Source: a virus
Virus record (IMG/VR): IMGVR_UViG_3300049043_000133
Span: 1 to 64,000 of that record
DNA: 64,000 nucleotides
Reading direction: 5' to 3' (one strand)
The position numbers were made by a program, and so were the translations under genes. Below are positions 1 to 64,000 of the stretch, piece by piece (within the stretch, counting starts at the first letter, position 1; each line of letters starts with the position of its first letter). A model generated the notes under the pieces. The model was not told where the DNA came from. It worked only from the letters and a program-made list of their open reading frames with translations, and did not search any database.

Positions 1-356
1 AAGTATGCTGGTGCTTATGTAAAGGAACCTAACCCAGGTAAGTATGATTGGATTTTGTCGTTAGATTTGACATCTCTATATCCTTCCCTTATTATGCAAT
101 ATAATATTTCTCCAAAACTCTTCTTGATGAAAAATATCCAGGAGTAACTGTTGACAAATTATTAAATAAAGAAATTATTATTGAAAATGTTGGGGGGAAG
201 TGTGTATGTGCAAATGGTTGCATGTACAATACATCTAAAAGGGGAATATTTCCCGAACTTGTGGAAAAAATTTTTAATGAGAGGCAATATTTTAAAAAAG
301 AAATGTTAAAAGAAAAATCTAGATTGGAAGAAATTGAAAGCGAATTAAAGAAATGA
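1..356 (+). CDS. 43: DNA polymerase gp43, first copy of the motif A segment (5' end outside window)
   Basis: Family B DNA polymerase segment of the T4 gp43 type, the replicative polymerase. The reading frame is open from base 1 and contains polymerase motif A (DLTSLYPS at about residues 22-29), followed by a region ending ESELKK and a TGA at 354-356. One base is missing near 118 in an AAAA run. The frame stops just before the point where the second copy continues into LVKEIARCNN and motif B, so this fragment alone lacks motifs B and C. It is followed directly by an HNH endonuclease gene. A second, diverged copy of the same segment starts at 1151. Confidence 0.8.
4..51 (+). repeat. 48-bp direct repeat, copy 1, within gp43
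   Basis: Bases 4-51 are identical to 1151-1198. Both encode the polymerase stretch AGAYVKEPNPGKYDW. Downstream of the repeat the two copies diverge at the DNA level although the protein stays similar. The repeats flank the HNH endonuclease insertion. Confidence 0.9.
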
Positions 357-359
357 AAA

Positions 360-407
360 TTGATTTAAATACTTTATAATATAAATAATAAAGAGTATTT
401 AAATCAA
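360..407 (+). promoter_or_regulatory. Inverted repeat with late promoter in the loop, before HNH gene
   Basis: A perfect 14-bp inverted repeat (left arm 360-373, right arm 394-407) ends exactly before the ATG at 408. The loop holds TATAAATA at 380-387, the T4 late promoter core. A transcript entering from gp43 would fold the right arm into a hairpin next to the start codon. A transcript started at the late promoter would begin near 393 and lack the left arm. Confidence 0.75.
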
Positions 408-1081
408 ATGAACTATTTAAAAATTTATTGTAAGATAATTAGAAATGCTGAAAAAGAAATTGGAAAAGAAAAAATATTGATTTTTATATTGAAGAGCATC
501 ATACTTTTCCAATTTCAATTTATGGAAAAAATGATAGGATAGTTGGATTGACTCCAAGAGAACATTTTTTAGCACATTGGTTACTTTACAAAATTTGTTT
601 AAAAAGATATGGAATAAGAAATAATAAAACATTTAGTATGGGTTCTGCTTTTGCTATGATGTGTGTTATGAATGATTTGCAAGAAAGAAATTATACTTCT
701 AGAAAGTATGAAATAGTTAGAAATTGTTTATCTACCATAAGAACTGGAAAATCAAGAAATGATATGAAAGGAAAAAATATTTTGGGGCAAGTGAAGATGT
801 TATAAGACGAGGTATAGAAAAAATGAGGGAAAAGAAAACTGGAATGAAACTGGAATATCCGAAAAATAGAAAATCTTCTCCTTGTTCTTCGGAAAAGATG
901 AAAAAAATATCAGAAACTAGAAAAAATACAAGAATTAAATTTATTTCTATGAATGAAGAGGAATTTAATTTGTGGATTTCTAAAACAAAATCTTTATAGA
1001 AAGGATGGTGCAAGAAATTCAAACGTTACTCGCACACTAGTATGGAGAAACATTCCTTTGGAGAAATATTATGGAACTTGA
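408..1081 (+). CDS. HNH homing endonuclease inserted in gp43 (frameshifted)
   Basis: Free-standing HNH endonuclease between the two polymerase segments. It carries the phage HNH signature EEHHTFP...LTPREHFLAHWLL (around 495-600), similar in layout to the second psbA-intron enzyme. The frame is broken near 475, 778 and 1000 by homopolymer indels; corrected, it runs to the TGA at 1079-1081 and ends with a basic, aromatic tail (LVWRNIPLEKYYG). The predicted role is a double-strand break in a related phage's gp43 to copy itself there. About 70 bases of non-coding DNA separate it from the resumed polymerase. Confidence 0.7.
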
Positions 1082-1150
1082 TTATTCTAAAATTTCAACC
1101 GATGAGTTGAAAAAACTTCGCCAAAATTGCATTAAAAATATTTCAAAAGT

Positions 1151-1198
1151 TATGCTGGTGCTTATGTAAAGGAACCTAACCCAGGTAAGTATGATTGG
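1151..1198 (+). repeat. 48-bp direct repeat, copy 2, within gp43
   Basis: Identical to bases 4-51. It marks the point where polymerase coding sequence resumes after the endonuclease insertion. Recombination between the two copies would delete 1147 bp and restore one continuous polymerase frame. Confidence 0.9.
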
Positions 1199-2547
1199 GT
1201 TGTTAATTTTGACTTAAACTCACTGTACCCGCATCTTATTATGCAATTCAATGTAAGTCCAGAAACTTTGGTTGAAGAACGTCATCCTACGGTTACGGTG
1301 GATAAAATTCTCAATCAAGAACTTACTTTTGAGATGTATAGTGATTATGCGGTGTGTGCAAATGGTGCAATGTATCGTAAAGATGTTCGTGGATTTCTTC
1401 CAGAACTGATGGAAAAGATGTATCAGGATCGTGTCATCTTTAAGAATAAGATGATTGAAGCAAAAAAAGAATATGAAAAAACCAAGAAAAAGAATTGGTA
1501 AAGGAAATTGCCAGATGTAATAACATTCAAATGGCAAAAAAGATTTCTTTAAACTCTGCTTATGGTGCAATTGGTAATCAGTATTTTCGTTATTATAAAC
1601 TTGAAAATGCAGAGGCAATTACTTTAAGTGGACAGGTTGCAATTCGTTGGATTGAAAGTAAGATGAATGCTTACTTGAATAAGATTTTAAAAACTGATGG
1701 GGTTGATTATGTTATTGCTTCTGATACCGATTCCATTTATCTTAATATGGGTCCTTTGGTTGAGAGTGTATACAAGGGAAGAGAGAAAACTACTGAGGGC
1801 ATTGTTTCGTTCCTTGATAAGATCTGTCAAGTGGAACTTGAAAAGTATATTGAAAGTTGCTACCAAGAACTGGCAAAGTATGTAAATGCATATGACCAGA
1901 AGATGCAGATGAAACGAGAGAATATTGCTGATCGTGGAATCTGGACTGCAAAGAAACGATATATTCTTAATGTATGGGACAGTGAAGGTGTTCGTTATGA
2001 AGAACCTAAACTTAAAATAATGGGTATTGAGGCAGTTAAATCTTCGACTCCTGCACCGTGTCGTAAGATGATTAAAGATGCTCTTAAATTAATGATGAGT
2101 GGAACCGAAGATGATGTAATTAACTTTATTGATAAGTGCCGTGAAGATTTTAAAAAACTTCCTCCTGAACAGATTGCATTTCCTCGTTCAGCATCTGACG
2201 TTACAAAATATCAATCATCATCAAGCATTTATGCCCACAAAACTCCAATTCATATTCGTGGAGCACTTTTATTCAATCATTATATTAAACAGCATAAACT
2301 TGTAAATAAATATTCTTTGATTCAAAATGGAGAAAAGATTAAGTTTATCTATCTTAAGAAACCAAATACGATTCACGAAAATATTATTTCGTTTATTCAA
2401 GAGTTTCCAAAAGAACTTAATCTTGACAAATATATTGATTATGACTTACAATTTGAGAAAAGTTTTGTAGAACCACTCAAAGCAATTCTTGATGCGATTG
2501 ATTGGAAAACCGAACACACTGTAAATCTTGATTCCTTTTTTACCTGA
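1151..2547 (+). CDS. 43: DNA polymerase gp43, C-terminal part
   Basis: C-terminal part of the T4-type family B replicative polymerase. It shows motif A (DLNSLYPH), motif B (KKISLNSAYGAIGN) and motif C (ASDTDSIYLN), then the thumb region, ending SFFT at 2547. A one-base deletion in an A-run near 1490 splits the frame (KKKNW* against KKELVKEIARCNN). No start codon lies in frame between the endonuclease and motif A; the first ATG is 1241, inside motif A. The segment therefore needs splicing, recombination or an unusual start to make a working protein. Its stop overlaps the uvsX start (TGATG). Confidence 0.9.
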
Positions 2548-3550
2548 TGGACTTTCTTAAAGATATTGTAAAAGAAATCGGTGATGACTTTACAAAGTTA
2601 GCATCTGATATTGATGAAACTGAAACTTATGTTGATACGGGTTCATACGTTTTTAATGCATTGGTTTCAGGTAGTATTTTTGGTGGTGTATCTGGGAATA
2701 AGATTACTGCTATTGCTGGAGAGTCTTCTACTGGAAAGACTTTTTCTCTCTCGCAGTGGTTAAGAACTTTCTTGATACTCATCCCGATGGTTACTGCCTC
2801 TACTTTGATACTGAAGCTGCTATCACTAAATCACTTTTAGAAAGTCGTGGAGTTGATACAACCAGAACTGTAGTTGTAAATGTAGTTACAATTGAAGATT
2901 TTCGGGGTAAAGCACTGAAAGCAGTTGATATGTATCTTAAAAAACCTGTAGAAGAACGCAAACCTTGTATGTTTGTGTTAGACTCTTTAGGAATGCTTTC
3001 TACAGAAAAAGAAATCACTGATGCACTGAACGATAAGCAAGTTCGTGATATGACAAAATCACAACTTGTTAAAGGTGCGTTTAGAATGTTAACACTCAAA
3101 CTAGGTCAAGCAAATGTCCCGCTCATTGTCACAAATCATACATACGATGTCATCGGAGCTTACGTTCCAACTAAAGAAATGGGAGGAGGTTCTGGACTCA
3201 AATACGCAGCAAGTACGATCATTTATCTCAGCAAAAAGAAAGAAAAGGATGGAACAGAAGTGGTCGGAAATATTATCAAGGCTAAGACTGCTAAATCGCG
3301 TTTGAGTAAGGAGAATAAAGATGTTGAGATCCGTTTGTATTATGATGAGCGCGGTCTTGATCGTTACTATGGTCTTTTGGAACTTGGTGAACTTGGTGGA
3401 CTCTGGAAGAATGTAGCAGGACGCTATGAAATTGATGGTAAAAAAATCTATGGCAAACAAATTCTTGCAAATCCTGAAGAATACTTCACCGATGAAGTGA
3501 TGCAAAAACTTGATGAGATTGCAAGAGAGGAGTTCAGTTACGGTAAATGA
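2547..3550 (+). CDS. uvsX: UvsX RecA-like recombinase (frameshifted)
   Basis: T4 UvsX homologue, the strand-exchange recombinase for recombination-dependent replication. Walker A is GESSTGKT (residues about 58-65) and the Walker B region is MFVLDSLG. The DNA-binding loop region MGGGSGLKYAA is present. The frame is interrupted near 2750 in a TCTCTCTC run; removing two bases rejoins FSL to AVVKNFLD. The start overlaps the gp43 stop by one base, and its end overlaps the next gene by four bases. Confidence 0.93.
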
Positions 3551-4089
3551 TTAAGATTCTAAAGGCAGGAATCAACGTAAACAAAGTCGTAGACCAACTT
3601 AAAAAGTACCCACAAGACTGGGATCATCAGAAACATCTTAAGGATTCTCAGTCCTTAGTTGATAGAGGATTTGCTGACTTGCCTGTAAGTTCATTGCAAC
3701 TTATAATGGGTGGAGTTAAAAGCAAAGAGGACTTTGTTGGAGATTCTAATATCAATATCAAAACTCCTGCATATGAGCATCATAGTGAAATCAGAAAGAT
3801 TATTCGTAAGCACTTTGGAAATAGAGAGATACATCGTTGCGGATTTCTCTCATTACCTGTTGATGAAATCGTAGGAGCACATATTGATGAAGGAACTTAT
3901 TATCTAACAAGAGATAGATATCACCTTTCTATTTTGGGAAGATATCAATATTTCTGTGGAACTGACACAGTAATTGTTGAACCAGGAACTCTCCTTTGGT
4001 TTAATAATAAACTACCTCATGGGACCGTTAATATCGGTGATGAGACAAGAATAACATTCGTATTTGATATGCCTCATGGAACAAGTTGA
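3547..4089 (+). CDS. 2OG-Fe(II) oxygenase / aspartyl-hydroxylase-like protein
   Basis: 180-residue protein with a double-stranded beta-helix metal site: HID for the first two iron ligands (about residue 117), a distal His in LPHG (about 157) and a 2-oxoglutarate-binding Arg in TRITFVFD near the C-terminus. Such dioxygenases are common in cyanophages, but the substrate is unknown. It sits in the replication operon between uvsX and helicase gp41, overlapping uvsX by ATGA and gp41 by 14 bases. It might modify a protein or a nucleic-acid base; nothing in the sequence decides this. Confidence 0.75.
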   Translation: MIKILKAGINVNKVVDQLKKYPQDWDHQKHLKDSQSLVDRGFADLPVSSLQLIMGGVKSKEDFVGDSNINIKTPAYEHHSEIRKIIRKHFGNREIHRCGFLSLPVDEIVGAHIDEGTYYLTRDRYHLSILGRYQYFCGTDTVIVEPGTLLWFNNKLPHGTVNIGDETRITFVFDMPHGTS

Positions 4090-5454
4090 GTTTTTAATTC
4101 TTCGTAATCTTCTTCACAACGAAGAATATGTACGTAAAGTCATTCCTTTTATTAAGGCAGAATATTTTGAGGATACAAATCAAAAAGTTGTATTTGAAGA
4201 AGTCTTAAAGTTTATTCAACAATATAATCAACCTGCTACAAAGGAAGTCCTTTGTATTGAAGTAGAAAAGCGTCAAGATATTAACGACACATCATTTAAA
4301 GAAATCACTCATTTAATTGGGTGTCTTGATGATGTTCCTGCAGAGTTTAACTGGTTGTGTGATACTACTGAAAAGTGGTGCCGTGATCGTGCAATTTATC
4401 TTGCATTGATGGAGTCAATTCATATTGCAGATGGAAAGGACGAAAAGAAAAATCGGGACAGTATTCCTTCTATTTTGTCAGATGCTCTTGCTGTATCTTT
4501 TGATACTCATATTGGACATGACTATCTGTTAGACTATGAAGCACGTTATGAGTCTTATCATAGAAAGGAAGAGAAGATTGAATTTGATTTGGAATACTTT
4601 AACAAAATCACAAAAGGTGGTTTGCCTAATAAGACTCTCAATATTGCCTTAGCTGGAACTGGAGTTGGAAAAAGTCTTTTTATGTGTCACGTAGCAGCAT
4701 CAGTTCTGCTACAGGGTAAAAACGTCTTATATATCACTCTTGAAATGGCAGAGGAACGAATTGCTGAAAGAATTGACGCAAATCTTTTAAATATTCCAAT
4801 TCAGCAATTGAGTGAACTTCCAAAGTCAATGTTTGAGAATAAAGTTACTAGTCTTGCAAAGAAAACTCAAGGTACTTTGATTATCAAAGAGTATCCAACT
4901 GCATCTGCTCATAGTGGGCACTTTAAGTCTTTGCTTAACGAACTTGCACTTAAGAAATCATTTAAACCTGATATTATTTTTATTGATTATTTAAACATTT
5001 GTGCTTCCTCTCGTTATCGTGGAAATAGCAACATTAACTCATATACTTTTATCAAGGCAATTGCTGAGGAACTTCGGGGACTTGCTTGTGAGTTTAATGT
5101 ACCGATTTGCAGTGCGACACAAACGACAAGAAGTGGTTTTGGTTCTTCTGATGTTGAATTAACAGATACTTCTGAGTCTTTTGGACTTCCTGCTACTGCT
5201 GATTTAATGTTTGCTTTGATTAGCACAGAAGAACTGGAAGGACTTGGGCAGATTCTAGTAAAACAACTTAAGAATCAGATATAATGACCCGACCATTCAT
5301 AAACGTTTTGTGATTGGTATTGATAGAGCAAAGATGCGTCTTTATGACTGCGAACAATCTGCTCAACAATGATATTCTTGACAATGGTAAAGAAGAAGAG
5401 TATAATGACGAAGAAAGGAAACCCAAAAAATCATTTGAGGGATTTAAGTTTTGA
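4076..5454 (+). CDS. 41: Replicative DNA helicase gp41 (DnaB-like, frameshifted 3' end)
   Basis: Hexameric replicative helicase of the T4 gp41/DnaB family that works with primase gp61 and loader gp59. The start MEQVEFLILRNLL at 4076 is typical and preferred to an ATG 12 bases upstream. Walker A is AGTGVGKS (about residue 198) and Walker B is IIFIDYLN. Two indels near 5277 and 5370 truncate the frame as read at 5284; corrected, the C-terminus is an acidic tail ending SFEGFKF at 5454. Confidence 0.92.
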
Positions 5455-5921
5455 TTAACCTTACTAAAGAAAAACTAGACAGCGGATACATTAAATTTAC
5501 TATGACTGATAATAAAGTAATTGATACCAAAAAGTATATTGAGTTTGTTCGGCAAACCACCAGTCCCGCAAGTAGTGATTTCGCACAACTTCTTGCTCGT
5601 ATGACTGAACTGGAAGCAAATAATGATGCTGATGTTCCCCGTTTATTGACTGCTGCTCTCGGTATGAGTGCTGAAGCAGGTGAGTTTACTGAAGTTATAA
5701 AAAAGATTATGATGCAAGGAAAACCTTATAATGAAGAAAATGTCTTTCATATGAAGAGGGAACTTGGTGATATCTGCTGGTATCTTGCACAAGCTTGTAT
5801 GGCACTTGATACTAACTTTGAAGAAGTCCTTCAAATGAATTATGAAAAACTGAGTGCAAGATATCCAGAAGGAACATTTGATGTATTCAGAAGTGAAAAT
5901 CGTGTAGAAGGAGATCTATAA
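5451..5921 (+). CDS. MazG-like nucleotide pyrophosphohydrolase
   Basis: All-alpha NTP pyrophosphohydrolase. The metal-binding pattern E-E...E-D is visible in AEAGEFTEVIKK and, 20-odd residues on, MKRELGDICWYLAQ. Cyanophage MazG proteins hydrolyse nucleoside triphosphates and have been proposed to tune host nutrient signalling. A TTG start at 5451 overlaps the helicase stop; an ATG at 5502 is the alternative. It ends just before a late promoter. Confidence 0.8.
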   Translation: MINLTKEKLDSGYIKFTMTDNKVIDTKKYIEFVRQTTSPASSDFAQLLARMTELEANNDADVPRLLTAALGMSAEAGEFTEVIKKIMMQGKPYNEENVFHMKRELGDICWYLAQACMALDTNFEEVLQMNYEKLSARYPEGTFDVFRSENRVEGDL

Positions 5922-5924
5922 ATA
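5917..5924 (+). promoter_or_regulatory. T4-type late promoter TATAAATA
   Basis: Exact TATAAATA 15 bases upstream of the metallopeptidase start, overlapping the end of the MazG gene. Marks the switch from the replication operon to late virion genes. Confidence 0.7.
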
Positions 5925-5938
5925 CTTAGAAAACGGCA

Positions 5939-6448
5939 ATGTATTTTTCTGAGTGGAGAAAACTTCAAAGAGACTGTGAGATGTTTAACATTTCGCAGTC
6001 TTTTGTTGCAGAAGGAATATCAAAAGAACACTTTGAAAAAGTCGTTCATTCATTCCTTCCATTTGTAAAGAAAGAACTTAATATCAAAGAACTTCCAAAA
6101 ATACATTTTGTCGATGATCCTAAGTTTGCAAAAAGAATTGCAGCATTTGGTCAAATTAAAGATAATCGTATTGTGATTGATATTCAAGGTCGCCAGACTA
6201 TGGATATTTTGCGAACAGTTGCTCACGAACTTACACATTATCGTCAACATAAACGTGGAGTAAATGGTAGCGGACACGCTGGTGCGCCAACAGAGAATGA
6301 AGCAAACAGACTTGCGGGAACAATTGTAAGAAAGTTTGGTGAAAATCATTCAAATTTGTTTGCTCTTCCGTCTGTTCAAGAAGCAAAAAGAAAAAGAAAG
6401 AAAACTACAGATATTGATTCAGATCATTATCCAATGGAGTTGGTTTAA
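5939..6448 (+). CDS. Zinc metallopeptidase (HExxH)
   Basis: 169-residue protein with zincin motif HELTHYRQH (about residue 98) and a downstream Glu in TENEANRLAG that fits a third ligand. The tail is basic (EAKRKRKKT). It is the first gene after a late promoter and precedes virion proteins, suggesting a role in particle maturation or packaging into the virion. The substrate is unknown. An internal ATG at 5981 is a possible alternative start. Confidence 0.7.
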   Translation: MYFSEWRKLQRDCEMFNISQSFVAEGISKEHFEKVVHSFLPFVKKELNIKELPKIHFVDDPKFAKRIAAFGQIKDNRIVIDIQGRQTMDILRTVAHELTHYRQHKRGVNGSGHAGAPTENEANRLAGTIVRKFGENHSNLFALPSVQEAKRKRKKTTDIDSDHYPMELV

Positions 6449-6450
6449 TT

Positions 6451-6458
6451 TATAAATA
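6451..6458 (+). promoter_or_regulatory. T4-type late promoter TATAAATA
   Basis: Exact TATAAATA 20 bases before the ATG at 6479 and directly after the metallopeptidase stop. Confidence 0.7.
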
Positions 6459-6478
6459 ACTAAAAAGTATTTGTAAAA

Positions 6479-7085
6479 ATGGATCCTAAAGAACTGCGCG
6501 GTTTAATGGAAGCATACTCTGAAGTTTATGCTCCTCAAGATTTTGATGAAGCAAGAGCACCTGGCGTAAAACCATATAAAGCAGGTCCAACTCAAGCAGA
6601 AGTAAGAGCTGATGCTAAAGCAGCAGCGGCAAAAAAAGCAGCAGCAGGAAAGGACAAACCAGGTTATGGTCCTGAGGAAAAATTTAAAGATTGGAAAGAT
6701 AGATCAACTCCATCTTCAATGCTTAAAAGAAAAGGTGGAGAGGAAGAGACAGTTTCTCAAAGAATGGATAGAGAACATCCTTATAAAACTAGAATGACTG
6801 GTCCAATGGCAAGAGAATATGGAAGTCGTCATGCTGCTGAAGTTACTCGCGTTGTTAAAGGTTCAGGAGAACCACAAGCAGTTACCTATCCAAGAAAAGG
6901 TAAAGAAGAGAAACCAAAACTCTCTAGAGAAATTGTTCGTAGAAGTCCACAGTCAGAAGCATATGATCATTTATGATTTAGTTCTTTCACATCTTCTCGA
7001 TGAGGGATATGCTGATACTTATGAAGCAGCAGAAAAAATTATGGTGAATATGAGTGAAGAGTGGATTGCAAGTATCCTTGGATGA
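6479..7085 (+). CDS. Cyanophage virion-associated protein (frameshifted)
   Basis: Hydrophilic, Lys/Arg/Ala-rich protein starting MDPKELRGLMEAYSEVY. It is read as two frames joined by an indel near 6965, giving a C-terminus HLLDEGYADTYEAAEKIMVNMSEEW that recurs in T4-like cyanophage virion proteins. No catalytic motif is visible. The late promoter and the adjoining virion genes support a structural or scaffold-like role; this is inference. Confidence 0.6.
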
Positions 7086-7110
7086 TGTAATTAAAAAATA
7101 ATATTATTTT

Positions 7111-7148
7111 CCCCTCTTTCTAAATATATAAGAAAGAGGGGATTTTTT
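7111..7148 (+). terminator. Rho-independent terminator
   Basis: Perfect stem CCCCTCTTTCT / AGAAAGAGGGG followed by TTTTTTAT, just after the gene ending at 7085. Confidence 0.85.
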
Positions 7149-7149
7149 A

Positions 7150-8232
7150 TCATGGAGTTTAAATGCAGGGCAAATATATGAAAGAAATCTTTTTAATGAG
7201 TTGAAGAAAAATGGTAAAATATCCGCAAAATATTACTACCGTAGAGACAAATAGAAGGACAAAAGATATGTACTGATTTATAATAGACATGAAAGAATCG
7301 AGTGATGCAAAAAAATTTTGTTCAAAATAATGGCACAAGCATTAAAGTCTCAAGTCTAATTTAGTTGGAAATTCAAAATGTCTTTGATTACTAGTTTAAA
7401 AGTACTAAGACAAGGTGATTTTTATAAGATAAGTGATATTGATAATTTTTAAAAAAGTTTGGAATATTTTTACTTTATGCAAGTACTTATGATAGATGGA
7501 ATCCTTCCGATGTTTGGTTTTATGATGAATCTGCTATAAAGGAAATAAAGGATTATATTAAATTGATTCCGTATATAAAAGTGAACTCAATCTTTACAAC
7601 TTAGAGTAAGAAAAAGTCTGGCACTAGACAATGTTATGGATTGAATAAACTTGTAATGAAACTTTATAATGAAAAAAATTAGTTCCAATCTCTCTTAAAA
7701 AAGCAACTCTTCTGGAGAAGTTATTCTGCTAGAGTTGGATTAATTAATATCCACAAGATAAAGAAGGTAAACCTGTTCCACCTAAAGTCATTAATAAACA
7801 AAATTCAATAGAAATTTTATGGATCTAGTTATGTTTCTGGTGGTGTAGCAGTATCTGGAGCAAATGATATTCAATATGACATTGAAATTAATGTTGCTTC
7901 AATGGATATGAAAGGAAATATAACTTATAAAAAAGAAAAAGATTCTATAGTTTATAATTCAAAAGGAAAAACTCTAGGAGTTAGAAAGGAAACAAAATTT
8001 AAAGAAGCACAAGGTGGATCTTTGGGAATGAATGATGCAAATAAAATTTTATATACTGCAAACGGAGTAGAGATTAAATAAATAAGAAAGACGTTTTTAA
8101 TCAGTCTCTTTCTAGCGATTTAATTAGTAGTGGTAGTATGATAGGTAAGACTTATGAAGATAAACTAAAAAATTCTTTTGACTATATTGAAAAAATGTCA
8201 AATGAACTTGACCCATCTACAAAAATAAAAAA
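7150..8232 (+). pseudogene. Heavily frameshifted coding remnant, unknown function
   Basis: No long open frame, but protein-like stretches appear in alternating frames: a basic stretch ending NGKISAKYYYRRDK, then ASTYDRWNPSDVWFYDESAIKEIKDYI (two blocks), then VSGGVAVSGANDIQYDIEIN and MNDANKILYTANGVEI. These may all belong to one long late protein that continues into 8233-8586. The indel density is higher than elsewhere, so this is either poor sequence or a decayed gene. I do not recognise the family. Confidence 0.4.
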
Positions 8233-8586
8233 ATGTTGTTTGCGGCAGATTCTGCTGTAAATAAAGAATATTTAAAAAATAAAAAAGTTTATGAAGAGGC
8301 ACAAAACAAATTAGAAATTGCTCTATCGTTAAATAAATCTGGAAAGGAAGATGAGATTATTGTAGATTTATGGTCTGCTATAACCAGTAAAGGAATAACA
8401 AACAGAAAAGATTATGAAAGACTTGTTGAGAGGATTGGGTGGGGACTATATAATAGATCTAAGAAGAAAGGGCAAAAAAGATTGACACAAGAACAAGCAG
8501 ATGAACTTGCTAAACAATCTCTTAGCGCAACAATAGTCGGAAGTGAGTCAAAAGTTCCTGGATCATTTCATATAAAACTATATTAA
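8233..8586 (+). CDS. Hypothetical protein, C-terminal part of the damaged gene upstream
   Basis: 117-residue helical, charged segment that appears to be the C-terminus of the product encoded from about 7.2 kb (an open frame with KDVFNQSLSS...YEDKLKNSFDYIEKM leads into it with one indel near 8225). Ends SFHIKLY. It is followed by a weak late promoter and the nucleotidyltransferase-domain gene. No recognisable motif. Confidence 0.45.
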   Translation: MLFAADSAVNKEYLKNKKVYEEAQNKLEIALSLNKSGKEDEIIVDLWSAITSKGITNRKDYERLVERIGWGLYNRSKKKGQKRLTQEQADELAKQSLSATIVGSESKVPGSFHIKLY

Positions 8587-8592
8587 TAAATA
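8585..8592 (+). promoter_or_regulatory. Late promoter-like AATAAATA
   Basis: Seven of eight bases match the TATAAATA late core, 17 bases upstream of the ATG at 8610, in the same ATAAATACTTAG context as the site at 5917. Confidence 0.5.
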
Positions 8593-8609
8593 CTTAGAAA
8601 CACTATAAG

Positions 8610-9881
8610 ATGAAGAAGTTTTCCCAATTTATTATAGAAGCAAAAGAAACAAGAGCATCTCAACAAGCTAAAAATTTGGGATTGGTTGGAGACGGTCACG
8701 GAGATTGGTATAATTCTCAGGGAGAATTTGTTGCAAAAACAGTAAAAGGAAAACTTGAATTTTTTAATAAAGGTCAGATAGTAGGGCAAAGAGATAGACC
8801 ACCAAAACCAGGAGCAGGAACACCTCAACAAACAGCACAATCACAGGCACAGGCAGCACAATCTCAGCAAGTATTTCCTCAAGTAGCAGGATCAAAACAA
8901 GAAGAACTTCCTGGTGAAGATGAATACTTAACTATTGTTTTTGGTAGATTTAATCCTCCAACAAAAGAACATAAAAAATTATTTACTGAAGCAGAAAGAA
9001 TTGCTGCTGGAGGAGAAATAAGAATTTATCCATCAAGAACTCAAAATTCTAAACTAGCTCCTTTAGATGTGAATAAAAAAATATCTTATGTAAGAAAGAT
9101 GTTTCCAGAGTATGCTGATAATATTGTAAATAATCCCGAAATGAAAACTATATTTGACGCATTAATTTCGGCAGATCAAGATGGATATCAAAATTTAAAT
9201 ATTATTGTTGGATCTGATAGACAAGCAGAGGTTCAAAATTTATCGAACAAGTATAACGGAAAGTTTTATGAATTTTCTGAGATTAATGTAATACCAACAG
9301 GTAATTTTGATGCTAAGAAAGATAGTTCTGGAATATCATCTGCAATGCTAAGAAAAGCAGCAGCAGACAATAACTTTAGAGAGTTTAATAGAGGAATGCC
9401 TAAAGGATTTGATGAAACTGAAACGAGAAGATTGTTTAATGATGTGAGAAAAGGAATGGGATTTAAAACAAATGTGAAAGAGAATTATAAACTTTGGCAA
9501 ATCGCACCTGAACTTGATTATAAAAATTTAAGAGAAAATTATATTCAAAATAAAATTTTTAAAATTGGAGATGTTGTAGAAAATACAAATACTGGATTAG
9601 TAGGAAAAATTATTCGCAAAGGAACAAATTATTTAATTTGCGTTACAGAAAATGATATTATGTTTAAGTCTTGGATTAAAGATTTGATGGAATATACTGA
9701 AGTCAAAATGGATAAAATGTATAGAGAACCTGGAAAACCTAATACTCTTGCTGGAACAACTGGATATTTAAAATATGCTGTTCAACAAACTCCGGGATCC
9801 ACTTTAGGAAAAGAAAATCTTCAAAAAGGCGGTAAGTCATTTTTAAGTTTCCTAAATAAGTATACGGTAAGAAGTAAGTAG
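8610..9881 (+). CDS. Virion protein with cytidylyltransferase-like domain
   Basis: 423 residues. A low-complexity Gln/Ala linker (about residues 65-90) precedes a nucleotidyltransferase fold: GRFNPPTKEH matches the GxFxPxxxxH nucleotide-binding motif and SGISSAMLRKAA matches the ISSTxxR motif of NMN/pantetheine-phosphate adenylyltransferases. A C-terminal part (KIGDVVENTNTGLVGKIIRKG...ICVTENDIMFKSWIKDL) looks like a small beta domain. Late expression and neighbours suggest it is packaged in or built into the virion. The reaction is unknown. Confidence 0.65.
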   Translation: MKKFSQFIIEAKETRASQQAKNLGLVGDGHGDWYNSQGEFVAKTVKGKLEFFNKGQIVGQRDRPPKPGAGTPQQTAQSQAQAAQSQQVFPQVAGSKQEELPGEDEYLTIVFGRFNPPTKEHKKLFTEAERIAAGGEIRIYPSRTQNSKLAPLDVNKKISYVRKMFPEYADNIVNNPEMKTIFDALISADQDGYQNLNIIVGSDRQAEVQNLSNKYNGKFYEFSEINVIPTGNFDAKKDSSGISSAMLRKAAADNNFREFNRGMPKGFDETETRRLFNDVRKGMGFKTNVKENYKLWQIAPELDYKNLRENYIQNKIFKIGDVVENTNTGLVGKIIRKGTNYLICVTENDIMFKSWIKDLMEYTEVKMDKMYREPGKPNTLAGTTGYLKYAVQQTPGSTLGKENLQKGGKSFLSFLNKYTVRSK

Positions 9882-9888
9882 TATTGCA

Positions 9889-10368
9889 ATGTCTATTAAT
9901 CCTCTGAACGATATTTCCAAGGTTTATTTGGAACAGGTTGCTAATATTGATGAAGCAGAAGGTTCTTATGGACAAACTCCAAAGGCAGATGCTGCTTATA
10001 TTGCGCGTGCTTTTGGGAAAGGAAAAAGTAAAACTAAAGCACTTGCTCTAAAGCACGCAGTTAAATCTGCTTCGGATCGTTATAATTCTGATAAACCTTA
10101 CTCACACAGAAGTAAGATGACCCAAAGTGATAGAGATTATCACCGTGGGCAATCTGAAAATCGTGGTGGAGATAGACAGGGTATTGATTATCATAGGTTT
10201 GATACGGGAGCAAGTGGGCCTGGTGGAATGCCCAAAGGTAAAAAACTTGAAAGGCAAAAGAAAACTGGTGTAAGTGCTGAAAGTTATAGTATTGATGAAG
10301 CATTAGATCCTGTAGGAAAAGAAGATGAAGATATTGATAATGATGGTAAGAAAATACAAAATCAATAA
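9889..10368 (+). CDS. Large cyanophage structural protein, N-terminal part
   Basis: First open segment of what looks like one long protein running from 9889 to about 12872. Begins MSINPLNDISKVYLEQV, continues with a basic, Tyr/His-rich region, and reaches the first copy of the acidic repeat EALDPVGKEDEDIDNDGKK. The stop at 10368 results from an indel in the AAAATA run, because the next repeat unit resumes in another frame. CCTAAATAAG, a weak late-promoter-like sequence, lies 35 bases upstream. Confidence 0.6.
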   Translation: MSINPLNDISKVYLEQVANIDEAEGSYGQTPKADAAYIARAFGKGKSKTKALALKHAVKSASDRYNSDKPYSHRSKMTQSDRDYHRGQSENRGGDRQGIDYHRFDTGASGPGGMPKGKKLERQKKTGVSAESYSIDEALDPVGKEDEDIDNDGKKIQNQ

Positions 10369-10535
10369 GTATCTTTTAAATCGTAGAAAAGCAATTGGTA
10401 AAGCAATCTCGACGCAAAAAGAAGCACTAGATCCAGTTGGTAAAGAAGACGATGATATTGATAATGATGGTAAGAAAAATACAAAATCGGATAAGTATCT
10501 TTTACAATCGTAGAAAAGCAATCGGTAAAGCACTT
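10297..10535 (+). repeat. Tandem repeat encoding EF-hand-like acidic motif
   Basis: Two units of about 120 bp (from 10297 and from 10421) encode EALDPVGKEDxDIDNDGKK followed by KYLLxxRRKAIGKA. The spacing DxDxDG in DIDNDG resembles an EF-hand calcium-binding loop. Each unit is broken by an indel at the same A-rich place. Confidence 0.7.
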
Positions 10536-11447
10536 GCAAAAGAAGGATATTCAAATTGGAGACAAGATCTTTCTGAAGTAATTAAAGATATTGAAACTGA
10601 TAAAAAAATTACAGAAAAGAAAGTCAAGAATAAAATTGTAATCAATCCAAAGTTGGATCTTGGTGAAGCAGTAGAGAACCTTGGTGGAACTTTACTTGAG
10701 ATGGTTGAAGTTGATGAGTTTGACTTTGTTTTTGATGATCTTTCAGAATCTGAAATCTTCTTGCTTTCGGATGATTTAATTGAAGAAGTTGTAGAAGAGT
10801 TTTTCTATGAGTGCCTAGAAGAGGGTTATGATCTTGATGATGTGGAGAATGTTTTAGTTGAGTCTATTGATTTGTCTACTGCTCTTTTAAATGAAGCAAA
10901 AGTTACTTTGGGGCACGACACAAAAATCAAGAGCGATAGGCTTGAGAAAGTAAAGTCTGCTGTTAAGAAAGTTGGAAAGGCAGTTGCTCGTGGTGCAGGA
11001 TATGTTGCAGGAGCAGCAGTTCGTGGGGCAAGAGCAGCAGGTAGAGAGTTTTCTAAAGGATATGAGAGAGGAAGAGGTGGATCTTCAGGTTCATCAACAT
11101 CTTCTACATCTTCATCCTCAGGTTCTTCAAGTTCTGGAGATACATCTTCTTCATCAACTGGAACTAATCGTCCTGGATTGCTTGGGAGAATTGGATCTGC
11201 TCTTAAAACGGGATTGAAGAAAGTGATTGCTAAAGGTGCAAGATCAGTCTCTAGAGGTGCAAGAAATGTTGCTCGCAGAATGGATAACGGATCTTTATCG
11301 CCAACAAAAACACCAACAAAAACAAAAACGCAACCAATTGAAGACCCTTGGGAAGGTAGTGCAACTACTCCTAAATCAGCAAAGTCAACTCCAAACCTGA
11401 AGCAAAACTACAACAGTTTCTGTAAAACCATTAACAGGAGTACATGA
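10437..11447 (+). CDS. Large cyanophage structural protein, middle part
   Basis: Continues the protein from 9889. After the second acidic repeat it carries a strongly acidic helical stretch (residues about 80-145, rich in Asp/Glu/Val), a basic Ala/Arg/Gly region (VGKAVARGAGYVAGAAVRGARAAG), a Ser/Thr-rich low-complexity linker (about residues 210-245) and a second basic region. Alternating acidic and basic blocks suit a scaffold or internal virion protein. No enzyme motif is visible. Confidence 0.55.
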   Translation: MVKKTMILIMMVRKIQNRISIFYNRRKAIGKALAKEGYSNWRQDLSEVIKDIETDKKITEKKVKNKIVINPKLDLGEAVENLGGTLLEMVEVDEFDFVFDDLSESEIFLLSDDLIEEVVEEFFYECLEEGYDLDDVENVLVESIDLSTALLNEAKVTLGHDTKIKSDRLEKVKSAVKKVGKAVARGAGYVAGAAVRGARAAGREFSKGYERGRGGSSGSSTSSTSSSSGSSSSGDTSSSSTGTNRPGLLGRIGSALKTGLKKVIAKGARSVSRGARNVARRMDNGSLSPTKTPTKTKTQPIEDPWEGSATTPKSAKSTPNLKQNYNSFCKTINRST

Positions 11448-11795
11448 CTCGCAGTAGTAAGAGACGTGGAAATCCAAATTTCCAAAAGTGATGCGAATTG
11501 AATTAATCTGCTACTCCATAAAAGCAGATGAAATAGCGGAGTTAAGACGAATGGCTACAGCAAGTGCTAAACGTGGTCTTGATGGAGATAGATGTTCCAG
11601 AATTACGTTCAAGAACTATAACCGATGCTCCTTCTTCGAGTGGATCTAGAAATTCAACAACTTCTAGTGTTGTAAAATTGATGAGACAAATGAATGCCGA
11701 TGTTCAAAAACCAAAAAAAAGAAAAAGAAAAAAACTGTAGCAGAAGAAACTTTAACTGATGCTCAAACTAAAAAAAAGAAGAAATTGTAAAGTCT

Positions 11796-12872
11796 ATGAA
11801 GACTAAACTGAGAGATTTTGAGGCAAGATATCCTGGTCGTGGCAAAGAAGTGATGTATGCGACTGCTACAAAAATGGCACAAAAAGTAGCAGAAAATTTT
11901 ATTGATGAAGCAAAACTTCCACGCTCTATGAAAAAGGGAAAAAACCCAAAAGAGAGTAAAACGGTAGTAATACACGATGTTGATGATAATCTTGCTGACC
12001 AAAGACATCCTAATGCAGCTAAGATTGATCTTATGCAACGAATTCGTGAGGAAAAGAAAGGTGAGTATAAAAAAGTTGGTGAATTAACTCCTAGTCAATT
12101 TGCTCATCATCAATTAACGAAAGATCAAAAATTTGGATTTGATCAATTTAAAAGCACTGATAAGTTTAAAAAAACAACCACGCCAAATAAACCTGTAGTT
12201 AGATTGGGAGATAGTCCAAGAAGACCTGCTCAAAAAGAAGTAATTACAGCACGATCACGTATGGATGATCCAAGAGGATTCTCTCAAGATTTGAGCACCA
12301 GAATAGGTGTACAAAATCTCAAACACCAAAATGTTCGTTATACTGGAGGAATGCGTCAAGGTTCTGGTCCTGAGAAAAAAGGTGCAGTAGTTAAAAATAT
12401 TGTAAAACCTGATACTAAAAAGGTAATTACTGCCGATGACCATCTTCAAAATGTAAGACATATGGCTGCTGCGGCATCTGAAGCAGCACCTAAAGCAAAA
12501 GTTAGAGCATATCAAGCAAAACCAGCTACAAAAGCAAAAGGTAAAGTAAAGACCTGGAGATATTGTTCCAGTAAGAGTTGGTAAGGAAAAAGATTTAAGT
12601 GATCCTAACATAGGAATTAGAGATCACTAAGACTGTAGAACCATCATAAACTACCAAAACAAACACAAAGCAGCACGTAAGAAGAGCAAGAAGAGGAATG
12701 GGTGAAGCAGTTGATATGAATACAAATCCACAACAAACTCAACCACAACCACAACAACAACAATCAAATCCTAAAGCAAAACAGATTCAGCAAAAGGATA
12801 TTGCTAATAAGAAAAGATTACTTCAACAGAAAATGCAAGCACTCAGTAGAGGAGTGACTGATGTTGATGTTT
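11796..12872 (+). CDS. Large cyanophage structural protein, C-terminal part (frameshifted)
   Basis: Contains the motif MKTKLRDFEARYPGRGKEVMYATATKMAQK, given here in two blocks (MKTKLRDFEARYPGRGKEVM, then YATATKMAQK), common at the ends of cyanophage structural proteins, then a basic Ala/Lys region. The frame as read stops at 12584; beyond it the Gln-rich stretch and IANKKRLLQQKMQALSRG to 12872 read on with indels. The stretch 11448-11795 also holds coding fragments in shifting frames (LRRMATASAKRGLDGD, VVKLMRQMNADVQKPKKRK), so it is part of the same gene. Confidence 0.5.
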
Positions 12873-12919
12873 GATATTCCTAAATAAGTTAGGAAACCTT
12901 TCCATATACGGAGGACATC

Positions 12920-13090
12920 ATGGGCGCACTTGTAGAACTCGTAAAACCACTTCTTTTTGCTGCACTTAATTCTTGTGCAACTAAAAAACTTGTATGTGAT
13001 CTTCTTGATCGTTATGTCAAGACCACTGATAATGATGTTGATAATGTGATTGCACTTACAGTCAGAACAGCACTTCTCAAGAATTGCTGA
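12920..13090 (+). CDS. Small conserved cyanophage protein
   Basis: 56 residues, MGALVELVKPLLFAALNSCA at the N-terminus, with a hydrophobic first third and a KKLVCDLLDRYVK helix. The ribosome site CGGAGGA lies 7 bases upstream, and a late-like CCTAAATAAG precedes it at 12881. It lies between two virion genes and is followed by a terminator. Function unknown. Confidence 0.65.
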   Translation: MGALVELVKPLLFAALNSCATKKLVCDLLDRYVKTTDNDVDNVIALTVRTALLKNC

Positions 13091-13112
13091 TAATTCAATT
13101 AAATGTATGATA

Positions 13113-13145
13113 AAGAAGACCTTTAAGTAGGGTCTTCTTTTTTTA
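13113..13145 (+). terminator. Rho-independent terminator
   Basis: Stem GAAGACC / GGTCTTC with a short AT-rich loop, followed by a run of T. Confidence 0.8.
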
Positions 13146-13151
13146 TAAATA
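13144..13151 (+). promoter_or_regulatory. T4-type late promoter TATAAATA
   Basis: Exact TATAAATA directly abutting the terminator T-run, 33 bases before the ATG at 13185. Confidence 0.75.
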
Positions 13152-13184
13152 TTTCTACGAAACAAATTAGTACAGGTAAAAAGA

Positions 13185-13982
13185 ATGGCACTCTGGGGCA
13201 TTTCAACAACCACTGAAACATCAGCAAATAATTACGCAATTCCTAAGCATTTATCTGAAAGTGATAGAAATAATACCCCTTGGAATTGTTTTGCTGATGT
13301 TCGTGGTTGGGTTTATAGAAGATATAATTCATCAGAGTATTCTGGATTATCTACTGATTATTATGATGAAGTTTTAGTTAATGTTGCAGGTCTTAACACT
13401 GCTGGTTCTTCTACTGATACTGGAGCAACAGGTCTCAATGCTGCTACTCCAGTTGCTGTGTTTTTTGAAGATCCAAATCTATCTCAAGTAATTTCTGTTG
13501 GTGCTGGTGGCACTACTGGAATTGGAACTGGTAGAACTGGATATGTTCATGTTGTATGGAATGAAGGTGTCTATTGTTCTGCTGGTGCAACTGTGCTTGT
13601 TAATCAATTTACTTCTGCTGGTGTTGCCACTGGAACAGCAATTGTGGCAACTGCTGCCTCTGTTGCTCCTAACTCCAATATTGCTGTTTATACAAATGAT
13701 TCCGGAATAGTTTTATATAATACCTTTAATGGTCAAATTACTAATAGAGTTGCATTTGCTTTCACTGCTCCTAACACTGGAATTGGAACCGTACTTAGAA
13801 TTAATATGAATGCTGGTGTTGTTGGAACTATCACTGATTTTAGTGGTGGCGGTTCTGTAACTAAAACATTTACTTCTGATATTCTTCGTAATGTTGGTGG
13901 TGCTGGAACTGCCTTCTCTGTTCATGGGGATACTGGACTACCTGTTGGTATTGGAACCACTACATTAACAATCACTGCATGA
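13185..13982 (+). CDS. Cyanophage virion structural protein
   Basis: 265 residues beginning MALWGISTTTETSANNYAIP, an N-terminus typical of an abundant structural protein of T4-like cyanophages. The rest is Gly/Thr/Ala/Val-rich beta-type sequence without Cys-rich or catalytic motifs. It has its own late promoter and is followed two bases later by the next gene. Its exact position in the particle cannot be told from sequence. Confidence 0.7.
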   Translation: MALWGISTTTETSANNYAIPKHLSESDRNNTPWNCFADVRGWVYRRYNSSEYSGLSTDYYDEVLVNVAGLNTAGSSTDTGATGLNAATPVAVFFEDPNLSQVISVGAGGTTGIGTGRTGYVHVVWNEGVYCSAGATVLVNQFTSAGVATGTAIVATAASVAPNSNIAVYTNDSGIVLYNTFNGQITNRVAFAFTAPNTGIGTVLRINMNAGVVGTITDFSGGGSVTKTFTSDILRNVGGAGTAFSVHGDTGLPVGIGTTTLTITA

Positions 13983-13983
13983 T

Positions 13984-14376
13984 ATGATTTTTAATGAACT
14001 GAATGAGGATAATTTCCTTTTATTTGCAATTAAACACTATGAAAATCCTCAAGCAGTAACTAGAGAAGATTTTGATAAAGATTTAAATCATTTTAAATAT
14101 ATCAAAAGACTATTGAAACGATATAAAAATAATGGTGAACTTAAAACTCACCTTTTACTTAATCATTTTATTATTCTTTATAATATTTTTGGTGAAGCAA
14201 CAACTCCTATGTTGTTTTTTAAAATTGAAAAAGAACTTTGGTCTTCTGTAAAAAGTTTTATAATATTTTTGAATCGACTTCCGGAATATCCAAAATCAAC
14301 CATTCACGATATACAAGTTGATTTAAATTGTTTAGCAGAACTTCAGAAAATCTACAATGGATCCCAAGAAACTTGA
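13984..14376 (+). CDS. Conserved phage protein (DUF7207-like)
   Basis: 130-residue helical protein with the pattern NFLLFAIKHYENPQAV...RLLKRYK...LLLNHFIILYNIFGEATTPMLFFK shared by many marine phages. No catalytic motif. Starts one base after the structural gene and overlaps the next gene by 20 bases, so it is co-expressed with virion genes. Confidence 0.65.
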   Translation: MIFNELNEDNFLLFAIKHYENPQAVTREDFDKDLNHFKYIKRLLKRYKNNGELKTHLLLNHFIILYNIFGEATTPMLFFKIEKELWSSVKSFIIFLNRLPEYPKSTIHDIQVDLNCLAELQKIYNGSQET

Positions 14377-14566
14377 CAAGATTATTTCTATTGTAAGAGA
14401 GCAAATGGTAGCAAATGCTCCAGGCGGATCTGGTGGATTGAGTGGTTCAGCAGATCCAAAAGGACCTGTTGCTGGATTTGATCCTGTGATAGGATTAACA
14501 AAAAGAAAAGGTCCTCAAATCAAATTACCACCAGGTTCTCGTAAAAGGTGGAAGAACCCTCAGTAA
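14357..14566 (+). CDS. Small conserved cyanophage protein
   Basis: 69 residues, start MDPKKLDKIISIVREQM, then a Gly/Pro-rich, basic C-terminal half ending KLPPGSRKRWKNPQ. Overlaps both neighbours. Function unknown; context is the late structural operon. Confidence 0.55.
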   Translation: MDPKKLDKIISIVREQMVANAPGGSGGLSGSADPKGPVAGFDPVIGLTKRKGPQIKLPPGSRKRWKNPQ

Positions 14567-14622
14567 TAAATAAAAATATAGTAGATCAACAAAGTGAATT
14601 AAATCCAATCGCTTTGTTAAAA

Positions 14623-15039
14623 ATGTCAGACGAAATAGTAAAAGTAGCTGTTCTAGAACAAAAATTTGCTGACTTTATTGGTATCGTAAACAAGTTAGAC
14701 GATGCAATACAAAAGTTAAGTGAAGTTAATACGAATGTAATTAAAATGCTTGCAGTTCACGATGAAAAAATCGATCAGTGCAATAAAACGGATGATTTAT
14801 TTTTAAAAATGATTGATGATATTCGTGATGAAAATGCAGATGATCATCAAAAATCTAATCAAAGAATTTCGGCTTTGGAAAAAGAAATCGGTGAAGTTTC
14901 TAAAATCAAATGGATGACGATTGGATGTGGAGTTCTTTTAGCAGTTCTTGCAACTTCTTTTTCTACATTAGCCTCTGGTTGGTGGACTCCTGCAGGTATG
15001 CGTGATGCAAGAGAAGTTCAACACGAACAATTTAAATAA
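14623..15039 (+). CDS. Coiled-coil membrane protein
   Basis: Start chosen at MSDEIVKVAVLEQK (14623), the first ATG downstream of AATAAATA-like sequence at 14567; an upstream ATG at 14548 overlaps the previous gene. Heptad-like helices (about residues 5-95) are followed by a single transmembrane segment MTIGCGVLLAVLATSF and a short tail. The layout suits an envelope-facing lysis-related or tail-associated protein, but no specific family is recognised. Confidence 0.5.
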   Translation: MSDEIVKVAVLEQKFADFIGIVNKLDDAIQKLSEVNTNVIKMLAVHDEKIDQCNKTDDLFLKMIDDIRDENADDHQKSNQRISALEKEIGEVSKIKWMTIGCGVLLAVLATSFSTLASGWWTPAGMRDAREVQHEQFK

Positions 15040-15157
15040 ATAATTGAGTGTTGGCATAAGATGCCAATGAAAACTCAAAAGAAAGTCACTCTTTACTCAC
15101 TACAAAAAGTAACTAATGCAGTCATTAAATGGACGGCAATTATGACTGCATTGTGCC

Positions 15158-15185
15158 TTGACAAAGTTTGATAGTTTGATAGAAT
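15158..15185 (+). promoter_or_regulatory. Sigma-70-type early promoter for primase/nrd operon
   Basis: TTGACA at 15158-15163 and TAGAAT at 15180-15185, 16 bp apart, 23 bases before the primase start. Bases 15040-15157 hold no gene that I can support. Confidence 0.7.
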
Positions 15186-15207
15186 AGGATATCAGTGGTA
15201 ATTTATT

Positions 15208-16177
15208 ATGGACTTTATTGATGTAAAATACATCAATTTGATATCTTCTCGTCTTCAAAAATTTAAGAAGGTAAAAAATAATCTTTACAACTTTCGTTGT
15301 CCTATTTGTGGCGACTCTCAAAAAAATAAGAGTAAAGCAAGAGGATATCTCTATCAGGTTAAAAACAATACAAACTTTAAGTGTCACAACTGCGGAATTA
15401 ACATATCTTTTAATAACTTCCTCAAACAAATAGATACCTCAATTCATAAACAATATACTTTTGAAAAGTTTAAAGAAGGACACACTGGTAAAAACTTTAC
15501 AGCAGAAGAACCTATATTTCATTTTGAAGCACCAAAGTTTAAACCCAAATTAGATTTACCAAAAGCATCGGAAAATCAAGAAGCAAAAGAATACTTAGAA
15601 AATCGAAAATTAAATCCAGATAAATTTTATTATAGTGAAAAATTTAAGGAGTGGACTAATTCTCTAAAACAAACTTTTGAAAGTACAAAACAAGATGAAC
15701 CGAGGATTATTATTCCTTTGTTCTATCAAAATACTCTTGTTGGATATCAAGGTAGAGCACTTGGGCGCAGCAAGATTAAATATATTACCATAATGCTTGA
15801 ATGATGACGCACCAAAAATCTATGGACTCGATGAAGTTCAAAAAAACAAAACTGTATACATCACGGAAGGTCCATTTGACTCAACCTTCATTCCAAATGC
15901 TATTGCTATGTGCGGAGCTGATGGTGATGTCAGTAAGTGGGGCATTCATGATTGTGTTTGGATATACGATAACGAACCACGTAATAGAGAAATCTTATCA
16001 AGAATTTCCCGTATTATCGAAATGGGACAAAAAGTTGTCATCTGGCCTTCATCAATAAAAGAAAAGGACATTAATGATATGGTTTTGTCTGGACTGGATG
16101 TTCAGTCTGTGATAGAATCTAATGTATATTCTGGACTGGAAGCAAAACTTAAATTTACTACCTGGAAAAAAGTATGA
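15208..16177 (+). CDS. 61: DNA primase gp61 (frameshifted)
   Basis: T4 gp61-type primase. N-terminal zinc finger CPICGD...CHNCG (about residues 31-61), then a TOPRIM domain whose signature YITEGPFDSTFIPNA and acidic site WIYDNEPRN are in the second frame. An indel near 15795 splits it into 15208-15804 and 15797-16177. Its TGA overlaps the nrdA ATG by four bases. It acts with helicase gp41 in lagging-strand priming. Confidence 0.9.
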
Positions 16178-18471
16178 GTAACGGTACAAAAGTAATCAAG
16201 AGAAATGGATTGATTGAATCTCTTGACCTTGATAAGATGCACATAATGGTTGAAGAGGCTTGTAAAAACCTTGCTGGTGTTTCTGCAAGTCAGGTTGAGA
16301 TGAAATCTGGCATTCAGTTTTATAATGGTATTACCACAGCAGAGATTCAAGAAATCTTGATTCGCTCTGCTTCAGACTTGATTGATTTGGATCACCCAAA
16401 CTATCAATACGTCGCCGCTCGTCTTCTTCTATTTTCTGTTCGTAAGCAACTTTATGGAAAGATGATGGAACTTCCGCATCTTGAAGAGCACATTTATGCC
16501 TGCGTAAATGCAGAAGTATATGATTCTGATATTTTTAATAAGTATTCTAAAGAAGAAATTGATTTTGCAAACTCTTTTATTCGTCATGATAGAGATTACT
16601 TATTCACTTATGCTGGACTTCGACAGGTAGTTGATAAGTATCTGGTGCAAGATAGAAGCACTGGTGGAGTTTATGAAACTCCTCAGTTCATGTATATGAT
16701 GATTGCTCTGACAGTTTTTGCAGAGTATCCGAAAGAAACAAGAATGTCTTATGTTAAGAGGTATTATGACGCAATCTCAAGACACAAAATCAACATCCCA
16801 ACACCAATCATGGCAGGAGTGCGGACTCCGCTTCGACAATTTGCTAGCTGTGTCCTTGTTGACGTTGATGACACCCTCGATAGTATCTTTAGTAGTGATA
16901 TGGCTATTGGCAGATACGTTGCACAGAGGGCGGGAATCGGCATCAACGCTGGTCGAATCCGTGGCATCAACAGCAAAATTAGAGGGGGAGAAGTTTCGCA
17001 TACGGGTGTTGTACCATTTCTCAAAAAGTTTGAAGCGACTGTCAGATGTTGCACGCAAAATGGCATACGAGGTGGATCCGCGACAGTCCACTTCCCCATC
17101 TGGCATCAAGAAATAAGTGATATTTTAGTTCTTAAAAACAATAAAGGTACGGAGGATAATCGTGTTCGCAAACTTGATTACAGCATCCAAATCAGTAAAC
17201 TCTTCTATGAAAGGTTTATTCAGGATGGTGAAATTACGCTTTTCTCCCCGCATGATGTCCCTGGACTATATGATTCTTTCGGGACAATTGAGTTTGACTC
17301 TCTCTACATTGGATACGAAAACAATCCGTCCATTCCGAAGAAAACTATTAAGGCGCAGGAACTCATCCTTAGTCTTCTTAAAGAAAGGGCTGAAACGGGT
17401 CGTATCTATATTATGAATATCGACCATTGCAATTCGCATTCATCTTTTAAAGATAAAGTTGAGATGAGCAATCTCTGTCAGGAAATTACTTTGCCAACTT
17501 ATCCCATTCAACATATTGATGACGAAAGTGGAGAAATTGCACTTTGCATTCTTTCTGCTATTAACGTCGGTAAAGTAAAATCAGATGAAGAACTGGAAGA
17601 TCTTTGTGATCTTTCTGTTCGTGGATTGGATGAGTTGATTGACTATCAGAAGTATCCTGTAGCAGCAGCAGAACGTGCTACAAAGGCACGTAGATCTCTT
17701 GGGGTAGGGTTTATTGGTCTTGCTCACTATTTGGCAAAACTTGGATTTAACTATGACTCTCAGGGAGCGTGGGATGCTGTACATGGACTTGCTGAATCTT
17801 TCCAGTATTATCTTTTGAAAGCATCTAATCAACTCGCAAAAGAGAAAGGATATTGTGAATATTTTGGACGTACTAAGTATGCTGATGGTATTCTTCCGAT
17901 TGATACATATAAAAAAGATGTAGACGAAATCTCTTCTATTCCTTACCAGCATGATTGGGAAACACTTAGAGCATCTATCTTGGAACACGGTCTTAGGCAC
18001 TCAACACTGTCCGCACAGATGCCATCGGAGAGCAGTTCCGTTGTGTCAAACGCAACCAATGGAATCGAACCTCCTAGAGACTACTTGTCCGTTAAGAAGT
18101 CAAAGAAAGGACCTCTCAAGCAGATTGTTCCCCAATATCAAACTCTTAAAAACAATTATACACTTCTTTGGGATATGCCTAGCAATCGTGGGTATATTAG
18201 TATTGTTGCAGTTATGCAGAAGTTCTTTGATCAAGCGATTTCTGGAAACTGGTCCTATAATCCAGAACATTATGAGAATAATGAAGTTCCTACTTCAGTA
18301 ATGGCAAATGACTTTTTGACTACATACAAGTACGGGTGGAAAACTTCCTATTATCAAAATACCTACGATATTAAAACTGATGAGGTGGTGGAAGAGAAAC
18401 CCAAACTTCAAGATTTGCTAAGTGAGTTAAGTTCAGTAGAGGAGGGAGAGTGTGAATCCTGTGCAGTTTAA
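16174..18471 (+). CDS. nrdA: Ribonucleotide reductase class Ia, alpha subunit
   Basis: 765 residues, full length. An N-terminal ATP-cone-like region (KVIKRNGLIESLDLDKMH) is followed by the barrel with active-site Cys in FASCVLVDV and SNLCQEITLPT, and a C-terminal thioredoxin-reactive Cys pair in ECESCAV. Converts NDPs to dNDPs for phage DNA synthesis. Overlaps primase at the start and lies directly upstream of nrdB. Confidence 0.96.
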   Translation: MSNGTKVIKRNGLIESLDLDKMHIMVEEACKNLAGVSASQVEMKSGIQFYNGITTAEIQEILIRSASDLIDLDHPNYQYVAARLLLFSVRKQLYGKMMELPHLEEHIYACVNAEVYDSDIFNKYSKEEIDFANSFIRHDRDYLFTYAGLRQVVDKYLVQDRSTGGVYETPQFMYMMIALTVFAEYPKETRMSYVKRYYDAISRHKINIPTPIMAGVRTPLRQFASCVLVDVDDTLDSIFSSDMAIGRYVAQRAGIGINAGRIRGINSKIRGGEVSHTGVVPFLKKFEATVRCCTQNGIRGGSATVHFPIWHQEISDILVLKNNKGTEDNRVRKLDYSIQISKLFYERFIQDGEITLFSPHDVPGLYDSFGTIEFDSLYIGYENNPSIPKKTIKAQELILSLLKERAETGRIYIMNIDHCNSHSSFKDKVEMSNLCQEITLPTYPIQHIDDESGEIALCILSAINVGKVKSDEELEDLCDLSVRGLDELIDYQKYPVAAAERATKARRSLGVGFIGLAHYLAKLGFNYDSQGAWDAVHGLAESFQYYLLKASNQLAKEKGYCEYFGRTKYADGILPIDTYKKDVDEISSIPYQHDWETLRASILEHGLRHSTLSAQMPSESSSVVSNATNGIEPPRDYLSVKKSKKGPLKQIVPQYQTLKNNYTLLWDMPSNRGYISIVAVMQKFFDQAISGNWSYNPEHYENNEVPTSVMANDFLTTYKYGWKTSYYQNTYDIKTDEVVEEKPKLQDLLSELSSVEEGECESCAV

Positions 18472-18508
18472 AATTTCTTCTACGGAAGATCAAACACAAG
18501 TCAAGGGG

Positions 18509-19641
18509 ATGACGGTTTTTAACACTGAACAAGTGAATACAAAAAAACAACCGATGTTTTTTGGAAAACCCCTTGGGATACAACGATATGATTCATACAA
18601 ATATCCAGTCTTCGATAAACTGACTACACAGCAATTAGGATACTTTTGGAGACCCGAAGAGGTGTCTCTTCAAAAGGATCGTGGTGACTATCAAACTTTA
18701 CGTCCAGAACAGAAACACATTTATACTTCTAATCTGAAGTATCAGATTATGCTTGATTCTGTTCAGGGTCGCGGACCTGGAATGGCTTTCATTCCATATT
18801 GCTCACTACCTGAGTTGGAAGCGTGTATGGAAGTATGGGGATTTATGGAGATGATTCATAGTCGTTCATACACATATATTATCAAAAATATCTATTCTGA
18901 TCCAAGTGAAGTGTTTGATACGATCATTACTGATGAACGTATTCTGGAACGTGCTAAGAGCGTTACAGAGTCATATGATGACTTTATTCAAGCATCACAG
19001 GATTATGGTTCATCCAATACTTGGATGCACAATCTTGAACAAGTTCCATATGCACAACAGAGTCTCAACGATGTTAAACGAAAGTTATACAGAGCAGTCG
19101 CAAACGTTAACATTCTTGAAGGTATTCGCTTCTACGTTAGTTTTGCTTGTAGTTTCGCCTTTGGTGAACTTAAGCTTATGGAAGGATCCGCTAAAATCAT
19201 CTCTCTTATCGCAAGAGACGAAAACCAACATCTAGCCATTACTCAGAATATTCTGAACAAATGGCGTGACGGTGATGATCCAGAAATGAAGCAAATTATG
19301 AAAGAAGAGGAAGAGTGGACCTATAAAATGTTTAATCGTGCTGTAAATGAAGAAAAGCGATGGGCAGATTATCTGTTCAAAGATGGTAGCATGATTGGAC
19401 TTAATGATAAACTTCTTCAACAATACGTTGAGTGGATTGCTAATAGAAGATTAAAAGCGATTGGATTAAAACCTCAATACGATATTTCAGCAAACAACAA
19501 TCCACTTCCTTGGACTCAGCACTGGATTTCCTCTAAAGGTCTCCAGGTGGCTCCCCAGGAAACGGAAGTCAGAAAGTATATGTAGTTGGTGGAATTAAAC
19601 AAGATGTGAAAAAGGACACATTTAGTGGTTTCAAATTGTAA
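18509..19641 (+). CDS. nrdB: Ribonucleotide reductase class Ia, beta subunit (frameshifted C-terminus)
   Basis: Radical-generating subunit. Metal ligands and radical Tyr are in EMIHSRSY and the second carboxylate motif in ARDENQHLA. Start at ATG 18509 (MTVFNTEQ) matches the T4 protein start and has AAGGGG upstream; a GTG at 18452 overlapping nrdA is the alternative. As read it stops at 19585, but two extra bases in TATATG hide the true C-terminus YVVGGIKQDV...FSGFKL ending at 19641, the tail that docks on NrdA. Confidence 0.93.
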
Positions 19642-19665
19642 TAATTATCTTAAAACTTATAGATA

Positions 19666-19691
19666 GAGGAGGTAACCCCCTCCTCTTTTTT
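19666..19691 (+). terminator. Rho-independent terminator after nrdB
   Basis: Stem GAGGAGG / CCTCCTC followed by seven T. Confidence 0.85.
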
Positions 19692-19692
19692 T

Positions 19693-19848
19693 ATGATTCA
19701 CATCACAGATATTTTCTCATTAAAAGCAAAAGTAGAAAAACTTAAATTTAAATTAGATGAAGAAATGATATCCACTCATGAGAAGTGGATTGCTCATAAA
19801 TATCTGAATCATGTTTTAGATTATATTGATGAGTTGCGATTACGATAA
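19693..19848 (+). CDS. Small conserved protein
   Basis: 51 residues, MIHITDIFSLKAKVEKLKFK at the N-terminus, highly helical, ending YIDELRLR. It starts right after the terminator and overlaps the GIY-YIG gene by 20 bases. Function unknown. Confidence 0.5.
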   Translation: MIHITDIFSLKAKVEKLKFKLDEEMISTHEKWIAHKYLNHVLDYIDELRLR

Positions 19849-20266
19849 TCCGTGGTATTATAATGGCAAACCTTTTGAGTCTAAAGATATTGAAGATTAT
19901 TTTGGATTTGTTTATTTGATAAAAAATAATCTTAATGGTAGAAAATATATTGGACGCAAGTATCTTTGGCAGTTTAGAACTCCAAAAGGTAAAAGTCGCA
20001 AAGTCAAAACAGAATCGGATTGGAAAAAATACTATGGGTCTTGTCCAGAACTTAAAGAAGACATTATCAAATTTGGTAGAGAAAATTTTAGTCGAACTAT
20101 CTTATCATTACATAAAACAAAGGGCAAAACAAACTATGAAGAGACAAGGCAACTCTTTGTCAATAACGTCCTCATCGAATCCCTTGACAACGGAGTCCCA
20201 GCGTTTTACAATAGCAACGTATTGTCCCGCTACTTCCGAAAAGATTATTATGACAGCAACGACTGA
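19829..20266 (+). CDS. GIY-YIG-like nuclease
   Basis: 145 residues. GFVYLIKNNLNGRKYIGRKYL (two blocks: GFVYLIKN and KYIGRKY) matches the GIY-YIG core, with Arg and a later Glu/Asn (ESDWKKYYGSCPEL) placed as in this nuclease fold. Ends with a basic tail NVLSRYFRKDYYDSND. Related genes are widespread and often fixed in T4-like cyanophages, so it may be a repair or processing nuclease rather than a mobile element. Start at ATG 19829. Confidence 0.7.
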   Translation: MSCDYDNPWYYNGKPFESKDIEDYFGFVYLIKNNLNGRKYIGRKYLWQFRTPKGKSRKVKTESDWKKYYGSCPELKEDIIKFGRENFSRTILSLHKTKGKTNYEETRQLFVNNVLIESLDNGVPAFYNSNVLSRYFRKDYYDSND

Positions 20267-20418
20267 AGACATTGTATGCTCATGTTAGATCCTGGTCACT
20301 TGATCGTGCTGCGGATAAAACGGTTTCCGAAGAGGATGCTCGTGCCATTCTTGAAGAGTTTTATGAATGGATTGAACCTGAAGATGATGAATTGGAAATT
20401 GTCTCTCTGGAACCATAA
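20250..20418 (+). CDS. Small acidic conserved protein (frameshifted)
   Basis: Starts MTATTEDIV and, after one indel near 20275, continues AHVRSWSLDRAADKTVSEED...YEWIEPEDDELEIVSLEP, about 55 residues, strongly acidic at the C-terminus. Overlaps the end of the nuclease gene. Function unknown. Confidence 0.45.
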
Positions 20419-20420
20419 CC

Positions 20421-20449
20421 TTGACAAATCCTAAATATTAACTTATTAT
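20421..20449 (+). promoter_or_regulatory. Sigma-70-type promoter
   Basis: TTGACA at 20421-20426, 17-bp spacer, TATTAT at 20444-20449. Upstream of the RlpA-like gene and directly followed by a perfect palindrome. Confidence 0.75.
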
Positions 20450-20454
20450 GAAGA

Positions 20455-20478
20455 AATCCCGTCGAATTCGACGGGATT
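20455..20478 (+). promoter_or_regulatory. 24-bp perfect palindrome at transcript start
   Basis: 12-bp arms AATCCCGTCGAA / TTCGACGGGATT with no spacer, beginning 6 bases after the -10 box. Without a T-run it is not a terminator. It could be an operator or a 5' stabilising hairpin. A second small hairpin CCCTCT / AGAGGG follows near 20522-20538. Confidence 0.6.
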
Positions 20479-20581
20479 AACATTATGAGATTTTGACGTG
20501 ACAATTAGAGCCGTGGGATCTGCCCTCTGAGAAGAGGGAAGTGCGCTTTTCCTATACGGATGTAGAGTTCTATTAATTTTA

Positions 20582-20944
20582 ATGCTTTTTAAAACACTTT
20601 CAATTCTTGCTGTTGCCGTTACCGGATTAGCACCCCTTCAGGCAAAAGCAGCGAGCGGATGTTCCCTCGCATCACATTATGGAATCGGTGATGGATATCA
20701 TGGGCAGACAACTGCAAACGGCGAAAGATACAATGCTTACGGAAAATCAGTAGCACATCGATGGCTTCCTTTTGGAACTAGATTAAGAGTTACAAATCAG
20801 TCAAATGGAAAATCAGTAATTGTGCGTGTAAATGATCGTGGACCTTATGTAGGTGGTAGGGACCTTGACCTGTCTTATGGTGCGTTTTCTTCTATTGCCT
20901 CTCCAGGTCAAGGAGTCGCTAACATTTGCTATGCATCTCTATAA
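20582..20944 (+). CDS. Secreted RlpA-like double-psi beta-barrel protein
   Basis: 120 residues. Signal peptide: MLFK, hydrophobic core LSILAVAVTGLA, cleavage near QAKAA. The mature part has the RlpA/DPBB pattern ASHYGIGDGYHGQTTANGE (short block), PFGTRLRVTN, VRVNDRGPYVGGRDLDLS, including the conserved His/Asp of peptidoglycan-acting RlpA domains. Probably exported to the host periplasm to act on or bind peptidoglycan. It has its own early-type promoter, so it may act before lysis. Confidence 0.8.
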   Translation: MLFKTLSILAVAVTGLAPLQAKAASGCSLASHYGIGDGYHGQTTANGERYNAYGKSVAHRWLPFGTRLRVTNQSNGKSVIVRVNDRGPYVGGRDLDLSYGAFSSIASPGQGVANICYASL

Positions 20945-20981
20945 CATTTAATAAATAGGGGAGTAAGGATCCGCTCCCCTT

Positions 20982-21380
20982 ATGTTTAAATTTGGAAATC
21001 AAAAACCAAATATAAAGCAGTATGCAATTATAGGAATTGTATTAACTACTATTATTGCAGCACTTTCTCAATGCACTGGAATCAAACAAAATAGTATCTG
21101 GGATTTACTGGACGAAGTTCAAAGAAGATATTTCCCACAAACAATTCTCAATGACTTTATTATCAAAGATCCAGAGAAACTTGAATCGAAGAGTTCAAAG
21201 CGTGATGTTGATAAAGCAATTGATGCCGTTACACCAGAGTATGATCGGATTATTTCCGATTATGATAAAAAATATAAACAAAGATATATGGACTTAAAAA
21301 ATGATGAGACTGTGTGTTATACTGATGAATGTAAGGCACTCGCACCACCTATGAGAATCTGTGCTCCTTGGATTAAATGA
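20982..21380 (+). CDS. Conserved membrane-anchored cyanophage protein
   Basis: 132 residues with one N-terminal membrane segment (YAIIGIVLTTIIAALSQC) and a soluble helical region with four Cys-containing motifs near the end (VCYTDECKA, MRICAPW). The LSQC could be a lipobox-like site but lacks a good fit. Common next to tRNA regions in cyanophages; function unknown. Confidence 0.6.
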   Translation: MFKFGNQKPNIKQYAIIGIVLTTIIAALSQCTGIKQNSIWDLLDEVQRRYFPQTILNDFIIKDPEKLESKSSKRDVDKAIDAVTPEYDRIISDYDKKYKQRYMDLKNDETVCYTDECKALAPPMRICAPWIK

Positions 21381-21434
21381 TTGTCTAAGAAAAGTAACTA
21401 TATAAACATAATCTTATTTTTAATGGAGATAATT

Positions 21435-21629
21435 ATGTCACAAACAACACAAGAATTACTGAATGCTATTGAAGCCTGGAAAGTAGAAGATGAAAAATTC
21501 ATTGCCGGTAATAGTTCAGCAGGTACTCGTGCTCGCAAGGCACTGCAAGAAATTGCTAAACTGGTTAAGACCCGTAGAACCGAAATTACGGAAGAAAAGA
21601 ACGCCCGTAAAGAAGCAAAAGCGGGTTGA
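21435..21629 (+). CDS. Small basic histone-like protein
   Basis: 64 residues, MSQTTQELLNAIEAWKVEDE then GTRARKALQEIAKLVKTRR and a Lys/Ala/Glu-rich tail, resembling lysine-rich Hc1-like proteins. Ribosome site TGGAGA lies 7 bases upstream. Its end overlaps the promoter for the tRNA cluster. DNA binding is plausible but unproven. Confidence 0.6.
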   Translation: MSQTTQELLNAIEAWKVEDEKFIAGNSSAGTRARKALQEIAKLVKTRRTEITEEKNARKEAKAG

Positions 21630-21654
21630 CGACTGCCCTAGGGCGCAGTACAAT
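21626..21654 (+). promoter_or_regulatory. Sigma-70-type promoter for the tRNA cluster
   Basis: TTGACG at 21626-21631, 17-bp spacer, TACAAT at 21649-21654, about 85 bases before the first tRNA. The -35 box overlaps the stop of the gene upstream. Confidence 0.7.
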
Positions 21655-21740
21655 ACTCTCATAGGCAACAGGGGTCCAAACTCTGTGTAAGTCCTGCCCC
21701 TCCCATGCCTCTCATAGAAGCACAAACAGGGAGGTCTCTT

Positions 21741-21814
21741 GGGGCAGCAGCATGACGGATCATGCACCATCCTTCTAAGATGTAAGATCGGGGGTTCAAA
21801 TCCCTCCTGCCCTG
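21741..21814 (+). tRNA. tRNA-Arg (TCT)
   Basis: Acceptor GGGGCAG / CTGCCCT, anticodon loop CTTCTAA (anticodon TCT), T-arm GGGGG-TTCAAAT-CCCTC. No CCA is encoded. Confidence 0.85.
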
Positions 21815-21818
21815 CCTT

Positions 21819-21900
21819 GTCGTTGTGGCGGAATTGGTAGACGCGCTGGGTTTAGGTTCCAGTAGAGTATTCTGTGAAGGTTCAAGTCCTTTCAACGACA
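21819..21900 (+). tRNA. tRNA-Leu (TAG)
   Basis: Acceptor GTCGTTG / CAACGAC, anticodon loop TTTAGGT (anticodon TAG), long variable arm as expected for Leu, T-loop TTCAAGT. Confidence 0.88.
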
Positions 21901-21903
21901 TTG

Positions 21904-21977
21904 GGGAGATTAGTCCAGTTGGTTAGAGTGCACGACTGATAATCGTGAGGTGCCTGGTTCGAGTCCAGGATTTCCCA
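21904..21977 (+). tRNA. tRNA-Ile (GAT)
   Basis: Acceptor GGGAGAT / ATTTCCC, anticodon stem CACGA / TCGTG with loop CTGATAA (anticodon GAT), T-arm CCTGG-TTCGAGT-CCAGG. Confidence 0.85.
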
Positions 21978-21978
21978 C

Positions 21979-22007
21979 TTGACAATTAAATCTTTATGGT
22001 TTATGAT
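21979..22007 (+). promoter_or_regulatory. Sigma-70-type promoter inside the tRNA cluster
   Basis: TTGACA at 21979-21984, 17-bp spacer, TATGAT at 22002-22007, directly after tRNA-Ile and 11 bases before tRNA-Gly. Confidence 0.75.
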
Positions 22008-22017
22008 TGTCTCATAA

Positions 22018-22089
22018 GCGGAGTTAGTTCAGCGGTAGAACGCTATCCTTCCAAGTTAGATGTCGTCGGTTCGATTCCGATACTCCGCT
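22018..22089 (+). tRNA. tRNA-Gly (TCC)
   Basis: Acceptor GCGGAGT / ACTCCGC, anticodon loop CTTCCAA (anticodon TCC), T-arm with loop TTCGATT. Confidence 0.88.
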
Positions 22090-22114
22090 TACCTCTGGTA
22101 GTTCTTAAGGCATC

Positions 22115-22200
22115 GATAAGGTAGCTGGATACTCTTCGTGATTCAACAGAGTGTGAGAGAAAAAGTGATCATCGGTTCCGTCGACAAGAGCTGCCTTATC
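22115..22200 (+). ncRNA. Structured element between tRNAs, possible small RNA
   Basis: A 12-bp stem pairs 22115-22126 (GATAAGGTAGCT) with 22189-22200 (AGCTGCCTTATC), one G-U pair. Inside is a hairpin ACTCT / AGAGT. Its 86-base length resembles a tRNA, but I find no T-loop (TTCRANT) in the right place and no clear anticodon arm. Confidence 0.45.
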
Positions 22201-22205
22201 CTTAT

Positions 22206-22277
22206 TCCCCTGTAGCTCAACAGGCAGAGCACGGAGCTGTTAACTCTGGGGTTACAAGTTCGAATCCTGTGGGGGAG
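22206..22277 (+). tRNA. tRNA-Asn (GTT)
   Basis: Acceptor TCCCCTG with 3' GGGGGAG, D-stem GCTC / GAGC, anticodon stem CGGAG / CTCTG with loop CTGTTAA (anticodon GTT), T-loop TTCGAAT. One mispair in the T-stem and a one-base length doubt at the acceptor suggest a sequence error. Confidence 0.8.
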
Positions 22278-22346
22278 TTACCGCATCCGATGCAGTATAA
22301 TCGCAGTAAAGTGTTTATCTGCAGTTGACTGACTCACTACCCACTT

Positions 22347-22416
22347 GGGAGCATAGCACAGAGGTAGCGCGGATGCCTTACAAGATCAGGTCACTGGTTC
22401 GATCCCAGTATTCCCA
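22347..22416 (+). tRNA. tRNA-Val (TAC), degenerate
   Basis: 5' GGGAGCA, D-stem AGC / GCG region, anticodon loop CTTACAA (anticodon TAC), T-arm CTGG-TTCGATC-CCAG. The 3' half of the anticodon stem (GATCA) does not pair with GATGC, and the 3' acceptor is one base short (ATTCCC). Either read errors or a decaying tRNA. Confidence 0.55.
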
Positions 22417-22420
22417 CTTA

Positions 22421-22428
22421 CATAAATA
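22421..22428 (+). promoter_or_regulatory. Late promoter-like CATAAATA
   Basis: Seven of eight bases match the late core, 17 bases before the Dps start and just after the last tRNA of the first cluster. Confidence 0.5.
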
Positions 22429-22445
22429 CCTAAAAAACTGCTATA

Positions 22446-22890
22446 ATGGAAAAACTGTTTAAACTGCTGAAGTGATGCTCAGGCAACACTTTTTGTTTTA
22501 TTTCAGAAAACTTGGATTTATCACTGGGATGTAGTTGGTCCTGATTTTCACCAACTTCACACAGTCTTTGGTGAGCAATACAATCAAATGTTTGAAGAGA
22601 TTGACACTCTCACCGAACATATGAGATACTTGGGTATGAAACCTGTAAGCACTCTTACAAGAATTACAGAAGTCACTCAAATAGAACAGGCATCAAATAG
22701 TGCTCAGGACATTGATGCAATGGAAATGGTAAAGCAACTGAGAGATGACAATCAAAAGATTGTAGAAATCTTTACTGATATTTCAGAAGAAGCAGATCAA
22801 CAAAAACAATTTGCAACTTCTAATTTGGTTCAAACTATTATGGAAACTCACGGGAAGTTTCACTGGATGTTAAGATCGTTTTTAGAATGA
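22446..22890 (+). CDS. Dps / ferritin-like protein (frameshifted)
   Basis: Corrected for indels near 22474 and 22503 the protein starts MEKLFKLLKSDAQATLFV and has the Dps ferroxidase signature WIYHWDVVGPDFHQLHTVFGEQY (in two blocks: KTWIYHWDVVGPDF, HQLHTVFGEQY), followed by DTLTEHMRYLG and a C-terminal helix HGKFHWMLRSFLE. Dps proteins oxidise iron and protect DNA from oxidative damage. The frame as read begins at 22588. A late-like promoter precedes it. Confidence 0.75.
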
Positions 22891-22905
22891 TACGGATGAA
22901 AGACA

Positions 22906-23151
22906 ATGATTATCGTAAGATGTAGAGATTGCAATAAAGAAATTGCAAGCACAAATAAAACTCAAGTTTGCGGTTGTTCAAATATGATGACCGTAAGAGG
23001 AGATAATGTATCTGCTGTTGACTTAAGTAGAGTTGTTATGGTAAACTCTACTCAGAAAGAACAAAAGAACGTTCTAACATCACAAGATATTGCCTGGCAA
23101 GAGGCAAGACGCCAACGCAAAGTAAAGCGTTTGGACTTTGAAGTCCGTTGA
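22906..23151 (+). CDS. Small conserved protein with zinc-ribbon-like Cys
   Basis: 81 residues. N-terminal VRCRDCNKEI...QVCGCSNMM places four Cys as CxxC...CxC, suited to a small zinc site. The C-terminal part is basic (ARRQRKVKRLDFEVR). Located between Dps and tRNA-Ser. Function unknown. Confidence 0.6.
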   Translation: MIIVRCRDCNKEIASTNKTQVCGCSNMMTVRGDNVSAVDLSRVVMVNSTQKEQKNVLTSQDIAWQEARRQRKVKRLDFEVR

Positions 23152-23161
23152 GGACTTGGTT

Positions 23162-23248
23162 GGAGAGACAATCCGATTGGTGACGGAACCGCTCTTGAAA
23201 AGCGTTGAGGTGTTAAAGCCCTTAGGCGTTCGACTCGCCTTCTCTCCG
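23162..23248 (+). tRNA. tRNA-Ser (TGA)
   Basis: Acceptor GGAGAGA / TCTCTCC, anticodon stem CGCT / AGCG with loop CTTGAAA (anticodon TGA), long variable arm, T-arm GGCG-TTCGACT-CGCC. Confidence 0.88.
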
Positions 23249-23281
23249 TTTAATTTAATATTTTCTTAATCACTTTCTTGA

Positions 23282-23304
23282 AATCAACACAATTGTTGTT
23301 GATT
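23282..23304 (+). promoter_or_regulatory. Inverted repeat upstream of small-gene operon
   Basis: Perfect 8-bp arms AATCAACA / TGTTGATT around a 7-base loop, followed by AAAAA on the + strand and AT-rich DNA with TATATT-like -10 candidates to 23340. Could be an operator or hairpin. Confidence 0.4.
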
Positions 23305-23347
23305 AAAAATATGTAATTAGTATATATTAGTAATATGCATAAATCCC

Positions 23348-23497
23348 ATGGATCAACACACTTATGATAACTGGGTGAAAATTAAAGCAACTTTTGAAGC
23401 ATCTGGTAATACTAATAATATGTTTTATAAGAGAGCGTGTGAAATTGTAAAAACAAAAAGAGATCCTCTCGCAAAGTATCTTGGAGATGAGAAATGA
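23348..23497 (+). CDS. Small conserved protein
   Basis: 49 residues, MDQHTYDNWVKIKATFEASG followed by a basic helical part ending RDPLAKYLGDEK. Its stop overlaps the next start. Function unknown; the compact overlap suggests co-expression with the two membrane proteins downstream. Confidence 0.5.
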   Translation: MDQHTYDNWVKIKATFEASGNTNNMFYKRACEIVKTKRDPLAKYLGDEK

Positions 23498-23676
23498 TGC
23501 ACGAACAGGATGAACTTGTAAGTCGTTCTGAAGTTCAGGAAATGATCAAACAATCTATTTCAACTGCAATTAAAAATCATGAGATTCGTGTGGGATGGAT
23601 TAGTGGAATTATCGGAGCATTTTTTGTTTTTGGCATTATTCATTCAATATGGTTAATGAAGAATTTGATTCGGTAA
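23497..23676 (+). CDS. Small membrane protein
   Basis: About 59 residues: charged N-terminus (MHEQDELVSRSEVQEMIKQ), then one membrane helix (WISGIIGAFFVFGIIHSIW) and a short basic end. ATG at 23497 overlaps the preceding stop; ATG at 23494 is also possible. Function unknown. Confidence 0.5.
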   Translation: MHEQDELVSRSEVQEMIKQSISTAIKNHEIRVGWISGIIGAFFVFGIIHSIWLMKNLIR

Positions 23677-23677
23677 A

Positions 23678-23965
23678 ATGGAAATTTTTTATTTCATTCC
23701 TTTTATTATTTTATTACTGATTGCAGCATCTATGGTAATACAGGGTTGGATGGTCGTTCACGAATCGCACGGGTATCGTGAAAATCCAAAGGTTAAAGGT
23801 CATCCAGAAATGAAAGGAGTTAAAAAAGGAGACGGACTTATGGTCGTAAATTTCGATAACATGCCAAATGATGATTATAATGAACTATATAATCGTATTC
23901 AAAAATTAAAAATGGAAGAATTATTTGAAGAACCCTCTAAGTACGAAGATGAAGAAAATGACTAA
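23678..23965 (+). CDS. Conserved small membrane protein
   Basis: 95 residues. N-terminal membrane helix FIPFIILLLIAASMVIQGW, then a soluble part with MKGVKKGDGLMVVNFDNMP and an acidic C-terminus (EEPSKYEDEEND). One base separates it from the upstream membrane gene. Function unknown. Confidence 0.6.
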   Translation: MEIFYFIPFIILLLIAASMVIQGWMVVHESHGYRENPKVKGHPEMKGVKKGDGLMVVNFDNMPNDDYNELYNRIQKLKMEELFEEPSKYEDEEND

Positions 23966-24047
23966 AGTATTCATATCAACAATTTTGCTTCTTGGTTCAA
24001 TTGGATTGTTTATAATCTGGGGTGTTTCGCACGCATATCCACAATGA
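23949..24047 (+). CDS. Very small membrane peptide
   Basis: 32 residues, MKKMTKVFISTILLLGSIGL then FIIWGVSHAYPQ: one membrane helix or signal-like segment. Overlaps the acidic C-terminus of the gene upstream and, by four bases, the next peptide. Function unknown. Confidence 0.4.
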   Translation: MKKMTKVFISTILLLGSIGLFIIWGVSHAYPQ

Positions 24048-24172
24048 TTTTTCACATCGTAGAAGCACTTGCATCAAGTCCAATCTGGTTGGGACTTTGC
24101 GGAGCAGGCTTGACAGTCGTTCCAATCCTGGGTATAATGCTTATACATTCAAAAAACAACAACGGGGTGTAA
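24044..24172 (+). CDS. Very small membrane peptide ending inside tRNA-Pro
   Basis: 42 residues, MIFHIVEALASSPIWLGLCG then AGLTVVPILGIMLIHSK: hydrophobic. A full consensus promoter lies inside its coding region, and its last codons (GGG GTG TAA) are the 5' acceptor strand of tRNA-Pro, so the reading frame may be chance or doubly used. Confidence 0.35.
   Translation: MIFHIVEALASSPIWLGLCGAGLTVVPILGIMLIHSKNNNGV
24110..24138 (+). promoter_or_regulatory. Consensus sigma-70 promoter for tRNA-Pro
   Basis: TTGACA at 24110-24115, 17-bp spacer, TATAAT at 24133-24138: both boxes exact. The tRNA begins 24 bases downstream. Confidence 0.85.
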
Positions 24173-24235
24173 GTCAGCGGTAGACGGCTTGCTTTGGGAG
24201 CAAGAAGACACTGGTTCGAATCCCAGTCACCCCGA
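24163..24235 (+). tRNA. tRNA-Pro (TGG)
   Basis: Acceptor CGGGGTG / CACCCCG, anticodon stem CTTGC / GCAAG with loop TTTGGGA (anticodon TGG), T-arm CTGG-TTCGAAT-CCAG. Confidence 0.9.
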
Positions 24236-24251
24236 TCATAAAACTCACTTT

Positions 24252-24488
24252 ATGAAAAAAATGAATCAAGAAATCAACGAACTTCAGTCATTTACAATCG
24301 AAGAGTTTCAGGCAGATTTTGATAATCTGATAGAAAAAGTTCAAAATGGAGAATCGTTTTTGATAAAAAGTGAGCACGGAAATGCTATAATGGTTCCTTA
24401 CAATGAAGTCATACGAATATGTGAGGAATCAAATGTGGATTTTGAAGAGATAGTTAAAATTCACACAGATCACGAAGAAGGTTCGTGA
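24252..24488 (+). CDS. Phd/YefM antitoxin-like small protein
   Basis: 78 residues. The stretch FTIEEFQADFDNLIEKVQNG then ESFLIKSEHGNAIMVPYNEV resembles the N-terminal fold of Phd/YefM antitoxins (S..+..F...+..+..G+.+LI...G..++++.Y.E). No toxin gene is adjacent, so it may act alone as a small regulator, as is common for such proteins in cyanophages. Confidence 0.5.
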   Translation: MKKMNQEINELQSFTIEEFQADFDNLIEKVQNGESFLIKSEHGNAIMVPYNEVIRICEESNVDFEEIVKIHTDHEEGS

Positions 24489-24499
24489 TATTTTAAGCG

Positions 24500-24585
24500 A
24501 GTGAGACTTGGTAGTCAGAGCGAGTCTTATAAACTCTTTCCGCCAGATTAGCGGCTCTGAGGTTGGTTCCCAGTGTCACCTACTC
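24500..24585 (+). tRNA. Possible type II tRNA, isotype unresolved
   Basis: GAGT-CTTATAA-ACTC forms an anticodon-like arm (anticodon TAT as read), followed by a hairpin CCGC / GCGG that fits a long variable arm of Leu or Ser tRNAs. The acceptor and T-arm do not pair cleanly. TAT does not suit a type II tRNA, so read errors are likely. Confidence 0.3.
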
Positions 24586-24596
24586 AGTATTAACTA

Positions 24597-24620
24597 CATA
24601 ACTATTAATAAATAGTTATG
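24597..24620 (+). promoter_or_regulatory. Inverted repeat overlapping a late promoter-like site
   Basis: Perfect 10-bp arms CATAACTATT / AATAGTTATG with loop AATA. TAATAAATA, near the late core, spans the loop. It lies just upstream of a broken HNH gene and resembles the control elements of other endonuclease genes in this window. Confidence 0.5.
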
Positions 24621-24631
24621 AGTTATTTACA

Positions 24632-25050
24632 ACTAATATGCCGAGAAAAGAAAAACTTCTGCACGAATTGCGATTAAATACTGTAGAGTATTAACGCAAC
24701 TGCTACGAGACAAACTTATATAATGATCTAACAGAATACAAAGCAAGAACACTATGCGAATAAACAAAATAAGATGCATTGAATATCTAAATAGAAAACT
24801 TGTAAATTAGAGATAGAAGACCAATGATTCTCCTTAAAGTTTATGCTTGAAGCGAGTATCATCCAACTTGTTGCATGGATCGTGCATCGTTTGAAATCCT
24901 AATCTGTAATAGAAAAACAAGTTATCTAAAATGATTGAAGCAGACCTCTAGATGGATCTAAAATCGATACAAGAGATAATGTAAGAGTTTTGCGTCCTAA
25001 CTGCCATGCTTTAACAATACCATCGTTAAAATACACGCTGGTATATAAAC
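24632..25050 (+). pseudogene. Decayed or error-broken HNH endonuclease
   Basis: No long frame, but in order across frames: SARIAIKYCRVLTQLLRD, YNDLTEYKARTLCE, NKIRCIEYLNRKL, then IEADL, DGSKIDTRDNVRVLRPNCHALT. The last two fit the D-G...DNxRxLxPNCHAxT end of phage HNH nucleases. It sits between tRNA genes, a usual place for such elements. Confidence 0.5.
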
Positions 25051-25068
25051 AAGGAGCAATTGAAACAA

Positions 25069-25145
25069 TGCTCGTTTACCCATCTGGTTGAAGGCAACCG
25101 ATCTCATAAATCGGCAGAGGTGAGTTCGATCCACGCAACGGGCAC
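25069..25145 (+). tRNA. tRNA-Met (CAT)
   Basis: Acceptor TGCTCGT / ACGGGCA, anticodon stem CCGAT / ATCGG with loop CTCATAA (anticodon CAT), T-loop TTCGATC. It may be elongator or initiator Met, or Ile after C34 modification; the sequence does not decide. Confidence 0.75.
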
Positions 25146-25174
25146 TTGACAGAATCCCTGTCATCCCCTATAAT
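25146..25174 (+). promoter_or_regulatory. Consensus sigma-70 promoter
   Basis: TTGACA at 25146-25151, 17-bp spacer, TATAAT at 25169-25174; starts one base after the tRNA and serves the early gene at 25197. Confidence 0.85.
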
Positions 25175-25196
25175 ACATAGGTCAACATTCAAAACA

Positions 25197-25412
25197 ATGA
25201 CTCTCACAGCAAAATTCAAGAAAGACGTTCAAACCCTTCGTGGTGCAGCAAATGGTGATTTCTACCTTGATGTAAAGAATCCGAAACTTTTTAAAAAGGT
25301 TCGTCGTTTTTATGAGCAAGAAGGTGTAGTATTCTCTGGTGATCCTTTGGATGACTATGAGATTCTTATGGAATACGTTCTTGCCGATCTTGAAACTGTT
25401 GAGGTTGCTTAG
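25197..25412 (+). CDS. Conserved early small protein
   Basis: 71 residues, MTLTAKFKKDVQTLRGAANG, then DFYLDVKNPKLFKKVRRFYE and an acidic end. ATG 25197 is chosen because it follows the exact consensus promoter at normal distance. A strong early promoter suggests a host-takeover role, but no motif is recognised. Confidence 0.6.
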   Translation: MTLTAKFKKDVQTLRGAANGDFYLDVKNPKLFKKVRRFYEQEGVVFSGDPLDDYEILMEYVLADLETVEVA

Positions 25413-25463
25413 TTAAATAGTCACGGAGAGACTTAAAAAGTACTGGTCGGGAGCAAACCCCTA

Positions 25464-25697
25464 ATGTCTAAAGCAAGTATCTTAAGATATCTTGGCAACC
25501 TTCTCCTCATTATTGGTTATCAAACTATGCTATGGGGAGATTTTAAATATGGTTTATTGGTTAAATGTGTTGGGGGATTACTCACAGTACCTTTTGCTAT
25601 TAAACTTAAACTCTGGGATGTATTATTCCTATGTGCTTTCTTTGGTATTTCCGAGATATCAAAGGTTGTACAACTTTTCCTAGTTCAGTCAAACTAG
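25464..25697 (+). CDS. Small multi-pass membrane protein
   Basis: 77 residues with about three hydrophobic helices (LGNLLLIIGYQTMLWG, GLLVKCVGGLLTVPFAIKL, VLFLCAFFGISEISKVVQLF) and short loops. The repeated GN/GG helices weakly recall small transporter units, but no family is certain. Confidence 0.5.
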   Translation: MSKASILRYLGNLLLIIGYQTMLWGDFKYGLLVKCVGGLLTVPFAIKLKLWDVLFLCAFFGISEISKVVQLFLVQSN

Positions 25698-25710
25698 GTG
25701 GTGGATCCAA

Positions 25711-25847
25711 TGACCCCCTTATGTCCTCGTCGGATTGGACATTAAATATGCCGACTGGTGTGGATGGGGAAACTCCCGCCTGGTTTCCAATTTCCAGTCA
25801 AAGAATTGGTGGCGTGCATGAAAGACCTGATGAGAGGAGTTGCATAA
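25711..25847 (+). CDS. Small conserved protein (frameshifted)
   Basis: Pieced from two frames: VLVGLDIKYADWCGWGNSRL, VSNFQSKNWWRA, then CMKDLMRGVA. The Trp/Cys-rich middle is distinctive and reads like real protein. Its end runs into the terminator stem that follows. Function unknown. Confidence 0.35.
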
Positions 25848-25867
25848 ACTCCTCTTTTTTGTATAAT
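25834..25867 (+). terminator. Terminator with a promoter folded into it
   Basis: Stem GAGGAGTT / AACTCCTC followed by TTTTTT. TTGCAT at 25840-25845 lies across the loop and serves as a -35 box for TATAAT at 25862-25867 (16-bp spacer), leading into the glycan operon at 25895. Confidence 0.7.
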
Positions 25868-25894
25868 ACATACTATAGACATATTCATTAATCT

Positions 25895-26962
25895 ATGAGT
25901 GATTATAAGAAAACAGCACTTGTACTTGGTGCTGGTGGCTTTATTGGAAGTCATATGGTAAAACGTCTACGTTCCGAAGGTTATTGGGTGCGTGGAGTTG
26001 ACCTTAAGTATCCAGAATATTCTGTTAGTGAAGCAAACGAATTTATTCTCGGTGATTTGCGTGATGTAAATTTTGTTCGTCGTTGCATTCGTTTTACTGG
26101 ATATCTTGGTAATTTTTATCAGCAGATTGTTGATAAGTTTGCACAACCATTTGATGAGATCTATCAGTTTGCTGCTGATATGGGTGGTGCAGGATTTGTT
26201 TTCACTGGTGAGAATGATGCAGACATTATGCACAACTCTGTGACAATTAACTTAAATGTCTTGGATGAACAGCGTAAACTAAATGAAGATAAAGGTGTAA
26301 ATAATACCAAAATCTTTTATTCTGGTTCTGCTTGCATGTATCCAGAGCATAACCAATTAGATCCTGACAATCCTGATTGCCGTGAAGAATCTGCATACCC
26401 AGCAAACCCAGACTCCGAATATGGATGGGAAAAACTCTTCTCTGAACGTCTATACTTTGCTTACAACCGTAATTATGGCATCCCTGTTAGGGTTGCTCGG
26501 TATCACAATATTTTTGGACCTGAGGGAACGTGGAAAGGTGGACGCGAAAAAGCCCCTGCAGCAATGTGTCGTAAAGTAGCAGAACTTGGTGTTCTTGGTG
26601 GTGAGATTGAAGTTTGGGGAGATGGCAATCAAACTCGTTCATTCCTTTATATTGATGAGTGTATTGAAGCAACTCGTCGTCTGATGGATTCTGATTTTAT
26701 TGGTCCAGTTAATATTGGTTCCGAAGAAATGGTAACAATCAATCGACTCGTAGATACTGTTGCTAAAGTTTCTGGAAAGTCTGTAGAGAAAAAACATATC
26801 AACGGACCTTTGGGAGTTCGAGGTCGTAATTCTAATAATGATTTGATTCGTGAAAAATTAGGATGGGACTATTCTCAAAGTCTTGAAGAAGGAATTTGTA
26901 AAACTTACGAGTGGATTAATTCTCAAGTTTATAAAGATACTATAATGTATCATCCAGTTTGA
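25895..26962 (+). CDS. GDP-mannose 3,5-epimerase-like NAD-dependent epimerase
   Basis: 355-residue extended SDR enzyme. NAD-binding GAGGFIGSH at residues 12-20, catalytic YGWEK, and family marks QFAADMGGAGF, SGSACMYPEHNQ and RSFLYIDECIEAT that fit GDP-D-mannose 3,5-epimerase, which makes GDP-L-galactose and GDP-L-gulose. First gene of a surface-glycan operon; the next gene starts one base after its stop. Confidence 0.85.
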   Translation: MSDYKKTALVLGAGGFIGSHMVKRLRSEGYWVRGVDLKYPEYSVSEANEFILGDLRDVNFVRRCIRFTGYLGNFYQQIVDKFAQPFDEIYQFAADMGGAGFVFTGENDADIMHNSVTINLNVLDEQRKLNEDKGVNNTKIFYSGSACMYPEHNQLDPDNPDCREESAYPANPDSEYGWEKLFSERLYFAYNRNYGIPVRVARYHNIFGPEGTWKGGREKAPAAMCRKVAELGVLGGEIEVWGDGNQTRSFLYIDECIEATRRLMDSDFIGPVNIGSEEMVTINRLVDTVAKVSGKSVEKKHINGPLGVRGRNSNNDLIREKLGWDYSQSLEEGICKTYEWINSQVYKDTIMYHPV

Positions 26963-26963
26963 T

Positions 26964-27866
26964 ATGGTAGTATATAAATTTTTGAATGACTGTTCTGAAA
27001 TAAACAAAGATAAGTTCAAGACAGAAAATTGGTATTTAATGAATTGGGGAATGGGGGATGCAATTGATGCAACTCTTTTTCTTGAATCAAATTCACCAGT
27101 TTCTTATAAAATTCTATGCAGACCTGGAATTTTTAATGGAATTAAATTTGTTTTAGATAACTTTATATCTAATCCAAAATGTAAAGTTGTTGAAGTTTTT
27201 CCTTTGGAAACAGGATATCCTATTCCTGAGGAAGAAGTTGTTATGTCCAAACATGGGTTTTATCCCCAAGATTTGAATATTTTAAATAATGCTCATAATA
27301 TTGGACAACTCAAAGTATGTCATATGGCACCAAAAATGTGGTCTGTTCTTCAAAATCTTCAAGGTGCAGGAATCCTTTCAAATATAGAAACATATTCAAA
27401 TATAAAAAAAGATATTGAAGAAAAAACTTGCATTCTTTTTCCTGAAAGAGGAGATAGTTATCAACTAGATGATTCTTTTTGGAATAATATTGTTGATAAA
27501 ATGAAAGCGAAAGGATATAAAGTAATTGTAAATTGGACTAGTAAAACAAATGTGTTTACTAACCAAAAGATCTTTCAAGGCACTGAAAGGTTGGATAAAT
27601 TAGAACTTCAAGATCTTTTAGATTATTTGGTTCGCCATAAAAATTTGGTGACCATTGGTCAAATATCTGGTATTTTTGTTTTACTTAAATATTTTGAATT
27701 TTTGAAAATTGCTTTTTTTGTTGATTATAATGATCCTAAAATGAAAGATCCAACAAGAGCATTATATGAATCTTGTAGTCTTGCAGATGGTCTTTATACA
27801 AAAAATATGATAGAATTTAAATTATCAGAATTTAATATTAATCAACTTGATCTAGTAGTTCCATGA
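26964..27866 (+). CDS. Putative GT-B glycosyltransferase-like protein
   Basis: 300 residues. Has a Rossmann-like half with ILFPERGDSYQ and WTSKTN followed by GQISGIFVLLKYF, a pattern seen in ADP-heptose-type (GT9) transferases where S/T of a G-x-x-S/T-G loop binds the nucleotide. It is similar in style to the gene at 32735. The assignment is tentative; it overlaps the next gene by ATGA. Confidence 0.5.
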   Translation: MVVYKFLNDCSEINKDKFKTENWYLMNWGMGDAIDATLFLESNSPVSYKILCRPGIFNGIKFVLDNFISNPKCKVVEVFPLETGYPIPEEEVVMSKHGFYPQDLNILNNAHNIGQLKVCHMAPKMWSVLQNLQGAGILSNIETYSNIKKDIEEKTCILFPERGDSYQLDDSFWNNIVDKMKAKGYKVIVNWTSKTNVFTNQKIFQGTERLDKLELQDLLDYLVRHKNLVTIGQISGIFVLLKYFEFLKIAFFVDYNDPKMKDPTRALYESCSLADGLYTKNMIEFKLSEFNINQLDLVVP

Positions 27867-28666
27867 AAACAAAATTTAATTTAGTTGGAAATACTTTTAC
27901 TCATTTAACAAATGGAAACAAAGGATATTCTGTTCATGGTAAAGAGTCTAAGTATATTGAATGGGTAAGTGATGGGACGGGGGAGGCAACATTCTATATT
28001 GATAGCACTCTCGCTCAAGCACAAATTGATAATGTCTCAGGCCCGAAGTATGGATGGCTTTTAGAATCTCAATACATTACCCCACAAATTGTAGAGTCCG
28101 TTAAAAAATTTCCAGAAAAATATCTAGAAATATTTGATGTAATTTTTACACATAATCAAGAACTTTTAAAAATTGATTCTAAATTTAAATGGGTTCCTGC
28201 TCAAGGATTTTGGATTAAAGATCCTAAGATCTATGAAAAAACTAAAGTGATTTCTATGATTGCTTCAAATAAACAAATGTGTGAAGGCCACAGACTTCGC
28301 CTTGAATGGGTCCAAAGACTTTGGGGCCAAGTTGATCTTTATGGTCGGGGATTTAAGGAAATTGCAGATAAAGAAGAAGGATTATGTGATTATATGTTTT
28401 CTGTTGCTATTGAAAATGGTCAATATGAAACATATTTTACAGAGAAACTTTTAGATTGTTTTGCTACTGGAACTATTCCTGTTTATCTTGGTGCTCCCGA
28501 TATTGGAAAATACTTTAATAAGGATGGTATCATTGATCTAAGTGAAGAGTTTGATGTTTCTGACGAAATATATTATAATAAAATGGATGCAATTAAAGAA
28601 AATCTTGAAAAAGCAAAAGAGATGGAAGTCCTGGAAGATTTTATTTTTACTCAGTATTTGAAATAA
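27863..28666 (+). CDS. GT10 fucosyltransferase-like glycosyltransferase
   Basis: 267 residues. The C-terminal half carries YFTEKLLDCFATGTIPVYLG followed by APDIGKYFN, the GDP-fucose-binding signature of alpha-1,3/1,4-fucosyltransferases (GT10), with VDLYGRGF upstream. Predicted to transfer fucose or another GDP-sugar to the glycan made by this operon. Confidence 0.75.
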   Translation: MKTKFNLVGNTFTHLTNGNKGYSVHGKESKYIEWVSDGTGEATFYIDSTLAQAQIDNVSGPKYGWLLESQYITPQIVESVKKFPEKYLEIFDVIFTHNQELLKIDSKFKWVPAQGFWIKDPKIYEKTKVISMIASNKQMCEGHRLRLEWVQRLWGQVDLYGRGFKEIADKEEGLCDYMFSVAIENGQYETYFTEKLLDCFATGTIPVYLGAPDIGKYFNKDGIIDLSEEFDVSDEIYYNKMDAIKENLEKAKEMEVLEDFIFTQYLK

Positions 28667-28667
28667 A

Positions 28668-29288
28668 ATGATTGATAACTATAGTAAAACTCAAGATGGT
28701 ATAATCTATCAGGTTGAAAGAAAACCTTTTGATTATACTGGTGCATATAATAATTATTATAAAGAAATTCAAGATTCAACAAGATACACATCTTATTTGA
28801 GATTGGGATATATTGTTGGTAGTATTGGATATACTCCAAAAAGTATTTTGGATGTTGGTTATGGAACAGGAGCGTTTTTGCAGGCTTGTGAAACGGAGGT
28901 AAAAGAAAGATATGGACATGATATTTCTGGATGGGAAGTGCCATCTGGATGTACATTTGTAGATAACATTTTAGAAAGTCATTATGATGTTATTACATTT
29001 TTTGATTCTTTAGAACATATGCATGACATTGAATTTGTTAAAGATCTGAATTGTAATTATGTTTGTATATCTGTTCCTGATTGTCATTATTTTGACGATG
29101 AATGGTTTGATAGTTGGAAACATAAAAAACCAGATGAACATCTTTGGCATTTTAATAAAAACTCTCTGAAATCTTTTATGAACAGAATGGGATATTCCGT
29201 AGTCAACATGTGTAATTTGGAGGATATTACACGAATTAATAATCAAGAATATACAAATATTCTTACTGGTGTTTTTAAAAAAGTATGA
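28668..29288 (+). CDS. SAM-dependent methyltransferase
   Basis: 206 residues. Class I methyltransferase motif I SILDVGYGTGAFLQA at about residue 60, motif II/III region DVITFFDSLEHMHD, and the post-motif HLWHFNKNSLKSFMNRMGY typical of Methyltransf_23-type sugar methyltransferases. Probably O-methylates a sugar. Overlaps the next gene by four bases. Confidence 0.75.
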   Translation: MIDNYSKTQDGIIYQVERKPFDYTGAYNNYYKEIQDSTRYTSYLRLGYIVGSIGYTPKSILDVGYGTGAFLQACETEVKERYGHDISGWEVPSGCTFVDNILESHYDVITFFDSLEHMHDIEFVKDLNCNYVCISVPDCHYFDDEWFDSWKHKKPDEHLWHFNKNSLKSFMNRMGYSVVNMCNLEDITRINNQEYTNILTGVFKKV

Positions 29289-30136
29289 ATAAGAAAATTG
29301 CAGTGACAACATGGGTCACGGATGATTACTGTGACTTTATTGGTGTAGAAGAACTTAAAAATTCTTTTAAATATTTTCATCCAGATGTTGACTTCTTCGT
29401 ATTTGATACAAAGATGACTGAAGAAGCAAAACAAAAAGACCCTTGGTTAAATCCAGTATGGATGATGCCACCTAGTTGTCTTCCTTTTGTTGATGAATAT
29501 GATATGGTTGTGCATATTGATGGGGATTGTGTTGTCACTGGACCTCTTACTGAATTGTTCGAAAGCACCGAAGATCTAATAGGAGTTAGAAATAATAATT
29601 CTTTTAACAAAGCAAGTTCTCATAAAGGTATTACAATCGCACATCTTCCTCCCTATGGTCAAGGGCATCTTATCCCAGTTCAAAATTTTATTAATGCTGG
29701 ACTAATAGCATCAAATAATAAAGAGTTTTGGTATGAATGGCATGAATTAAATCACCAAGCATATAAAATTAAGACAGAAGTAAATCCATATTTCCATGGT
29801 CTCGGTGATGAACAAGATACTCTAAACCAAATATTTCATAGTGGTAAGTATTCGTCAAAAATTATTGATGCAATCGGAACTGGATTATCTTATGGATTAT
29901 GTAATACTTGGGGAGATCAAACTCATTGGGATAGTTGGGATCATCTTTATGTTGAAAATGGTGAATTGTATCTTGACGATCCTGTAGATAATGCTAAAAT
30001 GAAAGTAAAGGTTTTGCACCAAGCAGGTGGGTCTTTGGCAGGAGAGTTAAATAGAAAGCATGGAACATTTAGAAATTGGTTAAAGTCTACCCTAAAGGGA
30101 GATGTTCTTAATTACGTAAATAAGGTATCAAAATGA
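29285..30136 (+). CDS. GT-A glycosyltransferase (GT8-like)
   Basis: 283 residues. N-terminal IAVTTWVTDDYCDF, then the metal-binding DxD in VHIDGDCVVTGPL (about residue 80), and FINAGLIASNN with a later LHQAGG. These fit GT-A transferases that use a nucleotide-sugar, closest in style to GT8. Overlaps both neighbours by four bases. Confidence 0.65.
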   Translation: MNKKIAVTTWVTDDYCDFIGVEELKNSFKYFHPDVDFFVFDTKMTEEAKQKDPWLNPVWMMPPSCLPFVDEYDMVVHIDGDCVVTGPLTELFESTEDLIGVRNNNSFNKASSHKGITIAHLPPYGQGHLIPVQNFINAGLIASNNKEFWYEWHELNHQAYKIKTEVNPYFHGLGDEQDTLNQIFHSGKYSSKIIDAIGTGLSYGLCNTWGDQTHWDSWDHLYVENGELYLDDPVDNAKMKVKVLHQAGGSLAGELNRKHGTFRNWLKSTLKGDVLNYVNKVSK

Positions 30137-30837
30137 CAGTTTTAAATTTTAAAGATATTCGTGGAAACGAAATAAATCTATCTTTATCTGAAAATTATAA
30201 GAGCCACGCATTTGCCCAACATTCTTGTGTTGGTGCAATTGTTCAGCAGTTTGATCAAGACTTTTATTATTTTCTTAAGGAGCAAGATGATCTGAATGTA
30301 ATTGATCTTGGCGCAAATATTGGATTGTTTTCTCTATATGCATCTCCGATTGCAGAAAAAATTTATGCGGTGGAACCAACTCCTTCGCATTTTTCTCTTC
30401 TTAAAGAATTGGTTGAGTTGACAGGAAAGACTAATATTGATCCGCTAAATCTTGCTATTGGATTAGAAGATGGTGAAGCAGAGTTTTTCGTTCATGACGG
30501 AAATTCTACAATGAATTCTTTTGTTAAACACACCACCAATCCCCACAGTGAAACTAGTGTTCTAGTTCAAACCAAAACACTTAATAGTTTGATTAATTCT
30601 TTGGGTCTTGATAGGGTTGGGTTTGTAAAAATGGATATTGAGGGATTTGAAAATCAAGTAATTTTTGAACCTTCTTTTGAAGAAGCAGTAAGCAAGATTG
30701 ATGCAATGTACGTTGAAGTGCATGATTTTGAAGAAGCAGGTAAAATGCAATTAAACTTTAATCGAATAAAGGAACAATTTATTTCTTGGGGAAAAACTGT
30801 AGAAAAATTACAGTTTGATGGTATGTTTGTATATTGA
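30133..30837 (+). CDS. FkbM-family methyltransferase
   Basis: 234 residues. Motif I VIDLGANIGLFSLYAS, acidic residue in YAVEPTPSHF, and the FkbM hallmark VGFVKMDIEGFENQVI near residue 160. FkbM enzymes O-methylate sugars and polyketides; here a surface glycan sugar is likely. Confidence 0.85.
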   Translation: MTVLNFKDIRGNEINLSLSENYKSHAFAQHSCVGAIVQQFDQDFYYFLKEQDDLNVIDLGANIGLFSLYASPIAEKIYAVEPTPSHFSLLKELVELTGKTNIDPLNLAIGLEDGEAEFFVHDGNSTMNSFVKHTTNPHSETSVLVQTKTLNSLINSLGLDRVGFVKMDIEGFENQVIFEPSFEEAVSKIDAMYVEVHDFEEAGKMQLNFNRIKEQFISWGKTVEKLQFDGMFVY

Positions 30838-30841
30838 TTAA

Positions 30842-31459
30842 ATGAAAAAACTTTATCGTAGACTTCTTGATATTTGTTATAAAAACAAATTACATCACCT
30901 TGGAAGTTATTTTTCATCACTTCAAGTTCTTGATAACATTTATAAAAATATGAATAAAGATGATATCTTTATTCTTTCTAATGGTCATGCTGTAGTGGCA
31001 CTATATGTAATATTGGAAAAATATTATGGATTAGATGCTCAAGAACTTCTTGATAAGTATGGAGAGCATCCAAAAAGAAATGAACTAGATAAGATTTTTT
31101 GTTCTACAGGAAGTCTTGGAATGGGAATTACTGTAGCAGTGGGTAGGGCATTGGCAAATCCTAAGAGAAATGTTTATTGTATGATCTCTGATGGTGAATG
31201 TGCTGAAGGATCCGTATGGGAAGCACTTAGATTTTCGAATGATTATGGAATAAAAAATTTGCAGATTTATGTAAATGCTAATGGGTGGGCAGCATATGAT
31301 CCTGTAAATCTAATTCTTTTGGAAGATCGAATTAGAGCATTCAATCCTTCAGTTAAATTTTGTAGAACATCAGTAGAGCACTTTGGACTAAAGGGTTTGG
31401 ATGCACACTACACTAACTTTACAGAAGAGCAATATCAGGAGGCAATTGAGTTATTATGA
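30842..31459 (+). CDS. Transketolase-like protein, TPP-binding (N-terminal) subunit
   Basis: 205 residues covering the pyrophosphate-binding half of transketolase: FILSNGHAVVALY, CSTGSLGMGITVAVG, the metal/TPP motif SDGECAEGSVWEA and IYVNANGWAA. Shorter than usual split transketolase N-subunits. Overlaps its partner by ATGA. Likely makes or trims a keto or branched sugar for the glycan. Confidence 0.8.
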   Translation: MKKLYRRLLDICYKNKLHHLGSYFSSLQVLDNIYKNMNKDDIFILSNGHAVVALYVILEKYYGLDAQELLDKYGEHPKRNELDKIFCSTGSLGMGITVAVGRALANPKRNVYCMISDGECAEGSVWEALRFSNDYGIKNLQIYVNANGWAAYDPVNLILLEDRIRAFNPSVKFCRTSVEHFGLKGLDAHYTNFTEEQYQEAIELL

Positions 31460-31926
31460 GACGTAGATTTCAAGAACTTCTTACTGAAGAAATGAAAACA
31501 AATGAAGACATTGTTCTTCTTGTTGGTGATGTTGGTTATAAAGTATTTGATCATTTGCGAGAGGAATTTCCAAGACGTGTAATTAATCCTGGAGCTGCTG
31601 AGCAACTAATGATTGGTATGGGTGTTGGTCTTGCTTTGGACGGAAAAATCCCTGTTTGTTATTCCATCACCCCGTTTGTTTTGTATCGCCCATTTGAGTT
31701 TATCAGAAACTATTTGCATCACGAGCAAATTCCTGTTAAACTGGTAGGAAGTGGTCGTGATGATGACTATGGACCTTGTGGGTTTTCTCACTATGCGTGT
31801 GAAGATACAAAGGTATTGGGGGCACTCCCAAATATTGAAGTATTCCGTCCTCAATCAGCAGATGAAGTTGATATTAAAAAATTCCTATATTCAGGTAAAC
31901 CATCATACATTAATTTAAAACGATGA
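31456..31926 (+). CDS. Transketolase-like protein, pyrimidine-binding subunit
   Basis: 156 residues with the catalytic-Glu motif GAAEQLMIGMGVGLALDG and ITPFVLYRPFEFIRNYL, matching the central Pyr domain. It ends with FRPQSADEV...YINLKR and lacks the usual third C-terminal domain of about 120 residues. Together with the gene upstream it should form an alpha2beta2 enzyme. Confidence 0.8.
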   Translation: MRRRFQELLTEEMKTNEDIVLLVGDVGYKVFDHLREEFPRRVINPGAAEQLMIGMGVGLALDGKIPVCYSITPFVLYRPFEFIRNYLHHEQIPVKLVGSGRDDDYGPCGFSHYACEDTKVLGALPNIEVFRPQSADEVDIKKFLYSGKPSYINLKR

Positions 31927-32745
31927 AAATTTTATTCACTGGTAGTCGTGGTAATCTTGGTAAAGAACTTATTCCTCTTCTTGAGGAAGATCACTTAGTT
32001 CATTACTGTGATATTGATTATGCTAATTTTGATTGTGTAAATTCTTTCTTTCGCAATAGAGAGATTGATTTTATAATTCACGCGGCTATTCGTGGTGGTC
32101 GTAGAGTTCGTGCTGATATTGCAGATGATTTCTATAACAATATGATGATGTTTGAGTGCTTAGCATCTCAAAATGTTCCGATGATTAATTTGTGTAGTGG
32201 TGCTGCATATGGTCGTAAAGATGATATTATGTCTGCATCAGAAAAAGATTTTGGAAAAAGAATTCCTGATGACTATTATGGATTTTCAAAGTATTTGATT
32301 ACTCATAGGTCTCGCCAGTTAAATCACGTATATAACTTGAGATTTTTTAATATCTTTGGAAAACATTCTCCGAAAGATATGTTTACTACTGCTAATATTC
32401 TTAATTACATTCATAAGAGAGAAATTGTTATCTTTAAAGATAAGTTTATGGACTTTTTTGGTGTTCTTGATGCTAAAAAAGTAATAGACCTTTATCTTGA
32501 CGGCAAGAAAAATCTTCCCGCAAGAAGTCAATCTTGTTTATCCAGAAACTACTAAACTTTCTGAAGTTGCGGAAATGATTAATGATCTTTCCGATTATAA
32601 AGTTCCTATTGATGTTCTTGAATCTGGATTTGATAAAGCATACTGCGGAAATAGTCAATATCTTAATAGTCTTGGAATTGAGTTTGGTGGACTAAAAAAA
32701 TCACTTGAATATTGTTATAATAGTTTTGTAGATAATGTCAAATAA
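31923..32745 (+). CDS. NAD-dependent epimerase/dehydratase (frameshifted)
   Basis: Extended SDR enzyme: NAD-binding TGSRGNLGKEL at the N-terminus, IIHAAIRGG, CSGAAYGR and YYGFSKY (YxxxK). An indel near 32515 splits the C-terminus (NLVYPETTKLSEVAEMINDL on) into another frame. Probably a nucleotide-sugar epimerase or reductase. Overlaps both neighbours. Confidence 0.75.
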
Positions 32746-33463
32746 AGTTTGCTTAATATATCAACCTTTGGGATTGGGCGATATATTTTGGGTTCAACAA
32801 ATTATCGATACTATTATCTCTGATGGATATGTCGTCTATTATCCAGTAGGAAGCGTTTATTATGATATTGTTTCCTCTTATATTTCTAAGAAAAATTTAA
32901 TTTGGGTAAAAGAAACTGATGAATTCCCATTGAAACAATATTATGGGCAAGTCAATTTTCACCAAACTGAAAATGAATTATATGTTCCTTTAAGTTATGC
33001 AGATAGGTATGTTCCCAATGCATCTGTAATGATTTCAAAGTATTATTTTCTTTCCATTCCCATTGGGGATTATCGTAAGCATTTTTCAATTAAAAGAAAT
33101 AATAAGAGAGAAAAAGAATTAATTCAAAAATATGAATTGGATGGAGATTATATCTTAGTAAATTCTTCTTTTGGTACTGAGCATCAGAAAAGAGATCTTG
33201 AAATTAAATCTGATTCAAAAATTCATTATATGGACATTCAGCAAGATCGTGAGAATGGATTTCATATCTTTGATTGGATTATGGCTCTTGAAAATGCAAA
33301 AGAAATTCATACCGTTGAAACTTCCTTATGTTATTTGATAGATAAGTATTGTGAAAGTAATGAATTACATATGTACGAAAAAAGGACTTCTTCGCAACCT
33401 AATACATATTATAACAATGTAAATTTGGTTTACCGCAATTCAAATTGGATTTATGAAAATTGA
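32735..33463 (+). CDS. Putative GT-B glycosyltransferase-like protein
   Basis: 242 residues. IYQPLGLGDIFWVQQI at the N-terminus matches the G-x-GD start of GT9-like transferases; ILVNSSFGTEHQKR and ALENAKEIHTVETSLCYLID resemble the nucleotide-binding half. Assigned by pattern only. Overlaps genes on both sides by 11 bases. Confidence 0.55.
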   Translation: MSNKVCLIYQPLGLGDIFWVQQIIDTIISDGYVVYYPVGSVYYDIVSSYISKKNLIWVKETDEFPLKQYYGQVNFHQTENELYVPLSYADRYVPNASVMISKYYFLSIPIGDYRKHFSIKRNNKREKELIQKYELDGDYILVNSSFGTEHQKRDLEIKSDSKIHYMDIQQDRENGFHIFDWIMALENAKEIHTVETSLCYLIDKYCESNELHMYEKRTSSQPNTYYNNVNLVYRNSNWIYEN

Positions 33464-33824
33464 AGTATCTGTTGGTGAGATAGTTGATAAGTTTACTATT
33501 TTAGAAATAAAAGAAGAGCACTGCCTTGATCCATCTAAAATAATAAACATACAAAAAGAATTAAACTACTTAAAAGATGTAGTTGATGAGTTAAAAATTC
33601 CTGAGAAATTGGTAGATAATCTTCGAGAAGTAAATAGAAAACTGTGGAAGATTGAAGATGATATTAGACTTTGTGAGAGCAAATGGAAATTTGATGATGA
33701 TTTTATTCAACTTGCAAGATCAGTTTATTATACAAATGATAAAAGATTTGAAATAAAAAATAAAATTAACTCTCTAGTTGAGAGTAATTTTAGAGAAGAA
33801 AAAATACTTCCAAAGTATACTTGA
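33453..33824 (+). CDS. DUF6165-like protein
   Basis: 123 residues, MKIEVSVGEIVDKFTILEIK followed by helices with NRKLWKIEDDIR and FIQLARSVYYTNDKRFEIKN, the typical pattern of DUF6165. Such proteins are found in polysaccharide clusters of bacteria and marine phages. Biochemical role unknown. Confidence 0.7.
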   Translation: MKIEVSVGEIVDKFTILEIKEEHCLDPSKIINIQKELNYLKDVVDELKIPEKLVDNLREVNRKLWKIEDDIRLCESKWKFDDDFIQLARSVYYTNDKRFEIKNKINSLVESNFREEKILPKYT

Positions 33825-33825
33825 T

Positions 33826-35381
33826 ATGAAAGTAGTTATCCCAATGTCAGGAATGAGCAGTAGATTTTCTTCTGCTGGGTATAAAATTCCAAAATACTTA
33901 ATTGAAGTTGATGGTAGACCTGTTATTGAACATATTGTAAATTTGTATCCTAAAGATACGAAGTTTGCTTTTATCCTTAACGAAGAGCATCATAAAAATA
34001 CAAATATTGTTGAGGTATTACAGTCAATTACAAAGACACCTTTGATCGTTGTTATTCCCCAGCATAAAAAAGGACCAGTGTATAGTGTTTCTGAAGAAAA
34101 CTGGTTGATTGATGATGAGGAACAAGTCATTGTCAATTATTGTGATTTTTCAATGTATTGGGATTATAATCATTTTGAACAATTTGTAAATGAAACGGAT
34201 TGTGATGGATGCGTGGTTTGTTATACTGGATTTCATCCACATATGTTGGGAAGTGATAACTATGCTTTCTGTAAAGTTGATGAAGATAATAAAATTTTAG
34301 ATATTAGAGAGAAGCAACCATTTACAGATAACAAGATGTCTGAGTTTGCTTCTACTGGAACATATTATTTTAAGAAAGGAAAGTACATTAAAAAGTATTT
34401 CAAGCAATTGATGGATGAAGATTTAAACATCAATGGTGAGTATTATGTAAGCCTTGTATATAATCTTTTGATTAGAGATGATCTAGACAATCTTGTTTAT
34501 GAAGTTCCGCATATGCTTCAATGGGGAACTCCATTTGATCTTGATATCTACAATAGTTGGTCTGACTATTATCGTAAGGCACTGGAAGGGCAGAAGCAAG
34601 TTAAATTGGAAAACTGCACTCTTGCACTTCCAATGGCAGGCGCCGGTAGTCGTTTTTCAAAAGAAGGATATGACTGCACCCAAACCATTTCATTCAGGTT
34701 AATGGTAAGAATATGGTAGAGCAAGCAGTTCGTTGCTTACCAGAAACTGACGAAGTAATTTATGCCTGTTTAAAAGGACACCAATCTCCTGGTCAAAATA
34801 CTGTATGGATTGATGATGTTCTTGAAGGGCAGGCTTGCACTACAGAAAGAATTGTAAATGTAATTGATCCCGATAATTCTATTCTTGTATCTGCTTGTGA
34901 TAATGGTGTGTTTTATGATGCAGATAAGTTTTTAGATTTGGTGAATGATGAAGAAAATGATATAATTGTATGGACTTATAGGAATAATCATACAAGTCAC
35001 TTACAACCAAATGCATATTCTTGGGTAAACTGTGATAGTGATGGCAATGTAAGTCGTGTTGATGTTAAAAACTTTACGGGAACAGATCCCGTAAAAGAAT
35101 TTGCAATTGTTGGAACAATGTTCTTCCGATCGAGAGAAGTGTTTTTTGCATCATTAAAATCACTATATGATAATGATGTTAGAACCAATGGAGAATTTTA
35201 TGTTGATAGTATGCTTAATGAAGCAATATCTCTTAAATATAAAGTAAAGAATTTTGAAATCGACAATTATATTTGTTGGGGAACCCCTAACGATTTAAAA
35301 ACATATCAATATTGGCAAAGATTTTTTGATAAAGTTGATTGGCATCCTTATGAATATACAAAAGACTATTTTACCAATTGA
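33826..35381 (+). CDS. Tandem sugar-phosphate nucleotidylyltransferase (frameshifted)
   Basis: About 518 residues with two nucleotidyltransferase domains. The first starts VVIPMSGMSSRFSSAGYKIPK and has NYCDFSMYWD; the second restarts LALPMAGAGSRFSKEGYD and, after two one-base indels near 34675-34695, continues PKPFIQVNGKNMVEQA. The G-x-G-S/T-R-F loop plus K of PK in each marks a dNTP/NTP-sugar pyrophosphorylase fold. Tandem duplication in one chain is unusual and could give two substrates or a dimer-like unit. Confidence 0.75.
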
Positions 35382-36453
35382 GTACTGGAACTCTGGAAGA
35401 ACAAGACTATTAAAGGAAAAAGACGAGAATGGTAGAGATATAGAAGTTGCTTATTTCTTTACTTGCCAGTTTACGGGACTTTCAAAACATTATCCCCAAC
35501 CATTAATATTCTCTTATCAGACGCAAAGATTAACTCTTCCTACTAAAGAGATGTTTATGTCTTTGGGTAGAGGAACAGTCTATGAAGAGACGATGGAATA
35601 TGAAGTAGAACTTCCTTTTCATTTTAAAAACTTCTGTTCCATTCCAGTATTTTACTTCGTGTATAATATGGCAAACTATTATCACTTCATCTATGATACC
35701 TTGCCATACTTGTATTCATACTTTAATGAAAAGGAAATACACCCAGACCTTAAACTTCTTGTAAGTCCCCCAGAGGGAAAGGAAGATCTTTATCCATTTG
35801 TATGGGAGTGTTTAGAACTTCTTGGTATTCGTAAAAAGGACGTTGTATTTTTAAACCCAGAAACTCTTTATAATACTGTTGTAGTTGGGTCTTCCTTGAC
35901 CCACAATGGTCTTTCAAATACACCTCCACATTCTGGTGTATTTGATATTATCAATCGTATGAAGGGTGAATATCAAGGACCAGAAAAGATTTATATCTCT
36001 CGTCGCACCTGGTTACATAATAACTTTGATAATATTGGAACAAATTATACTGAACGTCGTCGTTGTGTAAATGAAGATGAAGTAGCAGAACTTTTTAAGT
36101 CATATGGATATGAAGAAGTCTTCTGTGAAAATATGACGATGAAAGAGAAGATTGGTCTCTTTAACTCTGCCAAATATGTTGCTGGACCTATCGGTGGTGG
36201 GATGTGTAATGTAATCTTCTCTCCACCAGAGACAAAGGTTATTTCTATCAATAGTCCTTTGTTCTTTGATATCAATACACGTTTTGAATATTCAATGATG
36301 CATACACAACTACATCATTTTAATGACACTGAATTTGTGGAAAAGGTTGATGAAAGTGTAGAAAGTGAAGGTTCTCTTTCTATTTCTGGTGGTCTAAACT
36401 CCCCTTGGAAGGTTGATCTAAATACCCTAGAAACTTTTATTAAAGATGTCTGA
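35350..36453 (+). CDS. GT61 (DUF563) glycosyltransferase
   Basis: 367 residues from ATG 35350, overlapping the gene upstream by 32 bases. Shows YYHFIYDTLPYLYSY, IYISRRTW and the GT61 end FNSAKYVAGPIGGGMCNVIF with PPETKVI. GT61 enzymes include bacterial capsule xylosyl- and related transferases. Donor sugar unknown. Confidence 0.75.
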   Translation: MNIQKTILPIEYWNSGRTRLLKEKDENGRDIEVAYFFTCQFTGLSKHYPQPLIFSYQTQRLTLPTKEMFMSLGRGTVYEETMEYEVELPFHFKNFCSIPVFYFVYNMANYYHFIYDTLPYLYSYFNEKEIHPDLKLLVSPPEGKEDLYPFVWECLELLGIRKKDVVFLNPETLYNTVVVGSSLTHNGLSNTPPHSGVFDIINRMKGEYQGPEKIYISRRTWLHNNFDNIGTNYTERRRCVNEDEVAELFKSYGYEEVFCENMTMKEKIGLFNSAKYVAGPIGGGMCNVIFSPPETKVISINSPLFFDINTRFEYSMMHTQLHHFNDTEFVEKVDESVESEGSLSISGGLNSPWKVDLNTLETFIKDV

Positions 36454-37111
36454 AATACTAGAACTGGCAAGAGAAATTAGTGACTACACCATCTGTGGTG
36501 AAGGAAACGTTTCTATGCGTAAAAGTGAAAATACTTTTGTAATTAAGGCAAGCGGAACAAGTCTTCATACATTGTCCGATGAAGATATGACTTTATGCAA
36601 TGTTCGTGGAGTTCAAATAGAACTTTTACAAAAAAAACCAAGCATTGAAACTTCTTTTCATGCTTGGATTATGAGAACCTTTCCAGATATAAATTTTATT
36701 GCTCACACTCATCCGCCAAATACTACAAAGATTTTATGTTCTAATCAATTATATCAATTTGCTAACCGCAGATGGTTCCCTGATCAAATAGTTAGAAATG
36801 GTACAAAATCTTGTGTAGTACCTTATGCTCCACCAGGAGAAGCAATTTTAAAATTAGTTGAAGAATATGTTTCGCGGTTTGTAAATCGTGAAGGATATTT
36901 TCCTAAATTGATACTTCTTCAAAATCATGGTATAATCACAGCATCTGCATCTAAAAAAGATTGTGCAGCTTCTACCTTAATGTGTGAAAAGTCTGCCGAT
37001 ATCTTTATTGGAGCAAGACTTTTAGGAGGAGTTAAATTCTTAACAAAACAAGAAGTTGCTGATGTTGATACTTGCCCAAATGAAAATTACAGGAGAAATA
37101 TGTATCAATGA
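36446..37111 (+). CDS. Class II aldolase/adducin-family protein
   Basis: 221 residues. GEGNVSMR, KASGTSLHTL, the zinc ligands in AHTHPP and, later, LLQNHGIIT match class II aldolases and epimerases such as L-fuculose-phosphate aldolase. In this setting it may act on a fucose- or rhamnose-type sugar phosphate. Overlaps the HAD gene by four bases. Confidence 0.8.
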   Translation: MSEILELAREISDYTICGEGNVSMRKSENTFVIKASGTSLHTLSDEDMTLCNVRGVQIELLQKKPSIETSFHAWIMRTFPDINFIAHTHPPNTTKILCSNQLYQFANRRWFPDQIVRNGTKSCVVPYAPPGEAILKLVEEYVSRFVNREGYFPKLILLQNHGIITASASKKDCAASTLMCEKSADIFIGARLLGGVKFLTKQEVADVDTCPNENYRRNMYQ

Positions 37112-37419
37112 AAGTCATTTATGTTGATATTGATGAAACTATTTGTCATCGTGAAACTTCTGTTGACTTTGGGACAACACATGATTATACCAAAGCAAAA
37201 CCAATAAAGGAAAACATAGAAAAAATCAATAAACTTTATGATGAGGGGCATACAATAGTTTATTGGACTGCTCGTGGTTCTAGAAAACAAATTGATTGGA
37301 CTGAACTTACTGCAAAACAACTTGCAGAGTGGGGGGCAAAATATCATGAGTTGAGAGCAGACAAACCATTTTATGACTTGTTTATTGAAGATAAAGCATT
37401 GAGGATTGAAGAACTGTGA
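37108..37419 (+). CDS. Small HAD-family phosphatase
   Basis: 103 residues with the nucleophile motif YVDIDETIC (DxDxT), WTARGSR as motif II and DLFIEDKA as the metal-binding end. Resembles short capsule-biosynthesis HAD phosphatases. Probably dephosphorylates a sugar-phosphate intermediate. Confidence 0.75.
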   Translation: MKVIYVDIDETICHRETSVDFGTTHDYTKAKPIKENIEKINKLYDEGHTIVYWTARGSRKQIDWTELTAKQLAEWGAKYHELRADKPFYDLFIEDKALRIEEL

Positions 37420-37856
37420 TTATTATTTCGCATCGTGGTAATATAAAAGGGCCAGTTCCAGATAAAGAAAATCGCCCAAGTTATATTGATTGTGCAATTG
37501 GAAATGGATATCATGTAGAAATCGATGTTCGTTCTATTGATGGTGAATTGTGGTTAGGTCATGATGAACCACAATATAAAGTTGATCATAACTGGTTAGA
37601 TAAGCGTAGACAATATCTTTGGTTGCATTGTAAAAATCTTGAAGCAGCAAAAGAATGTTGGGCATATCATTCTTTTTGTCACACATCTGATCCATTTACT
37701 TATACTTCAACTGGTCAAATATGGTTGCATGATTTGTCTATGAGAATTGGTAGTAATTCAATTATTCCTTTAATTGATAAGGACGAAGTTGAAGCATTTG
37801 TGTCAGTTGGTGAAAACCCTTTTGGCATCTGCACAGATTATCCACATTTATTTTAA
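37416..37856 (+). CDS. Glycerophosphodiester phosphodiesterase-like protein
   Basis: 146 residues. ISHRGN at the start, VEIDVRSIDGELWLGHDEP holds the metal-binding E-x-D and GHD of the GDPD barrel, and ICTDYPHLF is a typical C-terminal strand. Shorter than most GDPDs. Might trim or transfer glycerophosphate groups on the glycan. Confidence 0.7.
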   Translation: MIIISHRGNIKGPVPDKENRPSYIDCAIGNGYHVEIDVRSIDGELWLGHDEPQYKVDHNWLDKRRQYLWLHCKNLEAAKECWAYHSFCHTSDPFTYTSTGQIWLHDLSMRIGSNSIIPLIDKDEVEAFVSVGENPFGICTDYPHLF

Positions 37857-37865
37857 AGTATTGAT

Positions 37866-38612
37866 ATGACACGTATTGCTCTTTGTTATTCGGGTAGACC
37901 TAGAAGTATTTTAGAGTGCTTTGACAATCATAAAGAACATTTTAGATTGGGACAAGATAACGTTGATGTCTTTGCCCATCTTTGGTTTGATGATGATTTG
38001 GTAGGATCGCAATTTAGATCTGATGTTGGACAGGGAACTTGGCCAGATTCTTCTGTTAAAGAATGGATAGAAGAAAACTGGAAACCTAAAAAAATAGTAT
38101 ATGAAAAACCGAAATCTTTTGAATCTTTGTTTGAGCAAAGTTGGAATCCGCAGTGGCCGTTCGCACATCCAAAAGACAATCAAATTTCCATGTTTTATGG
38201 AATTGAAAAGGTAATGAATCTTAAAAAAGAATACGAACAAGAAAATGGTTTTAAATACGACTATGTTGTACGTATGAGAACCGACCTAACATTCTTACAA
38301 TCACCTGGCGAATTTGAAACTTATAATCAGGATAATCTTCATGTCTTTAATGTTATTCCCGGTATAGATTGGATCGAAACTAAAGTTAAAGACTTTGCAA
38401 TTCTTGATATTGTTGCTTGGGGAGGATCTGAAGTTATGGATAAGTATGGATTCGCATATTCTAATTTGGAAACAATTATCAATTCTGGATGTCCAACCTT
38501 TACACCAGATGCAATTTTGGGGTATAATGCTGTTAAAGTAAACAATTTAAACGTTCAGAAACATCCTTGGAAGTTTAAAATTTTTGTGGGAAATTCGATT
38601 TATCAAAATTAA
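37866..38612 (+). CDS. Glycosyltransferase-like protein of unknown family
   Basis: 248 residues. RIALCYSGRPRSILECFDNH and VDVFAHLWFD at the N-terminus, MFYGIEKVMNLKKEYE, then YDYVVRMRTDLTFL, a RxRxD-like sugar-nucleotide site. The pattern recurs in phage and bacterial glycan clusters. Function inferred from context. Confidence 0.55.
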   Translation: MTRIALCYSGRPRSILECFDNHKEHFRLGQDNVDVFAHLWFDDDLVGSQFRSDVGQGTWPDSSVKEWIEENWKPKKIVYEKPKSFESLFEQSWNPQWPFAHPKDNQISMFYGIEKVMNLKKEYEQENGFKYDYVVRMRTDLTFLQSPGEFETYNQDNLHVFNVIPGIDWIETKVKDFAILDIVAWGGSEVMDKYGFAYSNLETIINSGCPTFTPDAILGYNAVKVNNLNVQKHPWKFKIFVGNSIYQN

Positions 38613-38614
38613 TT

Positions 38615-39358
38615 ATGAACAGAATAACTGATTACACAAATTTAAAAAATAGAATAGTATCTTGGTTGGGTGATTATGTTGTAGAAAATCCGTCAATCAA
38701 ATCCTTTGTGGTTGGAGTATCAGGTGGAATTGATTCTGCAGTAGTTTCTACTCTTGCAGCATCAACTGGGTTACCAACCTATGTATTGGGAATGCCCATA
38801 CATCAAAATTCAGAACAAGAGGATTTATCTGATTCGCATTTAGAGTGGTTGCAAACCAACTTTGATAACGTAATCGTACAAAAATATAATTTGACTGATG
38901 TATTTGAAACATTCAAATGCACTATGAAAGAATTTGGATCTGATAATCACGCTCTTGCTAATAGTCGTTCCCGTCTCAGAATGGTAACTCTTTATCAAGT
39001 TGCTGGTTCTGTTGGTGGATTGGTCGTGGGAACTGGTAATAAAGTAGAAGATTATGGTGTAGGATTTTATACTAAATATGGTGACGGTGGGGTTGATATT
39101 GCCCCCATTGCAGATCTCTACAAGACTGAAGTGTGGGAACTTGGAAAATTCTTGGGTATTGATTCAAGAATTGTCAATGCTAAACCAACCGATGGTCTTT
39201 GGGATGATGGAAGAACCGATGAAGATCAACTCGGTGCTTCATATACTGAACTTGAAGAAGCTATGGAAACGGGATCTGGTCCAGGTCTTGACTCTCTGAT
39301 TAAGTTTAGTAAAATGAATCAGCATAAAATGAACCCCATTCCTACATTCAAACTATGA
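38615..39358 (+). CDS. nadE: NAD synthetase-like ATP pyrophosphatase (NadE)
   Basis: 247 residues. PP-loop SGGIDSAVVS at residues about 35-44, LANSRSRLRMVTLY, GTGNKVEDYGVGFYTKYGDG and ADLYKTEVWELGKFLGI are NadE hallmarks; no glutaminase domain, so ammonia-dependent. Makes NAD+ from deamido-NAD+. It overlaps the NAD-dependent dehydrogenase gene by ATGA. Confidence 0.88.
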   Translation: MNRITDYTNLKNRIVSWLGDYVVENPSIKSFVVGVSGGIDSAVVSTLAASTGLPTYVLGMPIHQNSEQEDLSDSHLEWLQTNFDNVIVQKYNLTDVFETFKCTMKEFGSDNHALANSRSRLRMVTLYQVAGSVGGLVVGTGNKVEDYGVGFYTKYGDGGVDIAPIADLYKTEVWELGKFLGIDSRIVNAKPTDGLWDDGRTDEDQLGASYTELEEAMETGSGPGLDSLIKFSKMNQHKMNPIPTFKL

Positions 39359-40512
39359 AAATTGGCGTAATCGGTGCTGGAAGACTTGGTATTTGTTTCG
39401 CTCTTCTTTGCGAAGCAGCAGGATACAATGTTCTTGTTTCGGACATTAGAGAAGACTATGTAAATCAGTTGAATCAAGGAAAAATTGATACAAATGAACC
39501 TGAAGTAGATACGTTATTACGTGCAGCAACTAATTTTAGGGCAACAACTAATAATAAAGAAGTTATTGAAGAGTGTGATTTAATTTATACTTTGGTTTCT
39601 ACACCATCTCTTCCTGATGGATCTTATGATGTTTCTTCTGTTTGGGATGTTGTAAAGGATTTTTCTAATATTACTAGTAAAAAATATTTTGTTGTTGGGT
39701 GCACAGTTAATCCTGGTGATTGTGAAGAGTTTAAAAAACAACTACCAAAGAACGTAAAGGTATTTTATAACCCAGAATTTATTGCTCAGGGCACTATCAT
39801 CAACGACTTACGTAATGCTGATATGGTTTTACTTGGATATGATAATGAAATTGGAAGTGATAATCCTATCATTTCTGATATTCGTAAGTTATATACAAAA
39901 ATTCAGACTAGCAGAGCAATAGTTTGTACAATGTCAACCACTGCTGCAGAAATTACAAAAATTGCAATCAACTGCTTTTTGACTACTAAAATTAGTTATG
40001 CCAATATGTTGGGCGATGTTTTATCGATGGCAGGATGTGGAGATGAGATAGTTGGTGTTCTTGGTGCAATTGGAGCAGATACGCGAATTGGTAGAAAATA
40101 TTTGAATTATGGTCTAGGATATGGTGGTCCCTGTTTACCTAGAGATAATAGGGCTTTTGCTGCGTTTGCTAAAAAACTTGGGATGATTTATAATCTTGGA
40201 TTTGTTGTAGACGGAATCAATAATGAACATGCAGAATTTGTTTGTAATTTTTATGAGAATCTGAATAGTAAAAATATACCATTTTATTTTGATTATGTTA
40301 CTTATAAGAAAGGAACTGATATTTTAACAGAGAGCCAGCAGTATCGTCTTTGCACAGATTTGCTTGATCGCGGACATACTGTTTATATTCATAATGATAA
40401 GAGAGTGATTGATCAAATCTACGATACTCTCGTTACAAAATATGATTCTAGAGTTAGATTTGTTGATAATAAAGAAAATATAACTGAACCAATTTTTGTG
40501 GTAAATTTATGA
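39355..40512 (+). CDS. UDP-glucose/GDP-mannose 6-dehydrogenase family
   Basis: 385 residues. NAD-binding GVIGAGRLG at the N-terminus, the TVNPGDCEEF...YNPEFIAQGT region, Lys in EITKIAINCFLTTKISYAN and catalytic Cys in GYGGPCLPRDN. Oxidises a nucleotide sugar to its uronic acid using two NAD+. Supplies an acidic sugar for the glycan. Confidence 0.9.
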   Translation: MKIGVIGAGRLGICFALLCEAAGYNVLVSDIREDYVNQLNQGKIDTNEPEVDTLLRAATNFRATTNNKEVIEECDLIYTLVSTPSLPDGSYDVSSVWDVVKDFSNITSKKYFVVGCTVNPGDCEEFKKQLPKNVKVFYNPEFIAQGTIINDLRNADMVLLGYDNEIGSDNPIISDIRKLYTKIQTSRAIVCTMSTTAAEITKIAINCFLTTKISYANMLGDVLSMAGCGDEIVGVLGAIGADTRIGRKYLNYGLGYGGPCLPRDNRAFAAFAKKLGMIYNLGFVVDGINNEHAEFVCNFYENLNSKNIPFYFDYVTYKKGTDILTESQQYRLCTDLLDRGHTVYIHNDKRVIDQIYDTLVTKYDSRVRFVDNKENITEPIFVVNL

Positions 40513-41378
40513 TTGGATATAATCGTTTAGGAACTAATGGACGTTTGGGAAACCAGATGTTTCAATATGCAGCACTAAGAGGAATTGCTGCGAATAATAA
40601 TTTAGATTGGTGCATTCCCCCAGAAGACACGCCAACCTATGCCAACTATGGTCTCTTTGATGCCTTCAAACTTAAAAACTTAAAACACACTGGACTTATT
40701 GATGGTCCAACACACGATGAACCTGGATTTGATTTTGATGAGAAACTTTTCAATAATTGTCCAGACAATATAAACATTGATGGGTATCGTCAGACTGAAA
40801 AATACTTTAAGAATATTGAAAAATCAATCCGCGAAGACTATGAGTTCAAAGATGAAATCTATGAACCCTGCAAGGAGTTTATGGAACAGTTCAACGGGAA
40901 TATTGCTCTGCTTCATATTCGTAGAGGAGACAATGTAGGTCGTCCTGATTGGTATCCAATTCCTACCATTGATCATTATGAGTATCTTCTTGATAAACAT
41001 TTTTCAGATAATCAACCTATATTGATTTGTTCTGATGATCTTGATTGGGTAAGAGAGCAAAAACTTTTTGTTGGCGATAGATTCTATCTATCCGAAACTA
41101 GGATTTATTATCCAAAAGAAGTATTGAATGGTGCAGGACAAATGGAAAAATCTTTGGTTCCATTTTATGATCTATGTTTGATGACAATGTGCAGTGATGC
41201 AATCATTGCTAATAGTTCATTGTCTTGGTGGGGTGCTTGGTTGCAAAAAAATCCTAATAAAAAAGTGATCACACAGACACCTTGGTTTGGTGAAAAACTT
41301 TCTTTTAATAATCTTAAAGATTTAATCCCAGAATCTTGGATTGTTGAACCAATTCCAGAGGAAAGAATTCAAAGATGA
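40509..41378 (+). CDS. GT11 alpha-1,2-fucosyltransferase-like, copy 1
   Basis: 289 residues. GRLGNQMFQYAALRGIA at the N-terminus, the GDP-binding motif HIRRGDNVG (HxRRxD) and IIANSSLSWWGAWL are GT11 hallmarks. A second GT11 gene lies at 42178 with a GT2-like gene between them. Overlaps neighbours by four bases. Confidence 0.88.
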   Translation: MIGYNRLGTNGRLGNQMFQYAALRGIAANNNLDWCIPPEDTPTYANYGLFDAFKLKNLKHTGLIDGPTHDEPGFDFDEKLFNNCPDNINIDGYRQTEKYFKNIEKSIREDYEFKDEIYEPCKEFMEQFNGNIALLHIRRGDNVGRPDWYPIPTIDHYEYLLDKHFSDNQPILICSDDLDWVREQKLFVGDRFYLSETRIYYPKEVLNGAGQMEKSLVPFYDLCLMTMCSDAIIANSSLSWWGAWLQKNPNKKVITQTPWFGEKLSFNNLKDLIPESWIVEPIPEERIQR

Positions 41379-42181
41379 TGGACCTTACTTTTCTTATTCC
41401 AACCCAAATTGAAACAGAAGATAGATTAAGGAATATCATATCTTCTGTTTCTTATTTGTTAAGACATATTCCAGCAAAAGTAATTGTTAAGGAAGTTTCT
41501 AATCATCCTACATTTCAATTCAGAGCACTACCTGAAATTAGAAAGTATGTAAATACAGAAAACTTAACTTTTTTATATGAGCAAAGTAGTGAGCCTCTAT
41601 TTTGTAAGAGTAAAGTTTTAAATGATTTAATCGTTGCTGCAGATACAAAAGTGGTGGCAAATTACGATGCAGATTGTATTCTCCCATTATCATCATACCA
41701 CCAGGCATATGGTGCTATTAATGATGAACAAGCAGATGTAGTGTATCCATATGGTTGTGGTATTTATCAGTGGAGAGCAGAATATAATATGAGCATCTAT
41801 GATGAGTTTGTAAATCAACTTGATATATCAATTTTAGATAAAAATAAAACATTATCAAATTCTACAATTGGATGGACGCAGTTTATTAGTCGCCAAAAGT
41901 ATATTGATTCTTATATGATGAATGAGAATTTTGTATCTTGGGGGTGTGAGGATGATGAATTTTATTTTCGTATGAGCACTCTTGGAAATAGAATTGCAAG
42001 AATTGATAATTATGTTTATCATTTAGAACACGGTAGAACTCATAACTCTTGGTTCAGTAATCCAAATTTTAATAATAACTGGCAACTTTGGAATACTATT
42101 AAAACATTTGACAAGGAGCAACTTATACAGTATTATGAAAATCAGGACTATCTTAAAATACGCAGAAAACAATTGAAATGA
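41375..42181 (+). CDS. GT2-like glycosyltransferase
   Basis: 268 residues. LTFLIPTQIETEDRLRNI at the start, metal site YDADCILP (DxD), and the acceptor-side motif WGCEDDEFYFRM (ED-like catalytic region) followed by YHLEHGR. Fits GT2/GT27-type transferases. Donor unknown. Confidence 0.72.
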   Translation: MMDLTFLIPTQIETEDRLRNIISSVSYLLRHIPAKVIVKEVSNHPTFQFRALPEIRKYVNTENLTFLYEQSSEPLFCKSKVLNDLIVAADTKVVANYDADCILPLSSYHQAYGAINDEQADVVYPYGCGIYQWRAEYNMSIYDEFVNQLDISILDKNKTLSNSTIGWTQFISRQKYIDSYMMNENFVSWGCEDDEFYFRMSTLGNRIARIDNYVYHLEHGRTHNSWFSNPNFNNNWQLWNTIKTFDKEQLIQYYENQDYLKIRRKQLK

Positions 42182-42990
42182 TAGGATTTAATGCCCTAGG
42201 TAGAATGGGACGTTTGGCAAACCAAATGTTTCAGTATGCATCCTTAAAAGGAATTGCAAGGAATGTTGGCGCAGATATTTGTATTCCAAATCATACTCAA
42301 GTAGTTGATGATGGAATTGGTAATATGTTGAGGACAGAATTGTTTGACTCTTTTGATCTTAACGTTAATATTGGTTTGTTGAATAATGGGCATTCGCCTA
42401 CTGTTCAGGAAAGATATTTTCATTTTGATGAAGAACTTTTTACTCTATGTCCAGATCACGTAAGTCTTCAAGGATATTTTCAAACGGAAAAATATTTTAA
42501 ACACATTGAAGATGAGATCCGTGAAGACTTTGCATTTAAAGATGAAGTTCTAAACCCTTGTAGAGAAATGATTTCTTCTGTAGAAAATCCTATTGCTCTT
42601 CACGTTCGTCGAACTGATTACGTTAAGAATAGTGATAATCACCCACCGTGTTCAATAGAGTATTATCAAAAAGCACTTGAACATTTTGATGGTGATAGAA
42701 ATGTAATTGTTTTTTCTGATGATCCTGCTTGGTGTAATGAACAAGAATTATTTGCAGATGATCGTTTCTTGATTTCTGAAAATACTGATAATAGAGTTGA
42801 TCTCTGTCTAATGTCTTTCTGCGATGATTTTATTATTGCCAACTCTACCTTTTCTTGGTGGGGAGCGTGGCTTTCCACTAATAAAGATAAAAAAGTTATT
42901 GCTCCTGTCCAATGGTTTGGAACTGGATATACAAAAGATCACGATACTAAAGATTTAATTCCCAATGACTGGACAAGAATTACTGTTTGA
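42178..42990 (+). CDS. GT11 alpha-1,2-fucosyltransferase-like, copy 2
   Basis: 270 residues. GRLANQMFQYASLKGIA, HVRRTDYVK and IIANSTFSWWGAWL match GT11 and align with the copy at 40509, though the two are clearly diverged. The pair probably adds related sugars at two positions. Overlaps the GT25 gene by 26 bases. Confidence 0.88.
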   Translation: MIGFNALGRMGRLANQMFQYASLKGIARNVGADICIPNHTQVVDDGIGNMLRTELFDSFDLNVNIGLLNNGHSPTVQERYFHFDEELFTLCPDHVSLQGYFQTEKYFKHIEDEIREDFAFKDEVLNPCREMISSVENPIALHVRRTDYVKNSDNHPPCSIEYYQKALEHFDGDRNVIVFSDDPAWCNEQELFADDRFLISENTDNRVDLCLMSFCDDFIIANSTFSWWGAWLSTNKDKKVIAPVQWFGTGYTKDHDTKDLIPNDWTRITV

Positions 42991-43756
42991 TAAAAATAAA
43001 TCATCCTTTAAACTTAAAGGCATTCCCCACATTTATTGGTTGAACCTTGATGCAGATACTCATCGTCGTGAGTATATGGAAACCCAGTTCAAGTATTGGG
43101 AGATTGAAAATCATACCCGCATTTCTGGTTTTGATGGTAGAGAAGATGATGTATCTTCTCATTTAAAAGGTAGAATACCTGATAATGTAAGTCAGAACGA
43201 ACTTGGATGTTGCATGTCTCATCTTAAGGCAATCAAACATTTTTACGAAAATAGTACAGATGATTATTGTTTAATACTTGAAGATGATGTAAATTTTGAT
43301 ATTGTAAGATATTGGAATTTTACTTGGACGGATTTTTTTGCTGAGGTTCCTTATGATTGGGACTGTGTACAGTTAACTACAATTTGTACGGGTGATATTC
43401 ATGTTAAACTTCATTTAAAATTTATTAATGATTTTTCTGCGGCAATTTATCTTATTAGTAGACATCATGCTGCTAAAATGATGAGACATCATATTCGCGG
43501 TGATAAGTTTAAGTTGGATAATGGTGTAAAACCAAGAGCAGTCTCTGAAGATACTATTTTAGAAACTGGTAAAACTTATACTATTCCATTGTTCCTCTAC
43601 AATTTGGAAATGGGATCTGCAATACATCCAGAACATCTTGGAATCTTTCATAAAGGACCTCATGATGCTCTTTTGAATTATTGGCAGCAAACAGGTGCTC
43701 AAATTAATATCAAAGATTATATGAACTATGACCCTTATCTTAGGTCGAATAACTGA
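42965..43756 (+). CDS. GT25-family glycosyltransferase
   Basis: 263 residues. HIYWLNLDADTHRREYMETQ and FDGREDD at the N-terminus, GCCMSHLKAIKHFYEN, then LILEDDVNFD match the LPS/galactosyl GT25 family. Last gene of the glycan operon. Confidence 0.82.
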   Translation: MTGQELLFDKNKSSFKLKGIPHIYWLNLDADTHRREYMETQFKYWEIENHTRISGFDGREDDVSSHLKGRIPDNVSQNELGCCMSHLKAIKHFYENSTDDYCLILEDDVNFDIVRYWNFTWTDFFAEVPYDWDCVQLTTICTGDIHVKLHLKFINDFSAAIYLISRHHAAKMMRHHIRGDKFKLDNGVKPRAVSEDTILETGKTYTIPLFLYNLEMGSAIHPEHLGIFHKGPHDALLNYWQQTGAQINIKDYMNYDPYLRSNN

Positions 43757-43780
43757 AAATACTGCTGCTCAGCAAACCTC

Positions 43781-43809
43781 TTGACACAGTAAAGGATATG
43801 CATTATACT
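43781..43809 (+). promoter_or_regulatory. Sigma-70-type promoter for SLH porin
   Basis: TTGACA at 43781-43786, 17-bp spacer, TATACT at 43804-43809. It is followed by an AT-rich inverted repeat (TTAAGAATTA / TAATTCTTAA around 43820-43845) in the 5' leader. Confidence 0.75.
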
Positions 43810-43880
43810 AAATAAGTACTTAAGAATTAAGTTATAATTCTTAACATTTAAATGTCGTTTAGTACTAAAACAAAAAATTT

Positions 43881-44747
43881 ATGATTACTCGTTCAATTCT
43901 TGCCACTAGTATTGCTGCTGTCTCTCTGACTGCCCCTGCTATGGCACAAGTCACCAGTGTTGCTCAACTGAAAGATGTGCAACCTACTGAGTGGTCCTAT
44001 CAAGCTGTTTCTAATCTGATTTCACGTTACGGTTGTGTTGCTGGTTATCCCAACGGCACTTTCCAACCTGGACAACCTGCAACTCGTGCTGAGCTTGCTG
44101 CTCTGACGAATGCTTGCCTTGATCGTATTAGTGAGTATCAAACTGCTGCTGATGCTGCTCTTGCTGCTGCTCTTCGTGCTCAGTTTGCCAAAGAGATTGG
44201 TGCTACCAATACTCGTGTAAGTGCTCTGGAAGTTGCTGCTGCTCAAAAAGCACAAGGCGTTGGTAACTATCTGGGTGCTGGGGTTCTTCTGAATCAGCAA
44301 GGTGTTGCTGGTAATGGTTTCAGTGCTCAGCAAACAATTTCTGGTGCAACCATTCAGGCTCGTTATGCAGTCAAAAACTTCACTAACCTGAATGCAGTTT
44401 CGGTTCGTCCTTATGCAAATCTTGTCGGCACTCCTGCTGGACAGGTTGGTGCTGGTGGTGGTGCTCTGGTTTCTTATGATTGGAGTATTTCCCGTGCTAA
44501 GAGTGGTGTAAGCCGTGCTAACGTCTACACTGGTGTTGGTTATCAAATTCCTTTTGTGAATAACACTGCTGCCAACTTCCAATCTGCTGTTGGCAATCGT
44601 GGACAAGTTGTGTTTGCTCTGGGTGTTGAGGGTCGTTTGACCAATTCTCTGGTTGGTTTTGCTGATCTGAAGTTCCCCACTACAAATGCTTCAAGCAATG
44701 GTAGTTACTCACCTGTCTTCACTACTGGACTTGGATTCAAGTTCTGA
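43881..44747 (+). CDS. SLH-domain porin-like outer-membrane protein
   Basis: 288 residues. Signal peptide (MITRSILATSIAAVSL, cleavage near AMAQ), one SLH domain (LKDVQPTEWSYQAVSNLISR followed by YGCVAGYPNGTF and TRAELAALTNACLDRI), a short coiled coil, then a beta-rich C-terminal part ending in an aromatic (LGFKF), as in outer-membrane barrels. This is the cyanobacterial SomA/SomB layout but shorter. Codon use is richer in Cys/Leu CTG-type codons than its neighbours, fitting host origin. It has its own early promoter and terminator. Confidence 0.8.
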   Translation: MITRSILATSIAAVSLTAPAMAQVTSVAQLKDVQPTEWSYQAVSNLISRYGCVAGYPNGTFQPGQPATRAELAALTNACLDRISEYQTAADAALAAALRAQFAKEIGATNTRVSALEVAAAQKAQGVGNYLGAGVLLNQQGVAGNGFSAQQTISGATIQARYAVKNFTNLNAVSVRPYANLVGTPAGQVGAGGGALVSYDWSISRAKSGVSRANVYTGVGYQIPFVNNTAANFQSAVGNRGQVVFALGVEGRLTNSLVGFADLKFPTTNASSNGSYSPVFTTGLGFKF

Positions 44748-44770
44748 TAACATACTCACATTATGAGTGC

Positions 44771-44799
44771 AATCACCCCAGAAAGGGGTGATTTTTTTT
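44771..44799 (+). terminator. Rho-independent terminator after SLH porin
   Basis: Stem ATCACCCC / GGGGTGAT followed by eight T. Confidence 0.88.
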
Positions 44800-44819
44800 G
44801 AGATAAAGACATTGAGGGC

Positions 44820-44848
44820 TTGACACCTCTTTATTTTTCCTATATAAT
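44820..44848 (+). promoter_or_regulatory. Consensus sigma-70 promoter for hli operon
   Basis: TTGACA at 44820-44825, 17-bp spacer, TATAAT at 44843-44848: both boxes exact. Confidence 0.88.
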
Positions 44849-44874
44849 TCTGTTATAAATCTTTACAAAAGACA

Positions 44875-45084
44875 ATGACTGTTACAACTAATGAGCGTGG
44901 GCAACAAAATATGTTTGCCAAAGAACCTCAAATGTATATTTCTCAAACTGATGCAGAACGTTATGCTCTTCAAACTCATGCAGAACGTGCTGAACTTTTG
45001 AATGGACGCACTGCAATGCTTGGATTTGTTGCAGCACTTATTTCTTATGCATTTACTGGACACCTTTTCTTTGGTGTAATCTGA
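44875..45084 (+). CDS. hli: High-light-inducible protein
   Basis: 69 residues. The C-terminal helix AERAELLNGRTAMLGFVAAL matches the ExxNGRxAMxGF chlorophyll-binding helix of Hli/ELIP proteins. Protects photosystems of the infected host under excess light. Its stop overlaps the start of the next small gene by one base. Confidence 0.93.
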   Translation: MTVTTNERGQQNMFAKEPQMYISQTDAERYALQTHAERAELLNGRTAMLGFVAALISYAFTGHLFFGVI

Positions 45085-45170
45085 TGTCTGAAGTAATCTT
45101 TACTGTTACCAGTGTTGCTTTTTTTGTGCTTCTTGCACATTCTGTAAACAAACTTTCTGAAACTTACTAA
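45084..45170 (+). CDS. Small membrane peptide between hli genes
   Basis: 28 residues, MSEVIFTVTSVAFFVLLAHS then VNKLSETY: one membrane helix. Its size and position inside the hli operon suggest a thylakoid small subunit-like peptide, but I cannot match it to a named photosystem subunit. Confidence 0.5.
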   Translation: MSEVIFTVTSVAFFVLLAHSVNKLSETY

Positions 45171-45181
45171 GGAGAAAACAA

Positions 45182-45289
45182 ATGAACGAACGCGCAGAAC
45201 GTATTAATGGTTGGTTTGCTATGATTGGAATTATGGCAGCAATGGGTGCCTATGCCCTGACAGGACAAATCATTCCTGGTGTATGGTGA
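45182..45289 (+). CDS. hli: Minimal high-light-inducible protein
   Basis: 35 residues containing only the Hli helix: MNERAERINGWFAMIGIMAA followed by MGAYALTGQ. It keeps the Glu/Arg/Asn helix pairing (ERxN). Ribosome site AAGGAG is 8 bases upstream. Confidence 0.8.
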   Translation: MNERAERINGWFAMIGIMAAMGAYALTGQIIPGVW

Positions 45290-45310
45290 TTTTAATTTAA
45301 TAGATTGTTA

Positions 45311-45337
45311 AAGGAGGGATAAAACCCTCCTTTTTTT
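45311..45337 (+). terminator. Rho-independent terminator after hli operon
   Basis: Stem AGGAGGG / CCCTCCT followed by seven T; a late promoter starts at the last T. Confidence 0.85.
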
Positions 45338-45344
45338 ATAAATA
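45337..45344 (+). promoter_or_regulatory. T4-type late promoter TATAAATA
   Basis: Exact TATAAATA abutting the terminator, directly upstream of the C39-like peptidase gene and the endolysin. Confidence 0.75.
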
Positions 45345-45346
45345 TA

Positions 45347-46070
45347 ATGCAAAGATGTTTCAAATATATGTTAGTAGATTTACACAATTTCTTTAAGCAT
45401 TATGATGAAAAAAATCCAAAGCACGTTGCTGCTGTGGAAAAATTTGAAAAGGATTTGCTTCTAAAAGCACAAGACTTAATTCAAGACGAAGCAGAATGGG
45501 TTAAGGTTTTTAGAGCAAAACCAGAAGCACCCAAATCAAATATTCTTGATGTTCCTTTCTTTCCTCAGACAGATAATTACAGAGATGCTAGCCGCACTTG
45601 TAATTCATCTTCTTGTGCTATGTGTTTTAGAATACTTTAAACCAGGCACACTTAAAGGAGCAAAGGGAGATGATGCCTATGTTCAAAAAGTTTTCTCAAT
45701 TGGTGATACAACAGATCACGTTGTTCAAACCCGTGCTCTGGCGTCTTATGGTATTCAGTCACACTTTAGTTACGGGTTATCTTTTGCTGACCTTGATCGT
45801 GAGCTTGCTGCTGGGAAGCCAGTGGTTATTGGTATTCTCCACCGTGGTCCTTTATCTGCTCCTACTGGTGGGCACATGGTTGTAGTCATCGCCAAGACAT
45901 CTTCTGGTGATTATGTTGTTAATGACCCCTATGGTAGCCTTAATGATGGTTATACTGGTGCTGTAACAAATGGAAAAGGTGCCGTATATAAACGTGGAGA
46001 TCTTGCTCGTAGATGGTGTCCAAATGGAAATGATGGATGGGGAAGAATCTTTGATGTAAAAAACTCATGA
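45347..46070 (+). CDS. C39-like cysteine peptidase domain protein (frameshifted)
   Basis: About 240 residues after removing an extra T near 45625. A helical N-terminus is followed by VPFFPQTDN...TCNSSSCAMCLEYF with the Gln and candidate nucleophile Cys, then GGHMVVVIAKTSS (catalytic His) and VNDPYGS (Asp), as in peptidase_C39_2 proteins. An internal start at 45368 (MLVDLHNFF) is also likely. It overlaps the endolysin by four bases, so it is probably a second cell-wall-degrading enzyme. Confidence 0.7.
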
Positions 46071-46531
46071 ATGGACTTCTTGCTGGTTCAAAATTAATTA
46101 AAGAATTTGAAGGTTGTCATTTGAGTGCATATCCAGATCCTCTTTCTGGTGGATTGCCGATTACAATAGGATGGGGAAGCACAAGAGATTTAGACGGCAA
46201 ACCATTTTCAAGAGGAAGAACAATCACTCAAAAATACGCAGATGAACTTTTAGAGTTTAATTTGAAAAATAAATTTCTTCCGACATTATCAAAGATTCCT
46301 TATTGGAGTGAGATGAATGAAAATCAAAAAGGAGCATTGCTCTCTTTTGCTTATAATCTTGGTGCTGATTTTTTTAACTCTCCTGGATTCAATACGATCA
46401 CCAGAAGATTAAAAGAAAAAGATTGGAAAGGAGTTCCTGCAACACTGGAACTTTATCGTAATCCAGGAAGTAAAGTCGAAGCAGGACTTTTACGAAGAAG
46501 AAAGGCAGAAGGAAAACTTTGGATCTCTTAG
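46067..46531 (+). CDS. GH24 endolysin (T4 lysozyme-like)
   Basis: 154 residues. IKEFEGCHLSAYPDPLSGG followed by ITIGWGST gives the Glu...Thr catalytic arrangement of GH24 muramidases, and QKGALLSFAYNLG and RRKAEGKLW are typical of the family. No signal peptide, so a holin or other pore is needed. Last gene before a convergent minus-strand pair. Confidence 0.88.
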   Translation: MNGLLAGSKLIKEFEGCHLSAYPDPLSGGLPITIGWGSTRDLDGKPFSRGRTITQKYADELLEFNLKNKFLPTLSKIPYWSEMNENQKGALLSFAYNLGADFFNSPGFNTITRRLKEKDWKGVPATLELYRNPGSKVEAGLLRRRKAEGKLWIS

Positions 46532-46768
46532 TCTTCTACTTTTGTTCTGAGTGCGATTACCGTAGTTAAGATTGATAATAAAGTTTCATATCCTCTTCTC
46601 TCAGATTCTTTGCAATCTAAGGGAGGAGGATTTTTTAGTCCTCCTAATGCATTTGCACTTATAATTGAACCAGGAATCATAAAGTTGCAGGTAATAAAGT
46701 TAAAACCAACAAAACCAACTAGAGGCAAAGCAAACGATAAAAATAAGTTTAGTAAGATTAAGTTTCAT
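46528..46768 (-). CDS. Small membrane protein on the minus strand (frameshifted)
   Basis: About 80 residues reading MKLNLTKLIFIVCFA then, after an indel near 46720, LPLVGFVGFNFITCNFMIPG and NALGGLKNPPPLDCKESERRG. An N-terminal membrane helix or signal is followed by a short soluble part and a second hydrophobic end (LLSILTTVIALRTK). Next to the endolysin, a holin- or spanin-like role is possible but unproven. Its end overlaps the endolysin stop. Confidence 0.55.
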
Positions 46769-46957
46769 CTTCCTTCCTGCTGATGTATCCAGGTTTTTAA
46801 ATCTCTTACATATTTTCTTAATACTTCTGCTTGTGATAAGTGCCACTCATCTTTTGTTTGAATGTGTAACTTGATGTGCTCATCGATGGCATCAAGACAC
46901 TTCTTCAATCACAGGATTCCAAGGTTCCCGAATTGGAGTGTTCCATTCCCGTGGCAT
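46765..46957 (-). CDS. Small conserved protein on the minus strand (frameshifted)
   Basis: About 64 residues: MPREWNTPIREPWNPVIEE, then after one extra G, LDAIDEHIKLHIQTKDEWHL and EVLRKYVRDLKTWIHQQEGR. Its stop overlaps the start of the membrane gene (ATGA). A minus-strand AATAAATA late-like site lies about 20 bases upstream (46977-46985). Function unknown. Confidence 0.55.
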
Positions 46958-47006
46958 CGTGGGAAAGCAATTTTAAGTATTTATTGTGATTGAGACGTTT
47001 TGCCTA

Positions 47007-47035
47007 TTGACAGGATTTCCTGACAATGCTATGAT
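47007..47035 (+). promoter_or_regulatory. Sigma-70-type promoter for psbA
   Basis: TTGACA at 47007-47012, 17-bp spacer, TATGAT at 47030-47035. A hairpin TTAAGAAA / TTTCTTAA (47045-47067) follows at the likely transcript start, and a second, TCCACAG / CTGTGGA (47117-47139), lies in the 155-base leader. Confidence 0.8.
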
Positions 47036-47190
47036 AAATAAATCTTAAGAAATGTAACGTTTCTTAATCCTCTACCTAACCGAGACCTATGGGGAGGTTA
47101 AACACAGTCTCTCATATCCACAGTGGAGGGTGCTGTGGAGTATAATGTATTACCAGTTCCCTGCTGGATTTACTTACCCTTTAACGAAAA

Positions 47191-47747
47191 ATGACTGCTA
47201 CAATTGCTTCACGCCGTTCTGGCGCTTCATCCACTTGGGAATCATTCTGCCAGTGGGTGACTTCAACGAACAACCGCCTTTATGTTGGTTGGTTCGGAAC
47301 TCTGATGATTCCTACACTGCTCGCTGCAACTGTATGTTTCATCGTTGCCTTCATTGCCGCACCTACCGGTCGACATTGACGGTATTCGTGAACCCGTTGC
47401 TGGTTCACTCATGTACGGAAACAACATCATCTCTGGTGCTGTAGTTCCTTCATCTAACGCTATCGGACTTCACTTCTATCCCATCTGGGAAGCAAACTCA
47501 CTTGATGAATGGCTGTACAACGGTGGTCCTTTCCAACTGGTTGTGTTCCACTTCCTCATCGGCATCTATGCTTATATGGGTCGTGAGTGGGAACTTGTCC
47601 TATCGCCTGGGTATGCGTCCTTGGATTATGTGTTGCATATTCCGCACCCGTTGCTGCTGCATCTGCTGTATTCCTGGTCTATCCTTTCGGTCAAGGTTCT
47701 TTCTCTGATGCGATGCCTTTGGGTATCTCTGGTACTTTCAACTACAT
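47191..47747 (+). CDS. psbA: psbA exon 1 (photosystem II D1 protein)
   Basis: N-terminal half of D1: [39 protein letters not shown], then, with extra bases near 47366, 47599 and 47630 removed, [33 protein letters not shown] and [11 protein letters not shown]. The exon ends after AT of the Met codon in FNYMLVFQAEH. Replaces host D1 during infection to sustain photosynthesis. Confidence 0.93.
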
Positions 47748-47813
47748 AAACTAAACCAATGTGTAGTATAAATCGGGTGAACTGCTGGAAACCTAAATCG
47801 TATTGACTAACTT

Positions 47814-47857
47814 TTAACTTTATGCTATTATAAATATTAATAGATATATAAAGTTAA
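47814..47857 (+). promoter_or_regulatory. Inverted repeat with late promoter in the loop, before intron 1 HNH gene
   Basis: Perfect 10-bp arms TTAACTTTAT (47814-47823) and ATAAAGTTAA (47848-47857) with TATAAATA at 47829-47836 in the loop; the right arm abuts the ATG at 47858. Confidence 0.75.
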
Positions 47858-48746
<889 letters not shown>

Positions 48747-48800
48747 TGAGTAATCAGTAAGTGAAAATCGGGTGAATTGCTGGAACCCTAAGTCACTAAA

Positions 48801-48836
48801 ATGTTACTTGACTTGTATAAATAACTCTGGTAACAT
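48801..48836 (+). promoter_or_regulatory. Inverted repeat with late promoter in the loop, before intron 2 HNH gene
   Basis: Perfect 7-bp arms ATGTTAC (48801-48807) and GTAACAT (48830-48836) with TATAAATA at 48816-48823 in the loop; ATG follows at 48844. Confidence 0.65.
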
Positions 48837-48843
48837 AAACAGT

Positions 48844-49521
48844 ATGACTAACCAGTACTTATCTTTTATTGGGGAATGTAAAAACAAAACATATCCTCCC
48901 AACACATATCTTGAAGAACACCACATTGTTCCAAAACACGATGGTGGTTCTGATAATCAAGAAAATCTTATTTCATTATCTTTTGAAGATCACATACTCG
49001 CACATAAAATAAGGTACGATGTATTCGGTCAAGTTTATGACTTAGCAGCATATAACTTGATGAGTGGTTTTGATGATGAAGGTTGGAAACTTCTTAGAGT
49101 TGAAGGTGCTTATAAAACACACGAAGCACTAAGATTATCTAAGAAAAACTTTTGGAGTTCTGATTATCAAAAAGAAATGTCTGCTCGTTCTGTAAAGTCT
49201 GAGTATGCTATGAAAATGAGAAGTGTTGGTGGTAAAGTAGGAGGTAAAAATAGGAACAAAAATGTTGCTATTACTTCTACTGATAAGTATATTTTCTCTT
49301 ATAATAAAGTTGAAACAGTTTGTATAATCAACTGTGAAACTGGTGGAGAAGTTTTAGAAGAACTACAAAAAATAGTTCCTAATCAAAACTTTAAGAGGGT
49401 AACACCTCTACTAAAAGGTCAAAGAGAAAATGCTTATGGTTGGTCTTGTATAAAGTTTAGTGATATGGTAATCAGCAGCCAAGTCCTAGATACATCTAGG
49501 AAAGGTTCAGAGACTACCTGA
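48844..49521 (+). CDS. HNH homing endonuclease in psbA intron 2
   Basis: 225 residues from ATG 48844. HNH at the N-terminus: YLEEHHIVPKHDGGSDNQEN, then LISLSFEDHILAHKI. A middle region with repeated GGK/GKN residues and a C-terminal NUMOD-like DNA-binding part (INCETGGEVLEELQKI, VTPLLKGQRENAYGWSCIKF) follow. It is a different type from the intron 1 enzyme and closer to the gp43-associated HNH. Confidence 0.85.
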   Translation: MTNQYLSFIGECKNKTYPPNTYLEEHHIVPKHDGGSDNQENLISLSFEDHILAHKIRYDVFGQVYDLAAYNLMSGFDDEGWKLLRVEGAYKTHEALRLSKKNFWSSDYQKEMSARSVKSEYAMKMRSVGGKVGGKNRNKNVAITSTDKYIFSYNKVETVCIINCETGGEVLEELQKIVPNQNFKRVTPLLKGQRENAYGWSCIKFSDMVISSQVLDTSRKGSETT

Positions 49522-49609
49522 GGGGTATAGTCCCCTTAATAACAGGTTTAAGTGCCCGACAACCTAATACAAATAGGTTGATGATATAGTCCACTCCTTA
49601 TGAAAATAA

Positions 49610-50056
<447 letters not shown>

Positions 50057-50079
50057 TATAAAACCTAAAAAATAAATAA

Positions 50080-50104
50080 AGGAGTTCCACAAGAACTCCT
50101 TTTT
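50080..50104 (+). terminator. Rho-independent terminator after psbA
   Basis: Stem AGGAGTTC / GAACTCCT followed by TTTTT. Confidence 0.8.
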
Positions 50105-50179
50105 ATGCTCCTCATCCTCCTCTTCTTCCAACTCTTCGGACTTTTTCTTTTCATAATGTCCGTCACACAAGACTTATGA
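50105..50179 (+). CDS. Very small hydrophobic peptide
   Basis: 24 residues, MLLILLLFFQLFGLFLFIMS then VTQDL, starting in the terminator T-run. Almost all hydrophobic. Its reality is uncertain. Confidence 0.25.
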   Translation: MLLILLFFQLFGLFLFIMSVTQDL

Positions 50180-50262
50180 TATCATCAGAAACACCTCATA
50201 AGTTAGCAGAAATTATCAGAGATACTTGGACAACTTTACAGAAAACCACAGATACCTTATAA
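50176..50262 (+). CDS. Very small conserved-looking peptide
   Basis: 28 residues, MISSETPHKLAEIIRDTWTT then LQKTTDTL, overlapping the peptide upstream by four bases. Amphipathic helix pattern. No family recognised. Confidence 0.3.
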   Translation: MISSETPHKLAEIIRDTWTTLQKTTDTL

Positions 50263-50275
50263 TAAAGAGAAAAAG

Positions 50276-50674
50276 ATGAACGAATATTGGATCGTAACGG
50301 AAAATAAAACTGGTCGTACTATTTGCCATTGTGCAGATATTAATGATGCGATGATGATGGTTGGATTTGATCCTCATCATCGTTCATACAGTCTTCATCG
50401 TTTTATTATGGATCAGGTGATTACAGTCACTTCTACAACTGATAAACAACTCCCAGGACAAATTGGTCTCCCTGCTTCAAAAGAAAAACTATCTCCAACA
50501 GAATTGCAACAACAAGTTTGGTTGCCAGAAGGTCAAGGAGCCAGTAATTTTATAAATAACTTTCGATTTATTAAAAAATATGAAGTTTACAGTTTATTCA
50601 AAAGACGGTTGCCCATACTGCACAAAAGTTCAACAGGTATTAGAGTTAGCAGAACTGCAACACATAGTTTATAA
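50276..50674 (+). CDS. Conserved cyanophage protein, true end probably near 50550
   Basis: Starts MNEYWIVTENKTGRTICHCA with AAAGAGAAAAAG upstream. Residues to about 92 (VWLPEGQG) look like real protein; beyond that the frame runs through a late promoter and into the glutaredoxin gene in another frame, so the read-through to 50674 is probably caused by an indel near 50540. Function unknown. Confidence 0.5.
   Translation: MNEYWIVTENKTGRTICHCADINDAMMMVGFDPHHRSYSLHRFIMDQVITVTSTTDKQLPGQIGLPASKEKLSPTELQQQVWLPEGQGASNFINNFRFIKKYEVYSLFKRRLPILHKSSTGIRVSRTATHSL
50551..50558 (+). promoter_or_regulatory. T4-type late promoter TATAAATA
   Basis: Exact TATAAATA 21 bases before the glutaredoxin start. Confidence 0.65.
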
Positions 50675-50816
50675 ATTGAATAGAGATTTTACCCGTGAAG
50701 AGTTTTATGCAGAATTTGGAGAAGGATCTACCTTTCCTCAAGTAATTGCAAATGATCAACATATTGGAGGTTGTACCGATACAGTCAAATATTTGCAAGA
50801 AAACAATATTGTATGA
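50580..50816 (+). CDS. grx: Glutaredoxin
   Basis: 78 residues, full length. Active site DGCPYCTKV at residues 9-17, cis-Pro in STFPQVIAND and GGCTDTVKYL near the end. Probably reduces phage ribonucleotide reductase. Overlaps the next gene by four bases. Confidence 0.93.
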   Translation: MKFTVYSKDGCPYCTKVQQVLELAELQHIVYKLNRDFTREEFYAEFGEGSTFPQVIANDQHIGGCTDTVKYLQENNIV

Positions 50817-50992
50817 TTATAAATAATCAAGAACTCCAAATTAATCGGGGTGTTGAGTTATTATTACGCAATCGGAGGAAAAGAGAATCAAAACCAAAAA
50901 CTTTTCAAGTGAAGTTTGGTAAAATGATTTCTCTCCTTCACAGAGAGTTTCATTTTTTTATTGAATTTCACTTCGACATTAGAAAAAAATAA
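50813..50992 (+). CDS. Small basic conserved protein
   Basis: 59 residues, MIINNQELQINRGVELLLRN, very basic, ending HFDIRKK. It overlaps the glutaredoxin stop. Probably nucleic-acid interacting by charge only; no motif. Confidence 0.5.
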   Translation: MIINNQELQINRGVELLLRNRRKRESKPKTFQVKFGKMISLLHREFHFFIEFHFDIRKK

Positions 50993-51009
50993 ACCCTCTG
51001 GAGAAAAAA

Positions 51010-51234
51010 ATGTTAGCAGTAACTCTAACTATAGGAACATTAGTTTCAATTATGTTCTTCTTTGTAGGAGGTGTGGTAGGATGGTTAGCCAAAGAACATT
51101 TCTATCAAACACAACCTATTTTTACGCACCCAGAGATGTTTGACTCAAATGGGAATGTAATACCCGACGAAATTTTAGCTGTGAGATTTGAAAATGACTA
51201 TGACTACGACGAAAACGACGAAGACGAAGATTGA
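51010..51234 (+). CDS. Small membrane protein with acidic tail
   Basis: 74 residues. N-terminal membrane helix LTIGTLVSIMFFFVGGVVGW, a soluble part (FDSNGNVIPDEILAVRFEND) and a run of Asp/Glu at the end. Function unknown; overlaps the next gene. Confidence 0.55.
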   Translation: MLAVTLTIGTLVSIMFFFVGGVVGWLAKEHFYQTQPIFTHPEMFDSNGNVIPDEILAVRFENDYDYDENDEDED

Positions 51235-51769
51235 GACCCCAATCGAAACTCTTCCCTCCAATCCATTTATTTTTGAAGTTTTAGAACTTGTTTCAAAACA
51301 AAGAAGTAATACAAAAAAAGTTGAAGTTCTAAAAACTTATGAACACGATTCTTTAAAAACAATCTTAATTTGGAACTTTGACGATACTGTAATTTCTCTT
51401 CTTCCTGATGGAGAAGTTCCTTATGCAAATGCAGATGAACAATCTGTTTATTCTGGAACTCTATCAGAGAACTTAGCAAAAGAAGCTGCTGGTGGAGAAT
51501 CTGCAACGGGTCAAGATTTGGATGGAAGAGGACGCACATCTCTTCGCAGAGAATATCAAAATCTTTATCATTATGTAAAAGGTGGTAATAATGGTCTTTC
51601 TACAATTCGCAGAGAGATGATGTTTATTAATCTTCTTCAAGGACTTCATCCAAGAGAAGCAGAAGTATTAATTCTTACAAAAGATAAAAGATTATCAAAT
51701 AAATATAAGATAAGTATTGATAATGTAAAAGAAGCTTATCCTGACATTCAATGGGGAGGACGTTCTTGA
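51194..51769 (+). CDS. Conserved phage protein (DUF6433-like)
   Basis: About 191 residues. NPFIFEVLELVSKQRSNTKK, ILIWNFDDTVISLLPDGEVP, LRREYQNLYHYVKGGNNGLS and HPREAEVLILTKDK form a pattern shared across T4-like cyanophages and T4 relatives. ATG 51194 is chosen over a TTG at 51188. Function unknown; ends in an ATGA overlap with the next gene. Confidence 0.7.
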   Translation: MTMTTTKTTKTKIETPIETLPSNPFIFEVLELVSKQRSNTKKVEVLKTYEHDSLKTILIWNFDDTVISLLPDGEVPYANADEQSVYSGTLSENLAKEAAGGESATGQDLDGRGRTSLRREYQNLYHYVKGGNNGLSTIRREMMFINLLQGLHPREAEVLILTKDKRLSNKYKISIDNVKEAYPDIQWGGRS

Positions 51770-52116
51770 TGAGTAGAACTCGTAATGTGGAAAGTATATC
51801 TGTAGAAAGAACTATGGGAAAAGAAGTAGATGAAACAAATATAGTTCCTTCTCAATATGGATGTGAAATCTTGCTTGAAAAGACATCAATTGAAAAAGCA
51901 AAGGATACTTCTTTTCCTAATGATGCGCGTTTAATCTGGTATATTGTAGATGGAAAACAATATATTGATTTAACCAGAGGAACTAACGTTCGTGTTTTTG
52001 ATATGTATTATGATAAGTATGGTCCTGGTGCAGTTCAAAAAATTGATTTTGGATATGGAAGAATTAATCCCAAACTTTGGGGATATAAACAACCAGAGAA
52101 AAAGAAAAGACGATGA
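51769..52116 (+). CDS. Conserved cyanophage protein
   Basis: 115 residues from MSRTRNVESISVERTMGKEV, with a strong ribosome site GGGGAGGA upstream. YIDLTRGTNVRVFDMYYDKY and FGYGRINPKLWGY recur in cyanophages next to the preceding gene, suggesting the two act together. Overlaps the next gene by four bases. Confidence 0.6.
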   Translation: MSRTRNVESISVERTMGKEVDETNIVPSQYGCEILLEKTSIEKAKDTSFPNDARLIWYIVDGKQYIDLTRGTNVRVFDMYYDKYGPGAVQKIDFGYGRINPKLWGYKQPEKKKRR

Positions 52117-52298
52117 GTGAAGGATTTAGTAAAGAAAATATTGATATTGCAATCAATAAAGATGAGATAAATAATATATTAAAAAAATACAAAAAAATTA
52201 AAAAGTATCAAAAATCTTCCATTTTTAAAATCAAAACTATGGATGGAACTGAGACTTATGTGAGCAAATTAATTCAGGAAGGGCAGGAGAACCTATGA
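52113..52298 (+). CDS. Small basic conserved protein
   Basis: 61 residues, MSEGFSKENIDIAINKDEIN then lysine-rich ILKKYKKIKKYQKSSIFKIK. Lies between two co-transcribed genes; function unknown. Confidence 0.5.
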   Translation: MSEGFSKENIDIAINKDEINNILKKYKKIKKYQKSSIFKIKTMDGTETYVSKLIQEGQENL

Positions 52299-52301
52299 TA
52301 A

Positions 52302-52628
52302 ATGGGCAAGCATTATCTACTTAACTTATATGGATGTTCATTCGTTCTTTTAAATGACGAACGATGTCTTGTAGATTTATTAGAAAATGCAGCAGTTGCA
52401 TCGGGCGCAACTGTAGTTCAAACAATTTGGAAGAAGTTTGAACCACAAGGAGTTACTGTAATGTGTCTATTGTCGGAAAGTCATATTAGCATTCATACTT
52501 GGCCTGAAGAAGGGAAAGCAGCCGTAGATGTTTATACTTGCGGAGACTGTAATCCAAAGATTGGATGTGATATAATTATTCAACAACTTTATGCATCCAG
52601 CCATACATTAAGTTATATCGAGCGTTGA
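52302..52628 (+). CDS. speD: S-adenosylmethionine decarboxylase proenzyme
   Basis: 108 residues. SESHISIHTWPEEGKAAVDV contains the self-cleavage Ser that forms the pyruvoyl group, and TCGDCNP carries the conserved Cys. Makes decarboxylated SAM for spermidine synthesis; a common cyanophage metabolic gene. Confidence 0.95.
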   Translation: MGKHYLLNLYGCSFVLLNDERCLVDLLENAAVASGATVVQTIWKKFEPQGVTVMCLLSESHISIHTWPEEGKAAVDVYTCGDCNPKIGCDIIIQQLYASSHTLSYIER

Positions 52629-52657
52629 TATAATTGTATCAGGAAATACACACAAAC

Positions 52658-52687
52658 TTGACTATATAGAATGACTAGGGGTATAAT
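52658..52687 (+). promoter_or_regulatory. Sigma-70-type promoter
   Basis: TTGACT at 52658-52663 and TATAAT at 52682-52687, 18 bp apart, 20 bases before the ATG at 52708. Confidence 0.65.
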
Positions 52688-52707
52688 AATCCCCTAACGT
52701 TCATCCT

Positions 52708-52917
52708 ATGACTAAAGCACTTTTGCTTTTGGCATGGGTTCCACTTCTTTCTTTTTCTACGCCGCAACTTACCAAACTTAATAATCAAGTGACGATAAGT
52801 TGTGATGTAGCTTGGGAACTAATGGACATCGTTAAAAACGACGATGTAGTAGATCAAAGAAGAGAAGACCGATTGCTATTAGAACTCCGAAAGGATGTTA
52901 TAAAACTTAAGTGCTAA
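52708..52917 (+). CDS. Small secreted or membrane-anchored protein
   Basis: 69 residues. N-terminal signal-like segment MTKALLLLAWVPLLSFSTPQ, then a charged part with two Cys (SCDVAWELMDIV, VIKLKC). Function unknown. Confidence 0.5.
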   Translation: MTKALLLLAWVPLLSFSTPQLTKLNNQVTISCDVAWELMDIVKNDDVVDQRREDRLLLELRKDVIKLKC

Positions 52918-52926
52918 AACTGAATA

Positions 52927-53010
52927 GGACGGAAGTAAGCCGACTCGGAACGGATCGTTCATTCGCTATTTGCAAATAGCGAACGCAAAAGTTGACTGAA
53001 GGAACGCCAC
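52927..53010 (+). promoter_or_regulatory. Candidate glutamine riboswitch (glnA / Downstream-peptide type)
   Basis: Contains the conserved pieces of the glnA/Downstream-peptide RNAs: GGACGGAAGTAAG (52927-52939), CGTTCATTC (from 52956) and CTGAAGGAACGC (52996-53007). CGTTC pairs with GAACG to close a stem around a perfect hairpin TTCGCTATT / AATAGCGAA (52962-52983). It lies just before a short ORF, as this class does in marine cyanobacteria and phages. The GACGGAAGTA piece lies upstream of the closing stem rather than inside, so the match is not textbook. Confidence 0.6.
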
Positions 53011-53041
53011 CTCACCCTAAACAAGTAAAGGAGCAAACCGA

Positions 53042-53173
53042 ATGACAACAGCAACGTATCGTGGTGTTAAATATAACGTCGAAGATCGTAAAATCAACGT
53101 TCTTCAACTTATCAAAGATCAAATTGAAAAAGAACAACGTCGTAAAGCGGCACAACTAGCATCACTTAGATGA
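53042..53173 (+). CDS. Small DUF4278-like protein downstream of riboswitch
   Basis: 43 residues, MTTATYRGVKYNVEDRKINV then a basic helix ending RRKAAQLASLR. TYRGVxYxV is the DUF4278 mark of cyanobacterial small proteins. Ribosome site AAAGGAG is 11 bases upstream. Probably the peptide controlled by the preceding RNA element. Confidence 0.65.
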   Translation: MTTATYRGVKYNVEDRKINVLQLIKDQIEKEQRRKAAQLASLR

Positions 53174-53179
53174 TACTTA

Positions 53180-53216
53180 GAGAGGGACTTGACTCCCTCT
53201 CTTTTTTGTCTATAAT
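53180..53216 (+). terminator. Terminator with a promoter folded into it
   Basis: Stem GAGAGGGA / TCCCTCTC followed by TTTTTT. The loop holds TTGACT (53189-53194), which with TATAAT at 53211-53216 (16-bp spacer) forms a promoter for the gene at 53240. Confidence 0.75.
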
Positions 53217-53239
53217 TACCTTTGTTGAGGTTGATAAAA

Positions 53240-53398
53240 ATGGATAAAGAAAAACTTAAGCTTATTGTAAAAAATCTTGAATCTTTAGTGAACTGTTTAA
53301 AATCAGAAGTTTATTCTGATACTTCCTCATATAAGTATGAAGAAATTGCTCCATATATAAATGATTACGACGAAGTATTTTATGAAGATGATGACTGA
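53240..53398 (+). CDS. Small acidic conserved protein
   Basis: 52 residues, MDKEKLKLIVKNLESLVNCL then a Tyr/Asp/Glu-rich tail ending VFYEDDD. Own promoter overlapping the preceding terminator. Function unknown. Confidence 0.5.
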   Translation: MDKEKLKLIVKNLESLVNCLKSEVYSDTSSYKYEEIAPYINDYDEVFYEDDD

Positions 53399-53407
53399 TA
53401 TTACAAC

Positions 53408-53452
53408 TGGTATTTATTTGTATAAATAATTATATAGTTTAAATAAATACCA
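53408..53452 (+). promoter_or_regulatory. Inverted repeat with late promoter in the loop, before HNH gene
   Basis: Perfect 12-bp arms TGGTATTTATTT (53408-53419) and AAATAAATACCA (53441-53452) with TATAAATA at 53421-53428 in the loop; ATG at 53455, two bases after the right arm. Confidence 0.8.
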
Positions 53453-53454
53453 AT

Positions 53455-53889
53455 ATGTCTAATTGGAAAATTATAAAAGAACTTGGAGTACGAACTTATT
53501 GTGGAAGAAATAGACCATACGTTATTGCAATCTGTCCTCATTGTAAAGAAGAAAAAGAAATAATGTATTATCATACAAGAAATAAATCTTGTGGATGTCT
53601 TAAAAAAGAAAGTGCTATAAAGAGGGGACAAAATCAAAGAACGGAAAATGGTCACATTAAATCTTTAATTACAAGATATAAAAAATCAGCAAAAGTAAGA
53701 AATATAGAATGGAACTTGAACTTTGATGATTTTTCTGTTATAGTAAAATCAAATTGCTTTTATTGTGGTAAAGAACCTAACTTAAGAAAGGGTAAAACTC
53801 AATACGGAAAAGTAATTCCTACAAATGGGATTGATAGAAAAATAAATTCTATTGGTTATATAAAAGAAAATTGTGTTCTATTGTATTGA
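53455..53889 (+). CDS. HNH endonuclease, apparently truncated
   Basis: 144 residues. N-terminal zinc-type motifs (AICPHCKEEKEI, KSCGCLKKES), then the HNH region CFYCGKEPNLRKG...NGIDRKINSIGYIKENC. The usual CxxCN end that should follow ENCV is cut off; a short stretch in another frame (LYCIDLQLNEF) resembles it, so an indel near 53880 may hide the end. It lies between a small gene and thyX, whose promoter overlaps its 3' end. Confidence 0.65.
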   Translation: MSNWKIIKELGVRTYCGRNRPYVIAICPHCKEEKEIMYYHTRNKSCGCLKKESAIKRGQNQRTENGHIKSLITRYKKSAKVRNIEWNLNFDDFSVIVKSNCFYCGKEPNLRKGKTQYGKVIPTNGIDRKINSIGYIKENCVLLY

Positions 53890-53913
53890 CTTGCAATTAA
53901 ATGAATTTATGAT
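53886..53913 (+). promoter_or_regulatory. Sigma-70-type promoter for thyX
   Basis: TTGACT at 53886-53891, 16-bp spacer, TATGAT at 53908-53913, overlapping the stop of the HNH gene. Confidence 0.65.
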
Positions 53914-53980
53914 ACGACCTAGAAGCTTTAAAACTCATATAGTGTTAAAATCCATGAAAATGCTGGAAGAATTTGAATCT

Positions 53981-54685
53981 ATGAAACCTGAAGTCAAGTT
54001 TATATCTGCTACACCTGATGCAGTAAAGCATATGTATCGCAAGAGTTTCAAATCCAACAGAATGAAAACTCTACTCTTTGCAGGACTACTTAAGTATTGT
54101 ATTCAGCATCAACATTGGAGTCAATCTTTGAACAGATCTTCACTGACTGTTGAAATTAATACTACAAGAGGCATTGCAGCACAAATTTTGAGGCATCGTA
54201 GTTTTACCTTTCAAGAGTTTTCTCAACGATATGCTGATACTGGGCTTTTAAGTAAATCAATTCCTCTCCCCGAACTTCGTCGGCAAGATACTAAAAATCG
54301 TCAAAATAGTATTGATGATATCCCTGATTATTTAAAACTGGTTTTGCTTGAAGATATTCGTGTGCTTTTTGAACACTCTCAGAGCATCTACAATCGTCTT
54401 CTAGATAAGGGTGTGGCAAAAGAGTGTGCAAGGTTTGTACTGCCCTTAGCAACTCCCACAAGACTGTATATGACGGGTTCTGTGCGTTCTTGGATTCATT
54501 ATATTGATTTGCGTTCAGCACACGGAACTCAAAAAGAACATATGGAGATTGCAGAAGCAATTCGTTGTATCTTTACCTGCCAGTTTCCTGCTGTATCTGA
54601 AGCACTTGGATGGACTAGAGAAACTGTCCAGAGTGTATGGATGCCCCATCTATCACTCTCGAATAAATATTTCCGTTATAATTGA
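53981..54685 (+). CDS. thyX: Flavin-dependent thymidylate synthase
   Basis: About 235 residues from MKPEVKFISATPDAVKHM (start 53981). The ThyX signature RHRSFTFQEFSQRY (RHRx7S) is at 54195-54236, with EINTTRGIAAQIL before it and TPTRLYMTG and SWIHYIDLRSAHGTQ after. Two compensating indels garble residues about 19-38 (ARVSNPT... in another frame). Makes dTMP using FAD and folate. Confidence 0.93.
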   Translation: MKPEVKFISATPDAVKHMYRKSFKSNRMKTLLFAGLLKYCIQHQHWSQSLNRSSLTVEINTTRGIAAQILRHRSFTFQEFSQRYADTGLLSKSIPLPELRRQDTKNRQNSIDDIPDYLKLVLLEDIRVLFEHSQSIYNRLLDKGVAKECARFVLPLATPTRLYMTGSVRSWIHYIDLRSAHGTQKEHMEIAEAIRCIFTCQFPAVSEALGWTRETVQSVWMPHLSLSNKYFRYN

Positions 54686-54691
54686 TATTAC

Positions 54692-54941
54692 ATGGCAACA
54701 TACCCTGTTTACAATAAAGTTACTGGTGAACAAAAAGAAGTGACAATGAGTGTTCACGATTGGGAACAATGGAAAAAAGACAATACTGATTGGGATAGAG
54801 ACTGGAGTGATCCTTCAACTTGTCCTTCTGCTGCTGAGGTTGGAGAAGTTTACTGATAGACTTAAAAAATCTCATCCTGGATGGAACGAAATTTTACACA
54901 AAGCATCAAAGGCTCCTGGATCCAAAGTAAAACCCGTTTAG
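54692..54941 (+). CDS. Small conserved cyanophage protein (frameshifted)
   Basis: Starts MATYPVYNKVTGEQKEVTMS, includes HDWEQWKKDNTDWDRDW and CPSAAEVGEVY, and after an indel near 54855 continues DRLKKSHPGWNEILHKASKA to GSKVKPV. The DW-rich part resembles small zinc-ribbon-associated phage proteins but only one Cys is present. Precedes phoH by a few bases. Confidence 0.55.
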
Positions 54942-54947
54942 AAAGAA

Positions 54948-55703
54948 ATGCCAAGAAAAAGAAATCAACCAGCATCTCCAGTTCCTTTCGGTATGAGCAA
55001 TAAGCAAATGAAACGCAAAAAACCAATTAATTTAGATTTGATGAGAGACATTGAACCTCTCACTGATAATCAAGAAGAATTTTTTAGATCTTACCGATTG
55101 GATAAAAACATTGTTGCTTATGGATGTGCAGGAACTGGTAAGACCTTTATTGCTCTTTATAATGCTCTTCAGGACGTTTTAGATGAAAAGTCCCCCTATG
55201 AAAAGATTTACATTGTTCGTTCATTAGTTGCTACAAGAGAGATTGGTTTCCTTCCTGGAGATCACGAAGATAAATCTTCACTTTACCAAATTCCATATAA
55301 GAATATGGTAAAGTATATGTTTGAGATGCCAGACGATTCCAGTTTTGAGATGCTGTATGGTAATCTTAAAACTCAAGGTACGATTAGTTTTTGGAGCACA
55401 TCATTCATTCGTGGAACAACTTTAGATAATTCAATTATCATCGTAGATGAATTTCAAAACTTGAATTTTCATGAACTTGATAGTATCATTACTCGTGTAG
55501 GAGAAAATAGTAAAATTATATTCTGTGGAGATGCAACACAATCTGATTTGATCAGAACAAATGAGAAGAATGGCATCGTTGATTTTATGAGAGTTCTTCG
55601 TATCATGCCTTCAATTGATATTATTGAGTTTGGTGTTGATGATATTGTAAGAAGTGGTTTAGTTAAAGAGTATATTCTTGCAAAAATGGAAGTGGGTGTA
55701 TGA
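54948..55703 (+). CDS. phoH: PhoH-like ATPase
   Basis: 251 residues. Walker A GCAGTGKT at about residue 63, Walker B SIIIVDEFQN, and CGDATQSDL, all typical of phage PhoH. A P-loop ATPase of RNA-helicase-like fold; used as a marker gene for marine phages. Overlaps the exonuclease gene by four bases. Confidence 0.93.
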   Translation: MPRKRNQPASPVPFGMSNKQMKRKKPINLDLMRDIEPLTDNQEEFFRSYRLDKNIVAYGCAGTGKTFIALYNALQDVLDEKSPYEKIYIVRSLVATREIGFLPGDHEDKSSLYQIPYKNMVKYMFEMPDDSSFEMLYGNLKTQGTISFWSTSFIRGTTLDNSIIIVDEFQNLNFHELDSIITRVGENSKIIFCGDATQSDLIRTNEKNGIVDFMRVLRIMPSIDIIEFGVDDIVRSGLVKEYILAKMEVGV

Positions 55704-56379
55704 GTTTTATTCATCATAATTTTTTAGGTGAGCTTGAATTAGAAAAGAAAGAGCAGAACGGCATCCGTCTCTATAATCTTCCCAATGGAGATTGGGTGCC
55801 TTCTATTACATCAGTTACCTCCTTTTATAATCGTCAAATCTTTGCGGATTGGAGAAAACGTAAAGGACTTGAAGAAGCAAATCGTATCACTAAAAGAGCA
55901 ACAGCACGAGGAACTGATTTCCACCAAGTTTGTCAGGACTATCTTGAAAATAAAGAACTGAACTGGGATGATTATCAACCCCTAACAAAGTTTATGTTTT
56001 ATCACCTCAAACCAGAACTTGATAAAATAAATAATATTCATGCAATTGAAAGAACTTTATATTCACAGTACTACGGACTTGCGGCCGAGTTGATTGTATT
56101 GCAGAATACGAAGGAGAACTTGCTGTTATTGACTTCAAAACTTCAGATAAAATCAAACCAGAAGAGTGGATTGAAAACTATTTCGTTCAAGAAATGTTTT
56201 ATGCTGCTGCTTATTATGAGCTCACTGAAAAACCTATTAAAAAATTAATTACATTGATGGTCACTCCTGGCGGAGAAGTTAAAGTATTTGACAAAAGAAA
56301 CAAAGGGGATTATATTAAGTTATTAGTCCGATATATCAAAGAATTTGTACATCACAATACTGGGTCAGATGGAAAATGA
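55700..56379 (+). CDS. PD-(D/E)XK exonuclease (frameshifted)
   Basis: About 226 residues. An N-terminal region (LPNGDWVPSITSVTSFYNRQ, RGTDFHQVCQDYL) is followed, after an indel near 56085, by GRVDCIAEYEGELAVIDFKT, the D...DxK nuclease core of RecB/Cas4-like exonucleases, then YFVQEMFYAAAYY. Probably processes DNA ends in recombination, next to phoH and gp59. Confidence 0.82.
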
Positions 56380-56626
56380 ATTAGAGAAAGCATTAGAAGA
56401 TAAGTTCTTTTGTCCATCAAAGTTTGCACAAGAAATTGAATCTCTTGTTCATACAAATGAGGATATGAACTATATTGATGCCATTATTCATTTCTGCGAA
56501 AAGAATAGCATTGATGTTGAGTCTGTTCCTAAGTTGATTTCCAAACCATTGAAAGAAAAAATTAAGTATGAAGCAATGGAACTTAATTTCCTTAAAAAAA
56601 CTTCCCGTGCTAAATTAGTATTTTGA
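56369..56626 (+). CDS. 33: Late transcription coactivator gp33-like
   Basis: 85 residues from ATG 56369. FAQEIESLVHTNEDMNYIDA, FCEKNSIDVESVPKLISKPL and EKIKYEAMELNFLKK follow the layout of T4 gp33 (helices that bind RNA polymerase and gp45). Would link the sliding clamp to late promoters of the TATAAATA type found in this genome. Overlaps the exonuclease stop. Confidence 0.78.
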   Translation: MENELEKALEDKFFCPSKFAQEIESLVHTNEDMNYIDAIIHFCEKNSIDVESVPKLISKPLKEKIKYEAMELNFLKKTSRAKLVF

Positions 56627-57223
56627 ATGATGCCTTTTGATGCATATCGTGAATATCTTGCTCTAAAGAATCACTTTACAAAAGATAGTTATGACTACTT
56701 TAAGTATTGTGGTAAAAGTCGTGCAACGGTTCAATCTTTTTACAAACGTCGTGACAGATTTTGGTTTGAAAAAATTGCAAGGCAAAAAACAGATCAAGAA
56801 GTTGTAGATTTTTTTGTATCTAACTTTATTACCTGCACAGATCCAAGTAAACTTTGGATTGGAGAAATGATACGAGAAGGTGATCAAAGATACGAAGAAT
56901 GGAAGAAAAAAAATCAATCACTTTCTTATATTTTTAAACAAGAAACTCAAAGTTTATTTGAGGGTAAAAAAGTTGATGAAGTTTTTAAATGCTCTAAAGG
57001 ACATCCTCTAATACTTAAAAACTTTTTGAGTGGAAATATAAGTCTAGAAACCCTAGTGATTTATGATAAAATATTTTTGTTTGGAAAGAATTTTGATAAG
57101 AAACTTCAAGATCCTGTGTGGGAATCTGTAAGTATGAAAATGAAAAAGTATTCTCCTTTCATACATATAGATGTACAACGTTATAAAAGTATTTTAAAAG
57201 AAATTATTTTGGGGGATCGATGA
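56627..57223 (+). CDS. 59: Helicase loader gp59
   Basis: 198 residues. FDAYREYLALKNHFTKDSYD and YFKYCGKSR at the N-terminus are typical of gp59, the branched-DNA-binding loader that places gp41 on gp32-coated DNA. Basic and aromatic-rich. Overlaps the next gene by four bases. Confidence 0.87.
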   Translation: MMPFDAYREYLALKNHFTKDSYDYFKYCGKSRATVQSFYKRRDRFWFEKIARQKTDQEVVDFFVSNFITCTDPSKLWIGEMIREGDQRYEEWKKKNQSLSYIFKQETQSLFEGKKVDEVFKCSKGHPLILKNFLSGNISLETLVIYDKIFLFGKNFDKKLQDPVWESVSMKMKKYSPFIHIDVQRYKSILKEIILGDR

Positions 57224-57565
57224 GTTTTTTTAAATCTGAAGTCGTCCGTGCTGAGATGGCAGAAATTAGTGAATTGCAAGAGGACGTTTATCAAAATGTC
57301 TTTAAGTTCTCCACGATGTCAAAAGAAGAACAACTTAATCATGTAAAAACTCTTGAAAAACTTCTTGAAAAACAAAAAGTTCTTTACACCAGATTAAGTT
57401 TATCTGATGATCCTGAAGCAGTTGCAATGAAAGAAAAAATTTCTGAATCTGCACTCAATGATGGGACTTCCCCAAAATGTGGATATGAATGTTATTTTTA
57501 ATAATATGTCAAGAATGTTGGATATTATGAAAGAACAAATTGACAAGACAGGTTCCGACCTGTAG
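57220..57565 (+). CDS. DUF1825-like conserved protein (frameshifted)
   Basis: About 114 residues. MSFFKSEVVRAEMAEISELQ, EKLLEKQKVLYTRLSLSDDP and, after an indel near 57460, MMGLPQNVDMNVIFNNMSRM. Similar small helical proteins occur in cyanobacteria and all T4-like cyanophages, always upstream of gp32. Function unknown. Its stop codon lies in the gp32 promoter. Confidence 0.7.
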
Positions 57566-57568
57566 AAT
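57540..57568 (+). promoter_or_regulatory. Sigma-70-type promoter for gp32
   Basis: TTGACA at 57540-57545, 17-bp spacer, TAGAAT at 57563-57568. The spacer contains the dyad CAGGT-TCCG-ACCTG, and the TAG of the -10 box is the stop codon of the gene upstream. Confidence 0.78.
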
Positions 57569-57614
57569 AACGAAGTACACAAAAGCCAAATCCGTACAAA
57601 TACGAGGTAATCTA

Positions 57615-58550
57615 ATGTCTTTTAAAGATCTTAAGAAACAGTCTTCTCTTGGTTCCCTGACTCAAAAACTGGTGAAGGAAGTAGAGAAGATGAGTACAAC
57701 TTCTGGGGGTGCTGATGAGCGTCTCTGGAAACCTGAAATGGACAAAACTGGTAATGGTTTTGCAGTCATTCGTTTTCTTCCTGCTCCTGAAGGTGAAGAA
57801 CTTCCCTGGGCAAAAATGTATTCTCACGCATTCCAAGGTCCTGGTGGATGGTATATTGAGAACAGTCTGACTACAATTGGTCAGAAAGATCCTCTTGGAG
57901 AATATAATCGTGAACTATGGAACAGTGGAACTGAAACGAATAAGGAAACTGTTCGTAAGCAGAAGCGTAAACTGTCCTACTATAGTAACATCTATGTTGT
58001 GAAGGATCCCACTAATCCTCAAAACGAAGGTAAAGTCTTTCTGTTTAAGTATGGAAAGAAAATCTTTGATAAGATTATGGAAGCGATGCAACCTGAATTT
58101 GAGGATGAAACTCCTATCAATCCTTTTGATTTCTGGCAAGGTGCAAACTTCAAACTGAAGATTGTGAAGAAGGATGGTTATTGGAACTATGATAAGTCTG
58201 AGTTTGGTTCTGTAGAACCTCTGCTGGACGATGATGATGCCCTGGAAGCAATCTGGAAGAAAGAGTATTCTCTTGCTGCTGTGACTGCTCCTGATCAATT
58301 CAAGTCCTATGATGAACTTGAAAAGCGTCTGAAGTATGTTCTTGGGCAAAAAGGTTCTTCTCGTTCTTCTGTTGAAGAAGAAACTGAGTATGATGATTAC
58401 TCTGAGAACAATGTTGAGAGTACTGTTGTAAAAGAACTTGAAGAGTCTTACGCTCGTTCTAAGTCCCCTTCACTTCCAGTTGTTACAAAAGAAGTTGATG
58501 ACGATGAGGATGATGCTCTTGCATACTTCTCTCGTCTCGCAGAAGAGTGA
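57615..58550 (+). CDS. 32: Single-stranded DNA-binding protein gp32
   Basis: 311 residues from MSFKDLKKQSSLGSLTQKL. Basic LAST-like N-terminus, OB-fold core (FAVIRFLPAPEGEELPWAKM, SNIYVVKDPTNPQNEGKVFL, FDFWQGANFKLKI) and an acidic C-terminal tail (EVDDDEDDALAYF). The Cys/His residues of the T4 zinc finger are absent, as in other cyanophage gp32. Coordinates replication and recombination proteins. Confidence 0.93.
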   Translation: MSFKDLKKQSSLGSLTQKLVKEVEKMSTTSGGADERLWKPEMDKTGNGFAVIRFLPAPEGEELPWAKMYSHAFQGPGGWYIENSLTTIGQKDPLGEYNRELWNSGTETNKETVRKQKRKLSYYSNIYVVKDPTNPQNEGKVFLFKYGKKIFDKIMEAMQPEFEDETPINPFDFWQGANFKLKIVKKDGYWNYDKSEFGSVEPLLDDDDALEAIWKKEYSLAAVTAPDQFKSYDELEKRLKYVLGQKGSSRSSVEEETEYDDYSENNVESTVVKELEESYARSKSPSLPVVTKEVDDDEDDALAYFSRLAEE

Positions 58551-58582
58551 TTAAGAATATAGTTTAATATTATCTGCTCTTT

Positions 58583-59220
58583 TCAGGTCCTCACTAACAT
58601 ACTGTGAGGACCCTTTTTATATGGCATAATATCTTCCATATCATTGAGAACAATATTTAAGTATTGTGATTTAAGGAGAAAGATATTTCTCTTATCATTC
58701 TCTAATTTTTCTTCATACTCATAGTTGGTAACGGGAGACTGCAATATTTCCTGTATCAATTTGCTGATCTATAAAGTAATCATAAAAACTTACAGAATAA
58801 CTTGAAGGAACTTGCAATTCAGATGGAACAATTACAACACCTTGACTGTTTTTGACTTCTACTGTTTCGTAATGATGAATGCCACCATACAAGGTATCAT
58901 AGTTTCCATACTTTGATAGCATTAGATCATCAAATTGTTGTTGGGGTAATGGCCATTCTGTTTGAATATTAACAATATTATTACAAAGAAGAACTAACCA
59001 ATCAAGTGTAGAATCGTTATAAACTTCATAAGCAACATTATCTGGACGATCATTACCTTTGATTTGATATTTGGTGAAGAATGCTAAGTCTTGAAAAATA
59101 TCCTCTCTAAGTTTTCCTTTTTAAATAAGTTTTTAAGTGGAGCATAGTCTCCAATCTTAGAGTTTGGAAGTCTGCTAACGTATTCGAAGTTTGGAACTTG
59201 GCGGAAGTAACTTGGCATTT
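58583..59220 (-). CDS. 53: Baseplate wedge protein gp53 (frameshifted)
   Basis: About 210 residues: MPSYFRQVPNFEYVSRLPNS, IFQDLAFFTKYQIKGNDRPD, VAYEVYNDSTLDWLVLLCNN and a C-terminal part with YEYEEKLENDKRNIFLLKSQ. The LDWLVLLCNN pattern corresponds to the YWVLLMCN element of T4 gp53. Indels near 58730 and 59115 break the frame. Its start overlaps the stop of gp48. Last gene of a minus-strand late operon. Confidence 0.8.
58586..58618 (+). terminator. Rho-independent terminator after gp32
   Basis: Stem GGTCCTCAC / GTGAGGACC with CTTTTT. It overlaps the 3' end of the convergent gp53 gene on the other strand. Confidence 0.85.
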
Positions 59221-60649
59221 TAGTATCCTATAAAATTGTCTTTATCTGTATCAAGTTCACTATAATCATCGTCATAAATTGGTTCAAGTTCTTGGAATGT
59301 TAAATCAAGTTGATAGGAGACCATTGCCCCATCTTTGAAAGACATATAGGTCCCTTCTGGAGTGTAATTTACATTACAATTTGTCAAGGCACACTCTTTA
59401 AATTTATTTAAGTATGGATGACTTTTATCTCTTAAAAATATAAGAAATTGCAAAAGTATGAGGTGTCTGTAATAAAAATGAAGAAGCAGATCTTTTTACT
59501 GACATTGATTGCTTAAATGCTCTGATAATTTTTTTAACTACTTTTGCCTCTTCGCCTGAACGTGGTGATAATCTAAAACTAAAAGAAAATTGACGAAGAT
59601 CTGGAGAATTGAAAAGTAATTCTAAGTTTGGATTGATTATGGCACCAAATTGTCTTTGCATTAATCCTTCTGCACCAATAGCACCTTCTGCCAATTTTCC
59701 AATTATTGCAGTTCTAACTCCACTAGTCTCTTTTGCCAGCTGCTGTTGTTTGACGTTTAAATTCGGCACCAATATCTCCTCCGGTTATTCCTGTCAGTAA
59801 ATAATTTCCCCAATGCTTGATCTAAATCAGATAATTTTAAATCTGACCAACTTACTCGATTCTATCAGATATTCCTCCAGGAATTGGTAATACTATAGTT
59901 CCTATTCTTTGTCTATCTTTAATACCTGGTTTTTTATCTTCTATAATTACTCTACGCAGATCTCTATTTCCCTGTCCAAATCCTTTGAGACCTGATTGTT
60001 GATACTTTATAATTGAAAATTTAATACAATCTTGGTATTCACGATTTGTAACTCCAATCTGGATATGACAATCGTGAGTGTTCTAATCCGTAATTGTCTC
60101 TTGACTTTATTGTCTTTAAATCCTTATTGATAAAATTAAGTTGTGTTTCATCTAATGCACCTTGGAAGTCGTTTCCAGTTCCTGTTGCATGCTACTTTTC
60201 CAAGTTGCTAATTGGTTAATTGTTTGTCTGGTAGTATCCTGCTTAATTTTGCGTCTATATTTGCTGCGATTTTGTGTTGTTGATTTAATATTACCATCGG
60301 ATTTATAGTGAAGCAAGCTTGATCTGAATTGTATTATTGACTTTTGCTTTGAATCTATTCTGAATTCAAGTTTTCCACCATCAGTTGATGTTGCCAATGC
60401 TCTTGGTGTTGATACAGTTCCTCCAGATACTGTGTCTTGTACAAGTTAATTTGATGATTCAAGTTCCATTTCTACTATTGCATTTAGTATCTATTAATGT
60501 TGTTACTTTTAGTATTAAGTGTCTTTGTCAATGTAGTAATTTACTTATATTTGCATCCATCATGATTGTCCATTATTGACTGCGCATCAAACTCTCTCCT
60601 CATTTACAAGAAGATTACTCATCTCAATTTTTTGTAGAGTGTGAGACAT
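59220..60649 (-). CDS. 48: Baseplate tail-tube cap gp48-like (strongly frameshifted)
   Basis: C-terminal part is clear: PDLRQFSFSFRLSPRSGEEA, KKIIRAFKQSMSVKRSASSF, HPYLNKFKECALTNCNVNYT and DGAMVSYQLDLTFQELEPIY, the pattern of T4 gp48 in cyanophages. Upstream (59.8-60.6 kb) coding stretches such as REYQDCIKFSIIKYQQSGLK, RDLRRVIIEDKKPGIKDRQR and FQGALDETQLNFINKDLKTI occur in shifting frames. The first ATG, MSHTLQKIEMSNLL at 60649, may belong to a separate small gene. Confidence 0.6.
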
Positions 60650-60658
60650 TGATAAGGA

Positions 60659-60670
60659 GTTTTTATTTAT
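60659..60670 (-). promoter_or_regulatory. Minus-strand late promoter-like AATAAATA
   Basis: Reads CTAAATAAATA on the minus strand just upstream of the gp48-region start and at the end of the preceding gene. Confidence 0.45.
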
Positions 60671-61055
60671 TTAGACGAAATTTTCCATACTGTAAAGCAA
60701 TCAATTCATCAAGTTCTTCGTACTTAACAACGTGAAGTTGTCCTGCTACTTCTTCCCAGGTGTAATTTCTATACTTTCTCCAGTGAAAATTAATACCTCT
60801 AAATCCCCATCTTTGAATTTCGGTACAGGCAATTAATGGATGTTGATCATATTCTATTCCTGGTGTTTTTGCATTATAGACAAATGTATAATACTTTCCA
60901 ACTTCAGGTGTCCAAGTTTTTTCTATAAAGATCTCCATAATCAATATCATAATTTCTTCGGGATCTTTAATATTACCTTTACTAATTTGTCGTTTAAGTT
61001 CTCTAACTTTTGCTGTTGATCCGGTTTGAATATATTGACCAAAACCTTCTGCCAT
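60663..61055 (-). CDS. Conserved virion-associated protein
   Basis: 130 residues. KYYTFVYNAKTPGIEYDQHP, ACTEIQRWGFRGINFHWRKY and TWEEVAGQLHVV form a pattern seen near tail and head-completion genes of T4-like cyanophages. Its start overlaps the gp4 stop by one base. The position corresponds to T4 gene order near 4-53-5, but it is not recognisably T4 gp53 or gp5. Confidence 0.55.
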   Translation of the reverse strand: MAEGFGQYIQTGSTAKVRELKRQISKGNIKDPEEIMILIMEIFIEKTWTPEVGKYYTFVYNAKTPGIEYDQHPLIACTEIQRWGFRGINFHWRKYRNYTWEEVAGQLHVVKYEELDELIALQYGKFRLNK

Positions 61056-61508
61056 TATTTGATACCTAATTCTTTTTCTGTGATCACAATAAACTCAAGC
61101 ATTCTATCTGCACACCATTCCTTTGCTGCTTTCCACTTTGATTGATTCACTGCATAAGTATTCACTTCATTAATATATGTTTTAGTTTTCCTTTTTCCCT
61201 GAACAGGTGGAACTGTTTGTCTCTTTCTGGTTTTATTTCTATTACATACTTTTGAACTTTATTGTTACTTTCAAGAACTTCAATAATAAAGTCTGGAAAA
61301 TATCTACATATTTTTTGTTTTACTGGATTAAAATAAGGGATGCAAAATTCTTCGGATCCATATCTTAATATATTTGGAGGATCTATCACACCATTGCATA
61401 AACTTTAGTTCCCAACTACTTCTGTACACTATGTTTTGTGGGTTTCCAATATATTTTCTGAATTTCTTGGGTAAAAAATCCTTGATGATATTTTGAATCA
61501 CGTGGCAT
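61055..61508 (-). CDS. 4: Head completion protein gp4 (frameshifted)
   Basis: About 150 residues: MPRDSKYHQGFFT, KYIGNPQNIVYRSSWELKFM (QWCD next), YGSEEFCIPYFNPVKQKICR, YFPDFIIEVL, YVIEIKPE, and KTYINEVNTYAVNQSKWKAA...FIVITEKELG. These match T4 gp4, a nuclease-like protein (D...ExK in DFIIEV..YVIEIKP) that finishes heads after packaging. Broken by several indels. Overlaps the NUMOD gene's end by 11 bases. Confidence 0.82.
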
Positions 61509-62066
61509 TTTTCCAACCTTTATGTGATTTATTTCTTCCAGATACAACGTGCTGTAAGCATCCAATACTTAAATCATTATCCTTAGCAAATTTAGTCAGA
61601 TTTTTTATTTTTATAATTTCACCTTGAGGGGAAATTAATTTATACTCTTTACTATTTTTTCTGATAATTTTTGTTTCGTTGTTCCAGGGAATATTTTCCC
61701 TTAGTGGGTTTTCGTTGTTTTTAAACCACTCTTTTTTCTTTTTCACTTTGTTTTAATTTTGATTCTTCAGAGTGAGTTTTTCCCCACATTGGGTTCAATT
61801 TACCAAATCTTGTACTACCATACATTCCGTTTTTTTCTTTATAATTAGCACGACTCACTCTGAAAAGTATTATCTTTACAAAGTTCTAATGTTATTTGTC
61901 TTAATTTTCTTTAGTTTCTTCTGAATGTTTTTTGCCATAAAAAGGATTTAATTCTCCTTCATATCCAGAAACACCCTCATATTCTTCATAGATAATTTCT
62001 GAAGGTATGCTTAATGTTGAAAGTATCGTTTAATTTTTTTGTATTAAATTTGATAATTTTTTTCAT
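61498..62066 (-). CDS. NUMOD-domain homing-associated protein without visible nuclease domain (frameshifted)
   Basis: About 185 residues pieced from several frames. Two NUMOD3-type units NPFYGKKHSEETK and NPMWGKTHSEESK, a weaker third (ENPLRENIPWN), and a C-terminal NUMOD1/IENR-type domain: YKLISPQGEIIKIKNLTKFA followed by SIGCLQHVVSGRNKSHKGW. These are DNA-binding domains of GIY-YIG and HNH homing endonucleases. I see no GIY-YIG or HNH core in the N-terminal 60 residues. Confidence 0.6.
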
Positions 62067-62143
62067 TATGAATTAATTATTCAATATTATTTATAATACT
62101 TTTTGCCATTATCCTGAATACATAACATATAACAGTCAAAAAG

Positions 62144-62151
62144 TATTTATA
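62144..62151 (-). promoter_or_regulatory. T4-type late promoter TATAAATA, minus strand
   Basis: Exact TATAAATA on the minus strand, about 80 bases upstream of the NUMOD gene start. A second minus-strand TATAAATA is at 62088-62095. Arms AATACTTTTTG (62095-62105) and CAAAAAGTATT (62137-62147) form an 11-bp inverted repeat between the two. Confidence 0.55.
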
Positions 62152-62152
62152 G

Positions 62153-63079
62153 ATGCCTAGTAACGTCTCTAGCGCCAAAAAAACGATCAGTATCTGATAT
62201 TAAAGCGGCACTTTTAAATCCATCTACAACTTCTCATTTTGAAGTATTTGTTAATCTTCCAAAAAAACTTACTACTGGTGGGTATCTAAACTGATAGTGG
62301 CATTAACTTAAATCCAGTAAATTATGATAGACTTAATTTAATGTGCTGTGAAGCAACTCTTCCTGGTTCTAACTTACTACGTTAGAAATTACGGGAGATT
62401 ATACAGGTGTAACCGAAAGGCACGCATATAGAAGAGTTTATGATGATCGTATTGATTTAACTTTTTATGTTGACGCTGAAGTATCACTTGCCAATTAGAG
62501 TATTTGAAACTCGGATGGAAATACATTGCCCAAGAAGCAAGTGAAGCACCCCAACCAGACAAAGGAAATATAACTTCTAGAATATTCAAACTATTTTTAT
62601 AGATTTCAGTATCCAGATGAATATATGGCAGAAGGTTTGTCTGTAACTAAATTTGAAAGAAGCACTTATGCAGATGTGGGGGAAGTAAGTGCAAGTACCT
62701 TAGTTTATGACTTTTATAAGAACATACCCCATTTCAATTACATCAATGCCTGTTTCTTATGAGTCTTCTTCTTTATTAAAATGCACTGTATCGATGACTT
62801 ATATCAGATACCTTGTAAATAAAACTGCCGATGTCATGTCAGGTCCAACTGAAGGGACTACTACATCAACCCCCGTTGAACAATCATATTGGAACAGTAC
62901 TCCCAGTTATTTCTTAAATCCTCAATTTGGAGTACAAGCCCTCAGAGGAACAACAAAAGAGACAAACGAATATTATAATAACTTTGGAAGAAGTGAACAA
63001 GATGCTACTAAATAGTGTCAACTTCTTCAATGGTAGAAATGTTGATAAGGGTGTATTAGGTGCATCTGGTTTTGCATAA
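62153..63079 (+). CDS. Tail-tube/baseplate protein, gp54/gp19-like (frameshifted)
   Basis: About 300 residues in several frames: SVSDIKAALLNPSTTSHFEV, INLNPVNYDRLNLMCCEATL, LEITGDYTGVTERHAYRRVY, DRIDLTFYVD, RTYPISITSMPVSYESSSLL, KCTVSMTYIRYLV, ending GVLGASGFA. The YRRVYDDRIDLTFYVD element is typical of tail-tube-fold proteins of T4-like cyanophages. It is divergent from the minus-strand operon. The frame as read is open only from 62707 to 63015. Confidence 0.6.
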
Positions 63080-63103
63080 AAAAGAGGATCCGAAGACCCA
63101 CTT

Positions 63104-63462
63104 TTAGTTTGGAAACAAATCATTAGCATTTTCTGTTTTTACTGCTTGATCCAAAATTGCAACTGCCAGTATTGTGCAACTTGCAAAAGTAAAATATAAT
63201 AATACAATAATTCCTAGAAATTTAAATATTTTTTTATCATCTTTCTGACACATACCAAGATACCGGCAATAGCAATTATATTACCAAGTAAAAACCAAGT
63301 TCCTTCTGCTGCTATATTTGTTCTATGACGCATTTCTGCATTTTGTGCTCCGTTTTGGACAGCATTTTCTAAATGAACCATATCCCTTGTGGTCTCATAT
63401 GCAACATATGATGATCCAAGAATACCATAAAGAAAAACTAGACTAAAGAAAAATCGACGCAT
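63104..63462 (-). CDS. Membrane protein on the minus strand (possibly one gene with a frameshift)
   Basis: MRRFFFSLVFLYGILGSSYV starts an N-terminal membrane helix, followed by a soluble helical part (TTRDMVHLENAVQNGAQNAE) and a second helix (LLGNIIAIAGILVC). As read it stops at 63214, but after one indel it continues KDDKKIFKFLGIIVLLYFTF...ILAVAILDQAVKTEN to 63104. Flanked on both sides by + strand tail genes. Function unknown. Confidence 0.55.
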
Positions 63463-63545
63463 TGATTTTATTGCTTACTTTATTAGTATAGTCCAAAATT
63501 TTATTTGCATTGCTATAGAGGATACTTTTCCATCCGTCCATCCCC

Positions 63546-63553
63546 CATAAATA
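63546..63553 (+). promoter_or_regulatory. Late promoter-like CATAAATA
   Basis: Seven of eight bases match the late core, 26 bases before the hub gene start. Confidence 0.5.
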
Positions 63554-63579
63554 ATCACACTGAACTTTTATAGGACATT

Positions 63580-64000
63580 ATGCCTTTACCAAAGATTGCT
63601 ACGCCAACTTATGAACTTGGAGTTGCCTTCAACTGGAAAAACAATTCAATACAGACCATTCCTTGTAAAAGAAGAAAAACTTTTAGTCATTGCTTTAGAA
63701 AGTGAAGATACCAAACAAATCACAACGGCAATCAAAACAGTTATCAAAAATTGTATTCTTACTAAAAGTATTAAAGTAGAAACACTTACCTACTTTTGAT
63801 ATTGAATTCTTGTTTTTGAATATTAGAGGCAAGTCTGTTGGGGAAGAACTGGAAGTCAATATCATTTGCCCTGATGATGGTGAAACTCAAGTTCCAGTGA
63901 AGATTAATCTTGATGATATTCAAGTTCAAAAGAACGAAGACCATACAAACAGTATTAAAGTTGATGCATAATATTATGATGGAAATGAAGTATCCATCAT
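63580..64000 (+). CDS. 26: Baseplate hub protein gp26-like (frameshifted, 3' end outside window)
   Basis: Starts MPLPKIATPTYEL at 63580 and, after an indel near 63620, continues LPSTGKTIQYRPFLVKEEKL, LVIALESEDTKQITTAIKTV, then, after another near 63793, FDIEFLFLNIRGKSVGEELE and CPDDGETQVPVKINLDDIQV. This matches the T4 gp26-type hub/assembly protein of cyanophages, including the KEEKLLxIALES element. Runs off the window. Confidence 0.72.

Follow-up and report, generated by a model that had tools for sequence, protein, structure and literature searches.

An HNH homing-endonuclease gene that splits gp43 raised the question of why such a gene should begin directly behind a hairpin whose loop contains a late-promoter core. 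The gene lies near the start of the stretch of DNA analyzed here (the window), which covers the opening 64 kb of a 92.7-kb IMG/VR record from a T4-like Synechococcus phage; all modules described below are on its + strand. The inverted repeat occupies positions 360-407 and is perfect, with 14-bp arms and a 20-nt loop. Its 5′ arm (TTGATTTAAATACT) spans 360-373, the late-promoter core TATAAATA lies in the loop at 380-387, and the 3′ arm (AGTATTTAAATCAA) spans 394-407 and ends at the ATG at 408, exactly as an earlier sequence-only reading had described.

The gene itself (408-1080, with phrog_655 relatives) is broken by frameshifts in this contig and is intact in orthologues such as L026. The 3′ end of another HNH gene of the window (53860-53890) likewise appears frameshifted, with intact relatives, and both cases could reflect homopolymer sequencing errors or decaying genes. 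The contig start is unusual in other ways. Positions 1-60 carry about 50 bp from inside gp43 that are repeated (SYAGAYVKEPNPGKYDW; compare 1141-1205), and after the HNH gene the window jumps to a second, different gp43 copy, whereas the orthologues L026, L041, and L039 run on into gp43B. This duplication is probably an assembly chimera, or else a product of recombination.

Like arrangements had been proposed before three more HNH genes, and this holds fully for two of them. A perfect hairpin with 11-bp arms (47813-47858; TATAAATA at 47829-47836) ends on the A of the ATG of the HNH gene in the first psbA group I intron (47858-48520), and a perfect hairpin with 12-bp arms (53408-53452; TATAAATA at 53421-53428) precedes the ATG at 53455 of an HNH/endonuclease-VII-like gene (53455-53889), the 3′ end of which is the frameshifted one. 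Thus, three of the four genes have perfect repeats around the promoter core, with the 3′ arm reaching the ATG or ending at most 2 nt from it. The HNH gene in the second psbA group I intron (PF01844; 48844-49521) has only a weak hairpin at 48806-48841, with TATAAATA at 48816-48823 and 7-bp arms (ATGTTAC/GTAACAT) that fall under the threshold for strong repeats in the later scan. The variant proposed before a broken HNH gene is present at 24602-24637 as a weak 10-bp hairpin with a 4-base loop, preceding a degenerate remnant near 24632; its promoter-like sequence, AATAAATA, is not confined to the loop and overlaps the arms. PHROG and Pfam matches to HNH and homing-endonuclease families mark the four genes as putative homing endonucleases, the match of the 53455 protein being weak.

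There are 10 + strand TATAAATA sites in the window, and only the four before HNH genes sit in such hairpins. The site at 13135 has a low-complexity 8-bp match (T-run/A-run) that gave no signal in the energy test. Folding of the RNA as drawn yielded z-scores of -5.3 (360), -3.8 (47813), -2.0 (53408), and -1.6 (48806). The start-codon region is paired in these leaders, and no clear Shine-Dalgarno sequence is present in them or inside the 3′ arm. Other RNA elements recognized in the window include a glutamine riboswitch aptamer (RF01739; 52954-53010) upstream of the 53455 region, a PhotoRC-II RNA at 47055 before psbA, and a wcaG RNA at 25721.

The explanation that we consider likely is that the module is a switch restricting homing-endonuclease expression to late infection. 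These genes would sit in transcription units that are also transcribed early. Read-through RNA would contain both arms and fold, burying the start-codon region and permitting little or no early synthesis of the nuclease. A late RNA polymerase of the gp55/gp33 type would later initiate at TATAAATA inside the loop, giving a transcript whose 5′ end falls close to the first base of the 3′ arm. Having no 5′ arm to pair with, this RNA would stay open and be translated. The commonest starting point of the 3′ arm is 4 nt past the TATAAATA core, approximately where a late transcript should begin judging from T4, and late RNA would thus be without the 5′ arm. The benefit would presumably be the avoidance of early cutting or, for intron genes, of interference with splicing.

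If this explanation is correct, the arrangement should be far more common before nuclease genes than before others, which is the comparison that the sequence-only reading had called for. We examined 20 whole cyanophage records (13 from IMG/VR and seven isolates), with nuclease genes marked by PHROG and Pfam matches and by GIY-YIG motifs. Across these records a late-promoter core lies directly upstream, with or without a hairpin, of 67 of roughly 115 homing-endonuclease genes and of 400 of about 3800 others. An initial measure, duplex-energy z-scores over 45 nt of upstream sequence, gave only a weak contrast (11/67 versus 16/400) because arms on the far side of an enclosed terminator escaped it and upstream sequence rich in G+C was scored wrongly. 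It was replaced by a helix scan and a start-exposure index, both using 70-100 nt of upstream sequence and applied to genes whose ATG follows TATAAATA by 17-31 nt.

In the helix scan, a strong repeat enclosing the promoter was found for 39 of 63 homing-endonuclease genes and for four of 107 others (p = 2e-17); the remaining 24 nuclease genes with this promoter placement, about 40%, have no strong repeat. Equal frequency before random genes, the outcome that would have refuted the sequence-only reading, was thus not observed. Of the four exceptions, two match HNH or endonuclease VII families, a third resembles GIY-YIG proteins by motif and weakly matches an HNH family, and the fourth is a small gene behind the scaffold element described below. 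We looked again at these four and at W01 48536 once the test was complete, and the nuclease-like label of some of the four was assigned only then; the counts are given unrevised. A second set of loci is not independent, having been assembled in part around these genes; it has strong repeats at 84 of 113 nuclease genes and 13 of 50 others, most of the 13 being scaffold-associated or nuclease-like and one having no known assignment.

The energetic comparison gave a similar outcome. Relative to shuffled upstream sequence, the extra energy needed to open the start region of read-through RNA has a median of 4.9 kcal/mol for nuclease genes and -0.1 kcal/mol for the others (62 versus 108 genes, p = 1e-12). 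An excess of at least 4 kcal/mol occurs at 35 of the 62 and at a single one of the 108, which matches endonuclease VII and HNH families. The contrast survives clustering of proteins (seven of 11 versus two of 60 clusters with an excess of at least 3) and removal of orthologues of the window's genes (30/54 versus 0/105). In late RNA the median cost is low and alike in the two groups, at 3.5 and 3.2 kcal/mol.

These results bear on whether the hairpins are simply ordinary leader structure, arising either from chance folding of A+T-rich leaders or as peripheral helices of group I introns. The window's G+C content of 35% and the location of two of its four genes in psbA introns would suit such an origin. 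Nevertheless, the matched other genes show no excess, shuffled and swapped arms pair at rates near 2%, and free-standing genes share the geometry, and we regard an origin of this kind as exceedingly improbable. A hairpin with an internal late promoter is commonly carried by cyanophage homing-endonuclease genes and is a general and specific mark of them. It is not strictly exclusive. Rare as the module is before other genes, a few tail genes show strong start occlusion, for example a tail sheath gene with a 38-nt gap. Neither is it confined to HNH genes, since GIY-YIG and endonuclease-VII-like genes have it too.

The arms themselves provide evidence of selection on pairing. Similar proteins of one family carry different arms, and arms pair with their own partners in 62% of cases, compared with 2.3% after swapping and about 2% after shuffling. 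Unlike arms with one geometry, from which selection had been proposed, are thus borne out by this swap test and by compensatory and G.U changes. The hairpin-promoter arrangement is kept in IMG/VR relatives. In 11 gp43-HNH leaders, 95.5% of pair cells are paired, compared with 27%-48% for slid structures; one pair occurs as C-G, U-G, and U-A, and others vary by G.U. A shuffle control on the pairs of these leaders gave no significance because most of the pairs are invariant. In L009, a relative of the first psbA-intron gene, the arms differ and complementarity is retained.

Such pairing could also be demanded by a DNA-level operator, a palindromic site bound by the endonuclease or some other protein to repress the late promoter. 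There is precedent for this, because I-TevI binds an operator overlapping its own late promoter and thereby represses it (PMC2988022), and the repeats described here do flank a promoter. A DNA palindrome, however, should tolerate G.T and A.C alike, and the mismatches are instead strand specific. Among 111 distinct promoter-proximal arm pairs from all collected loci, internal single mismatches are G.U in 23 cases and A.C in three (p = 9e-5, an optimistic value given the partial dependence among related sequences). The pairing thus operates chiefly at the level of the sense-strand RNA. Furthermore, the distance between the arms is highly variable, as many repeats have a terminator inside them, and, as noted, arms differ among similar proteins of one family. 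An operator is accordingly a very unlikely basis for the repeats.

A stronger challenge to a late-only switch comes from the position of upstream genes. In the gp43-HNH orthologues the last codons of gp43A, which encode polymerase sequence, make up the 5′ arm. Translation continues through this arm to a stop codon in the loop, 31-33 nt upstream of the ATG, and the ribosomes may to some extent unfold the hairpin of early RNA. The corresponding stop in the 53455 family is 50-51 nt upstream of the ATG and adjoins the 5′ arm. These positions would be expected of translational coupling, in which ribosomes ending the upstream gene open the hairpin and nuclease output tracks translation of the host gene, not the time of infection. 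In the psbA-intron families, by contrast, the nearest long upstream frame ends 97-119 nt before the ATG, outside the hairpin, and the hairpin is still kept. Coupling also leaves the late promoter in the loop unexplained, and in most strong cases (24 of 39) an intrinsic terminator stands between the 5′ arm and the promoter. Coupling is therefore unlikely as an account of the module as a whole, and remains a rival for the gp43-HNH orthologues.

For late-only expression, the enclosed terminator of many relatives would serve as a second lock against read-through. Relatives L042-L069 were at one stage classed as having a terminator and promoter with no hairpin. This proved wrong for most of them when longer upstream sequence revealed arms outside the terminator.

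Some relatives use a more elaborate arrangement, in which a conserved scaffold hairpin (GGGCAGCAA...TTGYGTAAGTCCC) lies upstream of the promoter and would offer the 5′ arm in its apical loop. The element consists of an outer stem (YGGG/CCCR), an internal loop with GTAAGT, an inner stem (GCAAC/GTTGC), and the apical loop, of which roughly 9-18 nt pair with the bases just before the ATG. The exact core pattern occurs in 109 IMG/VR stretches. Its two stems, P1 and P2, covary. Among 24 sequences, seven of the 10 stem pairs have changed on both sides, and none of 500 shuffles reaches the observed score. The isolate S-B05 has two copies, both with two-sided changes in the inner stem. When apical loops were swapped, the own partner was among the best and rarely first, because the loops belong to a small number of related classes. 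A scan of a genome collection with the scaffold pattern returned 11 scattered bacterial matches that lack the surrounding stem and promoter context and were dismissed as chance.

The scaffold precedes unrelated genes. Of 50 genes that follow it, 31 are GIY-YIG-like, five are of the phrog_655 type, and among the remaining 14 are further HNH genes and small genes of no known function. Strong matches to a covariance model occur in three of the 20 records, one before a phrog_655 HNH gene, one before a GIY-YIG-like gene, and one before a small unassigned gene. Searches of Rfam with the scaffolds at L060, L063, L016, and L212 gave no meaningful match even at lax thresholds. We tentatively entertain the idea that the scaffold is a new class of phage cis-regulatory RNA, that its internal loop might sense a protein, a metabolite, or the state of infection, and that it might be a cassette traded among selfish nuclease genes.

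Several genes behind the scaffold deserve mention in their own right. Proteins of phrog_5018 follow it in L310 and L323; they look PD-(D/E)XK-like on inspection and are possibly an unrecognized endonuclease family. Small lysine-rich proteins (MLNVSGIN.., MNFDCRSLNE..) follow it at L143:7188-7239 (G001) and in L286, L288, L339, and L362; no known family and no nuclease domain was found for them. In the window, an abiF RNA (RF03085; 21659-21735) lies just before a tRNA-Arg gene, and directly before this RNA is a scaffold-resembling sequence (GGCAACAG..CTGTGTAAGTCC, 17.6 bits). The same two features occur together at L184:9732-9773.

These observations extend a few T4 cases to a rule that can be tested, namely that unrelated families of selfish nucleases in cyanophages repeatedly carry an RNA lock of the late-only kind, which ordinary genes with the same promoter placement lack. 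The pattern argues that early nuclease expression is costly to the phage or to the element. It also provides a sequence signature for recognizing small nuclease genes now labeled hypothetical, supplies many natural arm pairs with which the mechanism can be tested, and exposes an apparently undescribed structured RNA that is common to unrelated homing endonucleases.

The comparison with T4 made in the sequence-only reading is apt. A hairpin with a late promoter is established for I-TevI, segB, and Aeh1 mobE (PMC2988022), and the mechanism has been demonstrated in T4 for I-TevI and e (PMC2988022, PMC3014915). An index of read-through minus late start exposure places T4 I-TevI, e, and segB at 11-13 kcal/mol and the window's four genes, in a more A+T-rich genome, at 4.6-9.6 kcal/mol. 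In the open-access literature we found no description of hairpin/late-promoter control in cyanophages; most subscription papers lay outside this search, and priority is therefore not proven. The literature search also found no paper with mapped cyanophage transcript 5′ ends.

The closest counterparts are T4 I-TevI (in the td intron), I-TevII, I-TevIII, and segB, which are also homing-endonuclease genes, whether intron-borne or free-standing, with a start that is paired on long early RNA (PMC2988022) and a late promoter whose position leaves the 5′ arm out of late RNA. They differ from the genes described here in that the arm sequences are unrelated and the window's 3′ arms have no clear Shine-Dalgarno sequence, and autorepression through an operator is a feature of I-TevI that was not seen here. 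Aeh1 mobE is likewise an HNH gene that splits a host gene and has a hairpin and a late promoter (PMC2988022), but its host gene is nrdA rather than gp43 and its protein is different. T4 e and soc apply the same RNA logic to late genes on early transcripts (PMC3014915); unlike the nuclease genes they are not selfish, and in the cyanophages examined the hairpin is rare or absent before ordinary genes with the promoter so placed. The endonuclease-like gene beside psbA in S-PM2, which from its position and sequence motifs is presumably F-CphI, also carries TATAAATA 30 nt upstream of the ATG, following a terminator hairpin, although no start-covering repeat is visible there. The cyanophage modules thus appear to use the same mechanism as T4 in another group of phages, with enclosed terminators and a scaffold RNA that go unmentioned in the T4 accounts (PMC2988022, PMC3014915). 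What is new is that most repeats also enclose a terminator, that GIY-YIG genes share the module, and that a scaffold hairpin precedes unrelated nuclease genes.
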